This document shows, piece by piece, positions 1 through 64,000 of a DNA stretch of 64,000 bases (position 1 is its first letter; each line of letters starts with the position of its first letter). The translations under genes were made by a program, and so were the position numbers. A model generated the notes under the pieces. The model did not search any database and had not been told where the DNA came from. It saw only the letters and a list, made by a program, of their open reading frames with translations. The stretch comes from Bacillota bacterium (lineage in GTDB: Bacteria; Bacillota; Clostridia; Ch29): positions 111,481 through 175,480 of the forward strand of contig JAQUCT010000001.1 of assembly GCA_028686075.1 (NCBI GenBank), in the 5' to 3' direction.

Positions 1-920
1 TGATAACTGGGGCGGCACAGATGGACGGAGCGATAATAGTTGTATCGGCGGCCGACGGCCCCATGCCGCAGACAAGGGAGCATATACTGCTTGCTAGACA
101 GGTAAACGTACCCTACATAGTGGTATACCTGAACAAATGTGATATGGTTGACGATGAGGAGCTAATAGAGCTGGTTGAGATGGAAGTAAGGGACCTTTTG
201 AACGAATATAAATTCCCCGGTGACGAAGTACCGGTAATAAAAGGTTCTGCACTCAAAGCCCTGGAGGACCCGGACAGCGAATGGGCGGATTCAATAACGG
301 AGCTTATGGACGCAGTGGACAAATATGTTCCCACGCCGGAGCGGGACACTGACAAGCCTTTTTTAATGCCGGTAGAGGACGTATTCAGCATAACTGGCCG
401 TGGTACCGTGGCAACGGGCAGGATAGAAAGAGGCTCTTTGAAGGTACAGGACCAGGTTGAGATAGTAGGACTTACCGAAGAGTCAAGGACAGTGGTAGTA
501 ACAGGCGTAGAAATGTTCAGGAAGCTTCTTGACGAGGCAGTGGCCGGAGACAACATAGGAGCACTACTGCGAGGCGTACAGCGTAACGAGATAGAAAGGG
601 GCCAGGTGCTGGCCAAGCCCGGTTCGATAAAACCGCATACGCACTTTGAGGCGGAAGTTTATGTACTGACTAAGGAAGAGGGTGGAAGGCACACACCGTT
701 TTTCAATGGATACAGGCCTCAGTTCTACTTCAGGACAACCGACGTAACCGGTACCATAGACCTGCCGGAGGGCGTAGAGATGTGCATGCCCGGGGATAAT
801 ATCACCATGACCATAAAGCTAATAATACCCATAGCCATAGAAGAAGGTATCCGCTTTGCAATAAGAGAAGGCGGAAAGACGGTAGGAGCGGGAGTCGTAT
901 CCAAGATACTGGAAGGCTAG
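1..920 (+). CDS. tuf: Elongation factor Tu, copy 1 (5' end outside window)
   Basis: Open in frame from the window edge; protein identical to residues of the second tuf at 16261..17448; ends ...VVSKILEG. Confidence 0.97.
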
Positions 921-970
921 AAGACAGAGAGACGGGTACATTCCTTAGGTAATTAGGCCGGCGAATAGCG

Positions 971-1300
971 GACGGTGGTCAGTGGTTGGTGGCCAGGGAT
1001 AATCGGGGACATTTCGAAAGACAGTCTGACTGAAAGACAGGGGGACGGTTCTTGTGTCTGCCTTTTAGGATTGGATGCAGGGACAATGATCCGGTAAGCT
1101 GTTCGGTGCTTTGTGACAGCGGCCGGCGGTTAGCAGCCGGAGAGAAGTGATGGACAGACGGTGGTCAGGGAACGTTTAGGGGGCCTGATGCCCCATAAGC
1201 CTTCCCTGACGCCTGGCACCTGTGATCTGTTACCTGCAAGCTTTACCCTGACGCCTACCAACTGCGAACTACTAGTACCAATCACCTGTGATCTATTGTT
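971..1300. repeat. Downstream-of-tuf repeat region, copy A (TGGT/TTAG-rich 5' arm, GTCAGGGAA...TTCCCTGAC hairpin, CCTGGCACCTGTGATCTG... 3' arm)
   Basis: Similar order and sequence to the region after the second tuf (17446..17674). Confidence 0.55.
1035..1059 (+). repeat. REP-like small palindrome with GGACGGTTCT core (copy 1)
   Basis: AGACA-gggggacggttcttg-TGTCT; same core at 38441, 43513 and a variant at 56371. Confidence 0.5.
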
Positions 1301-1327
1301 GACAATCCAAACAATGTGTGGTAAATT
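1299..1327 (+). promoter_or_regulatory. sigmaA-type promoter upstream of rpmG-secE-nusG
   Basis: TTGACA - 17 nt - TAAATT. Confidence 0.6.
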
Positions 1328-1387
1328 TTATTGGTAATCTTAGGCTCCATACCGGGGGTTAGCCAGAGCGGTTCGGGAGGTGTAGTC

Positions 1388-1537
1388 ATGAGAGTTAAAG
1401 TAACCCTGGCGTGTACGGAATGCAAACAAAGAAATTATAACTCATTGAAGAATAAGAAAAACAATCCCGAAAGGATCGAAATGAACAAATACTGCAAGTT
1501 TTGCGGCAAGCACACTCTCCACAGGGAGACAAAATAA
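1388..1537 (+). CDS. rpmG: 50S ribosomal protein L33
   Basis: [57 protein letters not shown]. Confidence 0.97.
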
Positions 1538-1559
1538 TAAGCCAAAAAATATTTAGGGT

Positions 1560-1775
1560 GTGAGTTATATGGCGGGTGGGAAAAAAGGCTTTGGCAGCAA
1601 GGCTGTCAGATTCGTAAAAGAAACAAGGTCCGAGCTCAAAAAGGTAATATGGCCCGGCAGAAAAGAGCTGGTATCATTTACCTCGGTGGTTTTTGTTGCC
1701 GTGATAGCGGCGGCACTGCTGATATTTGTAGTTGACCTCGCCTTCGGACAGTTGCTGGGACTGATAATCGGATAA
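1560..1775 (+). CDS. secE: Preprotein translocase subunit SecE
   Basis: Small single-TM protein between rpmG and nusG, ETRSELKKVIWPGRKEL motif; start could be ATG 1569. Confidence 0.95.
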   Translation: MSYMAGGKKGFGSKAVRFVKETRSELKKVIWPGRKELVSFTSVVFVAVIAAALLIFVVDLAFGQLLGLIIG

Positions 1776-1807
1776 AAGGAGGGAAGGGCCGTTAGGCCCT
1801 TAAGTTT

Positions 1808-2335
1808 ATGTCTGAAATACAGCAAGCAAAATGGTATGTTATCCATACATACTCCGGTTATGAAAATAAGGTAAAGGCCAATCTGGAAAAGGCCGTTGAA
1901 AACCGGGGGATGCAGGATGTCATAGCCGAAGTGCAGGTCCCTATGGAAGAGCATTATGAGAGGAAGAACAATAAGCTCAAAAAGACGCTTAAAAAAGTTT
2001 TTCCTGGGTATGTGCTTGTAAAAATGGTTATGAATGACGAATCCTGGTATGTTGTACGTAACACCCGGGGAGTCACCGGTTTCGTGGGACCGGGGTCAAA
2101 GCCCGTGCCCCTTACCGATGAGGAGATAGTTAACCTGGGCGTTGAAGAGATACCCATAGTAATAGATTTCAAGGTTAAGGATTCGGTAAAGGTAATAAGC
2201 GGACCCTTTGAGAACTTTATAGGGACCATCGAGGAGATAAACCTTGATAAGCACAAGGTGAAGGTGCTAATATCCATGTTCGGCAGAGAAACTCCTGTAG
2301 AACTGGACTTTGTTCAAATTGAAAAAATCCGGTAA
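1808..2335 (+). CDS. nusG: Transcription antitermination protein NusG
   Basis: WYVIHTYSGYENKV, FPGYVLVKM, KOW region. Confidence 0.98.
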   Translation: MSEIQQAKWYVIHTYSGYENKVKANLEKAVENRGMQDVIAEVQVPMEEHYERKNNKLKKTLKKVFPGYVLVKMVMNDESWYVVRNTRGVTGFVGPGSKPVPLTDEEIVNLGVEEIPIVIDFKVKDSVKVISGPFENFIGTIEEINLDKHKVKVLISMFGRETPVELDFVQIEKIR

Positions 2336-2347
2336 GGAGGTGTAGTT

Positions 2348-2773
2348 GTGGCAAAGAAGGTTGTTGGAATGGTAAAATTGCAAATACCGGCAGGCAAGGC
2401 TACTCCGGCGCCACCGGTGGGAACCGCCCTGGGACCCCATGGGGTGAACATAATGGGCTTTTGCAAGGAGTTTAATGAAAGAACCGCAAAGCAGGCGGGG
2501 TTGGTCATTCCGGCGGTTATTACCATATATCAGGATAGGTCCTTTAGCTTTATAACCAAAACGCCTCCTGCTCCTGTACTGTTGAAGAAGGCGGCAGGTA
2601 TAGACAGTGGTTCCGGGGAACCCAACAGTGTTAAGGTAGGTAAAGTTTCAAAGGCCAAGGTAAAGGAAATAGCCGAACTCAAGATGGCCGACTTAAACGC
2701 CGCGGATATGGAAGCGGCCGTAAGGATGGTTGAGGGCACGGCAAGAAGCATGGGTCTGGTTGTGGAAGAATAA
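2348..2773 (+). CDS. rplK: 50S ribosomal protein L11
   Basis: [25 protein letters not shown]. Confidence 0.98.
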
Positions 2774-2834
2774 ACAAACCGGATACTAAGTGGGAGGTAA
2801 AAATACCGCAAACACCACAGGGGAGGTAAAAGGA

Positions 2835-3533
2835 ATGCCAAAGAAAGGAAAAAAGTATCGTGAAAGCATAGGTCTTTACGAAGCGGATAAACAGTACGAT
2901 TCGATGGAAGCACTGGAGCTTTTGCAAAAGACCGCAAAGGCGAACTTTGATGAAACGGTGGAGATATCCATAAAGCTTGGGGTGGACCCGAGGCACGCGG
3001 ACCAGCAGGTAAGGGGAGCCATAGTATTGCCCCACGGTACCGGCAAAACCAGGAGGGTTCTGGTTATGACCAAGGGCGAAAAAGTTAAGGAAGCCGAGAA
3101 TGCGGGTGCCGACTATGTAGGCCTTGAAGAATACGTGGAGAAGATTCAGAAGGAAAACTGGCTTGAATTTGACGTGGTGGTGGCCACTCCTGACGTAATG
3201 AACGTTGTGGGAAGGCTTGGTAAAGTGCTTGGCCCCAAGGGGTTTATGCCCAACCCGAAATCCGGGACCGTTACCTTTGATCTGGCAAAGGCCATTGCCG
3301 AAATAAAAGCCGGTAAGATAGAGTACAGATTGGACAAGTCCAGTATAATACACGCCCCGATAGGAAGGGTATCCTTTGGGACCGAAAAGCTTGCGGAAAA
3401 CTACAAGACCCTTATGGAGGCCATTATCAAAGCAAGGCCAGCCTCTGCAAAGGGACACTATATAAGAAGTATTGTGATTTCCAGCACTATGGGACCGGGG
3501 ATTAAGATAAATACCGCGAAACCGGTTGACTAA
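2835..3533 (+). CDS. rplA: 50S ribosomal protein L1
   Basis: [10 protein letters not shown] start; [18 protein letters not shown] signature. Confidence 0.98.
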
Positions 3534-3564
3534 AAAACAGACAGAGTTTTAAAAAATTTAAATA

Positions 3565-3725
3565 TCCGATTTACCCAAGACAGTAGGAGCTTTTCAAGCT
3601 TAAACATTCCTACCGAGGTATAAAGCTAAGGTGTATAATTATTGCACTCTATTGCCTCCGCTTGTCCTTGGGCGGAGTTTTTGGTTTTAAGGCACGGGGA
3701 ATGCCCATTTTACCGGAGGAGGTGT
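3565..3725 (+). promoter_or_regulatory. Ribosomal protein L10 leader (L10(L12)4-binding autoregulatory element)
   Basis: AAGACAGTAGGAGC...CCTACCGAGGTATAAAGCTAA followed by CCTCCGCTTGTCCTTGGGCGGAGTTTTT hairpin upstream of rplJ. Confidence 0.8.
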
Positions 3726-3733
3726 AAAATCAA

Positions 3734-4258
3734 TTGGCGGACAACAAAAGCGTAAAACAACAGATAGTGAACGAGATTAAAGAAAAGCTTCAACGGGCCG
3801 GTGCAATTGTGCTGGTTGACTATAGGGGCCTCAACGTTGAAGAGGTTACAGAGCTTAGGAAAAGGTTCAGGGAAGCCGGGGCTGATTACAAGGTATATAA
3901 AAACACCCTTATGACCAGGGCTTTTAACGAGTTGGAGAACGAAAGCCTTATTCCCTATCTTACCGGGCCCAATGCCATAGCCCTTGGATATGACGACCCG
4001 GTGGCCCCGGCCAAAATTCTCGCAGACTTTGCAAAGGACCATGACAAGCTGGAGATAAAAGCCGGGATAGTAGATGGAAAGTTTATTGACGTTGATGGTG
4101 TTAAGACACTGGCCAGCCTGCCGTCCAAAGAAGTACTTGTGGCTCAAGTACTCGGTGGTCTAAACTCGCCGATTACCGGTCTGGTAAGCGTGCTGCAGGG
4201 TAATATAAGAAACCTTGTATATGCACTTAATGCTATTAGTGAGCAAAAAACTGCTTAG
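3734..4258 (+). CDS. rplJ: 50S ribosomal protein L10
   Basis: Family match by reading; TTG start; position before rplL. Confidence 0.96.
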   Translation: MADNKSVKQQIVNEIKEKLQRAGAIVLVDYRGLNVEEVTELRKRFREAGADYKVYKNTLMTRAFNELENESLIPYLTGPNAIALGYDDPVAPAKILADFAKDHDKLEIKAGIVDGKFIDVDGVKTLASLPSKEVLVAQVLGGLNSPITGLVSVLQGNIRNLVYALNAISEQKTA

Positions 4259-4286
4259 CAAATAAAAATTATGGAGGGATAAAACA

Positions 4287-4673
4287 ATGGCAAGCGAAAA
4301 AATCGAAAAACTTATTGAAGAGGTTAAAAATCTGACTGTATTGGAACTGTCCGAATTGGTTAAAGCCCTTGAAGAGGAATTCGGCGTAAGCGCAGCCGCT
4401 CCCATGGCTGTAGCGGCAATGCCCGCCGCTGGTGCTGCTCCTGCAGCTGCAGAAGAGGAAAAGACCGAGTTTGACGTAGTACTCGCCAGCATAGGGCAGC
4501 AGAAGATTAAGGTTATAAAGGTTGTTAGAGAAATAACAGGTCTTGGCCTCAAGGAAGCCAAGGAACTGGTGGATACCGCTCCCAAGCCGGTTAAAGAAGG
4601 CGTATCCAAGGAAGACGCCCAGTCCATTAAGGCAAAACTTGAAGAAGTGGGTGCCGGTGTGGAAGTTAAATAA
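4287..4673 (+). CDS. rplL: 50S ribosomal protein L7/L12
   Basis: Ala-rich hinge and [27 protein letters not shown]. Confidence 0.98.
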
Positions 4674-4689
4674 ACTGTCCTTAAAGCAA

Positions 4690-4740
4690 AAACAAAACAA
4701 GAGGTAGGAAAGCATATTTTCCTGCCTTCTTGTTTTTTAA
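4690..4740 (+). terminator. Rho-independent terminator after rplL
   Basis: AAACAAGAGGTAGGAAA...TTTCCTGCCTTCTTGTTTTTT. Confidence 0.85.
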
Positions 4741-4761
4741 AATAAAATATTTTACATATGG

Positions 4762-4790
4762 TTGACAATAATACAACATTGTGTTAATAT
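4762..4790 (+). promoter_or_regulatory. sigmaA-type promoter upstream of rpoBC
   Basis: TTGACA - 17 nt - TAATAT. Confidence 0.6.
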
Positions 4791-5054
4791 TGTTAATTGC
4801 ATTGATATAAACAGAATTCTTAGTGCTACTTGTCGGTCACTTATGTCAATAGCTCTATAATTGCGTCTTTTGCAATGCGTAGAAATGCTAGCAAAGAGCT
4901 AGAAACGGGAGTATTAGTGGCGGCTAGTCATCGGATAAATATAATTAGTATTTATTATTATTTTTGTATAAAATATTTATTATATGGAAATAGTATAATA
5001 GATGTTTTTTGCCCAGTTATATACAATGCATTAATAGTATTACGTTCTTTTGTC

Positions 5055-5206
5055 TGTCATTCCGAAGAAACGAAACCCGAAGAATCCAACTCTGTCGCTT
5101 AAGATGGCGAAGCCCGAAGAATCTTATTGGAGAAAGGTTCTTCGCCAATGCTCAGGATGACACGCTAGGGGATGTAAAGCTTTAAATGCGTTATATATAT
5201 AGACTT
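5055..5206 (-). repeat. MITE-like dispersed repeat, left copy (inverted relative to the 63919..64000 copy)
   Basis: Reverse complement of 5150..5204 (tctatatatataacgcatttaaagctttacatcccctagcgtgtcatcctgagc) aligns to 63919..63970. Confidence 0.75.
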
Positions 5207-5270
5207 TTTTAGGTATAATGGTCGTCGGCTTGGTTGTTAAAATAATAGTATTATACGTTCTACTCGTATT

Positions 5271-5325
5271 AATGGCCTCCCTGTTGGAAAAAACGGACCG
5301 AAAATCGGGAGGCCCTTGTTTGCAG
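5271..5325 (+). promoter_or_regulatory. Hairpin in rpoB leader, possible attenuator
   Basis: GGCCTCCC...GGGAGGCC 8-bp perfect stem followed by cttgttt. Confidence 0.5.
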
Positions 5326-5365
5326 CGACTAAGTCGCTATTTTACTTTATTTCGAGAGGTGAACG

Positions 5366-8300
5366 ATGATGGTGCATCCTGTTCAAATGGGTAAGAAGAC
5401 TAGAATGAGCTATTCCAAAATTGATGAGGTTCTGGATATGCCAAACCTCATAGAGGTTCAGAAAAACTCCTACCTGTGGTTTTTGGAAGAGGGTCTGAGG
5501 GAGGTGTTCGAAGATATTTCTCCTATTCAGGACTACACCGGGAATCTGGTGCTTGAGTTCTTGGATTACTACATTGAGGATAAGCCCAAGTACTCGGTGG
5601 AGGAATGCAAGGAACGGGACGTTACATATTCCGCTCCCATGAAGGTAAGGGTAAGGCTTATAAACAGAGAAACGGGAGAAGTAAAGGAACAGGAAGTCTT
5701 CATGGGCGATTTTCCTCTTATGACGGACAAGGGTACATTCATCATTAACGGGGCTGAGAGGGTTATAGTAAGCCAGCTTGTAAGGTCTCCCGGGGTCTAT
5801 TATTCTGAAGAAATTGATAAGACCGGTAAGAGGCTTTTTTCAGCTACCGTAATCCCCAACAGGGGTGCATGGCTTGAATATGAAACGGATTCCAACGATA
5901 TAGTATACGTTAGGGTGGACCGGACCAGGAAGATTCCGGTAACGGTGCTGGTCAGGGCAATGGGGTACGCCACCAATAATGAGATAATAGAGCTTTTAGG
6001 GTCGGGCGAAAGGCTGTTGGCAACCCTTGAAAAGGACAACTCCAAGACATCCGAGGAAGCCCTTCTGGATATATACAAGAGACTTCGGCCGGGGGAACCA
6101 CCCACCATTGACAGTGCCCAATCTCTTATTAATACGCTGTTTTTTGACCCAAAAAGGTATGACCTGGCAAAGGTGGGAAGGTATAAATTCAACAAAAAAC
6201 TATCGTTGTGGTCCAGGATATGGGGTAAGATAAGTGCTCAGGACATTGTAAACCCTGCCACTGGGGAAGTTATAGTCGAAAAGGGACGAAGGATCGACAA
6301 GGAGCAGGCAAAGGCCATTCAGAACTCCGGTATAAACTCTGTTGATATAAAGTATGAGGATACGGAAGTAAGGGTAGTGGGCAACAATTTTGTGGACGTA
6401 AAGTCTGTGGAACTCCCCTTTGATATATCGGAAATAGACCAGCTTAAGCTGAGCAGGATGCTGTATTATCCGGTGTTGAAGGAAATTATGGATTCTGGCA
6501 GTTCTGCGGAGGAATTAAAGGAAAGCCTTAAGGAAAGGGTGGCGGAACTATCGCCAAAGCATATTATAATAGATGATATTATAGCATCGGTAAACTATGC
6601 ATTCGGTCTGGTCTACGAAACAGGAGACGTGGACGATATAGACCATCTGGGTAACAGGAGGCTCCGGTGTGTAGGTGAGCTTTTACAGAACCAGTTCAGG
6701 ATAGGCCTTTCAAGGATGGAAAGGGTGGTCAAGGAAAGGATGACCATTCAGGATATAGACGTTGTTACGCCCCAGGCTTTAATAAATATAAGGCCGGTGG
6801 TGGCGTCCATTAAGGAATTTTTTGGCAGCAGCCAGTTGTCCCAGTTTATGGACCAGACCAACCCACTGGCGGAACTTACGCACAAGCGAAGACTGTCTGC
6901 CCTTGGCCCGGGAGGTTTAAGCAGGGAGCGGGCAGGCTTTGAGGTGAGGGACGTACACAACTCCCACTACGGCAGGATATGTCCGATAGAGACCCCCGAG
7001 GGTCCCAACATCGGTTTGATTGGTTCATTGAGTACCTATGCCAGGATAAATGAATACGGGTTTATTGAGGCACCATATAGAAGGGTGGACAACAAACGGG
7101 GTGTGGTTACCGACGAGATAGTATATATGACGGCGGATGAAGAGGGAGAATATATAATAGCCCAGGCCAACGAACCTCTGGATGAAGAGGGAAGGTTTTT
7201 GGATAAAAAGATTACTTCAAGGGCGGGGACCAAAAGGGATATAGTGGTGGTTCCGTCTTTGGAGGTGGACTATATGGACGTGTCCCCCAAACAGGTTGTG
7301 TCGGTGGCTACATCCATGATTCCCTTCCTTGAAAACGACGACGCGAACAGGGCACTTATGGGTGCCAACATGCAGAGGCAGGCGGTACCGCTCCTAAAGC
7401 CTCAAGCACCCATCGTGGGTACAGGAATGGAGTATAAGGCGGCTGGGGATTCGGGAGTAGTGCTTATTGCTGAGGAAGCCGGTATTGTGGAAAAGGCAAC
7501 AGCGGAAGAGATAAGGATACGCCGGAAAAGCGACGGCGGTATGGATATATACCATCTACTCAAATTCAAACGCTCCAACCAGGGCACCTGCATAAACCAA
7601 AGGCCCATTGTATCGGTAGGAGAAGAGGTGCTAAAGGACCAGGTTATAGCCGACGGGTCCTCCACAAAGGAGGGGGAAATATCCCTTGGCAAGGACGTGC
7701 TTGTGGGCTTTATGACCTGGGAGGGTTATAATTACGAGGACGCGATACTTATAAGTGAAAAGCTTGTTATGAATGATGTGTACACATCCATCCATATAGA
7801 GGAATATGAAGCCGAGGCCAGGGACACAAAGCTTGGCCCCGAAGAGATAACCAGGGATATTCCAAACGTGGGCGAGGACGCCTTAAAGGACCTTGACGAA
7901 AGGGGAATAATAAGAATAGGTGCCGAAGTCAGGGCCGGGGATATACTGGTAGGAAAAGTAACGCCAAAGGGTGAAACGGAACTTACCGCCGAGGAAAGAC
8001 TCCTAAGGGCAATATTTGGTGAAAAGGCCCGGGAGGTCCGGGATACATCCCTACGGGTTCCCCACGGCGAATCCGGAATAATAGTCGATGTTAAGGTGTT
8101 TACCCGGGAGACCGGCGACGAGCTGCCACCTGGAGTGAACCATCTCGTAAGGGTATACGTAGCCCAGAAGAGAAAAATCTCGGTCGGAGACAAAATGGCG
8201 GGCCGGCATGGAAACAAAGGGGTAATATCCAGGATACTGCCTGAGGAGGATATGCCTTTTCTTCCTGACGGAACACCCCTTGAAATTGTGCTAAACCCCC

Positions 8301-9121
8301 TGGGGGTACCCTCCAGAATGAATATAGGACAAGTGCTTGAAGTGCATTTGGGCCTTGCAGCCAAAGAGCTGGGCTGGGAAATAGCCACACCGGTTTTTGA
8401 CGGAGCCAGTGAGGAGGACGTGTTTGAAACGCTGCGTCAGGCGGACCTTCCCGAAGACGGAAAGCTTATCGTATATGACGGAAGGACCGGCCTGCCCTTT
8501 GACAACAGGGTTACGGTAGGATATATGTATATGATGAAACTGGCACACTTGGTGGACGATAAGATACACGCCCGCTCCACCGGTCCCTATTCGTTGGTTA
8601 CCCAGCAGCCGTTGGGGGGTAAGGCCCAATTCGGCGGGCAGAGGTTCGGCGAAATGGAGGTTTGGGCCCTTGAGGCTTACGGTGCGTCCCATACGTTGCA
8701 GGAAATTTTGACGGTAAAATCCGATGACGTGGTGGGCAGAGTCAAAACCTATGAGGCCATAGTTAAAGGGGAGAACATTCCGGAGCCCGGAATACCCGAG
8801 TCCTTCAAGGTTTTGATAAAGGAACTGCAAAGCCTGGCGCTGGATGTGAAGGTTCTTTCGGAGGAAAACGAAGAAATAGCACTTAAGGAACTGGATGAGG
8901 ACGAGGAAGAAGCGGAAGAACTGTCGGTAAACATTGAGGGCAGAGAGGATGAACCGGAGGATATTTCCTACAGTGAGAGGCTTGACGAAGACGACGATGA
9001 AGAGGTTGAGGAAGAACTGAATTTAGACGACATACAGCCTATGGACGATGAGGACATTGAAATTGACGGTTCCCTTTTTGAGGACGAAGATTTTGAAAAA
9101 GACGATGAGTTGGATTATTAA
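5366..9121 (+). CDS. rpoB: DNA-directed RNA polymerase beta subunit, with long acidic C-terminal tail
   Basis: Full-length RpoB motifs; order rplL-rpoB-rpoC. Confidence 0.99.
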
Positions 9122-9139
9122 TGAAGGGAGAGAAACCCC

Positions 9140-12100
9140 TTGTTCGAGCTTAACTTTTTCGATTCTATCAGGATCGGTCTGGCTGCACCGGAAAAAATAC
9201 GAGAATGGTCGAGGGGGGAGGTAAAAAAACCGGAGACCATAAACTACAGGACATTAAAACCCGAAAAGGAGGGTTTGTTCTGTGAAAAAATCTTCGGCCC
9301 CCAAAAAGATTGGGAGTGTCACTGCGGTAAATATAAAAGGGTAAGATACAAGGGTATTGTCTGTGACCGGTGCGGGGTGGAAGTAACCCGCTCCAAGGTG
9401 CGGAGGGAAAGAATGGGCCATATTGAGCTTGCGGCACCCGTATCTCATATCTGGTATTTCAAGGGGATACCCAGTCGTATGGGACTTTTGCTAGATATGT
9501 CGCCAAGGTCCCTCGAAAAGGTTTTATACTTTGCTTCCTATATAGTTATCGACCCGGGCACAACCGGCCTGGCAGAGAAGCAGCTGCTGACCGAAAAGGA
9601 ATTCAGAGAGATGATCGAAAAGTACGGGAATAAATTCAAATATGGCATGGGAGCCGAGGCAATAAAGGAGCTGCTGCATAGGATAGACCTGGATAAGCTG
9701 TCGGCCGAACTGAAGGTACAGCTTGGCGAGAGTACCGGCCAGAAAAAGATTCGTGCAACAAGAAGGCTTGAAGTGGTTGAAGCCTTCAAAAAATCCGGCA
9801 ACAAACCCGAATGGATGGTGCTGGACGTTATCCCGGTGATTCCGCCGGAACTAAGGCCGATGGTACAGTTGGACGGCGGCAGGTTTGCCACCTCCGATCT
9901 GAACGACCTTTACAGAAGGGTGATAAACAGAAACAACCGCTTAAAGAGGTTGCTGGACCTGGGAGCACCAGATATAATTGTAAGAAACGAAAAAAGAATG
10001 CTACAGGAAGCTGTGGATGCATTAATAGATAACGGAAGGCGGGGACGGCCGGTAACGGGACCGGGCAACCGACCTTTAAAATCGCTGTCCGATATGTTAA
10101 AGGGCAAGCAGGGGAGGTTCCGTCAAAACCTTCTTGGCAAGAGGGTGGACTATTCGGGCCGTTCGGTTATAGTGGTGGGTCCGGAATTGAAGATGTACCA
10201 ATGCGGGCTTCCCAAGGAGATGGCCCTTGAGTTGTTCAAACCCTTTGTAATGAAGAAACTGGTGAATGAAAACTATGCTCACAACATAAAGAGTGCAAAA
10301 CGGATGGTGGAAAGAATAAGGCCGGAGGTCTGGGACGTCCTTGAGGAGGTCATAAAGGAACACCCGGTACTATTAAACAGGGCACCCACGCTGCACAGGC
10401 TGGGCATACAGGCCTTTGAACCGGTTCTTGTTGAGGGGCGGGCCTTAAAAATACATCCGCTGGTATGTACCGCATACAACGCTGACTTTGACGGCGACCA
10501 GATGGCGGTACACGTGCCACTTTCGGTGGAGGCCCAGGCGGAGGCAAGGATTCTGATGCTGTCCACCAACAACATACTAAAACCCACCGATGGCAAGCCG
10601 GTGGTCAGTCCCACCCAGGACTTGGTGCTCGGTCTTTATTACCTGACCGCCCACGTCCCTGGGGAAAAGGGAGAGGGTAAAGTGTTTCGGGATTATAACG
10701 AGATGCTGATGGCCTATGAGGAAAGGGATGTGGAGCTTCATTCAAAGGTAAAGGTAAGGATGACCGATAGGTCTGACGGTTCCACCGGCATGGTGGAGAG
10801 CACTGTAGGGAGATTCATATTCAATCAGGCCATCCCTCAAGAGCTTGGGTTTTTGGATAGAAGCATTCCGGAAAATAGGTTCAAACTGGAAATAGACCAA
10901 CTGGTTGATAAAAAAACTGTTGGAAAGATAATAGACCGGTGCTACAGACTATATGGAAACACCGAGACCGCCGTAGTACTGGACCGAATGAAAGAACTGG
11001 GCTTTAAGTATTCCACCAAGGGAGCAATAACCATATCGGTGTCGGATATGCTTATCCCTGGAGAAAAGGCGGAGCTTTTGTCCAAGGCGGATGAAGAAGT
11101 GGATACGATAGAGAAACAGTACAGGCGGGGACTTATCTCAAATGATGAAAGATATCAAAAGGTAATAGAGACCTGGACCAGGGTCACCGAGGATGTCACC
11201 GATGCGCTTATGAAAAATCTTGACCCGATGAACTCCATATTTATGATGGCCCACTCGGGAGCAAGAGGAAGCAAAAACCAGATACGTCAACTGGCGGGAA
11301 TGAGGGGCCTCATGGCAAACCCCTCCGGCCGAATCATAGAGTTGCCAATTAGGGCTAACTTCAGGGAAGGGCTTACGGTACTGGAGTTTTTCATATCCAC
11401 CCATGGCGCAAGGAAGGGACTGGCGGACACGGCCCTAAGGACTGCGGACTCCGGGTACCTAACCCGGAGGCTTGTGGATGTCAGCCAGGACGTTATCGTA
11501 AGGGAAGAGGACTGTAGCACCAATCAAACCCTCGAAGTAAGCAGCGTTCTTGACGGCAGGGATGTTATTGAAGACCTTTCCGACAGGATTTGGGGCAGGT
11601 ATACACTACACGATGTACTGGACCCCAGTACCGGCGAGGTGGTAATACCGGCGGATACTCTGATAAACGATTATTATGTTGATAAGGTGCTCAAGGCCGG
11701 TATAAAGAAGGTTCCCATACGTTCGGTGTTAACATGCCGTTCCAGACACGGTGTATGTGCTAAGTGCTACGGCGTAAACCTTGCAACCGGGGACTCGGTA
11801 AATGTGGGCGAATCCGTCGGTATAATTGCGGCCCAGTCCATAGGGGAGCCCGGAACCCAGCTTACAATGCGTACCTTCCACACCGGCGGTGTGGCCGGGG
11901 ACGATATTACCCAGGGTCTGCCTAGGGTTGAGGAGCTGTTTGAGGCCAGAAAGCCCAAGGGGCTTGCTGTAATAGCGGAGGTTTCCGGTACTGTCAAGAT
12001 AAACGATAGCAGGAAAAAAAGGGAGGTAACGGTAATAACCGATGAAGGGGAAGCCAAGAACTACCTGATTCCCTATGGTGCATGGATAAAGGTAAAGGAC

Positions 12101-12673
12101 GGGGATATGGTGGAAGCCGGAGACGAGATCACCGAAGGCTCGGTGAACCCCCACGATATACTGAAGATAAAGGGCGTCAAGGGAGTCCAAACCTATCTTC
12201 TGCAGGAAGTGCAGAAGGTTTACAGGCTCCAGGGCGTGGATATAAACGATAAGCATATAGAAGTTATAATAAGGCAGATGCTGCGTAAGGTTAAGGTGGA
12301 GGATTCCGGAGATACTACTCTGCTACCGGGAGGGCTTATAGACATCTTCAGGTTTGAAGAGGAAAACGAAAGGGTGGAAGCTGAGGGAGGAGAGCCGGCC
12401 ATGGGCAAAAGGGTGCTGCTTGGAATAACAAAGGCGTCTCTTGCAACCGAATCTTTCCTATCGGCCGCATCCTTCCAGGAGACTACACGGGTGCTTACCG
12501 AAGCGGCCATAAAGGGCAAGACCGATCCGCTGGTAGGGCTTAAGGAGAACGTGATAATAGGCAAGTTAATACCTGCAGGTACTGGAATGAGCAGGTATAG
12601 AAATATCCAACTGAGCGTCCAGGAGGAAGAAGGGACCGAAGAAACGTCCCCGGAGGAGGTTGGTGTAAAATAA
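9140..12673 (+). CDS. rpoC: DNA-directed RNA polymerase beta' subunit
   Basis: [12 protein letters not shown] catalytic motif; N-terminal zinc ribbon [20 protein letters not shown]. Confidence 0.99.
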
Positions 12674-12678
12674 TACGA

Positions 12679-12707
12679 TTGACACACCCGGGTGCGAGTG
12701 GTAAAAT
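12679..12707 (+). promoter_or_regulatory. sigmaA-type promoter
   Basis: TTGACA - 17 nt - TAAAAT. Confidence 0.65.
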
Positions 12708-12743
12708 ATATACTGTTGCAATCGGGGGAACGGAGGTTTTGGT

Positions 12744-12989
12744 ATGCTGGAAGGATTGAAGACTGCCCGAAAAGTAGTCGGCATAAAGCAGTCTATAAGG
12801 GTGGTTAAAGAGGGAAGTGCCCTTGCCGCGTATATCGCGCAGGATGCCGACCGACATATAATACAGCAGCTGGAAACCCTTTGTGATGAAAAGTCCATAA
12901 AGATTGTCAGGGTAGATACCATGGAAGAGTTGGGCAAGGCATGCGGCATAGAGGTAAAAGCCGCATCTGCCGTTGTACTGAAACTGTAA
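12744..12989 (+). CDS. L7Ae/YbxF-family ribosomal protein-like RNA-binding protein
   Basis: 81 aa L7Ae-like fold sequence, position between rpoC and rpsL. Confidence 0.88.
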   Translation: MLEGLKTARKVVGIKQSIRVVKEGSALAAYIAQDADRHIIQQLETLCDEKSIKIVRVDTMEELGKACGIEVKAASAVVLKL

Positions 12990-13035
12990 TCCGGAAGGAT
13001 TTATGCTGTCTGGATGATGGTAAAATGAAGCAGCA

Positions 13036-13069
13036 ACAGCCCTTCCCGGTGAAGGGTTGTTTTTGTGAT
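13036..13069 (+). terminator. Terminator/attenuator between L7Ae-like gene and rpsL
   Basis: ACAGCCCTTC-ccggt-GAAGGGTTGTTTTTG. Confidence 0.75.
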
Positions 13070-13093
13070 TAATTAAACGAAGGAGGTGGAAAA

Positions 13094-13471
13094 ATGCCAA
13101 CAATTAACCAACTTATAAGAAAAGGAAGGACTGTGGTCGGGTACAAATCGGCTTCCCCCGCTCTTAAGGAGAACCCTCAGAAAAGGGGAGTATGTACTAC
13201 CGTAAAAACAACTACCCCTAAAAAACCCAACTCCGCTCTTAGAAAAATAGCCAGGGTAAGATTGACAAACGGAATAGAGGTTTCGGGATACATTCCGGGG
13301 ATTGGTCACAATCTTCAGGAACACTCGGTGGTACTGATAAGGGGCGGCAGGATTAAGGACCTCCCCGGAGTAAGGTACCATATTGTGAGGGGAACCCTCG
13401 ACGTCGCCGGCGTTGAGAACCGTAAACAGGCCAGGTCGAAGTACGGTGCCAAAAGGCCCAAAAAGAAATAA
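13094..13471 (+). CDS. rpsL: 30S ribosomal protein S12
   Basis: [38 protein letters not shown]. Confidence 0.99.
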
Positions 13472-13584
13472 TTGAATAATAATTGTGTCGCTGTGCATTT
13501 TATATAGAGTACAGAGCACAACGGCGGACTATTTGTGCCGTCGAGTACCGATGAATGATTTTTATTATTAAGGAGGGAAGTGCT

Positions 13585-14055
13585 GTGCCAAGGAAAGGAA
13601 GTGTTCCCAAGAGGGAACTGTTACCGGATCCGATTTATAACGACAAGATAGTAACAAAACTTATTAACTATATAATGCTGGACGGAAAAAGAGGAGTAGC
13701 ACAAAAAATAGTATACGACGCCTTTGAAATAATAAAGCAGAAAACCGGCAGGGACGCTCTGGAGGTTTTCCGTGAAGCCCTTGATAATGTTATGCCTGTA
13801 CTGGAAGTCAAGGCGAGAAGGGTTGGGGGTGCAACGTATCAGGTACCAATGGAAGTGCGTTATGACAGGCGTTTAGCCTTAGGTTTGAGGTGGCTGGTTA
13901 ATTACACCCGCAACCGCGGTGAAAAGACCATGAAGGAAAGATTAGCGTCGGAAATACTTGATGCTTTGAACAACACCGGTGCCAGCATAAGGAAGAAGGA
14001 AGAAACCCATAAGATGGCAGAAGCAAACAGGGCATTTGCCCATTACAGATGGTAA
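13585..14055 (+). CDS. rpsG: 30S ribosomal protein S7
   Basis: GTG start after [25 protein letters not shown]. Confidence 0.98.
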
Positions 14056-14116
14056 GATTACTGAGCCTATTTGGAGAAATAGCCGGAATTTTTCCGGTTG
14101 AAAGGAGTACAGAAAA

Positions 14117-16180
14117 GTGCCTAGACAGCTTCCTATAGAAAAAGTGAGAAATATCGGAATAATGGCACATATTGATGCAGGGAAAACCACTACCACCGAG
14201 CGTATTTTGTTCTATACCGGACGGCTCCACAGGATGGGAGAAGTACATGACGGGGCTGCCACCATGGACTGGATGGAGCAGGAGCAGGAGCGGGGGATTA
14301 CCATTACCTCCGCTGCCACCACTGCTTACTGGAAGGACTACAGAGTCAATATAATCGATACGCCAGGCCATGTGGATTTTACCGTGGAGGTGGAGAGGTC
14401 CCTGCGGGTCCTTGATGGTTCAGTAGCGGTTTTCTGTGCGAAGGGCGGGGTGGAGCCCCAGTCCGAAACGGTATGGCGTCAGGCGGATAAATACAACGTT
14501 CCTAGGATTGCCTATGTAAACAAGATGGATATAACCGGTGCCGATTTCTTCAATGTGATGGAAATGATGAGAAAAAGGCTGGGGGCAAATCCTGTTGCTA
14601 TACAGCTTCCCATAGGAAGCGAAGACAACTTCAGGGGCATGGTGGATTTGATTAGAATGAATGCTGTGTATTATCTGGATGACCTAGGCACAAAGAGCGA
14701 GCAAAAGCCGGTGCCCGATGATTTGATAGAGTTGGCAAAAAAATACAGGAATCATATGCTTGAATCCATTGCCGATTATGATGACAGCCTTATGGAGAAA
14801 TACCTGGAGGGGGAGGATATCCCTAGGGAAGACATCGTTAAGGCCTTGCGGGCCGCGACTTTGAACGTGAGCATTATTCCGGTACTGTGCGGGTCCTCGT
14901 ACAGGAACAAAGGGGTCCAACCCCTACTGAACGCCATAGTGGCCTATCTGCCTTCCCCGGCGGATGTGGAGGCAATAAGGGGTCAGCTTCCCGATGGCGA
15001 CGAGTTCGAGGAAAGACACCCCTTCGATGACGAGCCCTTTTCGGCTCTGGCTTTTAAAATTATGGCCGACCCCTATGTGGGCAAACTGACCTTTTTTAGG
15101 GTATATTCGGGAACCCTCAAGACGGGGACCTATGTATACAATGTAACAAAGGGTAAGAAGGAGAGAATAGGCAGGATATTGATGATGCACGCCAATAATC
15201 GGCAAGAGGTCTCAGAAATTCACGCCGGTGATATAGCGGCGGCGGTGGGGCTTAAGGACACAGCCACCGGGGATACACTGACCGATATCGGGTGTCCGAT
15301 TATCCTGGAATCAATGGTCTTTCCTGAACCGGTAATATCGGTTGCCATAGAGCCCAAAACAAAGGCGGGCCAGGAAAAGATGTCCATCGCACTGCAAAAA
15401 TTATCGGAGGAGGACCCTACATTTAAAACCTATACCGACCAGGAAACAGGGCAAACCATAATTTCCGGTATGGGGGAACTTCATCTTGAGATAATAGTCG
15501 AAAGGCTTTTAAGGGAGTTCAGGGTGGATGCCAACGTTGGAAAGCCTCAGGTTTCCTTTAAGGAAACCATAACAAAGAAGGTTAAGGCCGAGGGTAAATT
15601 CATACGGCAGACAGGGGGCAGGGGTCAGTACGGCCATGTGGTTCTGGAACTAGCACCCCTGGAGCCGGGCAGTGGATTCCAATTTGAAAACAAAATAGTT
15701 GGCGGTACCGTGCCCAAGGAGTATATACCGGCTGTTGAGGCAGGCGTTGCAGAAGCTATGGAAAACGGGGTGCTGGGCGGATTTAAGGTGCTGGACGTTA
15801 AGGCCACCATTATAGACGGCTCCTTCCACGAGGTGGATTCCTCAGAAATGGCCTTTAAGATAGCAGGGTCCATTGCTTTTAAGGAAGGTGCCAAAAAAGC
15901 CGGCCCGGTACTTTTGGAGCCTATTATGAAGGTTGAAGTGGTGGTATCGGAGGACTATATGGGTGACGTTATGTCAGACATAAGCGGCAGAAGAGGCAGG
16001 ATAGAAGGTATAGAGCCCAGGCCGGGGACACAGGTTATAAGGGGATTGGTTCCCCTTGCCCAGATGTTCGGCTATGCAACCGATTTGAGGTCAAAGACTC
16101 AGGGGCGAGGAACCTATACCATGCATTTTAGCCATTATGAAACGGTGCCCCAGAGTATAAAAGAGCAAATATTGAGGTAG
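14117..16180 (+). CDS. fusA: Elongation factor G
   Basis: [18 protein letters not shown]; full length; GTG start. Confidence 0.99.
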
Positions 16181-16260
16181 CATGACCATAAGGGGGACAT
16201 ACGGCCTGATATTTAAGGCCGCCCCTTACAAAATTATACAGCAGAAAGGAGAAGAGAAAG

Positions 16261-17448
16261 ATGGCAAAGGCGAAATATGAGAGAACAAAACCGCACGTAA
16301 ACATAGGGACGATAGGTCATATAGACCACGGCAAGACAACGCTGACAGCGGCAATAACCAATGTACTTTCAAAGAGGGGCGGAGCATCCGCAACGGCATA
16401 CGACCAGATAGACAAAGCTCCGGAGGAGAAGGAAAGGGGTATAACCATATCGACGTCCCACGTGGAATACGAGACCGAAAACAGGCACTATGCACACGTT
16501 GACTGTCCCGGCCACGCCGACTATGTAAAGAACATGATAACTGGGGCGGCACAGATGGACGGAGCGATAATAGTTGTATCGGCGGCCGACGGCCCCATGC
16601 CGCAGACAAGGGAGCATATACTGCTTGCTAGACAGGTAAACGTACCCTACATAGTGGTATACCTGAACAAATGTGATATGGTTGACGATGAGGAGCTAAT
16701 AGAGCTGGTTGAGATGGAAGTAAGGGACCTTTTGAACGAATATAAATTCCCCGGTGACGAAGTACCGGTAATAAAAGGTTCTGCACTCAAAGCCCTGGAG
16801 GACCCGGACAGCGAATGGGCGGATTCAATAACGGAGCTTATGGACGCAGTGGACAAATATGTTCCCACGCCGGAGCGGGACACTGACAAGCCTTTTTTAA
16901 TGCCGGTAGAGGACGTATTCAGCATAACTGGCCGTGGTACCGTGGCAACGGGCAGGATAGAAAGAGGCTCTTTGAAGGTACAGGACCAGGTTGAGATAGT
17001 AGGACTTACCGAAGAGTCAAGGACAGTGGTAGTAACAGGCGTAGAAATGTTCAGGAAGCTTCTTGACGAGGCAGTGGCCGGAGACAACATAGGAGCACTA
17101 CTGCGAGGCGTACAGCGTAACGAGATAGAAAGGGGCCAGGTGCTGGCCAAGCCCGGTTCGATAAAACCGCATACGCACTTTGAGGCGGAAGTTTATGTAC
17201 TGACTAAGGAAGAGGGTGGAAGGCACACACCGTTTTTCAATGGATACAGGCCTCAGTTCTACTTCAGGACAACCGACGTAACCGGTACCATAGACCTGCC
17301 GGAGGGCGTAGAGATGTGCATGCCCGGGGATAATATCACCATGACCATAAAGCTAATAATACCCATAGCCATAGAAGAAGGTATCCGCTTTGCAATAAGA
17401 GAAGGCGGAAAGACGGTAGGAGCGGGAGTCGTATCCAAGATACTGTAG
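16261..17448 (+). CDS. tuf: Elongation factor Tu, copy 2
   Basis: [29 protein letters not shown]; ends ...VVSKIL. Confidence 0.99.
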
Positions 17449-17674
17449 GTTAGTGGTTAGTGGCTGGTGAGCAGTAGTTTGTGATGGGTGAAAAGCAGCT
17501 GGCGGATAGCCGTTGGGGGTGCTTTAAGGGGCTAAAGGCCTGTGAGCTTCCCCCGACCTCCGCCAGATATCGCGGTGTTACCTAGTACCTAACACCTGGC
17601 ACCTAGCACCTATGATCTGTGATCCGTAAGTTTCACCCTGATGTCTACTAACTACTAACTACGAACTACCAACT
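17446..17674. repeat. Downstream-of-tuf repeat region, copy B
   Basis: CTGGCGGA...GGGGGTGCT...AGCTTCCCCC...CCGCCAG hairpin, then CCTAGCACCTATGATCTGTGATCCGTAAGTTTCACCCTGATGTCTACTAAC, similar to 1211..1280. Confidence 0.55.
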
Positions 17675-17693
17675 AAATTGCTATTGATATTTT

Positions 17694-17722
17694 ATAGTTG
17701 TTATTATAAAATGTAGAAGTTG
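17694..17722 (+). promoter_or_regulatory. sigmaA-type promoter of the S10-spc-alpha cluster
   Basis: TTGATA - 17 nt - TAAAAT. Confidence 0.55.
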
Positions 17723-17727
17723 CAGTA

Positions 17728-17910
17728 AGGATGCGATGAACTGGAAGGTTGCCGGAAGTTTTCGGGAAATTTCCAGGGAGTATGTCCACATCTTGAATGG
17801 GGCGACTTTGGTTTTGTATGCACCTGCTTTTTTAAAAAAAGTCAAAACGCCTGGATGAGTGTATATGAGACCTGGTTGCGCGTAAACAAAAACGTGCGAT
17901 TTTTAAGGAG
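17728..17910 (+). promoter_or_regulatory. Structured rpsJ leader
   Basis: CTGGAA...CCGgaagttttCGG...TTCCAG nested stem within a ~190-nt untranslated leader. Confidence 0.45.
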
Positions 17911-17919
17911 GGAATTTTT

Positions 17920-18228
17920 ATGGCGAAACAAAAAATAAGGATAAGGTTGAAGGCCTTTGACCATTCGGCCCTTGACCAGTCCGCAGTTAAAATTGTGGAT
18001 ACCGCGAAAAAAACAGGCGCTAAGGTGTCCGGTCCTATACCGCTACCTACCGAAAAGGACGTAGTGACGATACTTCGGGCTCCCCATAAATACAAGGATT
18101 CGAGGGAACAGTTCGAAATAAGGACACACAAAAGGCTTATCGATATTCACGATCCAAATCCAAAAACAGTGGATGCGCTTATGCGCCTTGACCTGCCCGC
18201 CGGAGTGGATATAGAAATTAAATTGTAA
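17920..18228 (+). CDS. rpsJ: 30S ribosomal protein S10
   Basis: [29 protein letters not shown]. Confidence 0.99.
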
Positions 18229-18289
18229 GGCTATTATGATTGTCCAAATAAAATGGATAATCCGCTAATAAGTTTTGGAGGTGCAGCAA

Positions 18290-18919
18290 ATGGAGAAAGG
18301 TATTCTGGGTAAGAAGATGGGTATGACTCAGGTGTTTGACGAAAACGGCAATATTATTCCGGTTACGGTAATAAAAGCCGGACCGGTGAAGATTGTACAG
18401 AAGAAGACCGTAGAAAGCGACGGGTATACGGCGATACAGGTAGGCTTTGATGATATGAAACCCACAAAGGTCAACAAACCCATAAAGGGCCATTTTGACA
18501 AGGGCGGAGTGGAGTACAAAAAGGTTTTGAGGGAACTGCGGATTAAAAACCCCGATGCCTACGAGGTTGGGCAGGAAATAAAAGTTGACATATTCAAGGA
18601 AGGTGAAAAGGTTGATATAGCGGGAACGTCCAAGGGTAAAGGGTTTCAGGGCGTGATAAAAAGATGGAATCAGGGCCGCGGACCGATGACCCATGGCTCA
18701 AAGTACCACAGAGGAGTGGGTGCTATGAGCGGGGCCAGTTCACCGTCCAAGACCTTTAAGGGCAAGAATATGCCAGGCAGAATGGGCGGTGAAAGGGTCA
18801 CCGTACAGAACCTGGAGGTAGTCAAGGTGGACCCGGAGCATAATCTCCTGCTTCTAAAGGGAGCGGTGCCGGGGCCAAAGGGCGGTTTGTTGGTCATAAA
18901 GGAATCTGTAAAAGCATAA
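18290..18919 (+). CDS. rplC: 50S ribosomal protein L3
   Basis: [13 protein letters not shown]. Confidence 0.98.
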
Positions 18920-18946
18920 TAAGGTTTGTAGAAAGGAGGAATGAAT

Positions 18947-19573
18947 ATGCCTAAAATAGCAGTTTATAATACCGAAGGACAACAGGTGGATGAAATAGAA
19001 CTGAAGGACGAGATTTTTGGCGTCCAGGTGAATGAACCTTTGCTGCATCAAGCAGTGCAAGTATATCTGGCCAACCAAAGACAGGGCACCCAGTCCGCAA
19101 AAACCAGGGCGGAAGTGAGGGGTGGCGGCAGAAAACCCTGGAGACAAAAAGGAACCGGAAGGGCAAGGCAGGGTAGCATCCGTTCACCGCAGTGGACGGG
19201 AGGAGGAGTGGTCTTCGCCCCCAAGCCGAGAGATTATTCGCAGAAATTTCCTAAGAAAATGCGCCGGCAGGCCATGCTTTCTGCTTTAAGTTCAAAGGCT
19301 AAGAGTAACGAGATTATGGTGCTGGACAGCCTTGTAATGGAAGAGCCAAAGACCTCTTTTATACATGGTATGCTTAAGAACCTTAATGCCGGCAAAAAAG
19401 CTTTGATAGTGGTTAAGGGTAAGGACGAGACGGTGGCAAAGTCTGCAAGAAATATTCCCGGGGTTAAAGCAGCCTTCGCGGGCGGCCTTAACGTATACGA
19501 CATACTTAAGCATGATACATTTGTAATAACCAGGGAAGCGGTGAAAGAGGTTGAGGAGGTGTACGGAAAATGA
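18947..19573 (+). CDS. rplD: 50S ribosomal protein L4
   Basis: [30 protein letters not shown]. Confidence 0.98.
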
Positions 19574-19860
19574 AAGCTCCCCAGGATATAGTTGTAAGGC
19601 CGGTAATAACCGAGAGAAGCATGAGGGATATGGAACAGAACAAGTACACCTTTGTGGTAGACAAAAAGGCTAACAAGATAGAGATAAAAAAAGCCGTTGA
19701 AGAGCTGTTCGGTGTGAAGGTGGAAAGGGTAAACGTTGCAAACTACATGGGTAAGATGAGAAGAATGGGCAGAAATATTGGCAGGAAAGCGAATTGGAAA
19801 AAGGCCTTTGTGAAACTTGCAGAGGACAGCAAAAAAATAGAGTTTTTCGAAGGAATGTAA
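19570..19860 (+). CDS. rplW: 50S ribosomal protein L23
   Basis: [13 protein letters not shown]; position. Confidence 0.98.
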
Positions 19861-19879
19861 ATGTAAGGAGGGAAAAGCT

Positions 19880-20710
19880 ATGGCAATTAAAAAATACAGG
19901 CCTACCTCCCCGGGAATAAGACAAATGACTGTTTTGGACTATTCAGGGATCACAACCGACAAACCGGAAAAGTCCCTTGTAACTGATCTGAAAAAATCCG
20001 GCGGAAGGAACGTATACGGAAGGATTACTGTCCGTCACAGAGGAGGCGGGCATAAGAGAAAATACAGGGTTATAGACTTCAAAAGGGACAAGGATGGAGT
20101 TCCGGCGAAGGTTGCTACTATCGAATATGACCCTAACAGAAGTGCCAACATCGCACTCCTTAACTATGCCGACGGCGAAAAGCGTTATATAATCGCACCG
20201 CTAAGGCTTAAGGTGGGCGATATTGTGGTGTCCGGGAAGGATGTGGACATTAAACCGGGTAATGCCCTTCCCCTTTCAAGCATCCCTATGGGTACCATTA
20301 TTCACAATATAGAGTTAAAGCCCGGAAAGGGTGCCCAGCTTGTCAGGGCTGCTGGCAACTCCGCGCAGCTTATGGCAAAGGAGGGTGGTTACGCACAGGT
20401 AAAACTTCCCTCCGGAGAGGTGAGGATGGTAAGACAGGAATGCAGGGCAACGGTAGGCCAGGTAGGAAATCTTGATAACGAGAATATTACTTTAGGTAAA
20501 GCTGGGAGAAAGCGTAATTTAGGCATAAGGCCCACTGTAAGGGGCTCGGCCATGAACCCGGCTGACCATCCGCATGGTGGTGGTGAGGGTAAAGCTCCGA
20601 TAGGAAGACCGGCACCGGTTACCCCGTGGGGTAAACCCACCATTGGATACAAAACGAGGAAAAAGAATAAAGACAGTGACAAGTTTATTATTAAACGCCG
20701 TAAGAAGTAA
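19880..20710 (+). CDS. rplB: 50S ribosomal protein L2
   Basis: [23 protein letters not shown]. Confidence 0.99.
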
Positions 20711-20735
20711 GAAAAGAAGGGAGGAAGTATTGTTT

Positions 20736-21020
20736 ATGGGAAGGTCACTAAAAAAGGGACCCTATGTTCAGACAAAGCTTTTGGAGAGAATAGAAGAAAT
20801 GAACAAAAAGAACGAAAAAAAGGTTCTTAAGACCTGGTCGAGGGCATCAACCATTTTCCCGCAAATGGTAGGCCATACCATAGCGGTACACGATGGCAGA
20901 AAGCATGTCCCCGTTTATATAACCGAAGAAATGGTGGGGCACAAGCTGGGCGAATTCGCGCCTACCAGAACCTTCAGGGGGCACGGTTCCCACACCGAAA
21001 GGTCAACGTCACTCAAGTAG
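20736..21020 (+). CDS. rpsS: 30S ribosomal protein S19
   Basis: [26 protein letters not shown]. Confidence 0.98.
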
Positions 21021-21036
21021 AGGGAAGGAGGGTTTA

Positions 21037-21375
21037 GTGGTGGAAGCAAAAGCGCATGTCAAATATGTCAGAATATCACCCCGTAAGGTTGAGGTTGTTT
21101 TGGACCAGATAAGGGGAAAGAGCATAGATGAAGCTTTAGCCATACTGAGGTACCTGCCCCAAAAAGGCGCAAGGATAACAGAGAAGGTCATACAGTCGGC
21201 GGCAGCCAATGCGGAAAATAATCACGATATGATAAGAGATAACTTGTATGTTGCACAGATTTTTGCCAACCAGGGACCTACAATGAAAAGGTATAAGGCA
21301 AGGGCCCAGGGCAGGGCAAACTTGATACGTAAAAGAAGCACCCATATCTCTGTGGTACTCAGGGAAAAACAGTAA
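21037..21375 (+). CDS. rplV: 50S ribosomal protein L22
   Basis: VRISPRKVEVVLDQIRGK. Confidence 0.98.
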   Translation: MVEAKAHVKYVRISPRKVEVVLDQIRGKSIDEALAILRYLPQKGARITEKVIQSAAANAENNHDMIRDNLYVAQIFANQGPTMKRYKARAQGRANLIRKRSTHISVVLREKQ

Positions 21376-21391
21376 AAGGAGGGAAAGCTAA

Positions 21392-22039
21392 GTGGGTCAA
21401 AAAGTCAATCCCCACGGACTCAGAGTTGGAATAATTAAAGACTGGAGTTCAAAATGGTATTCGGTCAAAAAGGATTTTTCAAACCTTTTGATAGAAGACA
21501 AAAAAATAAGAAAGCATGTTAAGAATAAATTCTATACCTCCGGCATTTCCAAAATAGAAATAGAGCGGGCTGCCAACAGGGTCAAGGTTACCGTTTATAC
21601 CGCCAAACCGGGAATGGTAATAGGCAAAGGCGGCTCCGGGGTCGAGGATTTGAAAAAAGAGCTGGAAGCAATGACGGGGAAGAACGTATTTATAAATATA
21701 ATAGAGATAAAGGTCCCCGAGCTCAATGCACAGCTTGTTGCGGAAAATATAGCATCTCAGCTTGAAAGAAGGGTTTCCTTCCGAAGGGCAATGAAACAGT
21801 CGATACAGCGCACCATGCGTTCTGGAGCCAAGGGTATCAAAACAATGGTATCCGGCAGACTGGGAGGAGCAGAAATAGCAAGAAGTGAAAGGTACAGCGA
21901 AGGAACCATACCGCTACAGACGTTAAGAGCAGATATAGATTACGGTTTTGCAGAGGCAAATACCACCTATGGAAAAATAGGCGTTAAGGTATGGATATAC
22001 AAGGGGGAAATCCTGGGCAAAACCAAAAGCGAAAATTAG
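21392..22039 (+). CDS. rpsC: 30S ribosomal protein S3
   Basis: [18 protein letters not shown]. Confidence 0.98.
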
Positions 22040-22066
22040 GGACTTGTAAGGGAGGAGGAAGGCCAA

Positions 22067-22501
22067 ATGTTGATACCGAAAAGGGTCAAGCGCCGAAAGG
22101 TTCAGAGGGGCAGGATGAAGGGAAAAGCAGCCCGCGGCAGCACCATAGCATACGGTCAGTTCGGGCTGCAGGCAACTGAGCCCGGGTGGATTACTTCCAA
22201 TCAGATAGAAGCCGCAAGGATAGCTATGACCAGATATATAAAAAGAGGTGGAAAGGTCTGGATAAAGATATTTCCCGATAAACCCGTTACGCAAAAACCG
22301 GCCGAAACCAGAATGGGTTCGGGTAAAGGTTCTCCGGAATACTGGGTAGCGGTTGTAAAACCCGGAAGAGTCATGTTTGAAATATCCGGTGTAAACGAAG
22401 ACATTGCAAGGGAAGCAATGCGTCTGGCCATGCATAAACTGCCTATTAAATGTAAGTTTGCAAAACGCGATGAAGTGGGTGGTGAAGCAAATGAAAGCTA
22501 A
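22067..22501 (+). CDS. rplP: 50S ribosomal protein L16
   Basis: [19 protein letters not shown]. Confidence 0.98.
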
Positions 22502-22694
22502 AGAGGTCAGGGAAATGACTGTACAGGAATTGGAAAAAAAGGCTCAGGAGTTAAAAGGAGAACTATTTAACCTCAGGTTTCAACTTGCTACGGGACAGTT
22601 GGATAATCCAATGAGAATAAAACAGGTAAGAAAATCCATTGCCAGGATTAAAACGGTTTTAAGGGAAAGAGAATTGAAAGAGATTAAGGCGTAA
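22491..22694 (+). CDS. rpmC: 50S ribosomal protein L29
   Basis: [34 protein letters not shown] overlaps the end of rplP. Confidence 0.97.
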
Positions 22695-22723
22695 CACCTT
22701 TTTAGAAAGGAGGAAAAAGGTCT

Positions 22724-22978
22724 ATGATACGGGGCAACAGAAAGACAAGGATTGGCAAAGTAGTTAGCGATAAGATGGATAAAACAATAGTCGTAGCGGT
22801 TGAGGCCCTTGTAAGGCATCCGCTGTACGGTAAAACGATAAAGCAGACCAAAAAGTTCAAAGCCCATGACCAAAGCAACGAGTGTTCCGTCGGAGACAGG
22901 GTAAAAATAATGGAAACAAGGCCCTTGAGCCGAGAAAAAAGGTGGAGACTTGTTGAGATAATCGAAAAGGCACGATAA
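22724..22978 (+). CDS. rpsQ: 30S ribosomal protein S17
   Basis: [17 protein letters not shown]. Confidence 0.98.
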
Positions 22979-23010
22979 ACAACTATGTTTGCCGGAAGGA
23001 GGTATTTCCG

Positions 23011-23379
23011 ATGATACAATCTGAATCCCGCCTTAGAGTAGCTGACAATTCCGGAGCTAAGGAATTGCTTTGCATAAAAGTTATCGGGGGCTCGAGGAAG
23101 AGATACGCTAATGTAGGAGATATAATAGTAGCTACCGTTAAAGATGCAACACCCGGAGGTGTTGTGAAAAAAGGAGACATAGTGAGGGCGGTAGTGGTGA
23201 GAACAACCAGGGGAGTTAAAAGAATTGACGGAAGCACTATTAAATTCGACGAGAACGCTGCGGTTATAATAAGAGAAGACAAGCAACCAAGGGGAACAAG
23301 GATATTTGGCCCCGTTGCCAGGGAGCTTAGAGAAAAGGACTTCATGAAAATAGTTTCTCTTGCACCTGAAGTTCTCTAA
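23011..23379 (+). CDS. rplN: 50S ribosomal protein L14
   Basis: [24 protein letters not shown]. Confidence 0.99.
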
Positions 23380-23396
23380 CGGAGGAGGTGGCTGTT

Positions 23397-23729
23397 TTGA
23401 AAGGTAAAACAAAAATGCATATAAAAAAAGGGGATACAGTTGAACTGATTTCCGGAAAAGACAAGGGCAAAAGTGGAAAAGTGCTGACAGCCTTTCCTAA
23501 GGACAATCGTGTCATAGTTGAGGGCGTTAATATGCTTACAAAGCATGTAAAACCAACCCGCCAGATGCAGCAGGGGGGAATAATCCACCAGGAAGGTCCG
23601 GTGCATGTTTCCAACGTGTTGCTATATTGTCCCAAGTGTAAAAGGGGAAGAAGAACCGGCAGAAAGATATTAAAGGACGGCACCAAGGTGAGATTTTGCA
23701 AAGCCTGCGGTGAAACTCTTGATAAATAA
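23397..23729 (+). CDS. rplX: 50S ribosomal protein L24
   Basis: KOW motif, [23 protein letters not shown] start after GGAGGAGGT. Confidence 0.97.
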
Positions 23730-23754
23730 AAGAGTAGGGGAAGGAGGTAGTCGC

Positions 23755-24297
23755 ATGTCAAGACTTTTAGACAAGTATCATAATGAAGCAGTACCTGCTC
23801 TTATGGAAAGATTCGGGTACAAGAATATAATGGAAGTTCCAAAGATAGTAAAGGTAATAATAAACATGAGGGTTGGCGAAGCCAAGGAAAACGTCAAGAC
23901 GCTGGAGGCGGCACTGGATGACCTAACAGTGATAAGCGGGCAGAAACCCGTCATTACCAAGGCTAAAAAGTCCGTTGCCGCGTTCAAGATACGTACCGGG
24001 ATGCCTATAGGCTGCAAGGTTACCTTAAGGGGCGAGAGAATGTACGAGTTCCTAGACAAACTTTTCAATATAGCCCTGCCAAGGGTAAGGGACTTTAGGG
24101 GCATATCCCCCGATGCTTTTGATGGCAGGGGAAACTTCGCTCTGGGTATTAAGGAACAGCTTATTTTCCCGGAGATCGATTACGATAAGATTGAAAAGAT
24201 ACGCGGTATGGACGTAGCTATTGTTACTACAGGTGAAACTGACGAAGAAGCACGGGAACTCTTAAGGATACTGGGAGTGCCCTTTAGAAAAAAATAA
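23755..24297 (+). CDS. rplE: 50S ribosomal protein L5
   Basis: [24 protein letters not shown]. Confidence 0.98.
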
Positions 24298-24312
24298 GGA
24301 GGTAAGGAAGCG

Positions 24313-24498
24313 GTGGCTAAAAAATCGATGATAGCCAAGCAGAAAAAAAAGCCTAAATACAGCACCAGGGCTTATAATAGATGCAAGATATGCGGGAGAC
24401 CCCATGCGTATCTTCGAAAATTCGGTATATGCCGAGTTTGTTTCAGAGAGTTTGCTTACAGGGGAGAGATCCCGGGCGTTAAGAAAGCTAGCTGGTAA
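24313..24498 (+). CDS. rpsN: 30S ribosomal protein S14, zinc-binding type
   Basis: [23 protein letters not shown]. Confidence 0.98.
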
Positions 24499-24527
24499 GG
24501 CTTTATAACGGAAGGAGGTAGAAATAT

Positions 24528-24926
24528 ATGGTTATGACCGACCCCATTGCTGATATGCTGACTCGTATTAGGAATGCGAACAATGTTAAACACAGTAAGG
24601 TGGAAATACCGGCATCAAATATGAAAAAGGCTATCGCCAGGATATTACTAGATGAGGGTTTTATAAAAGGATACGAAGTTAAAGAGGACGGAAAACAGGG
24701 GATAATAAAGATAGAACTTAAATACGCTCAGGGCCAGGAAAAGGTTTTGAGCGGCTTAAAGAGAATATCCAAACCCGGTCTTAGGGTATACGTGAATAAA
24801 GATGAAATTCCAAAGGTGCTGGGTGGGCTTGGTATAGCGATAATATCCACGTCCAAGGGACTTATGACCGATGCCCAGGCAAGGAAGGAAAGTGCCGGAG
24901 GAGAAGTTATCTGTTATATATGGTAG
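24528..24926 (+). CDS. rpsH: 30S ribosomal protein S8
   Basis: [13 protein letters not shown]. Confidence 0.98.
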
Positions 24927-24944
24927 TTTACAGGAGGTGTTACA

Positions 24945-25484
24945 ATGTCCAGGATTGGTAAGTTACCCATAAAGATACCCGGCGGGGTTGAAGTGACCAT
25001 AGGTGAGGGCAACTTCATAACGGTAAAGGGACCACTGGGTAAGATGGAACGCAGTATGCACAAGGATATGATTATTACAAAGGAAGACGATAAAATACTG
25101 GTAAAAAGGCCCTCAGATAATAAGCCTCACAAATCCCTTCACGGGCTGACCCGGTCGCTTATAGCCAATATGGTTGAGGGTGTGACAAAGGGTTACCAGA
25201 AAATCCTTGAGATAAACGGGGTAGGATACAGGGCACAAAAACAGGGTAAAAAGCTTGTTTTGAGCGTCGGATATTCTCACCCGGTCGAGATGAATGACCC
25301 GGATGGCATAACCGTTGAAGTGGAAGGTACCAATAAGATTCTAGTAAAGGGTATCGACAAGCAGCAGGTGGGCAATTACGCCGCAAAGATTCGAAACTGG
25401 AGAGAGCCCGAACCCTATAAAGGAAAGGGAATTAAGTACGATAATGAGCATATAAGGCGCAAGGTAGGCAAGACCGGTAAATAG
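24945..25484 (+). CDS. rplF: 50S ribosomal protein L6
   Basis: [12 protein letters not shown]...[22 protein letters not shown]. Confidence 0.98.
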
Positions 25485-25505
25485 GTAAGAAGGGAGAGAA
25501 CAAGC

Positions 25506-25874
25506 TTGCTTAAAAAAATGGTTAAAAACGAGGCCCGGCAAAAAAGGCACAGGATTGTAAGAAACAAGGTCCACGGTAGTGCCGAAAGGCCCAGGCTTAA
25601 CGTATACAGAAGTCTTAACCATATTTACGCTCAAGTTATAGATGATGATGCCGGTGTTACGCTGCTGGCGGTTTCCACCCTGGATAAGGAAGTAAAGGTA
25701 ATGGCGGAGAAGGGCTATGGCTTAGATGCCGCCAAGGCGGTGGGCAAAGCGGTGGCCGACAGGGCACTGGAGAAGGGAATAAAGAGTATTGTCTTCGACA
25801 GAGGCGGATACAAATACCACGGCAGGGTTAAGGCATTGGCGGATGCAGCCAGAGAGAATGGCCTGAATTTCTAG
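25506..25874 (+). CDS. rplR: 50S ribosomal protein L18
   Basis: [20 protein letters not shown]. Confidence 0.98.
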
Positions 25875-25891
25875 TAGAAGGAGGGAGATAA

Positions 25892-26404
25892 ATGCAAAAC
25901 AGGGCAAGGAATACTGACCAGTCAAAGCCGGACCTTGTTGAAAAGGTTGTTCATATAGGAAGGGTTACGAAGGTTGTTAAGGGAGGCAGGAACTTCAGGT
26001 TCAGTGCGCTGGTGGTTGTCGGTGACGAGAACGGAAAAGTTGGAGTAGGAACCGGTAAAGCAGCAGAAGTGCCTGAGGCTATCAGGAAAGCCATCGAAGC
26101 TGCCAAGAGGGATATGGTGAAGGTTCCGATGGTGGGCACCACAATACCTCACGAGGTGGTAGGCCGGTACGGAGCAGGCAAAGTCATAATGATGCCGGCG
26201 AAGGAAGGTACCGGAATAATTGCAGGGGGCCCGGTCAGGGCGGTGCTTCAGTGTGCAGGCGTCAGGGACATAAGGGCCAAATCCATAGGCTCAAACAACC
26301 CCAGGAATATGGTTAATGCCACCATGGAGGGAATAGACAGACTGAAGACCGTGGCACAGGTTGCCAGGCTGAGGGGAAAAACTGTGGAAGAGATTCTGGG
26401 TTAG
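25892..26404 (+). CDS. rpsE: 30S ribosomal protein S5
   Basis: [26 protein letters not shown]. Confidence 0.98.
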
Positions 26405-26417
26405 GAGGGCGTTTATT

Positions 26418-26600
26418 GTGGCTAGGTTAAAGATTAAACTAATAAAGAGTACAATAGGAAGCAAGAAGGACCAGAAGGCGACGGTTGAGGCTCTGGGACT
26501 TAAGAAGATATCCCAGGTGGTGGAGAAAAATAATACGCCGGAGATAAGGGGTATGGTAAACAAGGTGAGCCATCTGGTAGAGGTGGAAGAAGTTAACTAA
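26418..26600 (+). CDS. rpmD: 50S ribosomal protein L30
   Basis: Short protein [23 protein letters not shown]. Confidence 0.97.
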
Positions 26601-26613
26601 AGGAGGTGCCACT

Positions 26614-27054
26614 ATGAAGTTGCACGAGCTTAAACCTGCACAGGGTGCAAAACATAAGACCAAAAGGGTTGGAAGAGGCATGGGTTCCGGCCACGGCAAG
26701 ACCTCCGGCAGGGGGCACAAGGGTCAAAAAGCCCGTTCCGGCGGCGGTGTCAGGCCCGGCTTCGAGGGAGGCCAAATGCCGCTGCAGAGAAGGATACCCA
26801 AGCGAGGTTTTACAAATATTTTCAAAAAAGAATATTCGGTGGTCAATTTGGAAAGGCTCAATATGTTTGAAGAAGGTTCGGTAATAACCCCGGAACTTCT
26901 GGCAGAGCGGGGCATAGTTAAAAAAACCGGTGAGCGAATTAAGGTGTTGGGGGACGGAGAACTGGACAAAGCCCTGATTGTGAAAGCGCACAGGTTCAGC
27001 AAAACTGCAGCCGAGCGCATTGAAGCTGCGGGAGGAAAGGCTGAGGTGATATAG
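26614..27054 (+). CDS. rplO: 50S ribosomal protein L15
   Basis: [25 protein letters not shown]. Confidence 0.98.
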
Positions 27055-27055
27055 G

Positions 27056-28312
27056 GTGATTCAAACGTTGAGGAATGCATGGAAGATACCGGATTTGAAA
27101 AGAAGAATCCTCTTCACCGTGGCTATGCTGGTGGTATTCAGGGTGGGTGCATTTATACCGGTACCCGGTATCAATATTGCGGTTATACAGGATATTGTGC
27201 AAAAAGGCGGACTGCTGGGATTCTTTGACGTGGTTTCGGGGGGAGCCTTCAGTAATTTCACAATATTTGCCCTCAGCATAACCCCCTATATTACGTCGTC
27301 CATTATTATGCAACTCCTGACCATAGCCATCCCCAAGCTGGAGGAACTGGCCAAGGAGGGAGAAGAGGGTCGTAAAAAAATTGCCCAGTATACAAGGTAC
27401 GGTACGGTGGTACTGGCCTTGGTACAGAGCATAGGCTTAAGCCTTGGGATGCGGGGTGCCCTCTACAATGCTACGCCAATCAATATTACAATAGTTGCTT
27501 TAACTCTGACGGCAGGTACAGCGTTCCTGATGTGGCTCGGGGAGCAGATTACCGACAAAGGTATAGGGAACGGGATCTCACTCCTTATATTTGCAGGCAT
27601 AATTTCCAGGCTGCCCGATGGGCTTGTGACCATTTACCAGTACTATAGGGTGGGCACAACAAACATAGTTGAACTGGTGCTGTTTGCCATTGGAGCCGTG
27701 CTTATAATAGCCGGCGTTGTGGCCATACAGGAAGGTCAGAGAAGGATACCGGTTCAGTATGCCAAGAGGGTAGTGGGCAGGAAAATGTATGGTGGACAGA
27801 GTACCCACATTCCGATAAAGGTTAATCAGTCGGGCGTTATACCGGTAATATTCGCCTCATCACTGCTGGCCTTTCCGCAAACCATAGGGGCTTTCTTTCC
27901 CGAAAGCGGTTTTAATAGATTTATGGAAAGGTATTTCGCATGGGGCGGATTTTCCCACACCCTGTTTACAGCGCTTTTGATAATATTTTTTACCTATTTT
28001 TATACGGCTGTGACCTTTAATCCTATAGAAGTGGCGAACAACCTGAAAAAGTATGGCGGATTTATCCCGGGTATAAGGCCGGGCAAACCCACAACCGATT
28101 ATATAAGCAAGGTTTTGAACAGAATTACATTGGTCGGAGCCTTTTTCCTGGTTGTCATAGTGGTTCTACCTGTAATACTGATGAGATTTACCGGACTTAA
28201 GATATACTTCGGAGGAACGGCCCTTCTGATAGTTGTGGGTGTGGCCCTTGAGACCATGAAACAAATAGAAGCCCAGATGCTTATGAGGCACTATCAGGGA
28301 TTTCTTAAATAG
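27056..28312 (+). CDS. secY: Preprotein translocase subunit SecY
   Basis: Multi-TM; GVIPVIFASSLLAFPQTI; DYISKVLNRITLVG. Confidence 0.98.
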   Translation: MIQTLRNAWKIPDLKRRILFTVAMLVVFRVGAFIPVPGINIAVIQDIVQKGGLLGFFDVVSGGAFSNFTIFALSITPYITSSIIMQLLTIAIPKLEELAKEGEEGRKKIAQYTRYGTVVLALVQSIGLSLGMRGALYNATPINITIVALTLTAGTAFLMWLGEQITDKGIGNGISLLIFAGIISRLPDGLVTIYQYYRVGTTNIVELVLFAIGAVLIIAGVVAIQEGQRRIPVQYAKRVVGRKMYGGQSTHIPIKVNQSGVIPVIFASSLLAFPQTIGAFFPESGFNRFMERYFAWGGFSHTLFTALLIIFFTYFYTAVTFNPIEVANNLKKYGGFIPGIRPGKPTTDYISKVLNRITLVGAFFLVVIVVLPVILMRFTGLKIYFGGTALLIVVGVALETMKQIEAQMLMRHYQGFLK

Positions 28313-28324
28313 GAGATGATAATA

Positions 28325-28969
28325 GTGCGCTTGGTAATAATGGGACCTCCGGGGGCCGGTAAAGGGACCCAGGCAGCCATGATAGCCGAGGAGTTTTCCA
28401 TACCGCATGTGTCTACGGGGGATATTTTCCGTAAGAACCTAAAAGAAGGTACTCCCCTTGGATTGAAGGCGAAGGAATATATGAACAAAGGCCTTCTTGT
28501 ACCTGACGAAACGGTGGTGGCAATTGTTAAGGATCGTTTGAGTGATGAGGACTGTAAAAATGGTTTTCTGCTTGACGGTTTTCCAAGGACCGTAGCTCAG
28601 GCCGAGGCTCTGGACGGGGTTCTTACCGATATGGATATGCAAATTGACTACGTGCTGAGCATTGACGTACCCAAGGAAGTGCTGGTAGAAAGGGCTGTGG
28701 GAAGGAGAGTATGCACCTCGTGCGGTGTTACCTACCACGTGAAGTATAACAGCCCGTCCCGAGAGGGTTTATGCGATGCCTGCGGTAGCGAGCTGATTCA
28801 GAGAGAGGATGATAGGGAAGAGACTGTGGCAAGAAGGATAGAAGTATACCTCAAACAGACCAAGCCCTTGATAGCCTATTATTCGGAAAAGGGGCTGCTT
28901 ATTAGCATCGATGGCGGACAGGGAATAAAAGAGGTTGGGGTGCAAATTGTAAAGGCTCTCGAAAAATAG
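28325..28969 (+). CDS. adk: Adenylate kinase
   Basis: [25 protein letters not shown]; zinc-type lid CTSCGVTYH...CDACG. Confidence 0.98.
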
Positions 28970-29138
28970 CAGCAAATGATTGTTTTTTTGTCCCCCGCCA
29001 AAGTCCTGACCATGGCTGCTACAGGTGGTATTGCTGTCTCAGACTTTCTGTCCGTTTTGAGCACATTGCGGCCATAACCAGGGATTAGCCTCGGATACTA
29101 ACCCAAACATAGGATGGTCTTACGGAGGTGAATGGGGT

Positions 29139-29411
29139 ATGGAGAAAGGCGGAATAGTTCTCGGCCAGATTGTAAGGTCAAAGGCCGGAAGGGACAGGGG
29201 TGCGCATTTTGTAGTGGTAGGCTTTGAAAAGGAGCAGTACCTGTATATTGCTGACGGAGACCTGCGAAAGGTCGACAGACCAAAGAAAAAGAAAACAAAA
29301 CACCTGGCTAAGACGGGTATCGTACTGACGGAGGTTGCGGAAAAGCTCAAAAGTGGTAAGAAGGTTACGAACGCTGAACTTAGAAAGAACCTTAGAGACT
29401 TTGGGAGTTGA
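29139..29411 (+). CDS. KOW-domain (L14e/L6e/L27e-like) RNA-binding protein
   Basis: [44 protein letters not shown]; position before infA. Confidence 0.85.
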
Positions 29412-29443
29412 TAGGATTTGGTGAATGGAGGTATGATTACCTT

Positions 29444-29665
29444 ATGACTAAGAAGGATATTATTGAGGTTGAAGGAAAGGTTGTAGAGGCACTGCCAAAT
29501 GCTATGTTTCATGTGGAGCTGGAAAACGGGCATAAAATTTTAGCCCATGTATCCGGCAGGCTTAGGATGCACTATATAAGAATTTTACCCGGCGACAGAG
29601 TGACGATTGAGTTGTCTCCCTATGACCTCACACGGGGAAGGATAGTGTGGAGAGGCAAAAGCTAA
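29444..29665 (+). CDS. infA: Translation initiation factor IF-1
   Basis: [38 protein letters not shown]. Confidence 0.98.
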
Positions 29666-29677
29666 GGAGGTATTACA

Positions 29678-29791
29678 ATGAAGGTAAAACCATCAATTAA
29701 GCCTATATGCGAAAAGTGCAAAATAATAAAAAGAAAAGGCAAGGTAATGATAATCTGTGAAAATCCCAAACACAAACAAAAACAGGGATAA
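29678..29791 (+). CDS. rpmJ: 50S ribosomal protein L36
   Basis: Read directly: [37 protein letters not shown]; absent from supplied ORF list because of length. Confidence 0.97.
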
Positions 29792-29818
29792 CGTAAATAC
29801 GGGAGGTGTGGTTTTTAT

Positions 29819-30190
29819 ATGGCAAGGATTGCTGGTATTGACTTACCCAGGGACAAAAGAATAGAAATAGGGCTTACCTATATATTTGGTATTGGCAGGT
29901 CCAGGGCACAAAAGATACTCACGCAGGCGGGAGTTGACTTCGATACAAGGGTCAAGGACCTGACGGAAGCTGAAATAAGTAGATTAAGAGAAGTAATAGA
30001 CAAGCAGTATAAGGTGGAAGGGGACCTAAGAAGAGAGGTCAACATGAGTATAAAACGCCTTATAGATATCGGGTCCTACAGGGGATTGCGCCACAGGAGG
30101 GGCCTGCCCGTCAGGGGACAGGGAACCAAGAACAATGCGAGAACGAGAAAGGGTCCTAAAAGGACGGTTGGCGTAAGACGTAAGGCGTAA
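29819..30190 (+). CDS. rpsM: 30S ribosomal protein S13
   Basis: [26 protein letters not shown]. Confidence 0.98.
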
Positions 30191-30227
30191 GAAATAAGTC
30201 GTACCCTAAATGAAGGAGGTTAAATGA

Positions 30228-30620
30228 ATGGCAGCAAGGCCAAGAAGAAGAACAAAAAGACGAGAAAAGAAAAATATAGAGCGTGGCCAGGCCCATATCA
30301 AGTCGACTTTTAATAATACAATGGTTACTCTGACCGATCTGCACGGTAATGCATTGTCCTGGGCAAGTGCCGGAAAACTGGGTTTCAGAGGTTCAAGGAA
30401 ATCCACTCCCTTTGCTGCACAAATGGCAGCTGAGTCGGCGGCCAAGGATGCGATGGAGCATGGTTTGCGAAGCGTGGAGGTTTATGTAAAGGGTCCGGGT
30501 TCTGGTCGGGAAGCGGCCATAAGGGCACTTCAGGCCGCGGGACTGGAAGTTAACCTTATAAAGGACCTTACCCCTGTGCCCCATAACGGATGCAGGCCAC
30601 CGAAAAGAAGACGTGTTTAA
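30228..30620 (+). CDS. rpsK: 30S ribosomal protein S11
   Basis: [23 protein letters not shown]. Confidence 0.98.
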
Positions 30621-30647
30621 ACAAATAGCAGGAGGTGTACTAAATTA

Positions 30648-31271
30648 ATGGGTAGATATACAGGTCCGGTATGCAGGCTGTGTCGCAGGGAGGGCATGAA
30701 GCTATACCTTAAGGGCGACAGGTGTTATTCGGACAAATGCGCAATCGACCGAAGGTCCTATGTACCCGGTCAGCACGGACAGGGCAGAAAAAAGGTTTCG
30801 GGTTACGGGATCCAGTTGCGGGAAAAACAAAAGGCAAAACGATATTACGGAGTTATGGAAAGCCAGTTCAGGAAGTACTTCAATATAGCGGAAAGAACGA
30901 AGGGCGTTACGGGCGAAAACCTGCTTTCAATACTCGAATCCAGGCTGGATAATTTGGTCTACAGGATAGGCCTTGGCGAATCCAGAAAGGAAGCAAGACA
31001 ATTGGTCAAGCACGGGCATTTCCTGGTTAATGGCAGAAAGGTTGATATACCCTCCTATCTGGTAAAGGTAGGAGATGTTGTTGAAGTAAAGGAAAAGAGC
31101 AGGGCGAGCGAAAAATTCAAAGAACTCGCAGAGAATAACCAGAGGGTTGCCCCCGATTGGCTGGAAGTGGATTTGGAAAAGATGAGAGCAAGAGTTGTTG
31201 GCGTACCGAAAAAAGAGCATATAGATATACCGATTGAAGAACACCTTATAGTAGAGCTTTACTCCAGGTAA
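30648..31271 (+). CDS. rpsD: 30S ribosomal protein S4
   Basis: [24 protein letters not shown]4 domain. Confidence 0.98.
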
Positions 31272-31336
31272 TCAATATAATTGGAATCGGTTGCCCTCGG
31301 TAAGATTTCATAGAGTTGTTGAAGGAGGGTTAATTA

Positions 31337-32284
31337 GTGATTGAGATTGAAAAGCCCAAAGTTGAAATGGTTGAAACAAGCAGTGACAACACCTACGGGA
31401 AATTCGTTGTGGAACCGCTCGAAAGAGGTTACGGAATAACCCTTGGCAATTCCTTAAGGAGGATTCTTCTTTCATCGCTACCGGGAGCCGCGGTGACCTC
31501 CGTGAAGATAGACGGGGTACTCCATGAGTTTTCTACTATACCCGGTGTTAAGGAAGATGTCACAGAGATAGTATTGAACTTAAAGTCCCTAAGCGTAAAG
31601 CTGGATGGTGACGAGCCGAGGCTTGTCAGGGTAGAAGCGGAGGGTGCCAGGGAAATAAAGGCCGGTGACATAATCCACGGGCCGGATGTGGAAATATTAA
31701 ACCCCGAGATGCATATTGCAACTCTTGGGGACGGTGCGAAGCTTTATATGGAGATAACCCTGGAAAAAGGAAGGGGCTACGTATCTGCGGAAAAAAACAA
31801 GGAGCAGGGCCAGCCCATAGGGATTATTCCCGTAGACTCCATATTTACTCCCGTGTCCAGAACCAATTTCAGAGTTGACAACACCAGGGTAGGCCAGGTT
31901 ACCGACTTTGACAAACTGACACTGGAAGTATGGACCGATGGCAGCATTGCTCCCGACGAGGCGGTATCCCTTGGTGCAAAGATTTTAAACGAACACCTAA
32001 ACCTTTTTATAACTCTTACAGACCAGATTAGGGATGTTGAAATAATGGTGGAGAAGGAAGAGGATAAAAAGGAAAAGGTGCTGGAAATGACCATAGAGGA
32101 ATTGGACCTTTCGGTAAGGTCATACAACTGTCTGAAACGGGCGGGGATAAACACGGTGGAGGAGCTTACCCAAAAGACCGAAGAGGATATGATGAAGGTG
32201 CGTAACCTTGGCAAGAAATCCCTGGAGGAAGTTCAGGGCAAGCTTTCCGAGTTAAACTTGAGTTTGAGGAAAAGCGACGAGTAA
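31337..32284 (+). CDS. rpoA: DNA-directed RNA polymerase alpha subunit
   Basis: [27 protein letters not shown]; alpha-CTD. Confidence 0.99.
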
Positions 32285-32305
32285 CGAGGCAGGGAGGGAT
32301 ATTTT

Positions 32306-32647
32306 ATGGCATCAAACAGAAGGCTGGGTCGGGAAACCGACCATAGAATGCTAATGCTCAGAAATTTGGTTACAAGCCTGTTGGATAAGGGCAGGATAGT
32401 AACCACTGTAACCCGGGCCAAGGAAGCAAGGAGCCTGGCAGAGAAGATGATTACGCTAGCAAAGAAGGGGGACCTCCATTCCAGACGTATGGCAATGGCC
32501 TTTGTGACCGATGAAACGGTGGTAAAGAACCTATTCGATAATATAGGTCCGAAATACACCGACAGAGAGGGAGGATACACCCGTATAGTAAAGATTGGCC
32601 CCAGAAGAGGAGACGCAGCGGAGATGGTTATACTGGAGCTGGTTTGA
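32306..32647 (+). CDS. rplQ: 50S ribosomal protein L17
   Basis: [20 protein letters not shown]. Confidence 0.98.
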
Positions 32648-32662
32648 CAAAGAGGGGTTAAA

Positions 32663-33499
32663 ATGGAATATCAAATACTGATGGAAAACCTCAGTTTCCG
32701 TTACAGCGAACAGGAAGAAATGGTTCTAAAGGATATAAGCATTAAAGTGAAGCAGGGCGAATTCGTGGCTGTAATAGGACATAACGGTTCAGGGAAATCC
32801 ACTCTGGCAAAGCATATAAACGCTTTGCTTGTTCCCGTTTCGGGTAAAATCGAAGTAATGGGAATGGATACACGGGATACCGAAAACGTATGGAAGATAA
32901 GGCAAAAAATAGGAATGGTTTTCCAGAACCCCGACAACCAGCTGGTTGCCACAATAGTTGAGGAGGATGTGGCCTTTGGCCCGGAAAACCAGGGGGTGCC
33001 TGCCGGGGAGATTAGGAAAAGGGTGGACGATGCCTTAAGGGAGGTGGGGTTGTATGAATACAGGACCCACGGCCCACACCTGCTTTCGGGCGGCCAGAAA
33101 CAAAGGGTCGCAATAGCCGGGGTGCTGGCCATGCAGCCGGATTGTATTGTTCTGGACGAGGCTACGGCTATGCTTGACCCCAGGGGCAGGCAGGAGCTGA
33201 TGGAAATAATCCGGCGGCTGAACAAAAAAGAAGGCAAGACCATTATTCACATAACCCATTACATGGAGGAGGCAACCGGGGCAGACAGGGTATTGGTAAT
33301 GGACAGGGGAAGGATAGTACTGGAAGGTACCCCTTCCAAAGTATTTTCAAAGGCTGCCCGGCTTAAGGAACTGGGACTGGACGTGCCAAGGTCTGCCCAG
33401 CTTGCCATAGGCCTTAGAAAAAGCGGGGTACCGCTGCCGGATATTCTAAACGAGGATGAGATGGTGGTAGAGTTATGTCGATTGAAGTCACGAACTTAA
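32663..33499 (+). CDS. ecfA1: ECF transporter ATPase EcfA1
   Basis: ABC ATPase motifs ([22 protein letters not shown]); position. Confidence 0.95.
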
Positions 33500-34338
33500 G
33501 CTATACCTATATGCCCGGCACACCCTATGAGAAGGTGGCCCTTGAGGGAATAGACCTTAAGGTTGACGAGGGTAGTTTCATCGGGATAATAGGTCATACA
33601 GGCTCGGGAAAGTCCACGCTGATACAGCACTTCAACGGGTTATTAAAGCCCCAGAGGGGTACAATAGTCGTGGACGGTAGCGATATTTGGGAGAAGGGAT
33701 TCAAAAGAAGCATAGTGAGACAGAAGGTAGGGCTTGTTTTTCAGTATCCGGAGCACCAGCTTTTTGAAGAAACGGTGTTTAAGGATGTGGCCTTTGGTCC
33801 CCGCAATATGGGCCTTAATGAAAAGGAAGTGCTAAAAAGAACCCGGTCCGCTATGAAGATGGTGGGGCTGGACTTCGATGCTTTAAAGGATACAAACCCC
33901 TTCGGATTATCCGGCGGCCAGCGGCGGAGGATAGCCATCGCCGGTGTGCTGGCCATGGGGCCCAAATACCTTATACTGGACGAGCCTACAGCGGGCCTTG
34001 ACCCCAGGGGTAGACGGGAGATACTCAATTCTATCCGTGATATGAACAGAAAACAGGGGATTACCATAGTACTGGTATCCCATAATATGGACGAAGTTGC
34101 ATGGTTGGCCGACAGTATAGTGGTTATGGAGCGGGGCAGAATCAGCAGAAACGGTACCCCACAACAAGTGTTTGACGATGGCAGGTACCTGATGGATTTA
34201 GGGCTTGCACTTCCGGCCATGTCTTTGCTGATGCTTAAACTTAAAGAGAAGGGATGGCAAGTAAAGGGAGGCGTGTTTACGGTGGAGGACGCCAGAAAGG
34301 AAATTCTAAAAAATCTAAGGTGTGGGAACGATGCTTAA
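33475..34338 (+). CDS. ecfA2: ECF transporter ATPase EcfA2
   Basis: ABC ATPase, [16 protein letters not shown]; overlaps ecfA1. Confidence 0.95.
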
Positions 34339-35128
34339 GGATATAACAATCGGTCAGTATTTTCCTGGGGACTCGGTGGTTCATAGGCTGGACCCAAGGA
34401 TTAAGATCGTTTTGACCTTTGTACTTATAATTAGTCTTTTTACAGCTTCCAACTTTAAAGGATACGGTATTTGCGCCCTTTTTGTTTTGGTCCAACTGGC
34501 ATTGTCACGGGTGCCCATTAAATACATATTCAAAGGGCTGCGCCCCCTACTTATAATCCTGTTTCTTACTATATTCGTCAATATGTTCATGGTTGAGGGG
34601 GTAGTGGTATACAGTCTGGGTCCTTTTGATGTTACCCGGGAGGGAATGGTGCAGGCGGGGCGTATGGCAACCCGATTGGTGTTTCTTGTTATGGGGGCAT
34701 CGCTGCTTACCCTTACCACATCGCCTATAGCCCTTACCGACGGGATAGAAAAGCTATTAAACCCGTTCAGAAGGCTGGGGCTGCCCGCCCATGAGCTTGC
34801 AATGATGATGACCATAGCCCTGAGGTTTATACCAACCCTATTGGATGAAACGGATAAAATAATGAAGGCCCAGATGGCAAGGGGTGCGGACTTTGAAAGC
34901 GGAAACCTGTTAAGAAGGGCAAAAAATCTTGTACCCCTTTTGGTGCCGCTTTTTATAAGTGCCTTCAGGAGGGCCGATGAGTTGGCTCTGGCGATGGAAT
35001 CACGGTGCTACAGGGGCGGCAGAGGAAGAACCAGACTTAAGGTATTGCATATGGTCGGTATGGACTATTTCGCACTAGCTCTTGGAGGGCTGGTGCTTGT
35101 TACAACCATAGTGAGCAGAGGTTGGTAG
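34331..35128 (+). CDS. ecfT: ECF transporter transmembrane subunit EcfT
   Basis: Multi-TM CbiQ/EcfT-type; AQMARGADFESGN and RADELALAMESRCY motifs. Confidence 0.95.
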   Translation: MLKDITIGQYFPGDSVVHRLDPRIKIVLTFVLIISLFTASNFKGYGICALFVLVQLALSRVPIKYIFKGLRPLLIILFLTIFVNMFMVEGVVVYSLGPFDVTREGMVQAGRMATRLVFLVMGASLLTLTTSPIALTDGIEKLLNPFRRLGLPAHELAMMMTIALRFIPTLLDETDKIMKAQMARGADFESGNLLRRAKNLVPLLVPLFISAFRRADELALAMESRCYRGGRGRTRLKVLHMVGMDYFALALGGLVLVTTIVSRGW

Positions 35129-35137
35129 GTGGTCTTT

Positions 35138-35902
35138 GTGCGGAATATTCTTATAACAATAGAATATGACGGTACCAATTATCACGGGTGGCAGAGGCAG
35201 AAAAACGCTCTGACCATCCAGCAGCTTATAGAAGAAAGCATACAAAAGGTCACTGGCGTAAAGGCAAAGCTTATAGGTTCCGGAAGAACGGATACCGGGG
35301 TCCATGCGCTGGGACAGAGGGCAAATTTCAAAACAGAAACAAACATCCCGGCGGACAGGATACCCCTGGCGCTAAACGGTCATCTTCCGCCGGATATAAG
35401 GATTATTAACGCCGTTGAAGCACAGCCGGACTTTCATGCAAGATATGACGTTATCGGGAAAAAATACAGATACAGAATATTTAACAGAAATGTTCCTTCG
35501 GCGGTTCTTAGAAACTACAGCTGTTTTATTCCGGTAAAATTGGAACTTGACGGTATGAAAGAGGCTGCTGGGTATATAATAGGCAGAAAGGACTTTTCGT
35601 CTTTCTGTAGCAGCGGTAGCCTCGTGAGGTCAAGGACAAGGAATGTGCAGATGCTGGAGTTTAGGAAAGACGGTTGCATTATTGATATGTCAATAATGGC
35701 GGACGGTTTTTTGTACAATATGGTCAGGATAATAGCAGGCACCCTTGTGGAGGTTGGAAGGGGAAACCTGATGCCGGAGGAGATAAAGACTGTTTTGGAT
35801 AAAAGGGACAGAAGATGTGCCGGGCCAACACTGCCTCCCCAGGGCCTGTTTCTGGAGGAGGTATACTACGCACGGATTCTTGACACTCCCGGTGCCATGT
35901 AA
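35138..35902 (+). CDS. truA: tRNA pseudouridine(38-40) synthase
   Basis: IEYDGTNYHGWQRQ; GSGRTDTGVHALGQ. Confidence 0.97.
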   Translation: MRNILITIEYDGTNYHGWQRQKNALTIQQLIEESIQKVTGVKAKLIGSGRTDTGVHALGQRANFKTETNIPADRIPLALNGHLPPDIRIINAVEAQPDFHARYDVIGKKYRYRIFNRNVPSAVLRNYSCFIPVKLELDGMKEAAGYIIGRKDFSSFCSSGSLVRSRTRNVQMLEFRKDGCIIDMSIMADGFLYNMVRIIAGTLVEVGRGNLMPEEIKTVLDKRDRRCAGPTLPPQGLFLEEVYYARILDTPGAM

Positions 35903-35998
35903 TATACTATTTATGTTTATGGATATTAGGCCCACCAGCCCCGGGCCATATGTCATATATTTAACCTAAGTAAAGTTGCTTAAGGAGGGATATTTAAG

Positions 35999-36433
35999 AT
36001 GAAAACATATATGCCTAAACCGAATAGTATAGAAAGAAAGTGGTATGTTGTGGACGCCAAAGGCAAAACCCTAGGCCGGCTTGCCAGCCAGGTTGCCGGC
36101 ATACTAAAAGGAAAACACAAGCCGATATATTCTCCTCATATGGATACAGGCGATTTTGTTATAGTTATAAACGCTTCCGAGGTACACCTGACCGGAAAGA
36201 AGAAGGAACAAAAAGTATACCGACACCATTCGGGACATCCGGGTGGGCTTAAGGAAGTATCTTTTGAGAGAATGATTAAGGAAAAACCCCACCAGGTTGT
36301 CTATGATGCTGTTTGGGGCATGATACCCCACAACAAATTGGGCAGAAAAATGATTACAAAGCTTAAAGTGTACGGGGGCCCAGAGCATAAACATCAGGCC
36401 CAAAAGCCCGAAAAGCTGGAGTTTGATTATTAA
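35999..36433 (+). CDS. rplM: 50S ribosomal protein L13
   Basis: [22 protein letters not shown]. Confidence 0.98.
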
Positions 36434-36457
36434 TCGGTGAGGAAGGGAGGAAGAACA

Positions 36458-36850
36458 GTGGAAAAGGTTCAATATTACGGCACTGGTAGAAGGAAAAGGT
36501 CCATAGCCCGGGTAAGGCTTATACCCGGTGAAGGCAGGATAAATATAAACGGCAGGGATATTGATGATTATTTCGGTCTTGAGACATTGAAGGTTATAGC
36601 AAGACAGCCCCTGGAGCTTACCGGAACCACCGGCAAATTTGACGTGGTGGCTCTTGTACACGGAGGCGGGTTTACCGGTCAGGCGGGGGCCTTAAGACAC
36701 GGCATATCAAGGGCCCTTGAGCAGGCGGACCCCGAATACAGACCGGTACTAAAAAAAGCTGGCTTTATGACAAGGGACCCGAGGATGAAGGAAAGGAAGA
36801 AGTACGGCTTAAAGAAGGCAAGAAAGGCTTCCCAGTTCTCCAAGCGTTAG
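36458..36850 (+). CDS. rpsI: 30S ribosomal protein S9
   Basis: [20 protein letters not shown] start. Confidence 0.98.
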
Positions 36851-36908
36851 ATTGTTGCCGATATACAACAAGTACGCTTGGAATTATGAACAATGCTTGT
36901 TCCAAACA

Positions 36909-36951
36909 TCAACCGTCAGGTGGAATCTACCCTTGGCGGTTCATTTTTTTC
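36909..36951 (+). terminator. Terminator after rplM-rpsI
   Basis: AACCGTCAGG...CCTTGGCGGTTcaTTTTTTT. Confidence 0.75.
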
Positions 36952-36980
36952 TGGACAATGTGGACAAGCGGTGATATAAT
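36952..36980 (+). promoter_or_regulatory. sigmaA-type promoter
   Basis: TGGACA - 17 nt - TATAAT. Confidence 0.65.
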
Positions 36981-36997
36981 CTAGAAAAATGAATATC

Positions 36998-37106
36998 GTT
37001 TTCCTTTAAGGTGGTCCAGAGAGGCTGGCAAGGAAAAGCAAAAGTGGTGTTAGGATTAACGCTCACTGTGCGAAGATACTTCCTGTCGGCAGCAGGAAGT
37101 TTTTTA
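36998..37106 (+). promoter_or_regulatory. PyrR-dependent transcription attenuator
   Basis: TCCAGAGAGGCTGGCAAGGA PyrR-binding loop followed by ACTTCCTG-tcggcag-CAGGAAGT-TTTTTT terminator. Confidence 0.9.
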
Positions 37107-37126
37107 TTCTAACTAAACACGAAGGA

Positions 37127-38413
37127 GTGTATATGATGACTGACAACGGCAGAAACAAGCAGGTGGACAGCGAGGTAATTTCTGAGGGTGATTTCCTTCC
37201 TACCGGCAAAAAAGTAATACTTGGATTGCAGCATACCTTTACGATGTTTGGAGCTACTGTTCTTGTTCCCATTATTACCGGGATGAACGTATCAGTAGCT
37301 CTTTTTATGGCCGGTATAGGCACTTTGTTTTTTCATATTGTTACAAAGAAGAAAGCTCCGGTATTCCTAGGGTCTTCCTTTGCATTCATACCGCCCATAC
37401 TGGCGGCGGCTGCTGCGGTTGCTGCAAGGAACGGGGTTGCCTACCAGGCTGGGGATGCCTATGCGGAGGGGCTTGCCTATGCCCAGGGCGGCATAGTAAT
37501 AGCCGGTCTGGTGTATGTAGTCATGTCGGGGCTTGTATATCTGTTCGGATACGAAAAAATAGTAAGTTTTTTCCCGCCCATCGTTACCGGTCCCATAATA
37601 ATGACAATAGGGTTGCTTTTGGCACCTACCGCCATAGACATGGCCAGCGGCAACTGGTTCCTTGCCATTGTGGCTCTTATAACGGTGACACTTGTAAGCA
37701 TAGTTGGAAAGGGTTTCATAAAGGTACTACCGGTATTGATAGGCTTGTTTGTAGGATACATTGTGGCTATGATAACCGCAAATGTGGACTATACCCCCTT
37801 TGCCGAGGCGGGATGGTTCGGGATACCGCCCTTCCAGGCAGCCAGGTTTGATATGGAAATGATAATGATTGTGGCACCGGTTGCGATTGTAACCATGGTT
37901 GAACATATAGGAGACGTGCTGGCGGTGGGGGCCACTGTGGAAAAAGACCTTATTAAGGACCCGGGCCTTTCAAGGACACTCATAGGCGACGGCGTGGCAA
38001 CCTGTATATCCGCAATGTTTGGTGGTCCAGCCAACACTACCTATTCCGAGAACACTGGCGTGCTGGCCCTCACAAAGGTACACAATCCGGTTGTTATGAG
38101 AATAGCCGCTTGTTTTGCAATAGTACTGGCAGTAATACCCAAACTTGGGGCCTTTATTAGCACAATACCCACCGCGGTTGTAGGCGGGATATCAATAATA
38201 CTGTTTGGTATGATAGCGGGAATAGGTGTAAGGACGATAGTGGAGAATCAAGTGGACTTCAAAAAATCCAGGAATCTTATTATAGCCGCGGTAATATTGG
38301 TCCTCGGTCTTGGCGGGGCAACCCTTTCGTTTAAATGGATTACAGTATCCGGAATGGCTCTTGGAGCAATCGCAGGCATAATACTCAACAAAATACTTCC
38401 CGACTTAGAATAA
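37127..38413 (+). CDS. Uracil/xanthine permease (NCS2 family), probably uracil
   Basis: LGLQHTFTMFGATVLVPIITG; PANTTYSENTGVLALTKV; PyrR leader. Confidence 0.93.
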   Translation: MYMMTDNGRNKQVDSEVISEGDFLPTGKKVILGLQHTFTMFGATVLVPIITGMNVSVALFMAGIGTLFFHIVTKKKAPVFLGSSFAFIPPILAAAAAVAARNGVAYQAGDAYAEGLAYAQGGIVIAGLVYVVMSGLVYLFGYEKIVSFFPPIVTGPIIMTIGLLLAPTAIDMASGNWFLAIVALITVTLVSIVGKGFIKVLPVLIGLFVGYIVAMITANVDYTPFAEAGWFGIPPFQAARFDMEMIMIVAPVAIVTMVEHIGDVLAVGATVEKDLIKDPGLSRTLIGDGVATCISAMFGGPANTTYSENTGVLALTKVHNPVVMRIAACFAIVLAVIPKLGAFISTIPTAVVGGISIILFGMIAGIGVRTIVENQVDFKKSRNLIIAAVILVLGLGGATLSFKWITVSGMALGAIAGIILNKILPDLE

Positions 38414-38440
38414 CCGGGAATGGGACAAGGTATAAGAAGA

Positions 38441-38472
38441 AGGGACAAGGGACGACGGTTCTTTGTCCCCTT
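38441..38472 (+). repeat. REP-like small palindrome (copy 2), may act as terminator
   Basis: AGGGACAA-gggacgacggttct-TTGTCCC. Confidence 0.5.
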
Positions 38473-38557
38473 TCCTAATTATCACATTTTTTTGTGATTA
38501 TATTTTTTTTTGCACATATATTTCTTATATACCCGGTAGAGTAGGGGGAATATAAAT

Positions 38558-39262
38558 ATGCACATAATTGTAATAATGAGGAAAAACCTTTTTATTGCCG
38601 CCGCCCTTTTGACCATGGTAATATTTACATTTATCTTTTTTAATGATATCTTAGATTCCAGCAGGGCTGTTTTTTCCCCAATGACAAACAGGGCTGTATT
38701 CATAGACGCCGGACATGGGGGCAGGGACCCCGGTGCCGTTGGAAGGCAGGGCGAAAACGAAGACAGGATAAACCTCGAAATAGCCCTAAGGCTAAAAAGA
38801 TTGGTGGAGGAGGGGGGAGGGATTGCCATTCTGACAAGAGATGGTGATTACGGCCTGTATTCCCCCGAAGCTCCCAACAAAAAACGGGACGACTTGCAAA
38901 AGCGCAAAGCCATCGCGGACCAAAGCGATAGCTGCGTTAATATAATTATTCATCTTAACAGCTTTTCCCAATCAAGGTATTACGGGGCCCAAACCTTTTA
39001 CCACAGGGGCTCGGAGGAGAGCAAAAGGCTTGCAGTGATATTACAGGAGGAACTGCGAAGGGTTCTTGACAGGGATAATTATCGTCAGCCTAAGGCGGAC
39101 GACGATATCTATCTTCTTAAAGACAACCAAGCTCCTACGGTGCTGGTGGAATGCGGCTTTTTATCCAACCCTGAAGAGGAGCGGCTTTTAAACGAAGAAA
39201 GGTATAAGGAAAAGGTCGCCTTTGGAATATACTCGGGCATTGTAAGATATTTAACCGAATGA
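38558..39262 (+). CDS. cwlD: N-acetylmuramoyl-L-alanine amidase, CwlD-type
   Basis: VFIDAGHGGRDPGAVGRQGENEDRINLEIALRLK; TVLVECGFLSNPEEERLL; signal anchor. Confidence 0.9.
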   Translation: MHIIVIMRKNLFIAAALLTMVIFTFIFFNDILDSSRAVFSPMTNRAVFIDAGHGGRDPGAVGRQGENEDRINLEIALRLKRLVEEGGGIAILTRDGDYGLYSPEAPNKKRDDLQKRKAIADQSDSCVNIIIHLNSFSQSRYYGAQTFYHRGSEESKRLAVILQEELRRVLDRDNYRQPKADDDIYLLKDNQAPTVLVECGFLSNPEEERLLNEERYKEKVAFGIYSGIVRYLTE

Positions 39263-39324
39263 AATGCCCCTTATATATGTCATACTAATACGGATAACCT
39301 GTGAAAAATGGAGGGAGTAAAACA

Positions 39325-40680
39325 ATGGGGAAAATAGGTACATGCTATCTGGTGCCGCATCCTCCCATCATAGTTGCGGAAGTCGGGCAGGGGGAGGAAA
39401 GAAAAGCCCGGAAAACAATTGATGCGATGGAGAAAATATCGCTAGAGATTGCCGCTAAGAAACCGGAGGTTTTAGTTGTCATTACGCCCCACGGTCCCTT
39501 GTTCAGGGATGCCATTGCGGTGGGGGTACGGAGGGAATTTAGCGGGAACTTTGGCAGCTTTGGCCGGCCCGGGGTATCCCTGTCATTTCCGGGGCACATA
39601 GAAATGGCCTTTGATATAATGGAAGAGGCTGCCCGGGAGGGCATACCCGTTATGGCCGTTGACGAAGGCACCCGCAAGAGGTACGGCATATCCCCGGGCC
39701 TCGACCACGGGGCCCTGGTGCCCCTGTATTTTATAAGCAAAAAGTACCAAGGCTTTAGTCTTGTACACATAACCTACGGGCTGCTTTCCCCGGGACAGCT
39801 ATACAGGTTCGGCGTGTGCATCCAAAGGGCGGCCGAAAAGCGAAATGGCCAAACCGCCATTATATGCAGTGGAGACCTGTCCCACAGGCTAACAAAGGGA
39901 GCACCCGCCGGTTACAGCAAAAGAGGCATCGAGTATGACCAAAGCCTTGTGGCTCTCCTGAAGGACATGAATGTGGACGATATAAAGAGTATGGACCCCG
40001 GTCTGATAGAGGAAGCCGGAGAGTGTGCTTATCGGTCTGTGGTTACCACCCTGGGGGTTATGGACGGCTATAGGGTGGATTCCCGCATATTGTCATACGA
40101 GGGCCCCTACGGTGTGGGGTACTGTGTTGCTGCCTTTACCCCCTTTAAGAGGGACCCCCAAAGAGAAAGGGGAGACCCCTTTATCGGGTTAGCCCGTTTC
40201 GCACTGGAAAGTTATATAAAAAATGGTGAGGTAATTGACCCACCTGACGGACTTCCGGAGGAAATGCTGTTCGAAAGGGCCGGTGCCTTCGTATCCCTTA
40301 AAATGAACGGACAGCTTAGGGGCTGCATAGGTACAATATCGTCCACCACCGAAAATATTGCCAGGGAAATAATAAACAATGCAATAAGTGCTGGCGTGAG
40401 GGACCCCCGGTTTTATCCCGTTACGTTGGAGGAATTGGAATGTATTGAGTATTCAGTGGATGTACTGGGACAGCCGGAGGCCATCCAGTCCATGGACGGG
40501 TTGGATGTGAAAAGGTACGGCGTAATAGTCCGCTCGGGGGGAAGGACGGGGCTTCTGCTGCCCGATATCGAAGGGGTTGACACCCCGCAGCAGCAGATAG
40601 CTATTGCCCTTAGGAAAGCGGGTATTAACCCCGGGGAATCCTATATTCTGGAGAGATTTGAGGTAATAAGGCACCAATAA
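39325..40680 (+). CDS. AmmeMemoRadiSam fusion protein: N-terminal class III extradiol dioxygenase-like (Memo/LigB) domain plus C-terminal AMMECR1 domain
   Basis: CYLVPHPPIIVAEVGQGEE... VVITPHGP; C-terminal GAFVSLKMNGQLRGCIGTISSTTENIAREIINNAISAGVRDPRF. Confidence 0.92.
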   Translation: MGKIGTCYLVPHPPIIVAEVGQGEERKARKTIDAMEKISLEIAAKKPEVLVVITPHGPLFRDAIAVGVRREFSGNFGSFGRPGVSLSFPGHIEMAFDIMEEAAREGIPVMAVDEGTRKRYGISPGLDHGALVPLYFISKKYQGFSLVHITYGLLSPGQLYRFGVCIQRAAEKRNGQTAIICSGDLSHRLTKGAPAGYSKRGIEYDQSLVALLKDMNVDDIKSMDPGLIEEAGECAYRSVVTTLGVMDGYRVDSRILSYEGPYGVGYCVAAFTPFKRDPQRERGDPFIGLARFALESYIKNGEVIDPPDGLPEEMLFERAGAFVSLKMNGQLRGCIGTISSTTENIAREIINNAISAGVRDPRFYPVTLEELECIEYSVDVLGQPEAIQSMDGLDVKRYGVIVRSGGRTGLLLPDIEGVDTPQQQIAIALRKAGINPGESYILERFEVIRHQ

Positions 40681-40691
40681 GGGGTGAGGAT

Positions 40692-41675
40692 ATGGAATTC
40701 AAAAAGGCTTTGCACTATATAAGGGATGGGGACACCGTACGGTGTTTTCTGTGTCCCCACGGATGCGTACTCAAACCGGGGCAAACCGGTAGATGCAGCG
40801 TAAGAAGAAATAAGGGCGGCGTTTTGTATTCGCTAAACTATGGAAAGGTAACAGCCTGCAATGTCGACCCGATAGAAAAAAAGCCCCTCTATCATTTTTA
40901 TCCCGGAAGTCGGATACTATCGGTGGGCAGTTTCGGATGCAACCTAAAATGCGGCTTCTGCCAGAACCATGCGATTGCCCACGGTACTCCCGGGACGGTT
41001 TTTGTCTCCCCCGAAGGCCTTGCGGACCGGGCGGCGTCAGCGGAGGATAATATAGGAATAGCCTATACTTATAACGAGCCTTCCATATGGTATGAATACG
41101 TACTGGACACCGCCCGCATTGCCAGGGAAAGGGGGCTTAAGAATGTGCTGGTGACGAACGGTTATATAGGCATCAAAGCCCTGGAACAGCTGCTCCCTTT
41201 TATAGACGCTCTAAATATAGATGTAAAGGCTTTTTCTGATGCTTACTACGACAGCATATGCTCAGGCAGGCTTTCCCCTGTCCTTGATACCGTAAAAGCG
41301 GCGGCGGGACGCTGCCATGTGGAGGTTACAACCCTTATTGTGGACGAACTTAACAGCAGCATTGACGAACTGGAAGGCCTGGGGGAATGGGTAGCCGGCA
41401 TTGATAAAAGTATTCCCATTCACCTTTCAAGGTATTATCCGGCGTATCAAATGGACAGGCCCCCAACCCGGTTGGAGACAATGGCTGCTGCCGCAAAGGC
41501 GGTTAAAAAACACCTGGATTATGTCTATATAGGCAATGTGGCCGGTGCCGACAACGATACCTACTGCCCCGACTGCGGAGTAAAACTGGTGGAAAGAAAG
41601 GGCTACGGCGCGAGCCTTCTATTTGACGGCAAAAAGTGCGGTGACTGCGGAAAGCAAATCAATATGGTGGTTTAA
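40692..41675 (+). CDS. AmmeMemoRadiSam system radical SAM enzyme
   Basis: SVGSFGCNLKCGFCQNHAIA radical SAM CxxxCxxC; zinc-like CPDCG...CGDCG C-terminus. Confidence 0.93.
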   Translation: MEFKKALHYIRDGDTVRCFLCPHGCVLKPGQTGRCSVRRNKGGVLYSLNYGKVTACNVDPIEKKPLYHFYPGSRILSVGSFGCNLKCGFCQNHAIAHGTPGTVFVSPEGLADRAASAEDNIGIAYTYNEPSIWYEYVLDTARIARERGLKNVLVTNGYIGIKALEQLLPFIDALNIDVKAFSDAYYDSICSGRLSPVLDTVKAAAGRCHVEVTTLIVDELNSSIDELEGLGEWVAGIDKSIPIHLSRYYPAYQMDRPPTRLETMAAAAKAVKKHLDYVYIGNVAGADNDTYCPDCGVKLVERKGYGASLLFDGKKCGDCGKQINMVV

Positions 41676-41727
41676 AGATATGGTATCGTAATAAACGGTT
41701 AAGTTTTAAAAGCATATGGTTTTAAAC

Positions 41728-41776
41728 TCCCCCCTTACTCCATATAATTATATAGAGTAAAGGGGGAGCTTTTATT
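41728..41776 (+). terminator. Terminator upstream of L,D-transpeptidase gene
   Basis: CTCCCCCCTTACTC...GAGTAAAGGGGGAGCTTTT. Confidence 0.8.
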
Positions 41777-41778
41777 AT

Positions 41779-42513
41779 ATGGCAAAAAGGATGCTTGGTT
41801 TTGTCCTGCTTTTTATTGTTCCGGCCGCTTTAATACTATATTGCGGCGATAGCCGGATGGATAAGGAACAACTGAAGGAATTACAGAACTATCAGGTTTG
41901 GGAAAAAAGGTACATGCTGGATAACCCTGAATACGAAAACCTGCAGATTTTAATAGATATAGACGAGAAGACTCTTTACCTTCTGGACGGTAGCAAGCTG
42001 ATAAAGAAGTACCCGGTGGCTACCGGAGCAAGTTCAACCCCTACTCCCGTCGGCCGGTGGAAGGTAATAAACAAGGCAAGGTGGGGAGGAGGCTTTGGCA
42101 GCCGGTGGATAGGAATAGACGTTCCTTGGGGTATTTATGGGATACACGGCACCAACAAGCCTTCCAGCATTGGATACAATGCTTCCCACGGCTGTATAAG
42201 AATGTACAACAAGAATGTGGAGGACCTTTTCACCTATGTAAAATACGGAACTCCGGTGTACATATATGGTGGACTTTATGGTCCCTTCGGTAACGGTGCC
42301 AGGAACCTAAAACCCGGGGACAAGGGTATTGACGTGGTGGAGGTGCAAAGGCGGCTAAAGCTATTAGGATACTATAGCGGCTCCATCGACGGGGTATACG
42401 GGCCCAACATGGAGGCTTCCCTGTACCGGTTCCAGGCCGACAATGGCCTGCCCAAGAGCAGAGTCATATATTATGAGACCTATACGGCCATGGGTATTAT
42501 TATGATGGACTAG
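41779..42513 (+). CDS. L,D-transpeptidase (YkuD) with C-terminal peptidoglycan-binding domain
   Basis: YGIHGTNKPSSIGYNASHGCIRMYNKNVEDL; VQRRLKLLGYYSGSIDGVYGP. Confidence 0.93.
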   Translation: MAKRMLGFVLLFIVPAALILYCGDSRMDKEQLKELQNYQVWEKRYMLDNPEYENLQILIDIDEKTLYLLDGSKLIKKYPVATGASSTPTPVGRWKVINKARWGGGFGSRWIGIDVPWGIYGIHGTNKPSSIGYNASHGCIRMYNKNVEDLFTYVKYGTPVYIYGGLYGPFGNGARNLKPGDKGIDVVEVQRRLKLLGYYSGSIDGVYGPNMEASLYRFQADNGLPKSRVIYYETYTAMGIIMMD

Positions 42514-42515
42514 GA

Positions 42516-42553
42516 AGAAAAACCGAAGGAAACTGTGCCCTTCGGTTTTTCCG
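42516..42553. terminator. Bidirectional terminator between convergent genes
   Basis: AAAAACCGAAGG...CCTTCGGTTTTT. Confidence 0.85.
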
Positions 42554-42567
42554 TGTCATTAAAAGGC

Positions 42568-43122
42568 TTAACTGTCGCCTCTGTCCATCGGGTCCATGGT
42601 ATATATATGGCCCATAAGGGTTTCGGGTTTTTTGCCATCTACCAGGAATTGTATCGACTCTACGTTTTCCAGTTCGGTGAGTGTCATAATAACCGAGCTA
42701 ATAAGAAAAAACTCCTCCATAGACCCGCCGCTCATACCGGAACTCGCAAAATTTACATAGGCTATGTCATCGGCCACTTCCACGTCTATAAGCTTTATTC
42801 TGGACGGTATAACAACCCCCATATTTTCATCTCTGGGTCCTTTAATCAGTTCCTCCACCGCGGTTTGAGCCAGAGGCTTGTTAGTGAGGGTTACCTTTCT
42901 CTTTTCGGTGAGCATTTTTTCAAGGTTCTCGTTTCCGGTCTGGACATACTCATTGTTTGCAAAGTAAAGCGTTATTTCCACCGTTTCTCCCTCCGGTTCG
43001 GGGGGTACAATGGTGTCCCCCGGCTGGGGGTCTCCCTGGCCATTGCCGCTGGAAAACAAGCCGCATCCCGCTGTAAGAAGGGCCGTTACCAGTATCAGTA
43101 TAAGCATTGTGTTTTTTTTCAT
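42568..43122 (-). CDS. GerMN-domain lipoprotein (GerM-like spore/germination protein)
   Basis: LVTALLTAGCGLF lipobox; EITLYFANNEYVQTGNENLEKMLTEKRKVTLTNKPLAQTAVEELIKGP. Confidence 0.85.
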   Translation of the reverse strand: MKKNTMLILILVTALLTAGCGLFSSGNGQGDPQPGDTIVPPEPEGETVEITLYFANNEYVQTGNENLEKMLTEKRKVTLTNKPLAQTAVEELIKGPRDENMGVVIPSRIKLIDVEVADDIAYVNFASSGMSGGSMEEFFLISSVIMTLTELENVESIQFLVDGKKPETLMGHIYTMDPMDRGDS

Positions 43123-43217
43123 ATAGTGTACCTCCTTGTCTTTTGGATGGGTTTCTTAAGTATATGATACCGCCCATTTGTAAAGATAATGTTAAGCGGT
43201 TCTAAAGAATATATAAA

Positions 43218-43500
43218 CTACAGGGGGATGGTAAGAATAATGGTAGTTCCTTTTTCCGGCCTACTGTCCGCTGAAATATCCCATCCGTGAAGGGTTGCAA
43301 TTCTTTTTACTATCGCAAGGCCCATACCGTAACCTTCTATCTCTTTGCTCCGGGAGGGTTCGCTCCTGAAAAGCCCTTCGAATATACGGGGCAGGTCGTT
43401 GGCGGCGATGCCTATTCCGTTATCGGAAACTTCCAGGCTGCTCTTTAATCCCTTTACTAGGGCTTTCTCATCATCTATCAGCAAAATCTTTATGGCACAG
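43218..43500 (-). pseudogene. Two-component system fossil: response regulator N-terminus joined to histidine kinase C-terminal ATPase
   Basis: IKILLIDDEKALVKGLKSSLE then VSDNGIGIAANDLPRIFEGLFRSEPSRSKEIEGYGMGLAIVKRI. Confidence 0.8.
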
Positions 43501-43512
43501 CCTCCCTCCCCC

Positions 43513-43543
43513 GGAAGCAGGAGGACGGTTCTTTTGCTCCCTC
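43513..43543 (+). repeat. REP-like small palindrome (copy 3)
   Basis: GGAAGCA-ggaggacggttcttt-TGCTCCC. Confidence 0.45.
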
Positions 43544-43853
43544 CTTGGAAGTGAAGTAACTATTTATGGTTCCTTCATCGGGGGAATATTACATATATTG
43601 TAACACAGTTTACCGCCAACAATTAATAGCAGCAGGCTTAAAATAAAAAAGGCCGCCTGTAGCGGATTGCGTAATAAGATGATAACCGGTTATCTTTGCG
43701 GTATAATCCGAAAAATATGCTGTACCAAGGTAATAACTGTTCCTCCGGCTGATTAAAAAAATATATTTGTTGTATAATTAAAAGAAGGAGAAACACACAA
43801 GGGGATAGAAAATATACTATGCAAAGTTTTTCAAAAAGTTTGGAGTGTACAGT

Positions 43854-44702
43854 ATGGCTACACAAATGAAGGAAATAATAATGAGCATTACTCTTTGGGA
43901 TGTAATAGACATAGCGGTTATCGCCTACGTCTTTTATAAGATTTTTATGCTTATCCGGGAAACCAGGGCGGAGCAGCTTATAAAGGGTATTTTCGTTCTT
44001 ATATTTGCCACCTGGGCCACCGGGTCCAGCGGGTTTTTCCGGCTGTACACCGTAAACTGGCTGCTTCGTAATACCATGACGGTGGGAGTTATAGCCCTGC
44101 TTATAGTTTTTCAGCCGGAACTGCGCAGGGCACTGGAGTTCCTTGGCCGAGGCGGTATAATTTTCGGCAATCCCTTAAGCGAGGCCCTTGATAAGGAGAC
44201 CAAAACGCTTATTGACGAAATAACGGTAGCGGTGCAGGCTCTTGCTAAGAAAAAGGTAGGTGCCCTTATAGTGCTTGAAAGGGAAACGGGAGTTGGCGAA
44301 TTTATGGAAACCGGTACAACGGTGGACGCCGTTGTATCATCACGGCTGCTACAGACTATATTTGCGACCAATACGCCGCTACACGACGGCGCGGTTATAA
44401 TACGAGACAAGAGAATAGCCTCGGCGGGATGTTTGCTTCCGCTTACCGAAAACCAAAGCCTCAGTAAAGAGCTGGGCACCAGACACAGGGCTGGACTTGG
44501 CATTTCCGAGTACTCCGACGCTATAGCAATCATCGTATCCGAAGAAACCGGCGTAATTTCTACCGCCAAGGAAGGCCGGCTGTCCAGATACCTCGACGGC
44601 AAAATGCTAAAAGAAATGCTGGTAAGCCAGTACAAGCCCCAGGAGCACAGATACCGTGGTTTCCTGAAATGGAGGGTTAAGGATGTCCAGGATGACAAAT
44701 AA
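43854..44702 (+). CDS. cdaA: Diadenylate cyclase CdaA (DAC domain)
   Basis: TPLHDGAVIIRDKRIASAGCLLPLTE; RHRAGLGISEYSDAIAIIVSEETG. Confidence 0.96.
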   Translation: MATQMKEIIMSITLWDVIDIAVIAYVFYKIFMLIRETRAEQLIKGIFVLIFATWATGSSGFFRLYTVNWLLRNTMTVGVIALLIVFQPELRRALEFLGRGGIIFGNPLSEALDKETKTLIDEITVAVQALAKKKVGALIVLERETGVGEFMETGTTVDAVVSSRLLQTIFATNTPLHDGAVIIRDKRIASAGCLLPLTENQSLSKELGTRHRAGLGISEYSDAIAIIVSEETGVISTAKEGRLSRYLDGKMLKEMLVSQYKPQEHRYRGFLKWRVKDVQDDK

Positions 44703-45912
44703 AAAGATAAACACCAGGATAATATCCATACTGTTTGCGGTGGCTCTCTGGCTGTACGTTGCCAGCGATCAAAACCCCACCGAGTACAAGCCCATAAAAG
44801 ACGTTCCGGTGCAGCTTATTAACGCCGAAGCCATTGTTACATCAGGGCTTGTTATTAAGAACCCCCAGCAGTACAAAATAGATGTAAATATACAGGGTAA
44901 ACGCAGCGTATTGGCCGAGATAAAAGCTGGAGAGATAATTGCCGAGGCCGATCTGCGGGGGCATACCCAAAGGGGCGTAAACAACGTACCGATAGAGGTG
45001 AGGGGTCTGCCCTCCAATGTAGAGTTGGTGGATTACAGCCCTAAGAGCATAAAAGTGGATATGGAGCAAATATCCAGCATTCAGGTGCCGGTAACAGTGT
45101 CCACCGAGGGAAGGCCTATGGAGGGTTATACTACGTTGGCGTCGGTGGTAACCCCAGGGGAGGTGCTGGTAAGCGGACCTGAGAGTTTGCTTAACAATAT
45201 AAGAGTCATAACGGCGGTAATGAAAATGGCCGGATCCACCGGAGACCAGCGGGAAGTGCTGGCGGTTAAAGCGGTGGACGACGAAAACAACGACGTTGCT
45301 GGGGTCACGCTTAATCCCAATATAGTGGAAGTCACCGTCCCCGTGAGAAAGACAAAGCAGGTTGCTATAGAGCCGGTGGTAGAGGGACAGCCCTCTGCGG
45401 AGTGGGAGATAACAGATATTTTTCTAAAAATGGATACAATAGTGATATATGGAGAGGAATCGGTGCTGCAAACAATAAATTCAATTAGGACCGAGCCGGT
45501 CTCGCTGGCCGGCATTGACCGGAATACTAACTTCAACGTTGGTCTGATAATGCCGGAGGGAGTTGCACCGGTTGAGAATATTAATTCGGCAACTGTCTAC
45601 GTAAGAGGGGAAGGGATAATTAACAGGGAAACCCCGGTGGATAGGGTTAACTTAAGCGGTTTGGGAGAAGGTTTAAGGCTTTCCGATGAAACATCTATAC
45701 CTACTGTGCAGGTTACCGTACGCGGCAAAGAGAGTATAATAAACCAATTGACCGCAGGGGACTTTTTTGTGACCGCATCGCTGGAGGGTCTTGCTGCCGG
45801 CAAACATACCGTTACACTTAAGGTGGACCTGCCGAGGGATATTGAGATTGTAAGCATTGCGCCCTTGCGGGTTGAAATAGAACTGGTTGCCCTGGACGAG
45901 GAAGAGGAGTAG
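44683..45912 (+). CDS. cdaR: CdaA regulatory protein CdaR (YbbR repeats)
   Basis: YbbR-type repeats, one N-terminal TM; overlaps cdaA. Confidence 0.93.
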   Translation: MSRMTNKKINTRIISILFAVALWLYVASDQNPTEYKPIKDVPVQLINAEAIVTSGLVIKNPQQYKIDVNIQGKRSVLAEIKAGEIIAEADLRGHTQRGVNNVPIEVRGLPSNVELVDYSPKSIKVDMEQISSIQVPVTVSTEGRPMEGYTTLASVVTPGEVLVSGPESLLNNIRVITAVMKMAGSTGDQREVLAVKAVDDENNDVAGVTLNPNIVEVTVPVRKTKQVAIEPVVEGQPSAEWEITDIFLKMDTIVIYGEESVLQTINSIRTEPVSLAGIDRNTNFNVGLIMPEGVAPVENINSATVYVRGEGIINRETPVDRVNLSGLGEGLRLSDETSIPTVQVTVRGKESIINQLTAGDFFVTASLEGLAAGKHTVTLKVDLPRDIEIVSIAPLRVEIELVALDEEEE

Positions 45913-45930
45913 GGTACTGGGGGTGAAAGA

Positions 45931-47661
45931 ATGCTGAACAGAGAACTGAAGGTAATACTAAACTCCACCCACGATGCTATGATTGCAGTGGACAGGGACG
46001 GTATAATAACCATTTTCAACAAAGCCGCTGAAAGGCTTATAGGGGTGAGGATGGAGGATGCGCTGGGTAAGCCGGTTCTGGAAGTGGTGGATAACTCACG
46101 GCTGCCCTATGTTCTGGAGACCGGCAAGGCGGAGTTGAACAGGGAGCAGCCTCTTCGCAGCACAAGTATAATAACTAACCGGATGCCGGTAAGGGACGAA
46201 CAGGGAAACGTTATAGGTGCCGTGGCGGTGTTCAGGGATATAAGCGAGATAAAACAGCTTGCCGAGCAGATTACAAATCTCAAGGAAATACAAAGCATGC
46301 TTGAGGCTATTTTTAATTCCACCCAGGATGCTATTTCGGTGGTGGACCAGCACGGCATGGGGGTTATGGTAAACCCCGCCTATACAAGGCTGACCGGGTT
46401 ATCCGGAAAGGACGTAATAGGAAAGCCCGCCACGGTGGACATCGCTGAGGGGGAGAGCATCCATTTCAAGGTGCTGGAAAATAGAAAGCCTATAAAAAGT
46501 GCCCGGCTTAAAGTGGGCCCTTCCAGGAAAGAGGTTATAGTGGATGCGGCACCCATAGTGGTTGACGGTGAACTAAGGGGTAGCGTCGGAGTGATTCATG
46601 ATATATCCGAGATAAAAAAACTGACCGAAGAACTCAACCAGGCCAAGCAGATAATAAGGAAACTGGAGGCAAAATATACCTTCGACGATATTGTAAGTAT
46701 AAACTCCAAAATGCAGGAGGTTATCGAAAAGGCCAAAAAGGCGGCCCAGACGCCGGCTACGGTACTCTTGCAGGGGGAGAGCGGTACCGGCAAGGAACTG
46801 TTTGCCCATGCGATACACAATGCCAGCGGGAGGAAGTTCAGCCAGTTTGTCAGGGTCAACTGTGCCGCGCTGTCGGAGTCGCTTTTAGAATCGGAATTGT
46901 TCGGCTACGAGGAGGGGGCCTTCACCGGGGCAAAAAAAGGAGGTAAGAAGGGACTTTTCGAGGTGGCTAGCGGCGGCACCATATTCCTTGATGAGATAGG
47001 AGAAATTAATTCCGGGGTCCAGGCAAAGCTTTTGCGGGCACTCCAGGAAAAGGAAATAATCAGGGTGGGAGGAACAAATTCCGTCCCGGTGGACGTGCGT
47101 ATTATTTCGGCCACCAATATAGACCTGGAAGAAGCCATGCAAAAGGGAAGGTTCAGGGAGGACTTGTATTATCGTCTCAATGTTATCCCGCTTAGGATTC
47201 CCCCCTTAAGGGATAGAAAGGAAGACATATTCCACCTGGCACTGCATATAGTAAGACGGTTTAACCAGGACTACGGCAGAAGCGTACAGGACATATCCGC
47301 CGGTGCCCAGTTAAGCCTCTTGGAATACGAATGGCCGGGCAATATAAGGGAACTGGAGAACTTCATAGGGCGCGCCATAATAAATATGAAGTTTAACGAT
47401 ACGGTAATCCTTGAGGAACACCTTCCCCGAATTATCGAAAGGAAAACCGGCTGGTCGGATGCGAATGAGGAAGCGTATATCTCGGGCAGTGTGAATACCT
47501 CGGTGCCGCTTAATAAAGTGCTGGATGATACCGAAAGGGAGTATATAAAGAAAGTGTTGCATCAGGTGGGGCATAATAAGACCGAGGCTGCAAGAAGGAT
47601 GGGCATATCCATTAGAAACCTGTATTACAAGTTGAACAAACACCAAATAAACATGCAATAA
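45931..47661 (+). CDS. PAS-domain sigma54-interacting transcriptional activator
   Basis: Two PAS segments, GESGTGKE Walker A, EEGAFTGAKKGG, Fis-type HTH at the C-terminus. Confidence 0.95.
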   Translation: MLNRELKVILNSTHDAMIAVDRDGIITIFNKAAERLIGVRMEDALGKPVLEVVDNSRLPYVLETGKAELNREQPLRSTSIITNRMPVRDEQGNVIGAVAVFRDISEIKQLAEQITNLKEIQSMLEAIFNSTQDAISVVDQHGMGVMVNPAYTRLTGLSGKDVIGKPATVDIAEGESIHFKVLENRKPIKSARLKVGPSRKEVIVDAAPIVVDGELRGSVGVIHDISEIKKLTEELNQAKQIIRKLEAKYTFDDIVSINSKMQEVIEKAKKAAQTPATVLLQGESGTGKELFAHAIHNASGRKFSQFVRVNCAALSESLLESELFGYEEGAFTGAKKGGKKGLFEVASGGTIFLDEIGEINSGVQAKLLRALQEKEIIRVGGTNSVPVDVRIISATNIDLEEAMQKGRFREDLYYRLNVIPLRIPPLRDRKEDIFHLALHIVRRFNQDYGRSVQDISAGAQLSLLEYEWPGNIRELENFIGRAIINMKFNDTVILEEHLPRIIERKTGWSDANEEAYISGSVNTSVPLNKVLDDTEREYIKKVLHQVGHNKTEAARRMGISIRNLYYKLNKHQINMQ

Positions 47662-47680
47662 TCTGCATATAGTCCTGCGC

Positions 47681-47719
47681 TATTGCAAAATAATGCGTGC
47701 AATATATTGCAATAATTAG
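47681..47719. promoter_or_regulatory. Candidate upstream activator sequence for the sigma54 activator
   Basis: Perfect 14-bp palindrome TGCAATATATTGCA (47698..47711) flanked by further TTGCA half sites. Confidence 0.55.
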
Positions 47720-47859
47720 CCATGGTTACAGCATTGTGAAGGAACGCATCTCTAACGCTGTTTTATAAGGCTTATTTTTTGCCCGTAAACTTATTGCCTG
47801 TGGGTTAAACCTGTCGATAAATGCGGATAATATCCAATAATACAAAAAATTTAGAATAA

Positions 47860-47876
47860 TTGGCATGATATTTGCG
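47860..47876 (+). promoter_or_regulatory. sigma54 (-24/-12) promoter of the buk-ptb-kor cluster
   Basis: TTGGCATGATATTTGCG: GG and GC separated by 10 nt. Confidence 0.75.
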
Positions 47877-47913
47877 TCTATAAATAGGCAAAGAAACAAA
47901 AAGGAGGGAAAGG

Positions 47914-49008
47914 ATGAAAGCGGATGGTTATGTTCTAGCAATCAACCCGGGTTCAACTTCCACCAAGGTAGCACTTTTTAAGGATAATAAGAATGTGCGC
48001 CAAAGGAATCTTTCCCATTCGGTGGAAGTGCTGGACAAGCTAGGAAAGGTAGCCGGCCAGTACGAATATAGGCTTGGAATAATTCTTGGCTGGCTCAAGG
48101 AAGAAGGTATTGAACTTAAATCCCTTGATGCTGTGGCCGGGAGAGGCGGCCTTTTGGCACCGATACCCGGAGGGACCTATATTGTTACCTCCAAAATGCT
48201 TGATGACCTGGAAACGGCGGCCAGAGGAGAGCACGCTTCAAACCTTGGAGCTATGCTGGCAAAGGGTATAGCCGACAGGGCAGGAGTATCCGCCTTTATT
48301 GCGGACCCGGTTTCGGTGGATGAATTTGAGGATATAGCAAGAATCTCGGGCATTCCGGAACTGCCAAGGAGAACCCATGGTCATGTGCTTAATATAAAAG
48401 CGGTCGCTCACAGGGTTGCCATGGAAGAGGGAAAACCCCTCGACGGGCTGAGGCTGATAATGGTCCATCTAGGTGGCGGGATATCCATAGCACCGCTTAA
48501 GGACGGGAAAATAATCGATGTAAACGGTGCAAACGACTATGGGCCATTTTCACCGGAAAGAGCTGGCGGAGTGCCGACGGGTGCCCTTATCAAGATGGCC
48601 TATTCAGGGAAACATACAAAACAAGAGCTAAAGCAAAAATTCATAGGAAAAGCGGGGCTTGCGGGTTACCTCGGGACCAACGATGCCAGGGAAGTTGAAA
48701 GGATGATAGAGCAGGGCGACCAAAGGGCAGAGTTTATTCTAAAAGCAATGGCCTATCAGATCGCCAAGGAGATAGGGGCCATGTCAACGGTGCTAAAAGG
48801 AAAGGTTGACTATATAATATTAACCGGTGGCCTTGCCCATTCAAAAAAGCTGGTTGATGCAATTACCAAGATGACAGCCTTTATCGCTCCCGCTAAGGTA
48901 CTCCCCGGGGAGGATGAGATGCGCGCCCTTGCAGAGGGGGTTTATAGGGTGCTGTCGGGAGAGCAGCAAGCTAAGGTTTATGAAGAAGAGGTGAAGGAGA
49001 TTGATTAA
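47914..49008 (+). CDS. buk: Butyrate (branched-chain fatty acid) kinase 1
   Basis: [46 protein letters not shown]. Confidence 0.93.
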   Translation: MKADGYVLAINPGSTSTKVALFKDNKNVRQRNLSHSVEVLDKLGKVAGQYEYRLGIILGWLKEEGIELKSLDAVAGRGGLLAPIPGGTYIVTSKMLDDLETAARGEHASNLGAMLAKGIADRAGVSAFIADPVSVDEFEDIARISGIPELPRRTHGHVLNIKAVAHRVAMEEGKPLDGLRLIMVHLGGGISIAPLKDGKIIDVNGANDYGPFSPERAGGVPTGALIKMAYSGKHTKQELKQKFIGKAGLAGYLGTNDAREVERMIEQGDQRAEFILKAMAYQIAKEIGAMSTVLKGKVDYIILTGGLAHSKKLVDAITKMTAFIAPAKVLPGEDEMRALAEGVYRVLSGEQQAKVYEEEVKEID

Positions 49009-49915
49009 GACCTTTGATGAAATAGTTAAGGCTGCAAGGGAAAGGGGCCCCAGAACCATTGCCGTAGCAGTGGCCCAGGATGCGGAGGTGCTGTCCGCCG
49101 TCAGCGGAGCCAAAGGTAAGGGAATAGCAGAGGCGATACTTGTGGGAAACGCACGGGAGATACAGAGAATCGCTTCACGAAAGAGTATCAATATCGACGG
49201 GTTTGAAATAATAGACGAGCCCGATAAGGCAGAAGCCTGTATAAGGGCTGTGGAACTTGTAAGTGCGGGCAGAGCGGATATCGTAATGAAGGGCATAATA
49301 GACACATCGATTATACTCAAAGCAGTACTTTCGGACGTGTCTTTAAGGGGAGGCAATGTTTTAAGCCATATAGGGGTTGCCGAGGTAAACGGCTATGACA
49401 AATTGTTTTTATTCAGCGATCCGGGCATGAACATCGCCCCCGACCTATCACAGAAGGCGCAGATAATAGAAAACGCAGTGGGACTGGCTAAGGCTTTGGA
49501 CTATGATGATCCAAGGGTAGCGGTTGTTTGTGCCGTTGAGAAGGTAAACCCGAAGATGCCTGCGACACTGGATGCCAAGGAACTGGTTAAAATGAACCAG
49601 GAGGGGCGCATAGAGGGCTGTATAGTGGGAGGACCCTTTGCGCTGGATAACGCGGTGTCTATGGAGGCGGCAAGGCATAAGGGAATAGACCATCCCGTTG
49701 CGGGTAACGCGGACGTATTAATAATGCCGGATATCGAAGCGGGTAATATTCTGTACAAGTCCCTGGTATACTTTGCCGGGGCAAAATGTGCCGGCCTGGT
49801 GGTGGGTGCTAAGGTACCCATAGTGGTTACCTCAAGGGCTGACGACGAGGAGGCCAAACTAAACTCCATCGCCCTTGCGGTTTTGCTGGCAAAAAACAAA
49901 CAAAAAACGGGGTGA
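49001..49915 (+). CDS. ptb: Phosphate butyryltransferase
   Basis: Ptb-family sequence, [39 protein letters not shown]; overlaps buk1. Confidence 0.93.
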
Positions 49916-49919
49916 GAAG

Positions 49920-50996
49920 ATGAAGGAGATATTCAGATTGCTTGTAATAAATCCGGGATCTACTTCAACTAAGATAGCAATATTTGATAACGAAAAGCCT
50001 GTTTTCGAGGAAGTAATAAGGCATTCTACCGAAGAGCTGGCACCCTATCCCACTATATACAGTCAGTATCAGTATAGAAAGGATATTATACTGGAAACCC
50101 TAAGCAAAAAGGATATAAACCTTACAAAACTAAGTGCCGTTGTGGGCAGGGGAGGACTTTTGCAGCCCATTCCCAGCGGAACCTACGAGGTAAATGACAA
50201 GATGATTGAGGACCTGAGAGTGGGCCTTTTCGGTCAGCATGCGTCAAGCCTGGGGGGTATACTGGCAAGGGAGATTGCTTCGCAGCTCAACATCCCGTCC
50301 TATATAGTGGACCCGGTGGTGGTAGACGAGCTGGAGGATATAGCCCGGGTGTCGGGACTGCCTGAGATAGAAAGAGTATCAATATTCCATGCGCTGAACC
50401 AGAAGGCCGTTGCCAGAAGAGCCGCCAGGGACCTTGAAAAGCCCTATGAGAGCCTTAACCTTATAGTAACCCATATGGGTGGCGGCATTTCGATAGGAGC
50501 CCACAAAAAGGGCAGGGTTGTGGATGTAAACAACGCACTGGACGGAGAAGGACCCTTCTCGCCAGAGAGGGCGGGAAGCCTGCCGTTGGAAGGGCTTATT
50601 GGACTTTGCTACTCCGGACGCTATACGCTGGAGGAGATGAATAAAAAGGTTGTGGGCAAGGGTGGCCTGGTTGCCCATTTAAAGACCAACGATGCCCAGG
50701 AAGTGGAAAGGATGATAGAAGTTGGCGATAAGCATGCGGAGCTTGTTTATCGGGCAATGGCATACCAAATTGCCAAAGAGATAGGAAGTGCTGCAGCCGT
50801 TCTTCAGGGTAAGGCGGATGCCATCGTTCTTACCGGAGGTATTGCCTACAGCAAGATGCTGACCGGGTGGATAATCGAAAGTGTGGAGTTTATCGCCCCA
50901 GTAATGATTTATCCGGGAGAGGATGAAATGACTGCCCTCGCAGAAGGCGGTTTAAGGGTATTAAGGGGTGAAGAGAAGGCCAAACAATACGAATAA
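49920..50996 (+). CDS. buk: Butyrate (branched-chain fatty acid) kinase 2
   Basis: [67 protein letters not shown]. Confidence 0.94.
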
Positions 50997-51010
50997 AGGA
51001 CTGGTGGCCC

Positions 51011-51682
51011 ATGCAGCAGGACAAAAGAATCAGAATTATAACAGGTCATTACGGGAGCGGTAAAACCGAATTCTCGGTAAACTATGTGATAAGGCTTGCG
51101 AAATCGGGCAAAAAGGCCGCCATTGCGGACCTGGACATTGTAAACCCCTATTTTCGCTCCCGAGAGGAAAAGGGCCGAATGGAGAGAATCGGTATACGGG
51201 TTGTGGCACCGGAGGGAAAGTTTATAAACGCTGATGTACCGGCTCTGCCTGCAGATATTTATACCCTTTTGCAGGATGAAAGCTACCAGGCGGTGCTGGA
51301 CGTCGGGGGCGACGCGGCGGGAGCCAGGGCCTTGGGACGGTATTACGATCACCTAAAAGATGTTGACTACGACATGTTCATAGTGATAAACGCCAACCGG
51401 CCCAATACGGGCAGCCCCCAGGCGGCCATTGAGTATATAGAGGAAATAGAAAGGGCGGCCCGTATTCGTGCCACTGGCCTTATAAACAACACCCATATGC
51501 TGCGCGACACAACGCTTGAGGATGTACTTAGGGGACAGCGGGTGGTGGAAGAGGTTTCCCGGCAAAAGAATATGCCGGTGAAATATATATGCGCCATTGA
51601 AAGGATAGCCGGACAAATTCCGGAGGGTTTAACGGGTGAGGTTTTTCCTGTCAAGATGTATATGCGACCTGATTGGTTGTAA
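51011..51682 (+). CDS. P-loop (SIMIBI/ParA-like) ATPase of unknown role in the KOR operon
   Basis: GHYGSGKTEFSVNY Walker A; AIADLDIVNPYFRSRE; within operon. Confidence 0.75.
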   Translation: MQQDKRIRIITGHYGSGKTEFSVNYVIRLAKSGKKAAIADLDIVNPYFRSREEKGRMERIGIRVVAPEGKFINADVPALPADIYTLLQDESYQAVLDVGGDAAGARALGRYYDHLKDVDYDMFIVINANRPNTGSPQAAIEYIEEIERAARIRATGLINNTHMLRDTTLEDVLRGQRVVEEVSRQKNMPVKYICAIERIAGQIPEGLTGEVFPVKMYMRPDWL

Positions 51683-51708
51683 TTTAAGCGAAAAAAGGAG
51701 GGTTGTTC

Positions 51709-51942
51709 ATGGCAAAGGTAAGAGGAAAGGTTACGTTTATGGAGCATCGCTGTAAGGGATGTGAACTCTGTACAACTGTTTGCCCGGTAGACATAGTTAA
51801 GATGGCGAAGGACAGGATAAACGTTAAAGGGTATCACCCCGCAACCGTCTATGAAATGGAAAAGTGTATAGCTTGCGGGAACTGTGCTACAATCTGCCCG
51901 GACACCGTTATAAAGGTTGAGAGACTAAGAGACAATGATTAG
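51709..51942 (+). CDS. 2-oxoacid:ferredoxin oxidoreductase, 4Fe-4S (delta) subunit
   Basis: Two CxxCxxCxxxCP clusters. Confidence 0.93.
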   Translation: MAKVRGKVTFMEHRCKGCELCTTVCPVDIVKMAKDRINVKGYHPATVYEMEKCIACGNCATICPDTVIKVERLRDND

Positions 51943-51984
51943 TTTACCTACGGAAGAAAGCTCAAAAAAGAGGAGGGAAATTCT

Positions 51985-53046
51985 ATGGCAAAGGTTTTAA
52001 TGAAGGGAAATGAAGCAATCGGTGCCGCTGCAATAAAGGCCGGCTGCAAATTTTTCTTCGGTTATCCGATTACACCTCAAAGCGAACTACCCGAATACAT
52101 GGCCAGAGAAATGCCGAAGGCGGGAGCGACCTTCCTGCAGGCCGAGAGCGAAGTTGCGGCAATAAACATGGTATACGGTGCCGCAGGAGCAGGGGCGAGG
52201 GTAATGACCTCATCCTCCAGTCCCGGTATAAGTCTAAAACAGGAGGGTATATCCTATATAGCAGGGTCGGAACTACCCTGTCTGATAGTCAATATAATAA
52301 GAGGCGGCCCCGGTCTGGGTGGAATACAGCCGGCCCAGTCGGACTACTTCCAGGCCACAAAGGGCGGCGGCCACGGCGATTACAAGATGGTGGTCTTAGC
52401 CCCCGCATCGGTGCAGGAACTGACTGACCTCATGATGGAAGGCTTTGATATCGCTGACCAGTACAGGAATCCCGTAATGATTATTGGAGACGGTATGCTG
52501 GGACAGATGATGGAGCCGGTGGAGCTGCGGGAGCCCCAAAAACGCAACCTGCCCCCCAAGGACTGGGCTACAACCGGCACAGGTGGAAGAGGGCATACCA
52601 ACGTTATCAATTCACTGTTTATAGACCCCGCAGAGTGCGAAAAGCATAACCTTAGACTTAAAGCCAAGTTCGACGAGATGGAAAAGAACGAGAAGAAATA
52701 CGAAATATTCAACTGCGATAACCCAGACCTTATAGCCGTTGCTTACGGCACCACCGCAAGGATTGTTAAAACAGTTATAGACAAGTGTAAGGAAGAGGGC
52801 ATAAACGTCGGCCTTATAAGGCCCATATCCCTGTGGCCCTTCCCCTATGAAGTGTTTGAAGAGTATGCCGACAAAACAAAGGCTTTCCTTTCGGTGGAAA
52901 TGAGCCTGGGTCAGATGGTAGAAGACGTAAAGCTTGGCGTTAACGGCAAGAAGCCGGTACATTTCTACGGAAGAACCGGCGGAATGGTGCCGGTGCCGGA
53001 CGATATCGTTGCTGAGATTAAGAAAATATTAGGGGGTGCTAAATAA
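51985..53046 (+). CDS. 2-oxoacid:ferredoxin oxidoreductase, alpha subunit (VorB/KorA type)
   Basis: [50 protein letters not shown]. Confidence 0.93.
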
Positions 53047-53795
53047 TGGCCGAAATGGTATTTCAAAGGACCAAAGGTTTGCAGGATAGACCGTTCCATT
53101 ATTGTCCGGGCTGCACCCATGGCATAATCCACCGATTGGTTGCCGAGGTTCTTGAAGAGCTGGATGTTCTGGACAAAGCAATAGGGGTTGCGCCGGTCGG
53201 CTGCTCGGTATTTGCCTACGATTACTTTAACTGTGACATGCAGGAGGCTGCCCACGGCAGGGCACCCGCCGTTGCAACCGGTATAAAGAGAGTACATCCC
53301 GACAAAGTGGTTTTTTCCTATCAGGGTGATGGAGACCTGGCTTCAATAGGTACCGCGGAAATAGTACACGCAGCCATGAGGGGTGAAAAGATAACAACCA
53401 TATTCGTAAACAACGCCATATACGGGATGACCGGAGGCCAGATGGCACCAACCACGCTGGTGGGTCAGAAGGCCACCACCTCGCCCTTTGGCAGGGATAA
53501 GGACCACGCCGGCTCTCCTATAAGGATGAGTGAAATGCTGGCCACGCTGGACGGTCCCGCCTATATCGAAAGAGTTACCGTAACCACTCCGGCCCATGTA
53601 AGAAAAGCAAAGAAAGCGATAAAGAAAGCCTTCCAGGCACAGATAGAGCGCAAAGGGTTTACCATGATAGAGGTCCTGTCCACCTGTCCGACAAACTGGG
53701 GTCTTACCCCCGTTGAGGCACTCCGGTGGCTGGAAGAAAACATGATACCCTATTATCCGCTGGGAGTTTATAAGACTTCCGAGGAGGTGAAATAG
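53046..53795 (+). CDS. 2-oxoacid:ferredoxin oxidoreductase, TPP-binding beta subunit
   Basis: [58 protein letters not shown]. Confidence 0.94.
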
Positions 53796-53798
53796 GAT

Positions 53799-54353
53799 AT
53801 GATAAACGAGAGAATAGTAATGGCCGGATTTGGCGGCCAGGGCGTAATGTCCATGGGTCAGCTGCTTACCTATGCCGGGATGATTGAGGGCAAGAACGTA
53901 TCCTGGCTGCCGTCCTATGGACCGGAGATGAGGGGTGGTACCGCCAACTGTAATGTAATCATATCCGACAACCCGGTGGCGTCTCCGATAGTAACGGATG
54001 CTACCGCGGTAATAGCTATGAACAGGCCGTCCCTTGACAAGTTCGAACCTTCGATAGTAAAGAATGGGCTGCTCCTAATAAACAGCTCCCTAATCGACAA
54101 AAGTGCCGAGAGGGATGATATAGTAGCCTACGATATACCTGCCAATGAAATAGCCGACGAGCTGGGCAACAGCAGGATAGCCAATATGGTTATGCTGGGG
54201 GCATATTTAGAGGCTACCGGTGCCCTTAAAAAGGAAAGCGTACTGGAAGCCCTAAAGAAGGTCTTTGGAGAGAGAAAAGCGCACCTTATACCGGTGAATA
54301 AGGATGCCCTGGACAGGGGTGCCGAGCTGGTTAAGGGAAACAGCTGCGGCTGA
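53799..54353 (+). CDS. 2-oxoacid:ferredoxin oxidoreductase, gamma subunit
   Basis: MAGFGGQGVMSMGQLLTYAGMIEGKNVSWLPSYGPEMRGGTANCNVIIS. Confidence 0.93.
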   Translation: MINERIVMAGFGGQGVMSMGQLLTYAGMIEGKNVSWLPSYGPEMRGGTANCNVIISDNPVASPIVTDATAVIAMNRPSLDKFEPSIVKNGLLLINSSLIDKSAERDDIVAYDIPANEIADELGNSRIANMVMLGAYLEATGALKKESVLEALKKVFGERKAHLIPVNKDALDRGAELVKGNSCG

Positions 54354-54389
54354 TAGAGAATAAACCCGGCAGCCTTGTCGGGCGAACAA

Positions 54390-54422
54390 AAAGAGGCCCA
54401 CCCTTTGTGGTGGGCCTCTAAG
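54390..54422 (+). terminator. Terminator-like hairpin after KOR operon
   Basis: AGAGGCCCACC-ctttgt-GGTGGGCCTCT. Confidence 0.65.
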
Positions 54423-54530
54423 GTTGTAGATAAATATAATTAGGGTTCATGAATACCCGCTTATGCAAAAATGCATGAGTTAGTGTTTCATGAAGCCTTA
54501 TGGGTCTGGGCAATTCTGCCCCCCGGTATA

Positions 54531-54821
54531 TTAGGGTGCACCCCTTAAAAAGGTTTTTTTGGGACCTATAAGCACTCCGGTTCCGAAGGGAGTGTACATT
54601 TTATGCACTGAAAAGACCAGGCAATCTATGTGCTCTGGGTGGCCGTCGGGCTTTACTTCCAGCGAAGAATTGGAAACAAGCTGGGCCCCGTCCACAAGGA
54701 TTGGCACCCCTGCCCGGTGTGCCATGGCGGCAATCCTTCCAACATCGCTTTTGTAGCCGGTTACGTTGGAGGCACCGGATATGCTTATTAGCTTTAGCCG
54801 GTTGCCGTACTGCACTATCAT
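54531..54821 (-). pseudogene. Fragment of class V aminotransferase (cysteine desulfurase-like)
   Basis: ISGASNVTGYKSDVGRIAAMAHRAGVPILVDGAQLVSNSSLEV...DCLVFSVHKMYTPFGTGVLIGPK, lacks N- and C-terminal parts. Confidence 0.8.
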
Positions 54822-55019
54822 TGTTTCAATTAAAATGCAGAAGCAACTTGTCTTGCGGCGTTTCTAAGCCGCCGTGTTACAAAACGGGCCCAAAACACAT
54901 AGTATATTTTAATGGGGAGCTTTTAGCTGGAGGAATGTCCGAACAATTGAAATGCGGTATGCTGTGTGATAAGATTTAAACGTATTAAAATGGCATACAA
55001 TAGTAACAGGGGGAATTAT

Positions 55020-56363
55020 ATGGGCAGACTGTTCGGCACCGATGGTGTCAGAGGAATTGCAAACGAGGAATTAACTTCAGACCTTGCTTTCAAGCTTGCC
55101 CGGGCGGGGGCATTTGTCTTGGGCAGCGGGATAAAAAAGCCGAAGTTTGTATTGGGGACGGATACGCGCCTTTCTTCGGATATGCTCGAAAGCGCAATGG
55201 TTGCCGGGCTGTGCTCGGCAGGCAGTGATGCAGTGCTGGTGGGCGTAGTTCCCACACCGGCGGTAGCCTATTTGATAAGGCACCTTGGTGCCGACGGCGG
55301 AATTGTGATATCCGCCTCCCATAATCCTGCTCAGTACAATGGGATAAAATTTTTCGACAGAAATGGTTATAAGCTGGGCGATGATATGGAAGAGACAATA
55401 GAAAACATAGTCTTTGAGGGCACCGTAGAAGTGTCGTGTACCTGCAGGAACTTAGGCAGAAGAATAAATGAAACAAAAGGTGTAAGGTACTATGCGGACT
55501 TCCTTAAAGGTACGGTTTTGGAGGATTTTAAAGGGCTAAAGGTGGCCGTTGACTGTGCCAACGGAGCAGCCTTCAAAGTCGCTCCTTTGGTACTGGAGGA
55601 ACTGGGAGCGCAGGTAAGCGTGATAAACGACATCCCCGACGGATTAAACATAAACGCCCTGTGCGGGTCCACCCACCCTGAAGGATTAGCATCCTATGTG
55701 AAAGAAAAGGGTCTGGACATAGGCCTTGCCTTTGACGGTGATGCGGACCGGCTAATTGCAGTGGACGATAAAGGCCAAATAATAGACGGTGACTATATAT
55801 TGGCAGTCTGTGCCCGCCGGCTTAAGGCCCAGGGAAAACTAGCAGGGGATACCGTGGTTGCAACCGTTATGTCCAATCTGGGATTGCACAAAGTTCTGGA
55901 GAAGATTGGCTGCAGAATAGAGGAAACCAAGGTGGGAGACAGGTACGTACTGCAAAGAATGATGGAAAAGGGATACAGCCTTGGCGGAGAGCAGTCGGGC
56001 CACATAATATTCCTGGACTTTAATACCACCGGGGACGGCTTACTGACGGCACTTCAGCTGCTTGAAAGCGTAAAGTATTTTGATAAAAGCCTTTCGGAGG
56101 TTTGCAGCACCATGCAAAAATATCCCCAAGTTCTGGTTAATGCAAGGGTGAAGAATTCAAATAAGGAAGCTTATCGACAGGATGCGGTTATTTGCAGTGA
56201 GATAGAAAGGGTGCAGAACTGGCTTGTGGGTAACGGCAGAGTGCTTATAAGGCCTTCGGGAACCGAGCCCCTTGTGAGGATTATGTTAGAGGGCCAGGAC
56301 AAAGGTGAGCTTAGGCAGTATGCCGAAAACATTGCAAAACTCATAGAAAGCCGCTTGGTTTAA
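55020..56363 (+). CDS. glmM: Phosphoglucosamine mutase
   Basis: MGRLFGTDGVRGIANEELT; VISASHNPAQYNGIKFF; DGDADRLIAVD. Confidence 0.97.
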   Translation: MGRLFGTDGVRGIANEELTSDLAFKLARAGAFVLGSGIKKPKFVLGTDTRLSSDMLESAMVAGLCSAGSDAVLVGVVPTPAVAYLIRHLGADGGIVISASHNPAQYNGIKFFDRNGYKLGDDMEETIENIVFEGTVEVSCTCRNLGRRINETKGVRYYADFLKGTVLEDFKGLKVAVDCANGAAFKVAPLVLEELGAQVSVINDIPDGLNINALCGSTHPEGLASYVKEKGLDIGLAFDGDADRLIAVDDKGQIIDGDYILAVCARRLKAQGKLAGDTVVATVMSNLGLHKVLEKIGCRIEETKVGDRYVLQRMMEKGYSLGGEQSGHIIFLDFNTTGDGLLTALQLLESVKYFDKSLSEVCSTMQKYPQVLVNARVKNSNKEAYRQDAVICSEIERVQNWLVGNGRVLIRPSGTEPLVRIMLEGQDKGELRQYAENIAKLIESRLV

Positions 56364-56370
56364 ATAATAA

Positions 56371-56404
56371 GGGACAAAAACGGGCAAGGAACGGTTTTTT
56401 GTTC
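56371..56404 (+). repeat. REP-like small palindrome (degenerate copy 4)
   Basis: GGGACAAAAA...aacgg...TTTTTTGTTC. Confidence 0.4.
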
Positions 56405-56409
56405 GAAGT

Positions 56410-56477
56410 GTTAGCTTTATAAAGGCACAACAAATCCACCGGGTGACCGGTGGGGCAAAGGGGGCCGGGTAGTTAAC
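56410..56477 (+). promoter_or_regulatory. Compact structured leader upstream of glmS-like gene
   Basis: GTTAGCT/AGTTAAC closing stem (one G-U) enclosing CCACCGG-GTGA-CCGGTGG GNRA hairpin. Confidence 0.45.
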
Positions 56478-56504
56478 AATACATTTAAAGGAGAAAATAT
56501 CATT

Positions 56505-57614
56505 ATGGGTGAAATAGAAAAAAATGGCTATCCTCATTATATGCTTAAGGAAATATATGAGCAGCCTGAGGTAATAAAGCAAACCCTAAAGGGAAGATTG
56601 ATACCGGGAAGCGAGAAGATAGTTCTTGATGATATAAGGCTGACCCAAAGAGATCTGGACGGGGTGTACAGGATGGTTATAGTTGCCTGCGGTACATCCT
56701 ATCATGCGGGGCTTGCCGGCAAATACCTCATTGAAAGATTAGCAGGGATACCGGTAGAGGTGGAGATAGCTTCCGAGTTCCGGTACAGAAACCCGGCAGT
56801 GGACAAAAATAGCCTTGTAATAGTTATAAGCCAGTCGGGGGAAACCGCCGACACCCTTGAGTCAATGAGGAAGGCAAAGGGGAAAGGCGTCCGTGCTTTT
56901 GCCATAACAAATGTGGCGGGTAGCACAATACCCAGCGAGGCGGACTATTCCCTTTATACCTGTGCGGGTCCGGAGATTTCGGTGGCATCCACAAAGGCCT
57001 ATACGTCGCAGCTAACAGCCATATACTTAATAGCGTTGAAATTGGCTTATTTAAAGGGCGGGATTGACAAGGACGCATACCGGCAAAGAGTGGAGGCAGT
57101 AAACAGGCTTCCGGGGCAGGCACAAAGGGTGCTGGACTGTTCACAGTTAATGAAGGACCTGGCTGGGGAGCATAAGGACATTGAAAAGGTCGTATATCTC
57201 GGCAGGGGTCTGGACTACGCACTGGCTCTTGAGGGGTCGCTAAAGCTAAAGGAGACGTGCTATATTCATTCGGCTGCTTACCCCGCAGGTGAGTTTAGGC
57301 ACGGGCCGATTGCTCTAGTGGAAGAGGGTCTTTTCGTATTTCTCCTTGCAACCCAGGATGCACTTATTGACAAAACCCTTGCAAATCTAAAAGAGGTAAA
57401 GAACAGGGGAGCCTATGTAGTGGCTCTGGCCAAGGAGGGCAACCGGGAAATAGGTAAATTGGCCGACAGGGTAATATATATTCCCGATACTCTCGATGAA
57501 TTTACTTCGGTACTGGCGGTAATACCGTTGCAGCTTTTTGCCTATTACTCAGCGGTGGCTCGGGGCCGCAATGTTGACAAACCACGGAGTTTGGTTAAAA
57601 GCGTATCTGACTGA
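56505..57614 (+). CDS. GlmS isomerase (double SIS) domain protein lacking the glutaminase domain
   Basis: Starts at GYPHYMLKEIYEQPEVIKQTLKGRL linker; TSYHAGLAGKYLIERLAGIPVEVEIASEFRYR; DKPRSLVKSVS end; no N-terminal CGIVGYIG domain. Confidence 0.9.
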   Translation: MGEIEKNGYPHYMLKEIYEQPEVIKQTLKGRLIPGSEKIVLDDIRLTQRDLDGVYRMVIVACGTSYHAGLAGKYLIERLAGIPVEVEIASEFRYRNPAVDKNSLVIVISQSGETADTLESMRKAKGKGVRAFAITNVAGSTIPSEADYSLYTCAGPEISVASTKAYTSQLTAIYLIALKLAYLKGGIDKDAYRQRVEAVNRLPGQAQRVLDCSQLMKDLAGEHKDIEKVVYLGRGLDYALALEGSLKLKETCYIHSAAYPAGEFRHGPIALVEEGLFVFLLATQDALIDKTLANLKEVKNRGAYVVALAKEGNREIGKLADRVIYIPDTLDEFTSVLAVIPLQLFAYYSAVARGRNVDKPRSLVKSVSD

Positions 57615-57664
57615 CAAACGGCGACAATAGTGATAAAAGGAAAGATAAAAGGGGGGGATAGGTT

Positions 57665-58783
57665 GTGGCGTTAAAGGTTTTCCACACCGGTGACCTGCAC
57701 TTGGGCATGCTTTATCTAAGCAGGGGTTATCCCGAGGAAATAAGGCAGGAACTGATGGAAGCACGTTTCCAGACACTGGAGCAGATGGTTGAGAAGGCCA
57801 ACCAGGAAGAATGCCAGCTATTTATAGTAGCGGGGGACCTTTTTGAACGGCTTAAAATAAAAGAAGAACAGATTTTAAGGGCAGCCCAGGCACTTTCCGG
57901 ATTTAGCGGGGTTTGCGCTGTGCTGCCGGGGAATCATGACTATTATACCCCTTCTAGCTTTCTTTGGGAAAGGTTTCGTGAATACTCTGCTGATAATATT
58001 GTTTTGCTGTTCGATTCCAGGCCTTACAGCTTGAAAGACTACGGACTGGATGCGGTGCTTTATCCCGCACCCTGCAAGGTCAAGCATTCGCAGGAAAACA
58101 ATATCAAATGGATTTTTGACCTGCCGGAGAGACCGGAGGCACGCTGGCATATCGGCCTGGCTCACGGTACTGTCGAGGGTTATTCCCCGGATTTTAACCG
58201 GAATTATTTTCCCATGAGGGAAGAAGAGCTAATATCTTTGGGACTGCACTTCTGGTTTCTGGGCCATACCCATGGGCGTATCCCGGACAGGGACGAATTT
58301 GTAAACAGCACTTTTGCCTACTGTGGGACTCCTGAACCGGATGGGTTTGATTGCCGGCATGAAGGCTCAGCCTGGATAATCCTTCTGGATGACGGTGTAA
58401 ATGTGGAAGGAAAAACAGTGGTCACCGGCAGTTACCGTTTTAAGGACCTGGAAAAAACGGTAAGCACTGCGGAAGAAATTGAAAAGCTTATTCGACAATT
58501 AACCGAAAAAGGAAAGAGTACTTTGGTAAGGTTGAAATTGCGGGGCACTCTACCTCGCGAGGATTTTGAGAACCGCCATAATTGGCGGGAGGATATGAAA
58601 GAGAGGCTCCTTTATCTGGAATGGGATGATACCCAATTGCAGATGGAAATAAACCAAAGTACCATAACAGGGCTTTTCCCCGAAGGTTCTTTCCCCTATC
58701 TATTGCTTGAGCGTCTAGCGGAAGGTGGAAACCAGAAAGCTTTGCAGCTTGCTTATATGCTGATGAAAGAGGTGAAAAAATAG
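57665..58783 (+). CDS. SbcD/YhaO-like metallophosphoesterase (DNA exonuclease)
   Basis: HTGDLHLG, GDLFERL, LPGNHDYY, GHTHGR metallophosphoesterase motifs. Confidence 0.88.
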   Translation: MALKVFHTGDLHLGMLYLSRGYPEEIRQELMEARFQTLEQMVEKANQEECQLFIVAGDLFERLKIKEEQILRAAQALSGFSGVCAVLPGNHDYYTPSSFLWERFREYSADNIVLLFDSRPYSLKDYGLDAVLYPAPCKVKHSQENNIKWIFDLPERPEARWHIGLAHGTVEGYSPDFNRNYFPMREEELISLGLHFWFLGHTHGRIPDRDEFVNSTFAYCGTPEPDGFDCRHEGSAWIILLDDGVNVEGKTVVTGSYRFKDLEKTVSTAEEIEKLIRQLTEKGKSTLVRLKLRGTLPREDFENRHNWREDMKERLLYLEWDDTQLQMEINQSTITGLFPEGSFPYLLLERLAEGGNQKALQLAYMLMKEVKK

Positions 58784-58784
58784 C

Positions 58785-61214
58785 ATGATTATCCGGAAAG
58801 TTCAACTGGAACCTTTTGGGAGATTTCCCCGCCAGGTATGTAAGTTCAAGCCCGGGCTTAATGTGATTTTAGGGCCCAATGAGGCCGGTAAAACTACGCT
58901 GGTAAACGCTATACATGCGGCTCTTTTTATCCCACCGAGCGTAAGGAGGAACTCTCAGGATTGGAAGAACATAGTCTCTCAGTATTTGCCCCATCCCCAC
59001 GGTGATACCGCTCGTGTGATACTGGAACTTGATAGTGCCACAGGGAGCAGCCCACTTAGACTATGCTGTGCCTGGGGTGCAGAGAGGGAAGCCCGCCTGG
59101 TTTTGGACGAAGGGGTAGAGATATCCGATGAGATAAGCATAAATAGAAAACTTGAAGAATTGCTCCGGCACGGCAGGGGAACTTATGAGGGAGTCCTTAT
59201 TGCCCGTCAGGCTGAGCTGATAAATACTCTTGATCGGATAAAACAGGACCAGGAGGCCTTGAGCACCCTGGCCGATATGCTGCGTGCCGTTGTATTTCAA
59301 TCCGGAGGTATATCCGTAGACGAGCTGGAGAATAGACTGCAGCAAAACATAGAAGAACTCGTAAATAATTGGGAAATTGAAAACGATGCCCCGCGGGGCG
59401 GACGCGATATTGACAATCCCCATCGGCGCAGTGTGGGCCGAATTCTGAAGCAGTATTACCAGATGCGAACGCTGCAGCAAAAGCTAAGAGGAGCACTGAA
59501 AGCGGAAAAAACTTTTGAAGATGCTATACAAAAGCTCCAGGGGGTAGAGGCTGATTATAGGGAAATTGAAAATAAAGAGAAGGAAATGAAGAAGATAGAG
59601 GGCGATGTAAACCGTAGAAATGCGCTAGAGCCACAGCTGAAATTTTACGACTTAAGGCAGGAGCAGCTGAAAAAAACAGCACGGGATTGGCCTAAGAAAG
59701 AAGAAAGAAACAAATACTTGGCAGAAAGAAAAGAAGAACTGGAAAAAGAGAAGAAAAGGTTGGCAATAGAGCTGGCACAGTCCCAAAAAGAACAGGAGAC
59801 AAAAAAGAAACGGGATATATACCGCAAATCCAGGCAGCTTAAAGAAGAGCTGGATGGAAAAAAAGAGGAGCTTGGCAAGCTGCCTCCTATAACGCAGGGG
59901 AAAATGCAGCGACTGGAGGAAAAGGAGAAGGAGCTTTCCAGACTAAAAGCGGAGATAGGCGGCATGAAATTAAAAATAAAGCTGATAACAGAAAAAGCCG
60001 TCGAAGTAAAAGTAAAATCAGGGCTGAAGGAAGAAAAAGTCCTTCGGATAGAGGACGAAAGGTTTTTTGAAGCCCAGGGGCGATTTAATTTGGAGGCTCC
60101 GGGCTGGAGGATTGATGTCCAGTCAGGGGTAAAAGATGTGGGGGCACTTTTGAAAAAGGTGGAAGAATTGGAAAGTGAGATAGAGAGGGAATTACAAGGT
60201 CTAGGGCTATCTGAAGTGAAAGAAGCTCGGGAAATACGCCGGGAGGTGGGCGAGCTGGAGGGGAAGATACATATTCTGGGCGAGCGGCTCCAGGATGCCT
60301 TAAAAGGGCATTATTTCAAAACCCTGAAAAAAGAGCTTGAAGAGGCAGGCGAGGAAAAGGCTGTACGTGATACCGTGGTGATAAACGAAGATATTACGGA
60401 AAAGGGATTTGAACTCAAGAGTTTGGCTAAGGAAATGGATGAATTGAAAGAATTGCTAAGAAACTGGCAGGCCGAACACATCGATCATGACAGCTTATTA
60501 GAAGCCATTGTCGAGTTAAGGAGCAAAAGCAAAGCAGCTAAGGAAGAGCTGGATAGATTAGCCCCGCTGCCTGAGGAGTATGACAGCGCAGAAGACTTTC
60601 TGGAAGTTCTTAAGGGGCTAAGAGAAAAGAAAGAAGACCTCTGGGAAAAGCTACTGACCTGCCGGGAAAATAAAATTAGGGCGGAGAATGATATGCCTGA
60701 GGAATCGCCGGAGGAAATTGAGAAAGCTTTAAATGACACTCAAAAAAGGTTGCAGGACCTTAAAGACGAAGCCGTAGCTCTGCTGGCTGTAAAAATAGAA
60801 TTCTATAAGTTAAAGGAAGAGCTTGATGTAGGCACCTTTTTTCCGCTCCAAAAGCTTTTCCTTGAATATCTTTCCCCTTTGACAGGATACCGCTACAGGC
60901 ATGCTCGAATGAGGGAGGCTTTGCCCGAGGGCATCGCCATCGAAGACGGAGCAGAACCCCTGCCCCTTGAACTGCTCTCCCACGGTACAATCAGCGGAGT
61001 GGCACTGGCTTTGCGCCTGGCCATGGCCGGATACTTATTTCGCGAAAACGAAGGGTTTATCGTGATGGATGACCCCTTGGTGGACCTGGACCCTGAAAGG
61101 AAAAAGCAGGCGGCCAAGGTCCTGCAGAAGGCCGCCGAAGACAAACAGATTATTATTACAACATTTGAACCGCATACTGCCAAGCTGTTGGGCGGCAACA
61201 TTGTGGAAATCTAA
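58785..61214 (+). CDS. SbcC/YhaN-like AAA (SMC-type) ATPase
   Basis: GPNEAGKTTLVNAIHAALF Walker A; long coiled coil; LSHGTISGVALALRLAMA signature and VMDDPLVDLDPERKKQAA Walker B. Confidence 0.88.
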   Translation: MIIRKVQLEPFGRFPRQVCKFKPGLNVILGPNEAGKTTLVNAIHAALFIPPSVRRNSQDWKNIVSQYLPHPHGDTARVILELDSATGSSPLRLCCAWGAEREARLVLDEGVEISDEISINRKLEELLRHGRGTYEGVLIARQAELINTLDRIKQDQEALSTLADMLRAVVFQSGGISVDELENRLQQNIEELVNNWEIENDAPRGGRDIDNPHRRSVGRILKQYYQMRTLQQKLRGALKAEKTFEDAIQKLQGVEADYREIENKEKEMKKIEGDVNRRNALEPQLKFYDLRQEQLKKTARDWPKKEERNKYLAERKEELEKEKKRLAIELAQSQKEQETKKKRDIYRKSRQLKEELDGKKEELGKLPPITQGKMQRLEEKEKELSRLKAEIGGMKLKIKLITEKAVEVKVKSGLKEEKVLRIEDERFFEAQGRFNLEAPGWRIDVQSGVKDVGALLKKVEELESEIERELQGLGLSEVKEAREIRREVGELEGKIHILGERLQDALKGHYFKTLKKELEEAGEEKAVRDTVVINEDITEKGFELKSLAKEMDELKELLRNWQAEHIDHDSLLEAIVELRSKSKAAKEELDRLAPLPEEYDSAEDFLEVLKGLREKKEDLWEKLLTCRENKIRAENDMPEESPEEIEKALNDTQKRLQDLKDEAVALLAVKIEFYKLKEELDVGTFFPLQKLFLEYLSPLTGYRYRHARMREALPEGIAIEDGAEPLPLELLSHGTISGVALALRLAMAGYLFRENEGFIVMDDPLVDLDPERKKQAAKVLQKAAEDKQIIITTFEPHTAKLLGGNIVEI

Positions 61215-61402
61215 GTACAAACTCTTTTCCGTGCTACACAAAAGGATATCCATTTTCGAATTTATAAAACATCTCTACTGGTCATAGGCCTTCTTTCGTT
61301 TGCTTTCCATCTTGCCCAAATTGCAGCGAGACCATATATTATTTGGGATGTAGCTGCAGAAATATTTGAAGCAACAATACTAATACGTATGGGAGGTACT
61401 AT

Positions 61403-61678
61403 ATGGATAAAAAACTGGAATGTTTGCGCTGTGGTAATTCAATGGAATTTGTAAAAAGTGACAAAATACAGTTGGGAGAAAGAGGGATACCTTTTTCTCA
61501 CATAATATCAGGGGTAGTAGAGGTTGACATCTATTACTGCAAAGAATGTGGAAAGCTGGAATTCTATCATACAAAGGACGAACTTCTTAGCAAGGTTCAA
61601 TGTCCCAGTTGTGGGAAAATCCATGACAAGGATTACCCAAAGTGCCCATTTTGCAAATATGATTACAGAGCTGAATAA
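61403..61678 (+). CDS. Small zinc-ribbon protein
   Basis: Four CxxC motifs: CLRCG, CKECG, CPSCG, CPFC. Confidence 0.7.
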   Translation: MDKKLECLRCGNSMEFVKSDKIQLGERGIPFSHIISGVVEVDIYYCKECGKLEFYHTKDELLSKVQCPSCGKIHDKDYPKCPFCKYDYRAE

Positions 61679-61774
61679 TAAAGGGCGGCCCTTAGAGCTA
61701 ACGCCCATCATTCATGTTTTATTAAACAGTGGATGTTTTTACTAATATACAACTAAATCGTTAGAATTGACTTA

Positions 61775-61803
61775 TTCAAATTTTGTGTTAAAATCATTTT
61801 AGG
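61775..61803 (+). promoter_or_regulatory. sigmaA-type promoter of ECF S-component gene
   Basis: TTGACT - 16 nt - TAAAAT. Confidence 0.45.
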
Positions 61804-61879
61804 ATTATTATGGATTGGCTGAAGCCGAAAAATTGTCCGGGTTTTGTTTTAATAATTATGCCGTATTTTATTAATCGTA

Positions 61880-61935
61880 CCATGAAGGTATTGCGCTTCC
61901 TCAAGGGAGGCCCTGTCTGCATGGTATTTTTTATT
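61880..61935 (+). terminator. Intrinsic terminator inside the 5' leader of the ECF S-component gene
   Basis: TACCATG...CATGGTATTTTTTATTT immediately before the SD GGAGGG. Confidence 0.65.
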
Positions 61936-61949
61936 TGGAGGGAAAGAAC

Positions 61950-62464
61950 ATGAAAAAGGTATTAACAAAAAACTTAACGCTTTCAGGATTATTTCTGGCT
62001 CTTGCGCTTTTGCTGCCCTTTGTTACCGGGCAAATCCCAAGCATAGGCAGTAAATTATTGCCCATGCATATCCCGATTTTGATTTGTGGTTTTGTTTGCG
62101 GATGGCAGTACGGTTTGATAGTAGGACTTATTGCTCCGGTATTCAGAAGCATGATTTTTGGAATGCCCCCTATGTTTCCCACCGCGGTTGCCATGACCTT
62201 TGAATTGGCGGCTTACGGTTGCCTTGCGGGGATTTTTTACAAATTGTTCCCCAAAAAAATGTTTTTATTTATTTAGCCTTGATTTTGTCCATGATTTGCG
62301 GAAGAATAGTTTGGGGGGTTGTCAGTTTCTTCTTATATGGGCTTAGCGGTTCTGCTTTTACTATGGGGCTGTTTATGACCGGCGCATTTATCAATGGTAT
62401 TCCGGGCATTGTGGTTCAGATTATTATAATTCCTCCGATTGTTATGGCTTTGCAAAGAAGATAG
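61950..62464 (+). pseudogene. ECF transporter S component, interrupted by a frameshift at an A7 run (~62254)
   Basis: ORF 61935..62276 continues in another frame as IYLALILSMICGRIVWGVVSFFLYG... to 62464; adding one A to CCCCAAAAAAATG would restore the frame. Confidence 0.75.
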
Positions 62465-62475
62465 GAGCTTATAAA

Positions 62476-63183
62476 ATGGGATGCAAAAAAGGGCTTAAGA
62501 AGCTGCTGTTAAACCAGTACCGACGATATCCACGGATGGAATGCCAGGATATGGTTAAGCTGATATATCAGAATGAATTTGCAGGCGGGCATTTGATTTC
62601 GAATGAAAGAGACAGTCTAAAAGGGTTGGAGGAGGAGTGCCGTACTCTGATACGGCACTCCCGGGATATAGAAAGGCCTGCCGACCTGATATTCGAAGAC
62701 ATTGGCAACGGCCTTTGCCGGCTCCATTTAGAAGCTCTGGAGCATACGTCTATTGACCTGGCTACAATAAACAAATTTTTTGTCAGCACCGCTAATTCGG
62801 CCTGCGGCAGCATCCGAAGCCTTGAAGCAAAGCTTGAGGTTTTTAGGCAATGCTGCAGGGAGGGGCTTCTGCCCTATGCAGCGGACAGGGTAGAGGCTTA
62901 TCTGCGGGGTTATCGGAGTCGGGACTATCCGCCGGTAAGTCACAGCAAGGTTTACAGAGGTTTGTATTTGCCGGCCTATCGTATTGTAAGAACCGAATAC
63001 AGGGATTATTTTGACGTGTTTAACAGAATTGACAATCTGTTGGCGTTAAAGGATATGGACCATTTTTTTCTTACGCCCGAATTAAAAACAAAGGAAAGAC
63101 TGAAGGAACTTAATATACGGCAGCAAAGCGACCTGGTTTTCGACAGCATTTCACATACAACACATAAACCTTTAGATATCTGA
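62476..63183 (+). CDS. Conserved-looking protein of unknown function
   Basis: 235-aa ORF, own start just after the S component; LIYQNEFAGGHLI...EDIGNGLCRLHLEAL. Confidence 0.65.
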   Translation: MGCKKGLKKLLLNQYRRYPRMECQDMVKLIYQNEFAGGHLISNERDSLKGLEEECRTLIRHSRDIERPADLIFEDIGNGLCRLHLEALEHTSIDLATINKFFVSTANSACGSIRSLEAKLEVFRQCCREGLLPYAADRVEAYLRGYRSRDYPPVSHSKVYRGLYLPAYRIVRTEYRDYFDVFNRIDNLLALKDMDHFFLTPELKTKERLKELNIRQQSDLVFDSISHTTHKPLDI

Positions 63184-63186
63184 TTT

Positions 63187-63597
63187 CTATTCTTCTATAA
63201 TCTGTCTTACCTGCTGCACCGCCAACTGGATGTATTCATTAAGGGACAGTTCTTTTATGCCCACCACAGTATTATTGCACCGGTTGACCGGGATGAGGAT
63301 TTTATGCGCTTTGCTTTGGCCAACCGCTTGCGCCATTGCCGGGGAAATTTCCCCCCAAAGCGAATTGGCAATTACAATCGCCAGGGGCCCTATTATTATA
63401 TCGGCACCAGCACAGTTGAATATTACCGGGCTTTCTCCCGTTGCTCCGATGTCGGCACCCGCTTTGAGCATAGCCGAAGTGGCTATGCTGTTTGTTCCAA
63501 GGGCTATAAGCTCACATTCGGGCAGGCTCTTTTTTAGCTGTTCGACAATGGCTTTACCCATTTTCCCGCCCTGGCCGTCTATTATTATTATCTTCAA
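63187..63597 (-). CDS. DUF3842-like protein
   Basis: MKIIIIDGQGGKMGKAIVEQLKKSLPECELIALGTNSIATSAMLKAGAD; AGG-rich SD upstream. Confidence 0.75.
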   Translation of the reverse strand: MKIIIIDGQGGKMGKAIVEQLKKSLPECELIALGTNSIATSAMLKAGADIGATGESPVIFNCAGADIIIGPLAIVIANSLWGEISPAMAQAVGQSKAHKILIPVNRCNNTVVGIKELSLNEYIQLAVQQVRQIIEE

Positions 63598-63734
63598 GTC
63601 TATGCCTCCTAATAAGTCCTTTGGTTTTATCGACCGTTTCCCTCATTATTTATTATATAATAAATACCATGATAAGCCTAACATAAAAAAGGCAGATAAA
63701 GGTTGGAGAGTTAAAGTTAGAGTAAAATACTCTA

Positions 63735-63762
63735 TTGATTAATCGCACCACTGTGATATAAT
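63735..63762 (+). promoter_or_regulatory. sigmaA-type promoter of TPP leader
   Basis: TTGATT - 16 nt - TATAAT. Confidence 0.6.
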
Positions 63763-63782
63763 TCAATTGAACCGAATAATTA

Positions 63783-63866
63783 CAGGGGAGCTGGGGCAAA
63801 CCGGCTGAGAGGGAAATATTCCGACCCTTATACCTGATCTGGGTAATGCCAGCGGAGGAAGTTCAT
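63783..63866 (+). promoter_or_regulatory. TPP riboswitch (THI element)
   Basis: CAGGGGAGCT...CCGGCTGAGAGGG...CCGACCCTTATACCTGATCTGGGTAATGCCAGCGGAGGAAG. Confidence 0.96.
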
Positions 63867-63868
63867 TT

Positions 63869-63907
63869 TAACTGCCTGTTACCCATCAGGGTGCGGACAG
63901 TTTTTTG
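63869..63907 (+). terminator. Terminator of the TPP riboswitch expression platform
   Basis: AACTG(CC)TG...GGACAGTTTTTTG. Confidence 0.7.
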
Positions 63908-63918
63908 TTTTTATACCC

Positions 63919-64000
63919 TCTATATATAACGTACTTAAGACTTTACATCTTCTAACGTGTCGTCCTGAGCGATAGCGAAGGATCTTGCGATAGCGAAGGA
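63919..64000 (+). repeat. MITE-like dispersed repeat, right copy (runs off window)
   Basis: ctctatatataacgtacttaagactttacatcttctaacgtgtcgtcctgagc matches the reverse complement of 5150..5204. Confidence 0.75.

Follow-up and report, generated by a model that had tools for sequence, protein, structure and literature searches.

Gene structure of the locus

The window analysed here is a 64,000-nucleotide stretch of one contig from a Bacillota bacterium, whose assembly comprises 1.95 Mb in 95 contigs. The gene order in the window is rplM, rpsI, uracil permease, cwlD, fusion, radical-SAM and L,D-transpeptidase, the names rplM, rpsI and uracil permease having been assigned from sequence. Positions 39325-41675 are the exact extent of two forward-strand genes, a fused LigB-AMMECR1 gene and a radical-SAM gene. 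The following features were assigned.

39325..40680, + strand: fused LigB-AMMECR1 protein, 451 aa (alternative GTG start at 39301; model pLDDT 94.4, pTM 0.73)
39343..40128, + strand: LigB/protocatechuate-dioxygenase-like domain, aa 7-268 (PF02900, E 2e-51)
39358-39360 (H12), 39490-39492 (H56) and 40021-40026 (E233/C234), + strand: proposed metal site (conservation among 55 fused proteins; profile alignment with dioxygenases of known structure)
H128, S182, D184 and H187, + strand: proposed second sphere of the LigB site (conservation and profile alignments)
40189..40665, + strand: AMMECR1 domain, aa 289-447 (PF01871, E 9e-44; TIGR04335, 123.6 bits, cut-off 99)
40315..40335, + strand: LRGCIGT loop, aa 331-337 (identical in 55/55 fused proteins)
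40692..41675, + strand: AmmeMemoRadiSam radical-SAM protein, 327 aa (TIGR04337, 285.4 bits, cut-off 220; model pLDDT 96.3, pTM 0.93)
40938..40961, + strand: cluster motif C83xxxC87xxC90 (alignment of 42 radical-SAM proteins)
41727..41778, + strand: stem-loop followed by a U-rich tract (-24.5 kcal/mol, z -3.2)

The fused protein is encoded by a single open reading frame. The sequence-only reading had placed an extradiol-dioxygenase-like domain at its N-terminus and an AMMECR1 domain with the LRGCIGT loop at its C-terminus, and both were borne out by matches to PF02900 and PF01871 far beyond chance. Of the two candidate starts, GTG 39301 and ATG 39325, the latter was preferred because the Shine-Dalgarno sequence GGAGGGAG lies upstream of it at 39310-39317 and because it matches the N-termini of the relatives, which read MGRIG... 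or MGKIG.... The fusion is single-copy in the source assembly; no other LigB or AmmeMemoSam_A match was found in the 95 contigs. The stop codon of the fusion ends at 40680 and the radical-SAM gene, with the ribosome site GGTGAGG, starts at ATG 40692, leaving an intergenic gap of 11 nt. The tightly spaced radical-SAM partner was thus correctly recognised, and its protein scores above the TIGR04337 cut-off.

A promoter scan of the locus gave a number of hits not above that of shuffled sequences. The hairpin at 41727-41778 lies between the radical-SAM and L,D-transpeptidase genes, and its 3' arm contains GGGGGAG, which is likely the ribosome site of the L,D-transpeptidase gene (ATG 41779). This hairpin may be an intrinsic terminator, a translation switch masking GGGGGAG, or both; a simple scanner did not list it.

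Further downstream, an 88-aa open reading frame (43218-43484, - strand) is what remains of a two-component system after a deletion. The N-terminal ~20 residues correspond to a response regulator, and the rest to the last 75 residues of a histidine kinase. The intact system of the relatives L077, L078 and L081 is longer by about 1.8 kb, and the joint in the window lies near 43432-43436. The scar reflects either a real deletion or an assembly error.

The LigB-like domain and its proposed metal site

The N-terminal domain is best called LigB/dioxygenase-like, not Memo. In a Foldseek search with the model of the fusion, TK2203 (5hee, E 1.6e-20) ranked first; the dihydroxyphenylacetate dioxygenase 8iq8 (E 3e-17) and aminophenol dioxygenases also scored well above MEMO1 (3bcz, E 6e-9, TM-score 0.5), and MEMO1 was not among the profile-search hits of the domain. 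The window protein reached 21.8 bits against TIGR04336 (AmmeMemoSam_B), below the cut-off of 26, and gave no match to Pfam Memo (PF01875) at E up to 1. Among 55 fused proteins, LigB matched all 55 and TIGR04336 matched 51 with E no higher than 0.001 (lowest 1.9e-12), while PF01875 matched 35 at 0.01 with weak E-values. Because the fused family matches LigB, TIGR04336 and, weakly, Pfam Memo, we place it between LigB and Memo.

Alignment of the 55 fused proteins showed that H12, H56, S182, D184, S186, H187 and C234 are invariant. Position 233 is occupied by E in 50 proteins, by Q in four and by D in one, and C234 is followed by G in 47. The unfused LigB protein of locus L031 keeps C at the 234 position and has M in place of E at 233. 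In MEMO1, the Fe ligands are H49, H81 and C244, equivalent to the His-His-Glu of LigB dioxygenases, and E251 of aminophenol dioxygenase is an iron ligand (PMC11081632). In the profile alignment, it is E233 and not C234 that occupies the third-ligand position, opposite E251. As judged from these alignments, the third ligand appears ambiguous: E233 aligns with E251, yet C234 is invariant and E233 varies.

The PF01875 proteins of Firmicutes were considered as the missing Memo and were rejected. Clear ones occurred in just 7/150 genomes, and they lie outside the fused protein, lack the CG motif and carry N-terminal leader-like stretches. An hhalign comparison of the LigB domain with these proteins ended just short of the third-ligand position. 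Those at L096-L102, which have such leader-like stretches and VVPHH/DFSH motifs, seem to be exported paralogs with no relation to the fused system.

The AMMECR1 domain and its arrangement in the fusion

The AMMECR1 domain passes the TIGR04335 cut-off and carries the LRGCIGT loop without exception among the aligned fused proteins. The monomer model of the fusion, with a pLDDT of 94.4 and a pTM of 0.73, suggests that the LigB and AMMECR1 domains have no fixed mutual orientation. At locus L093 (9660-10241, - strand), a stand-alone AMMECR1-like protein with VRGCKGT scored below the TIGR04335 cut-off; its gene has no LigB or radical-SAM neighbour.

Fusion and co-occurrence across the phylum

TIGR04335 was found in 28/60 relatives, mostly in open frames of 430-505 aa. 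Among 113 distinct AMMECR1 loci, almost all from the Bacillota phylum, AMMECR1 is fused to LigB in 102 and unfused in 11; the order LigB, AMMECR1, radical-SAM is usually kept in the unfused loci. With 102/113 loci fused, the possibility that the fusion is an oddity of the source genome was ruled out. A radical-SAM gene lies downstream on the same strand in 97 of the 113 loci, some of those without a match being simply short loci. The median gap is 13 nt, and the gap falls between -30 and +60 nt in 78 of the 97.

At the genome level, with presence of the radical-SAM protein scored as a match with E < 1e-40, co-occurrence was near-perfect. AMMECR1 was present in 190 of 250 phylum genomes; 186 had both proteins, 4 had AMMECR1 alone (G080, G218, G239, G283), none had the radical-SAM protein alone and 60 had neither, and this count is a description and not a probability, since the genomes are not independent and shared ancestry inflates it. 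In four AMMECR1-negative genomes, all of family f130, the radical-SAM matches were weaker, at E 1.7e-40 to 3e-33, and miss the threshold. The loci of G080, G218 and G283 (L074, L075 and L076) were inspected, and in all three the LigB-AMMECR1 fusion is intact with all site residues kept. The fusion may therefore act without the radical-SAM protein. In eukaryotes, AMMECR1 and MEMO1 function without a radical-SAM protein.

The sequence-only reading had held that absence of the fusion and of the co-occurrence from relatives would count against it. Both are present, with 186/190 genomes carrying the two proteins and 102/113 loci fused. Its argument from fusion and tight coupling survived in part: both are kept across the phylum, but the fusion is the usual form there and is not specific to this locus, and the coupling is conserved but not absolute, given that 4/190 AMMECR1-positive genomes have no radical-SAM protein. 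We consider that the fusion and the radical-SAM protein may form one functional complex. The locus was probably inherited vertically.

Two further loci were recorded. The genome of L003 (Calditrichales bacterium MX18-03), labelled as another phylum, carries a LigB-AMMECR1 fusion 52% identical to that of the window with an adjacent radical-SAM gene, which reflects either horizontal transfer or a mislabelled genome. The Patescibacteria locus L006 has ClpB-like and PriA-like neighbours.

The radical-SAM protein

The protein matched PF04055 (E 1e-16) and has both the CxxxCxxC motif and, by fold match, the partial TIM barrel of the radical-SAM superfamily. In the alignment of 42 radical-SAM proteins, C18, C21, C25, C35, C292 and C295 are further invariant cysteines, and C316 and C319 are conserved at 90% or more. 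Among solved structures, the PFL-activating enzyme 3cb8 is closest in fold (E 1.5e-13, target TM-score 0.80); RlmN, TYW1 and GDGT-MAS were weaker structural matches. Weak sequence matches to glycyl-radical activases were also found.

Glycyl-radical activases have a recognition signature, DGxGxR. This signature is absent here: the sequence at residues 69-74 is FYPGxx, and only 5/42 proteins have R74. Moreover, no Gly_radical match was found in the AMMECR1-bearing control genomes (Thermotoga, Methanocaldococcus, Haloferax, Sulfolobus and Methanosarcina). Given the missing signature and the control genomes without a glycyl-radical enzyme, the radical-SAM protein is probably not a conventional activase, and this role was rejected. 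The source genome does encode two glycyl-radical enzymes, which, together with the activase fold, would suit a protein that activates one of them from a distance, its pairing with AMMECR1 being positional. This is very improbable, since the two proteins occur together in 186/190 genomes and the controls and the signature speak against it.

The same fold and sequence matches allow another reading, in which the protein is an activase of its own partner and places a radical or covalent change on it, for example on the LRGCIGT loop of AMMECR1, in the style of the PFL-activating enzyme. The adjacency of the genes and the invariant Gly-Cys loop in the partner are in keeping with this. However, DGxGxR is replaced by FYPGxx, LRGCIGT is no glycyl-radical motif, and some genomes have AMMECR1 but no radical-SAM protein. 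We regard modification of the partner as possible, if unlikely.

Gene neighbourhood and candidate substrates

In ~60 relatives, cwlD, truA, rplM, rpsI, cdaA-cdaR-glmM and argC-argJ-argB-argD recur near the system, and these recurrent neighbours are an old gene-order block. This survey bears on a proposal in the literature. Burroughs et al. 2019 reportedly described Memo-AMMECR1-radical-SAM contexts and proposed, on comparative grounds, a role in the modification of nucleic-acid bases or isoprenoid lipids. PMC7159879 cites Burroughs et al. 2019 (JBC, doi 10.1074/jbc.RA119.007595). The structural matches to RlmN, TYW1 and GDGT-MAS agree with such a role, but they are expected for any radical-SAM fold. 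In the loci examined, the neighbours identified by Pfam, among many unannotated ones, included no known tRNA-modification or isoprenoid enzyme except truA in the old ribosomal block. Base or lipid modification is therefore quite unlikely.

Neighbours of arginine and ornithine metabolism were counted in the 150 genomes with listed AMMECR1 coordinates. Of the 21 genomes with both, 12 have an arginase as the immediate upstream neighbour of the fusion, in the same orientation, and an ornithine-racemase-like gene takes this place in 14/40. These two upstream genes are more informative than the old gene-order block. Together, an upstream arginase and/or racemase-like gene accounts for 25 cases. ArgJ is found within 12 kb downstream in 53/103 and never upstream. 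At least one of the three neighbours occurs in 77/150 genomes, and an upstream gene and a nearby ArgJ are combined in only one genome of the 150. In eight loci (L075, L088, L092, L117, L121, L128, L133 and L135), the arginase and/or racemase-like gene shares the strand of the fusion and directly precedes it; the gap is small, at 3-81 nt with almost every candidate start. The upstream arginases score over the TIGR01229 cut-off; the ornithine-racemase-like protein belongs to the NF040742 family, below its cut-off. The racemase-like gene of G218 is adjacent beyond the arginase, just outside the counting distance. PMC8503589 had no bearing on the ornithine-racemase-like gene.

These counts and gaps point to a role in arginine, ornithine or polyamine metabolism, with an arginine- or ornithine-derived small molecule as the substrate. 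Several observations weaken this reading. ArgJ is always on the same side, in a block with rplM, rpsI and cwlD, so the position of the downstream arg cluster may be inherited. Many of the arginase-upstream cases come from one family (f63). No arginase match was found in the source genome, in which ArgJ and a racemase are on other contigs. Arginase and racemase-like genes are also neighbours at sites that lack the system; this speaks against the role, but it also makes inherited order a poorer account of the upstream pair. Taken as an account of the whole system, a role in this metabolism is unlikely. Arginine- and ornithine-derived small molecules are nevertheless the best substrate lead from the gene neighbours, and the neighbourhood is a new, if modest, lead. 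In a more specific version, the pair would be an unrecognised anaerobic system linked to arginine/ornithine or polyamines, in which the E-C metal site and the radical-SAM enzyme replace O2 and the neighbouring arginase, ornithine-racemase-like and argCJBD genes work with it functionally and do not simply reflect inherited order; we hold this version to be rather improbable.

Proposed mechanism

The reading that we favour, with slightly better than even confidence, is a two-gene AmmeMemoRadiSam system in which, in anaerobes, a radical-SAM enzyme and a metal-site fusion protein share one substrate as partners. Gene structure, domain identity, residue conservation and co-occurrence are established, and the metal, partnership, complex and reaction are what we infer. 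Under anoxic conditions, the radical-SAM protein would bind [4Fe-4S] and SAM and give rise to a 5'-deoxyadenosyl radical, with the fusion protein as its partner. The LigB domain is predicted to bind Fe(II) or another divalent metal via H12, H56, and E233 and/or C234, and would hold the substrate or act on it chemically, with no need of O2. The same substrate might be bound or carried by the AMMECR1 domain, which has the invariant LRGCIGT cysteine loop.

Relatives of AMMECR1 and MEMO1 are found in organisms as far apart as archaea and humans, and the human AMMECR1 protein has a link to disease. The fused bacterial form provides a compact, single-copy, two-gene version that is open to deletion or anaerobic expression, and the arginine/ornithine neighbourhood provides a first candidate class for metabolomics.

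Comparison with known systems

The trio is already named in NCBIfam (TIGR04335 A, TIGR04336 B, TIGR04337 rS), and no publication on the chemistry of the AmmeMemoRadiSam system turned up in the literature searched. As expected of such a system, A, a B-type domain and rS are adjacent and co-occur at this locus. The assignment to the trio made in the sequence-only reading stands for A and rS, both over cut-off, but not for B, whose homologous domain is LigB-like, fused to A and under the TIGR04336 cut-off (21.8 vs 26). Because its B domain is a homologous LigB-like substitute, we filed the locus as a LigB variant and not as a full canonical member. It is an ordinary member, and the LigB-fused variant is common in the phylum.

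The LigB domain shares its fold, a candidate two-His site and, in 50/55 fused proteins, a Glu at the third-ligand position with class III extradiol dioxygenases (TK2203, HpaD-type 3,4-dihydroxyphenylacetate dioxygenase and the aminophenol dioxygenase beta subunit). It differs from them in the invariant Cys beside the Glu, the AMMECR1 fusion and the radical-SAM partner. Human MEMO1 has an Fe site of two His and a Cys (PMC11081632), to which H12, H56 and the invariant C234 may correspond; however, it is distant in the fold search, absent from the profile hits and not fused to AMMECR1. The archaeal AMMECR1 structures PH0010 (1vaj), MM0484 (1zq7) and ST0229 (1wsc) share the AMMECR1 fold and the LRGCIG loop at 26-34% identity, but are stand-alone proteins. 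Finally, the likeness to the pyruvate formate-lyase activating enzyme (3cb8, 3c8f) lies in the radical-SAM barrel (target TM-score 0.8), whereas the radical-SAM protein of this locus is without DGxGxR and carries additional cysteines, namely a four-Cys motif at the N-terminus and Cys pairs at the C-terminus.
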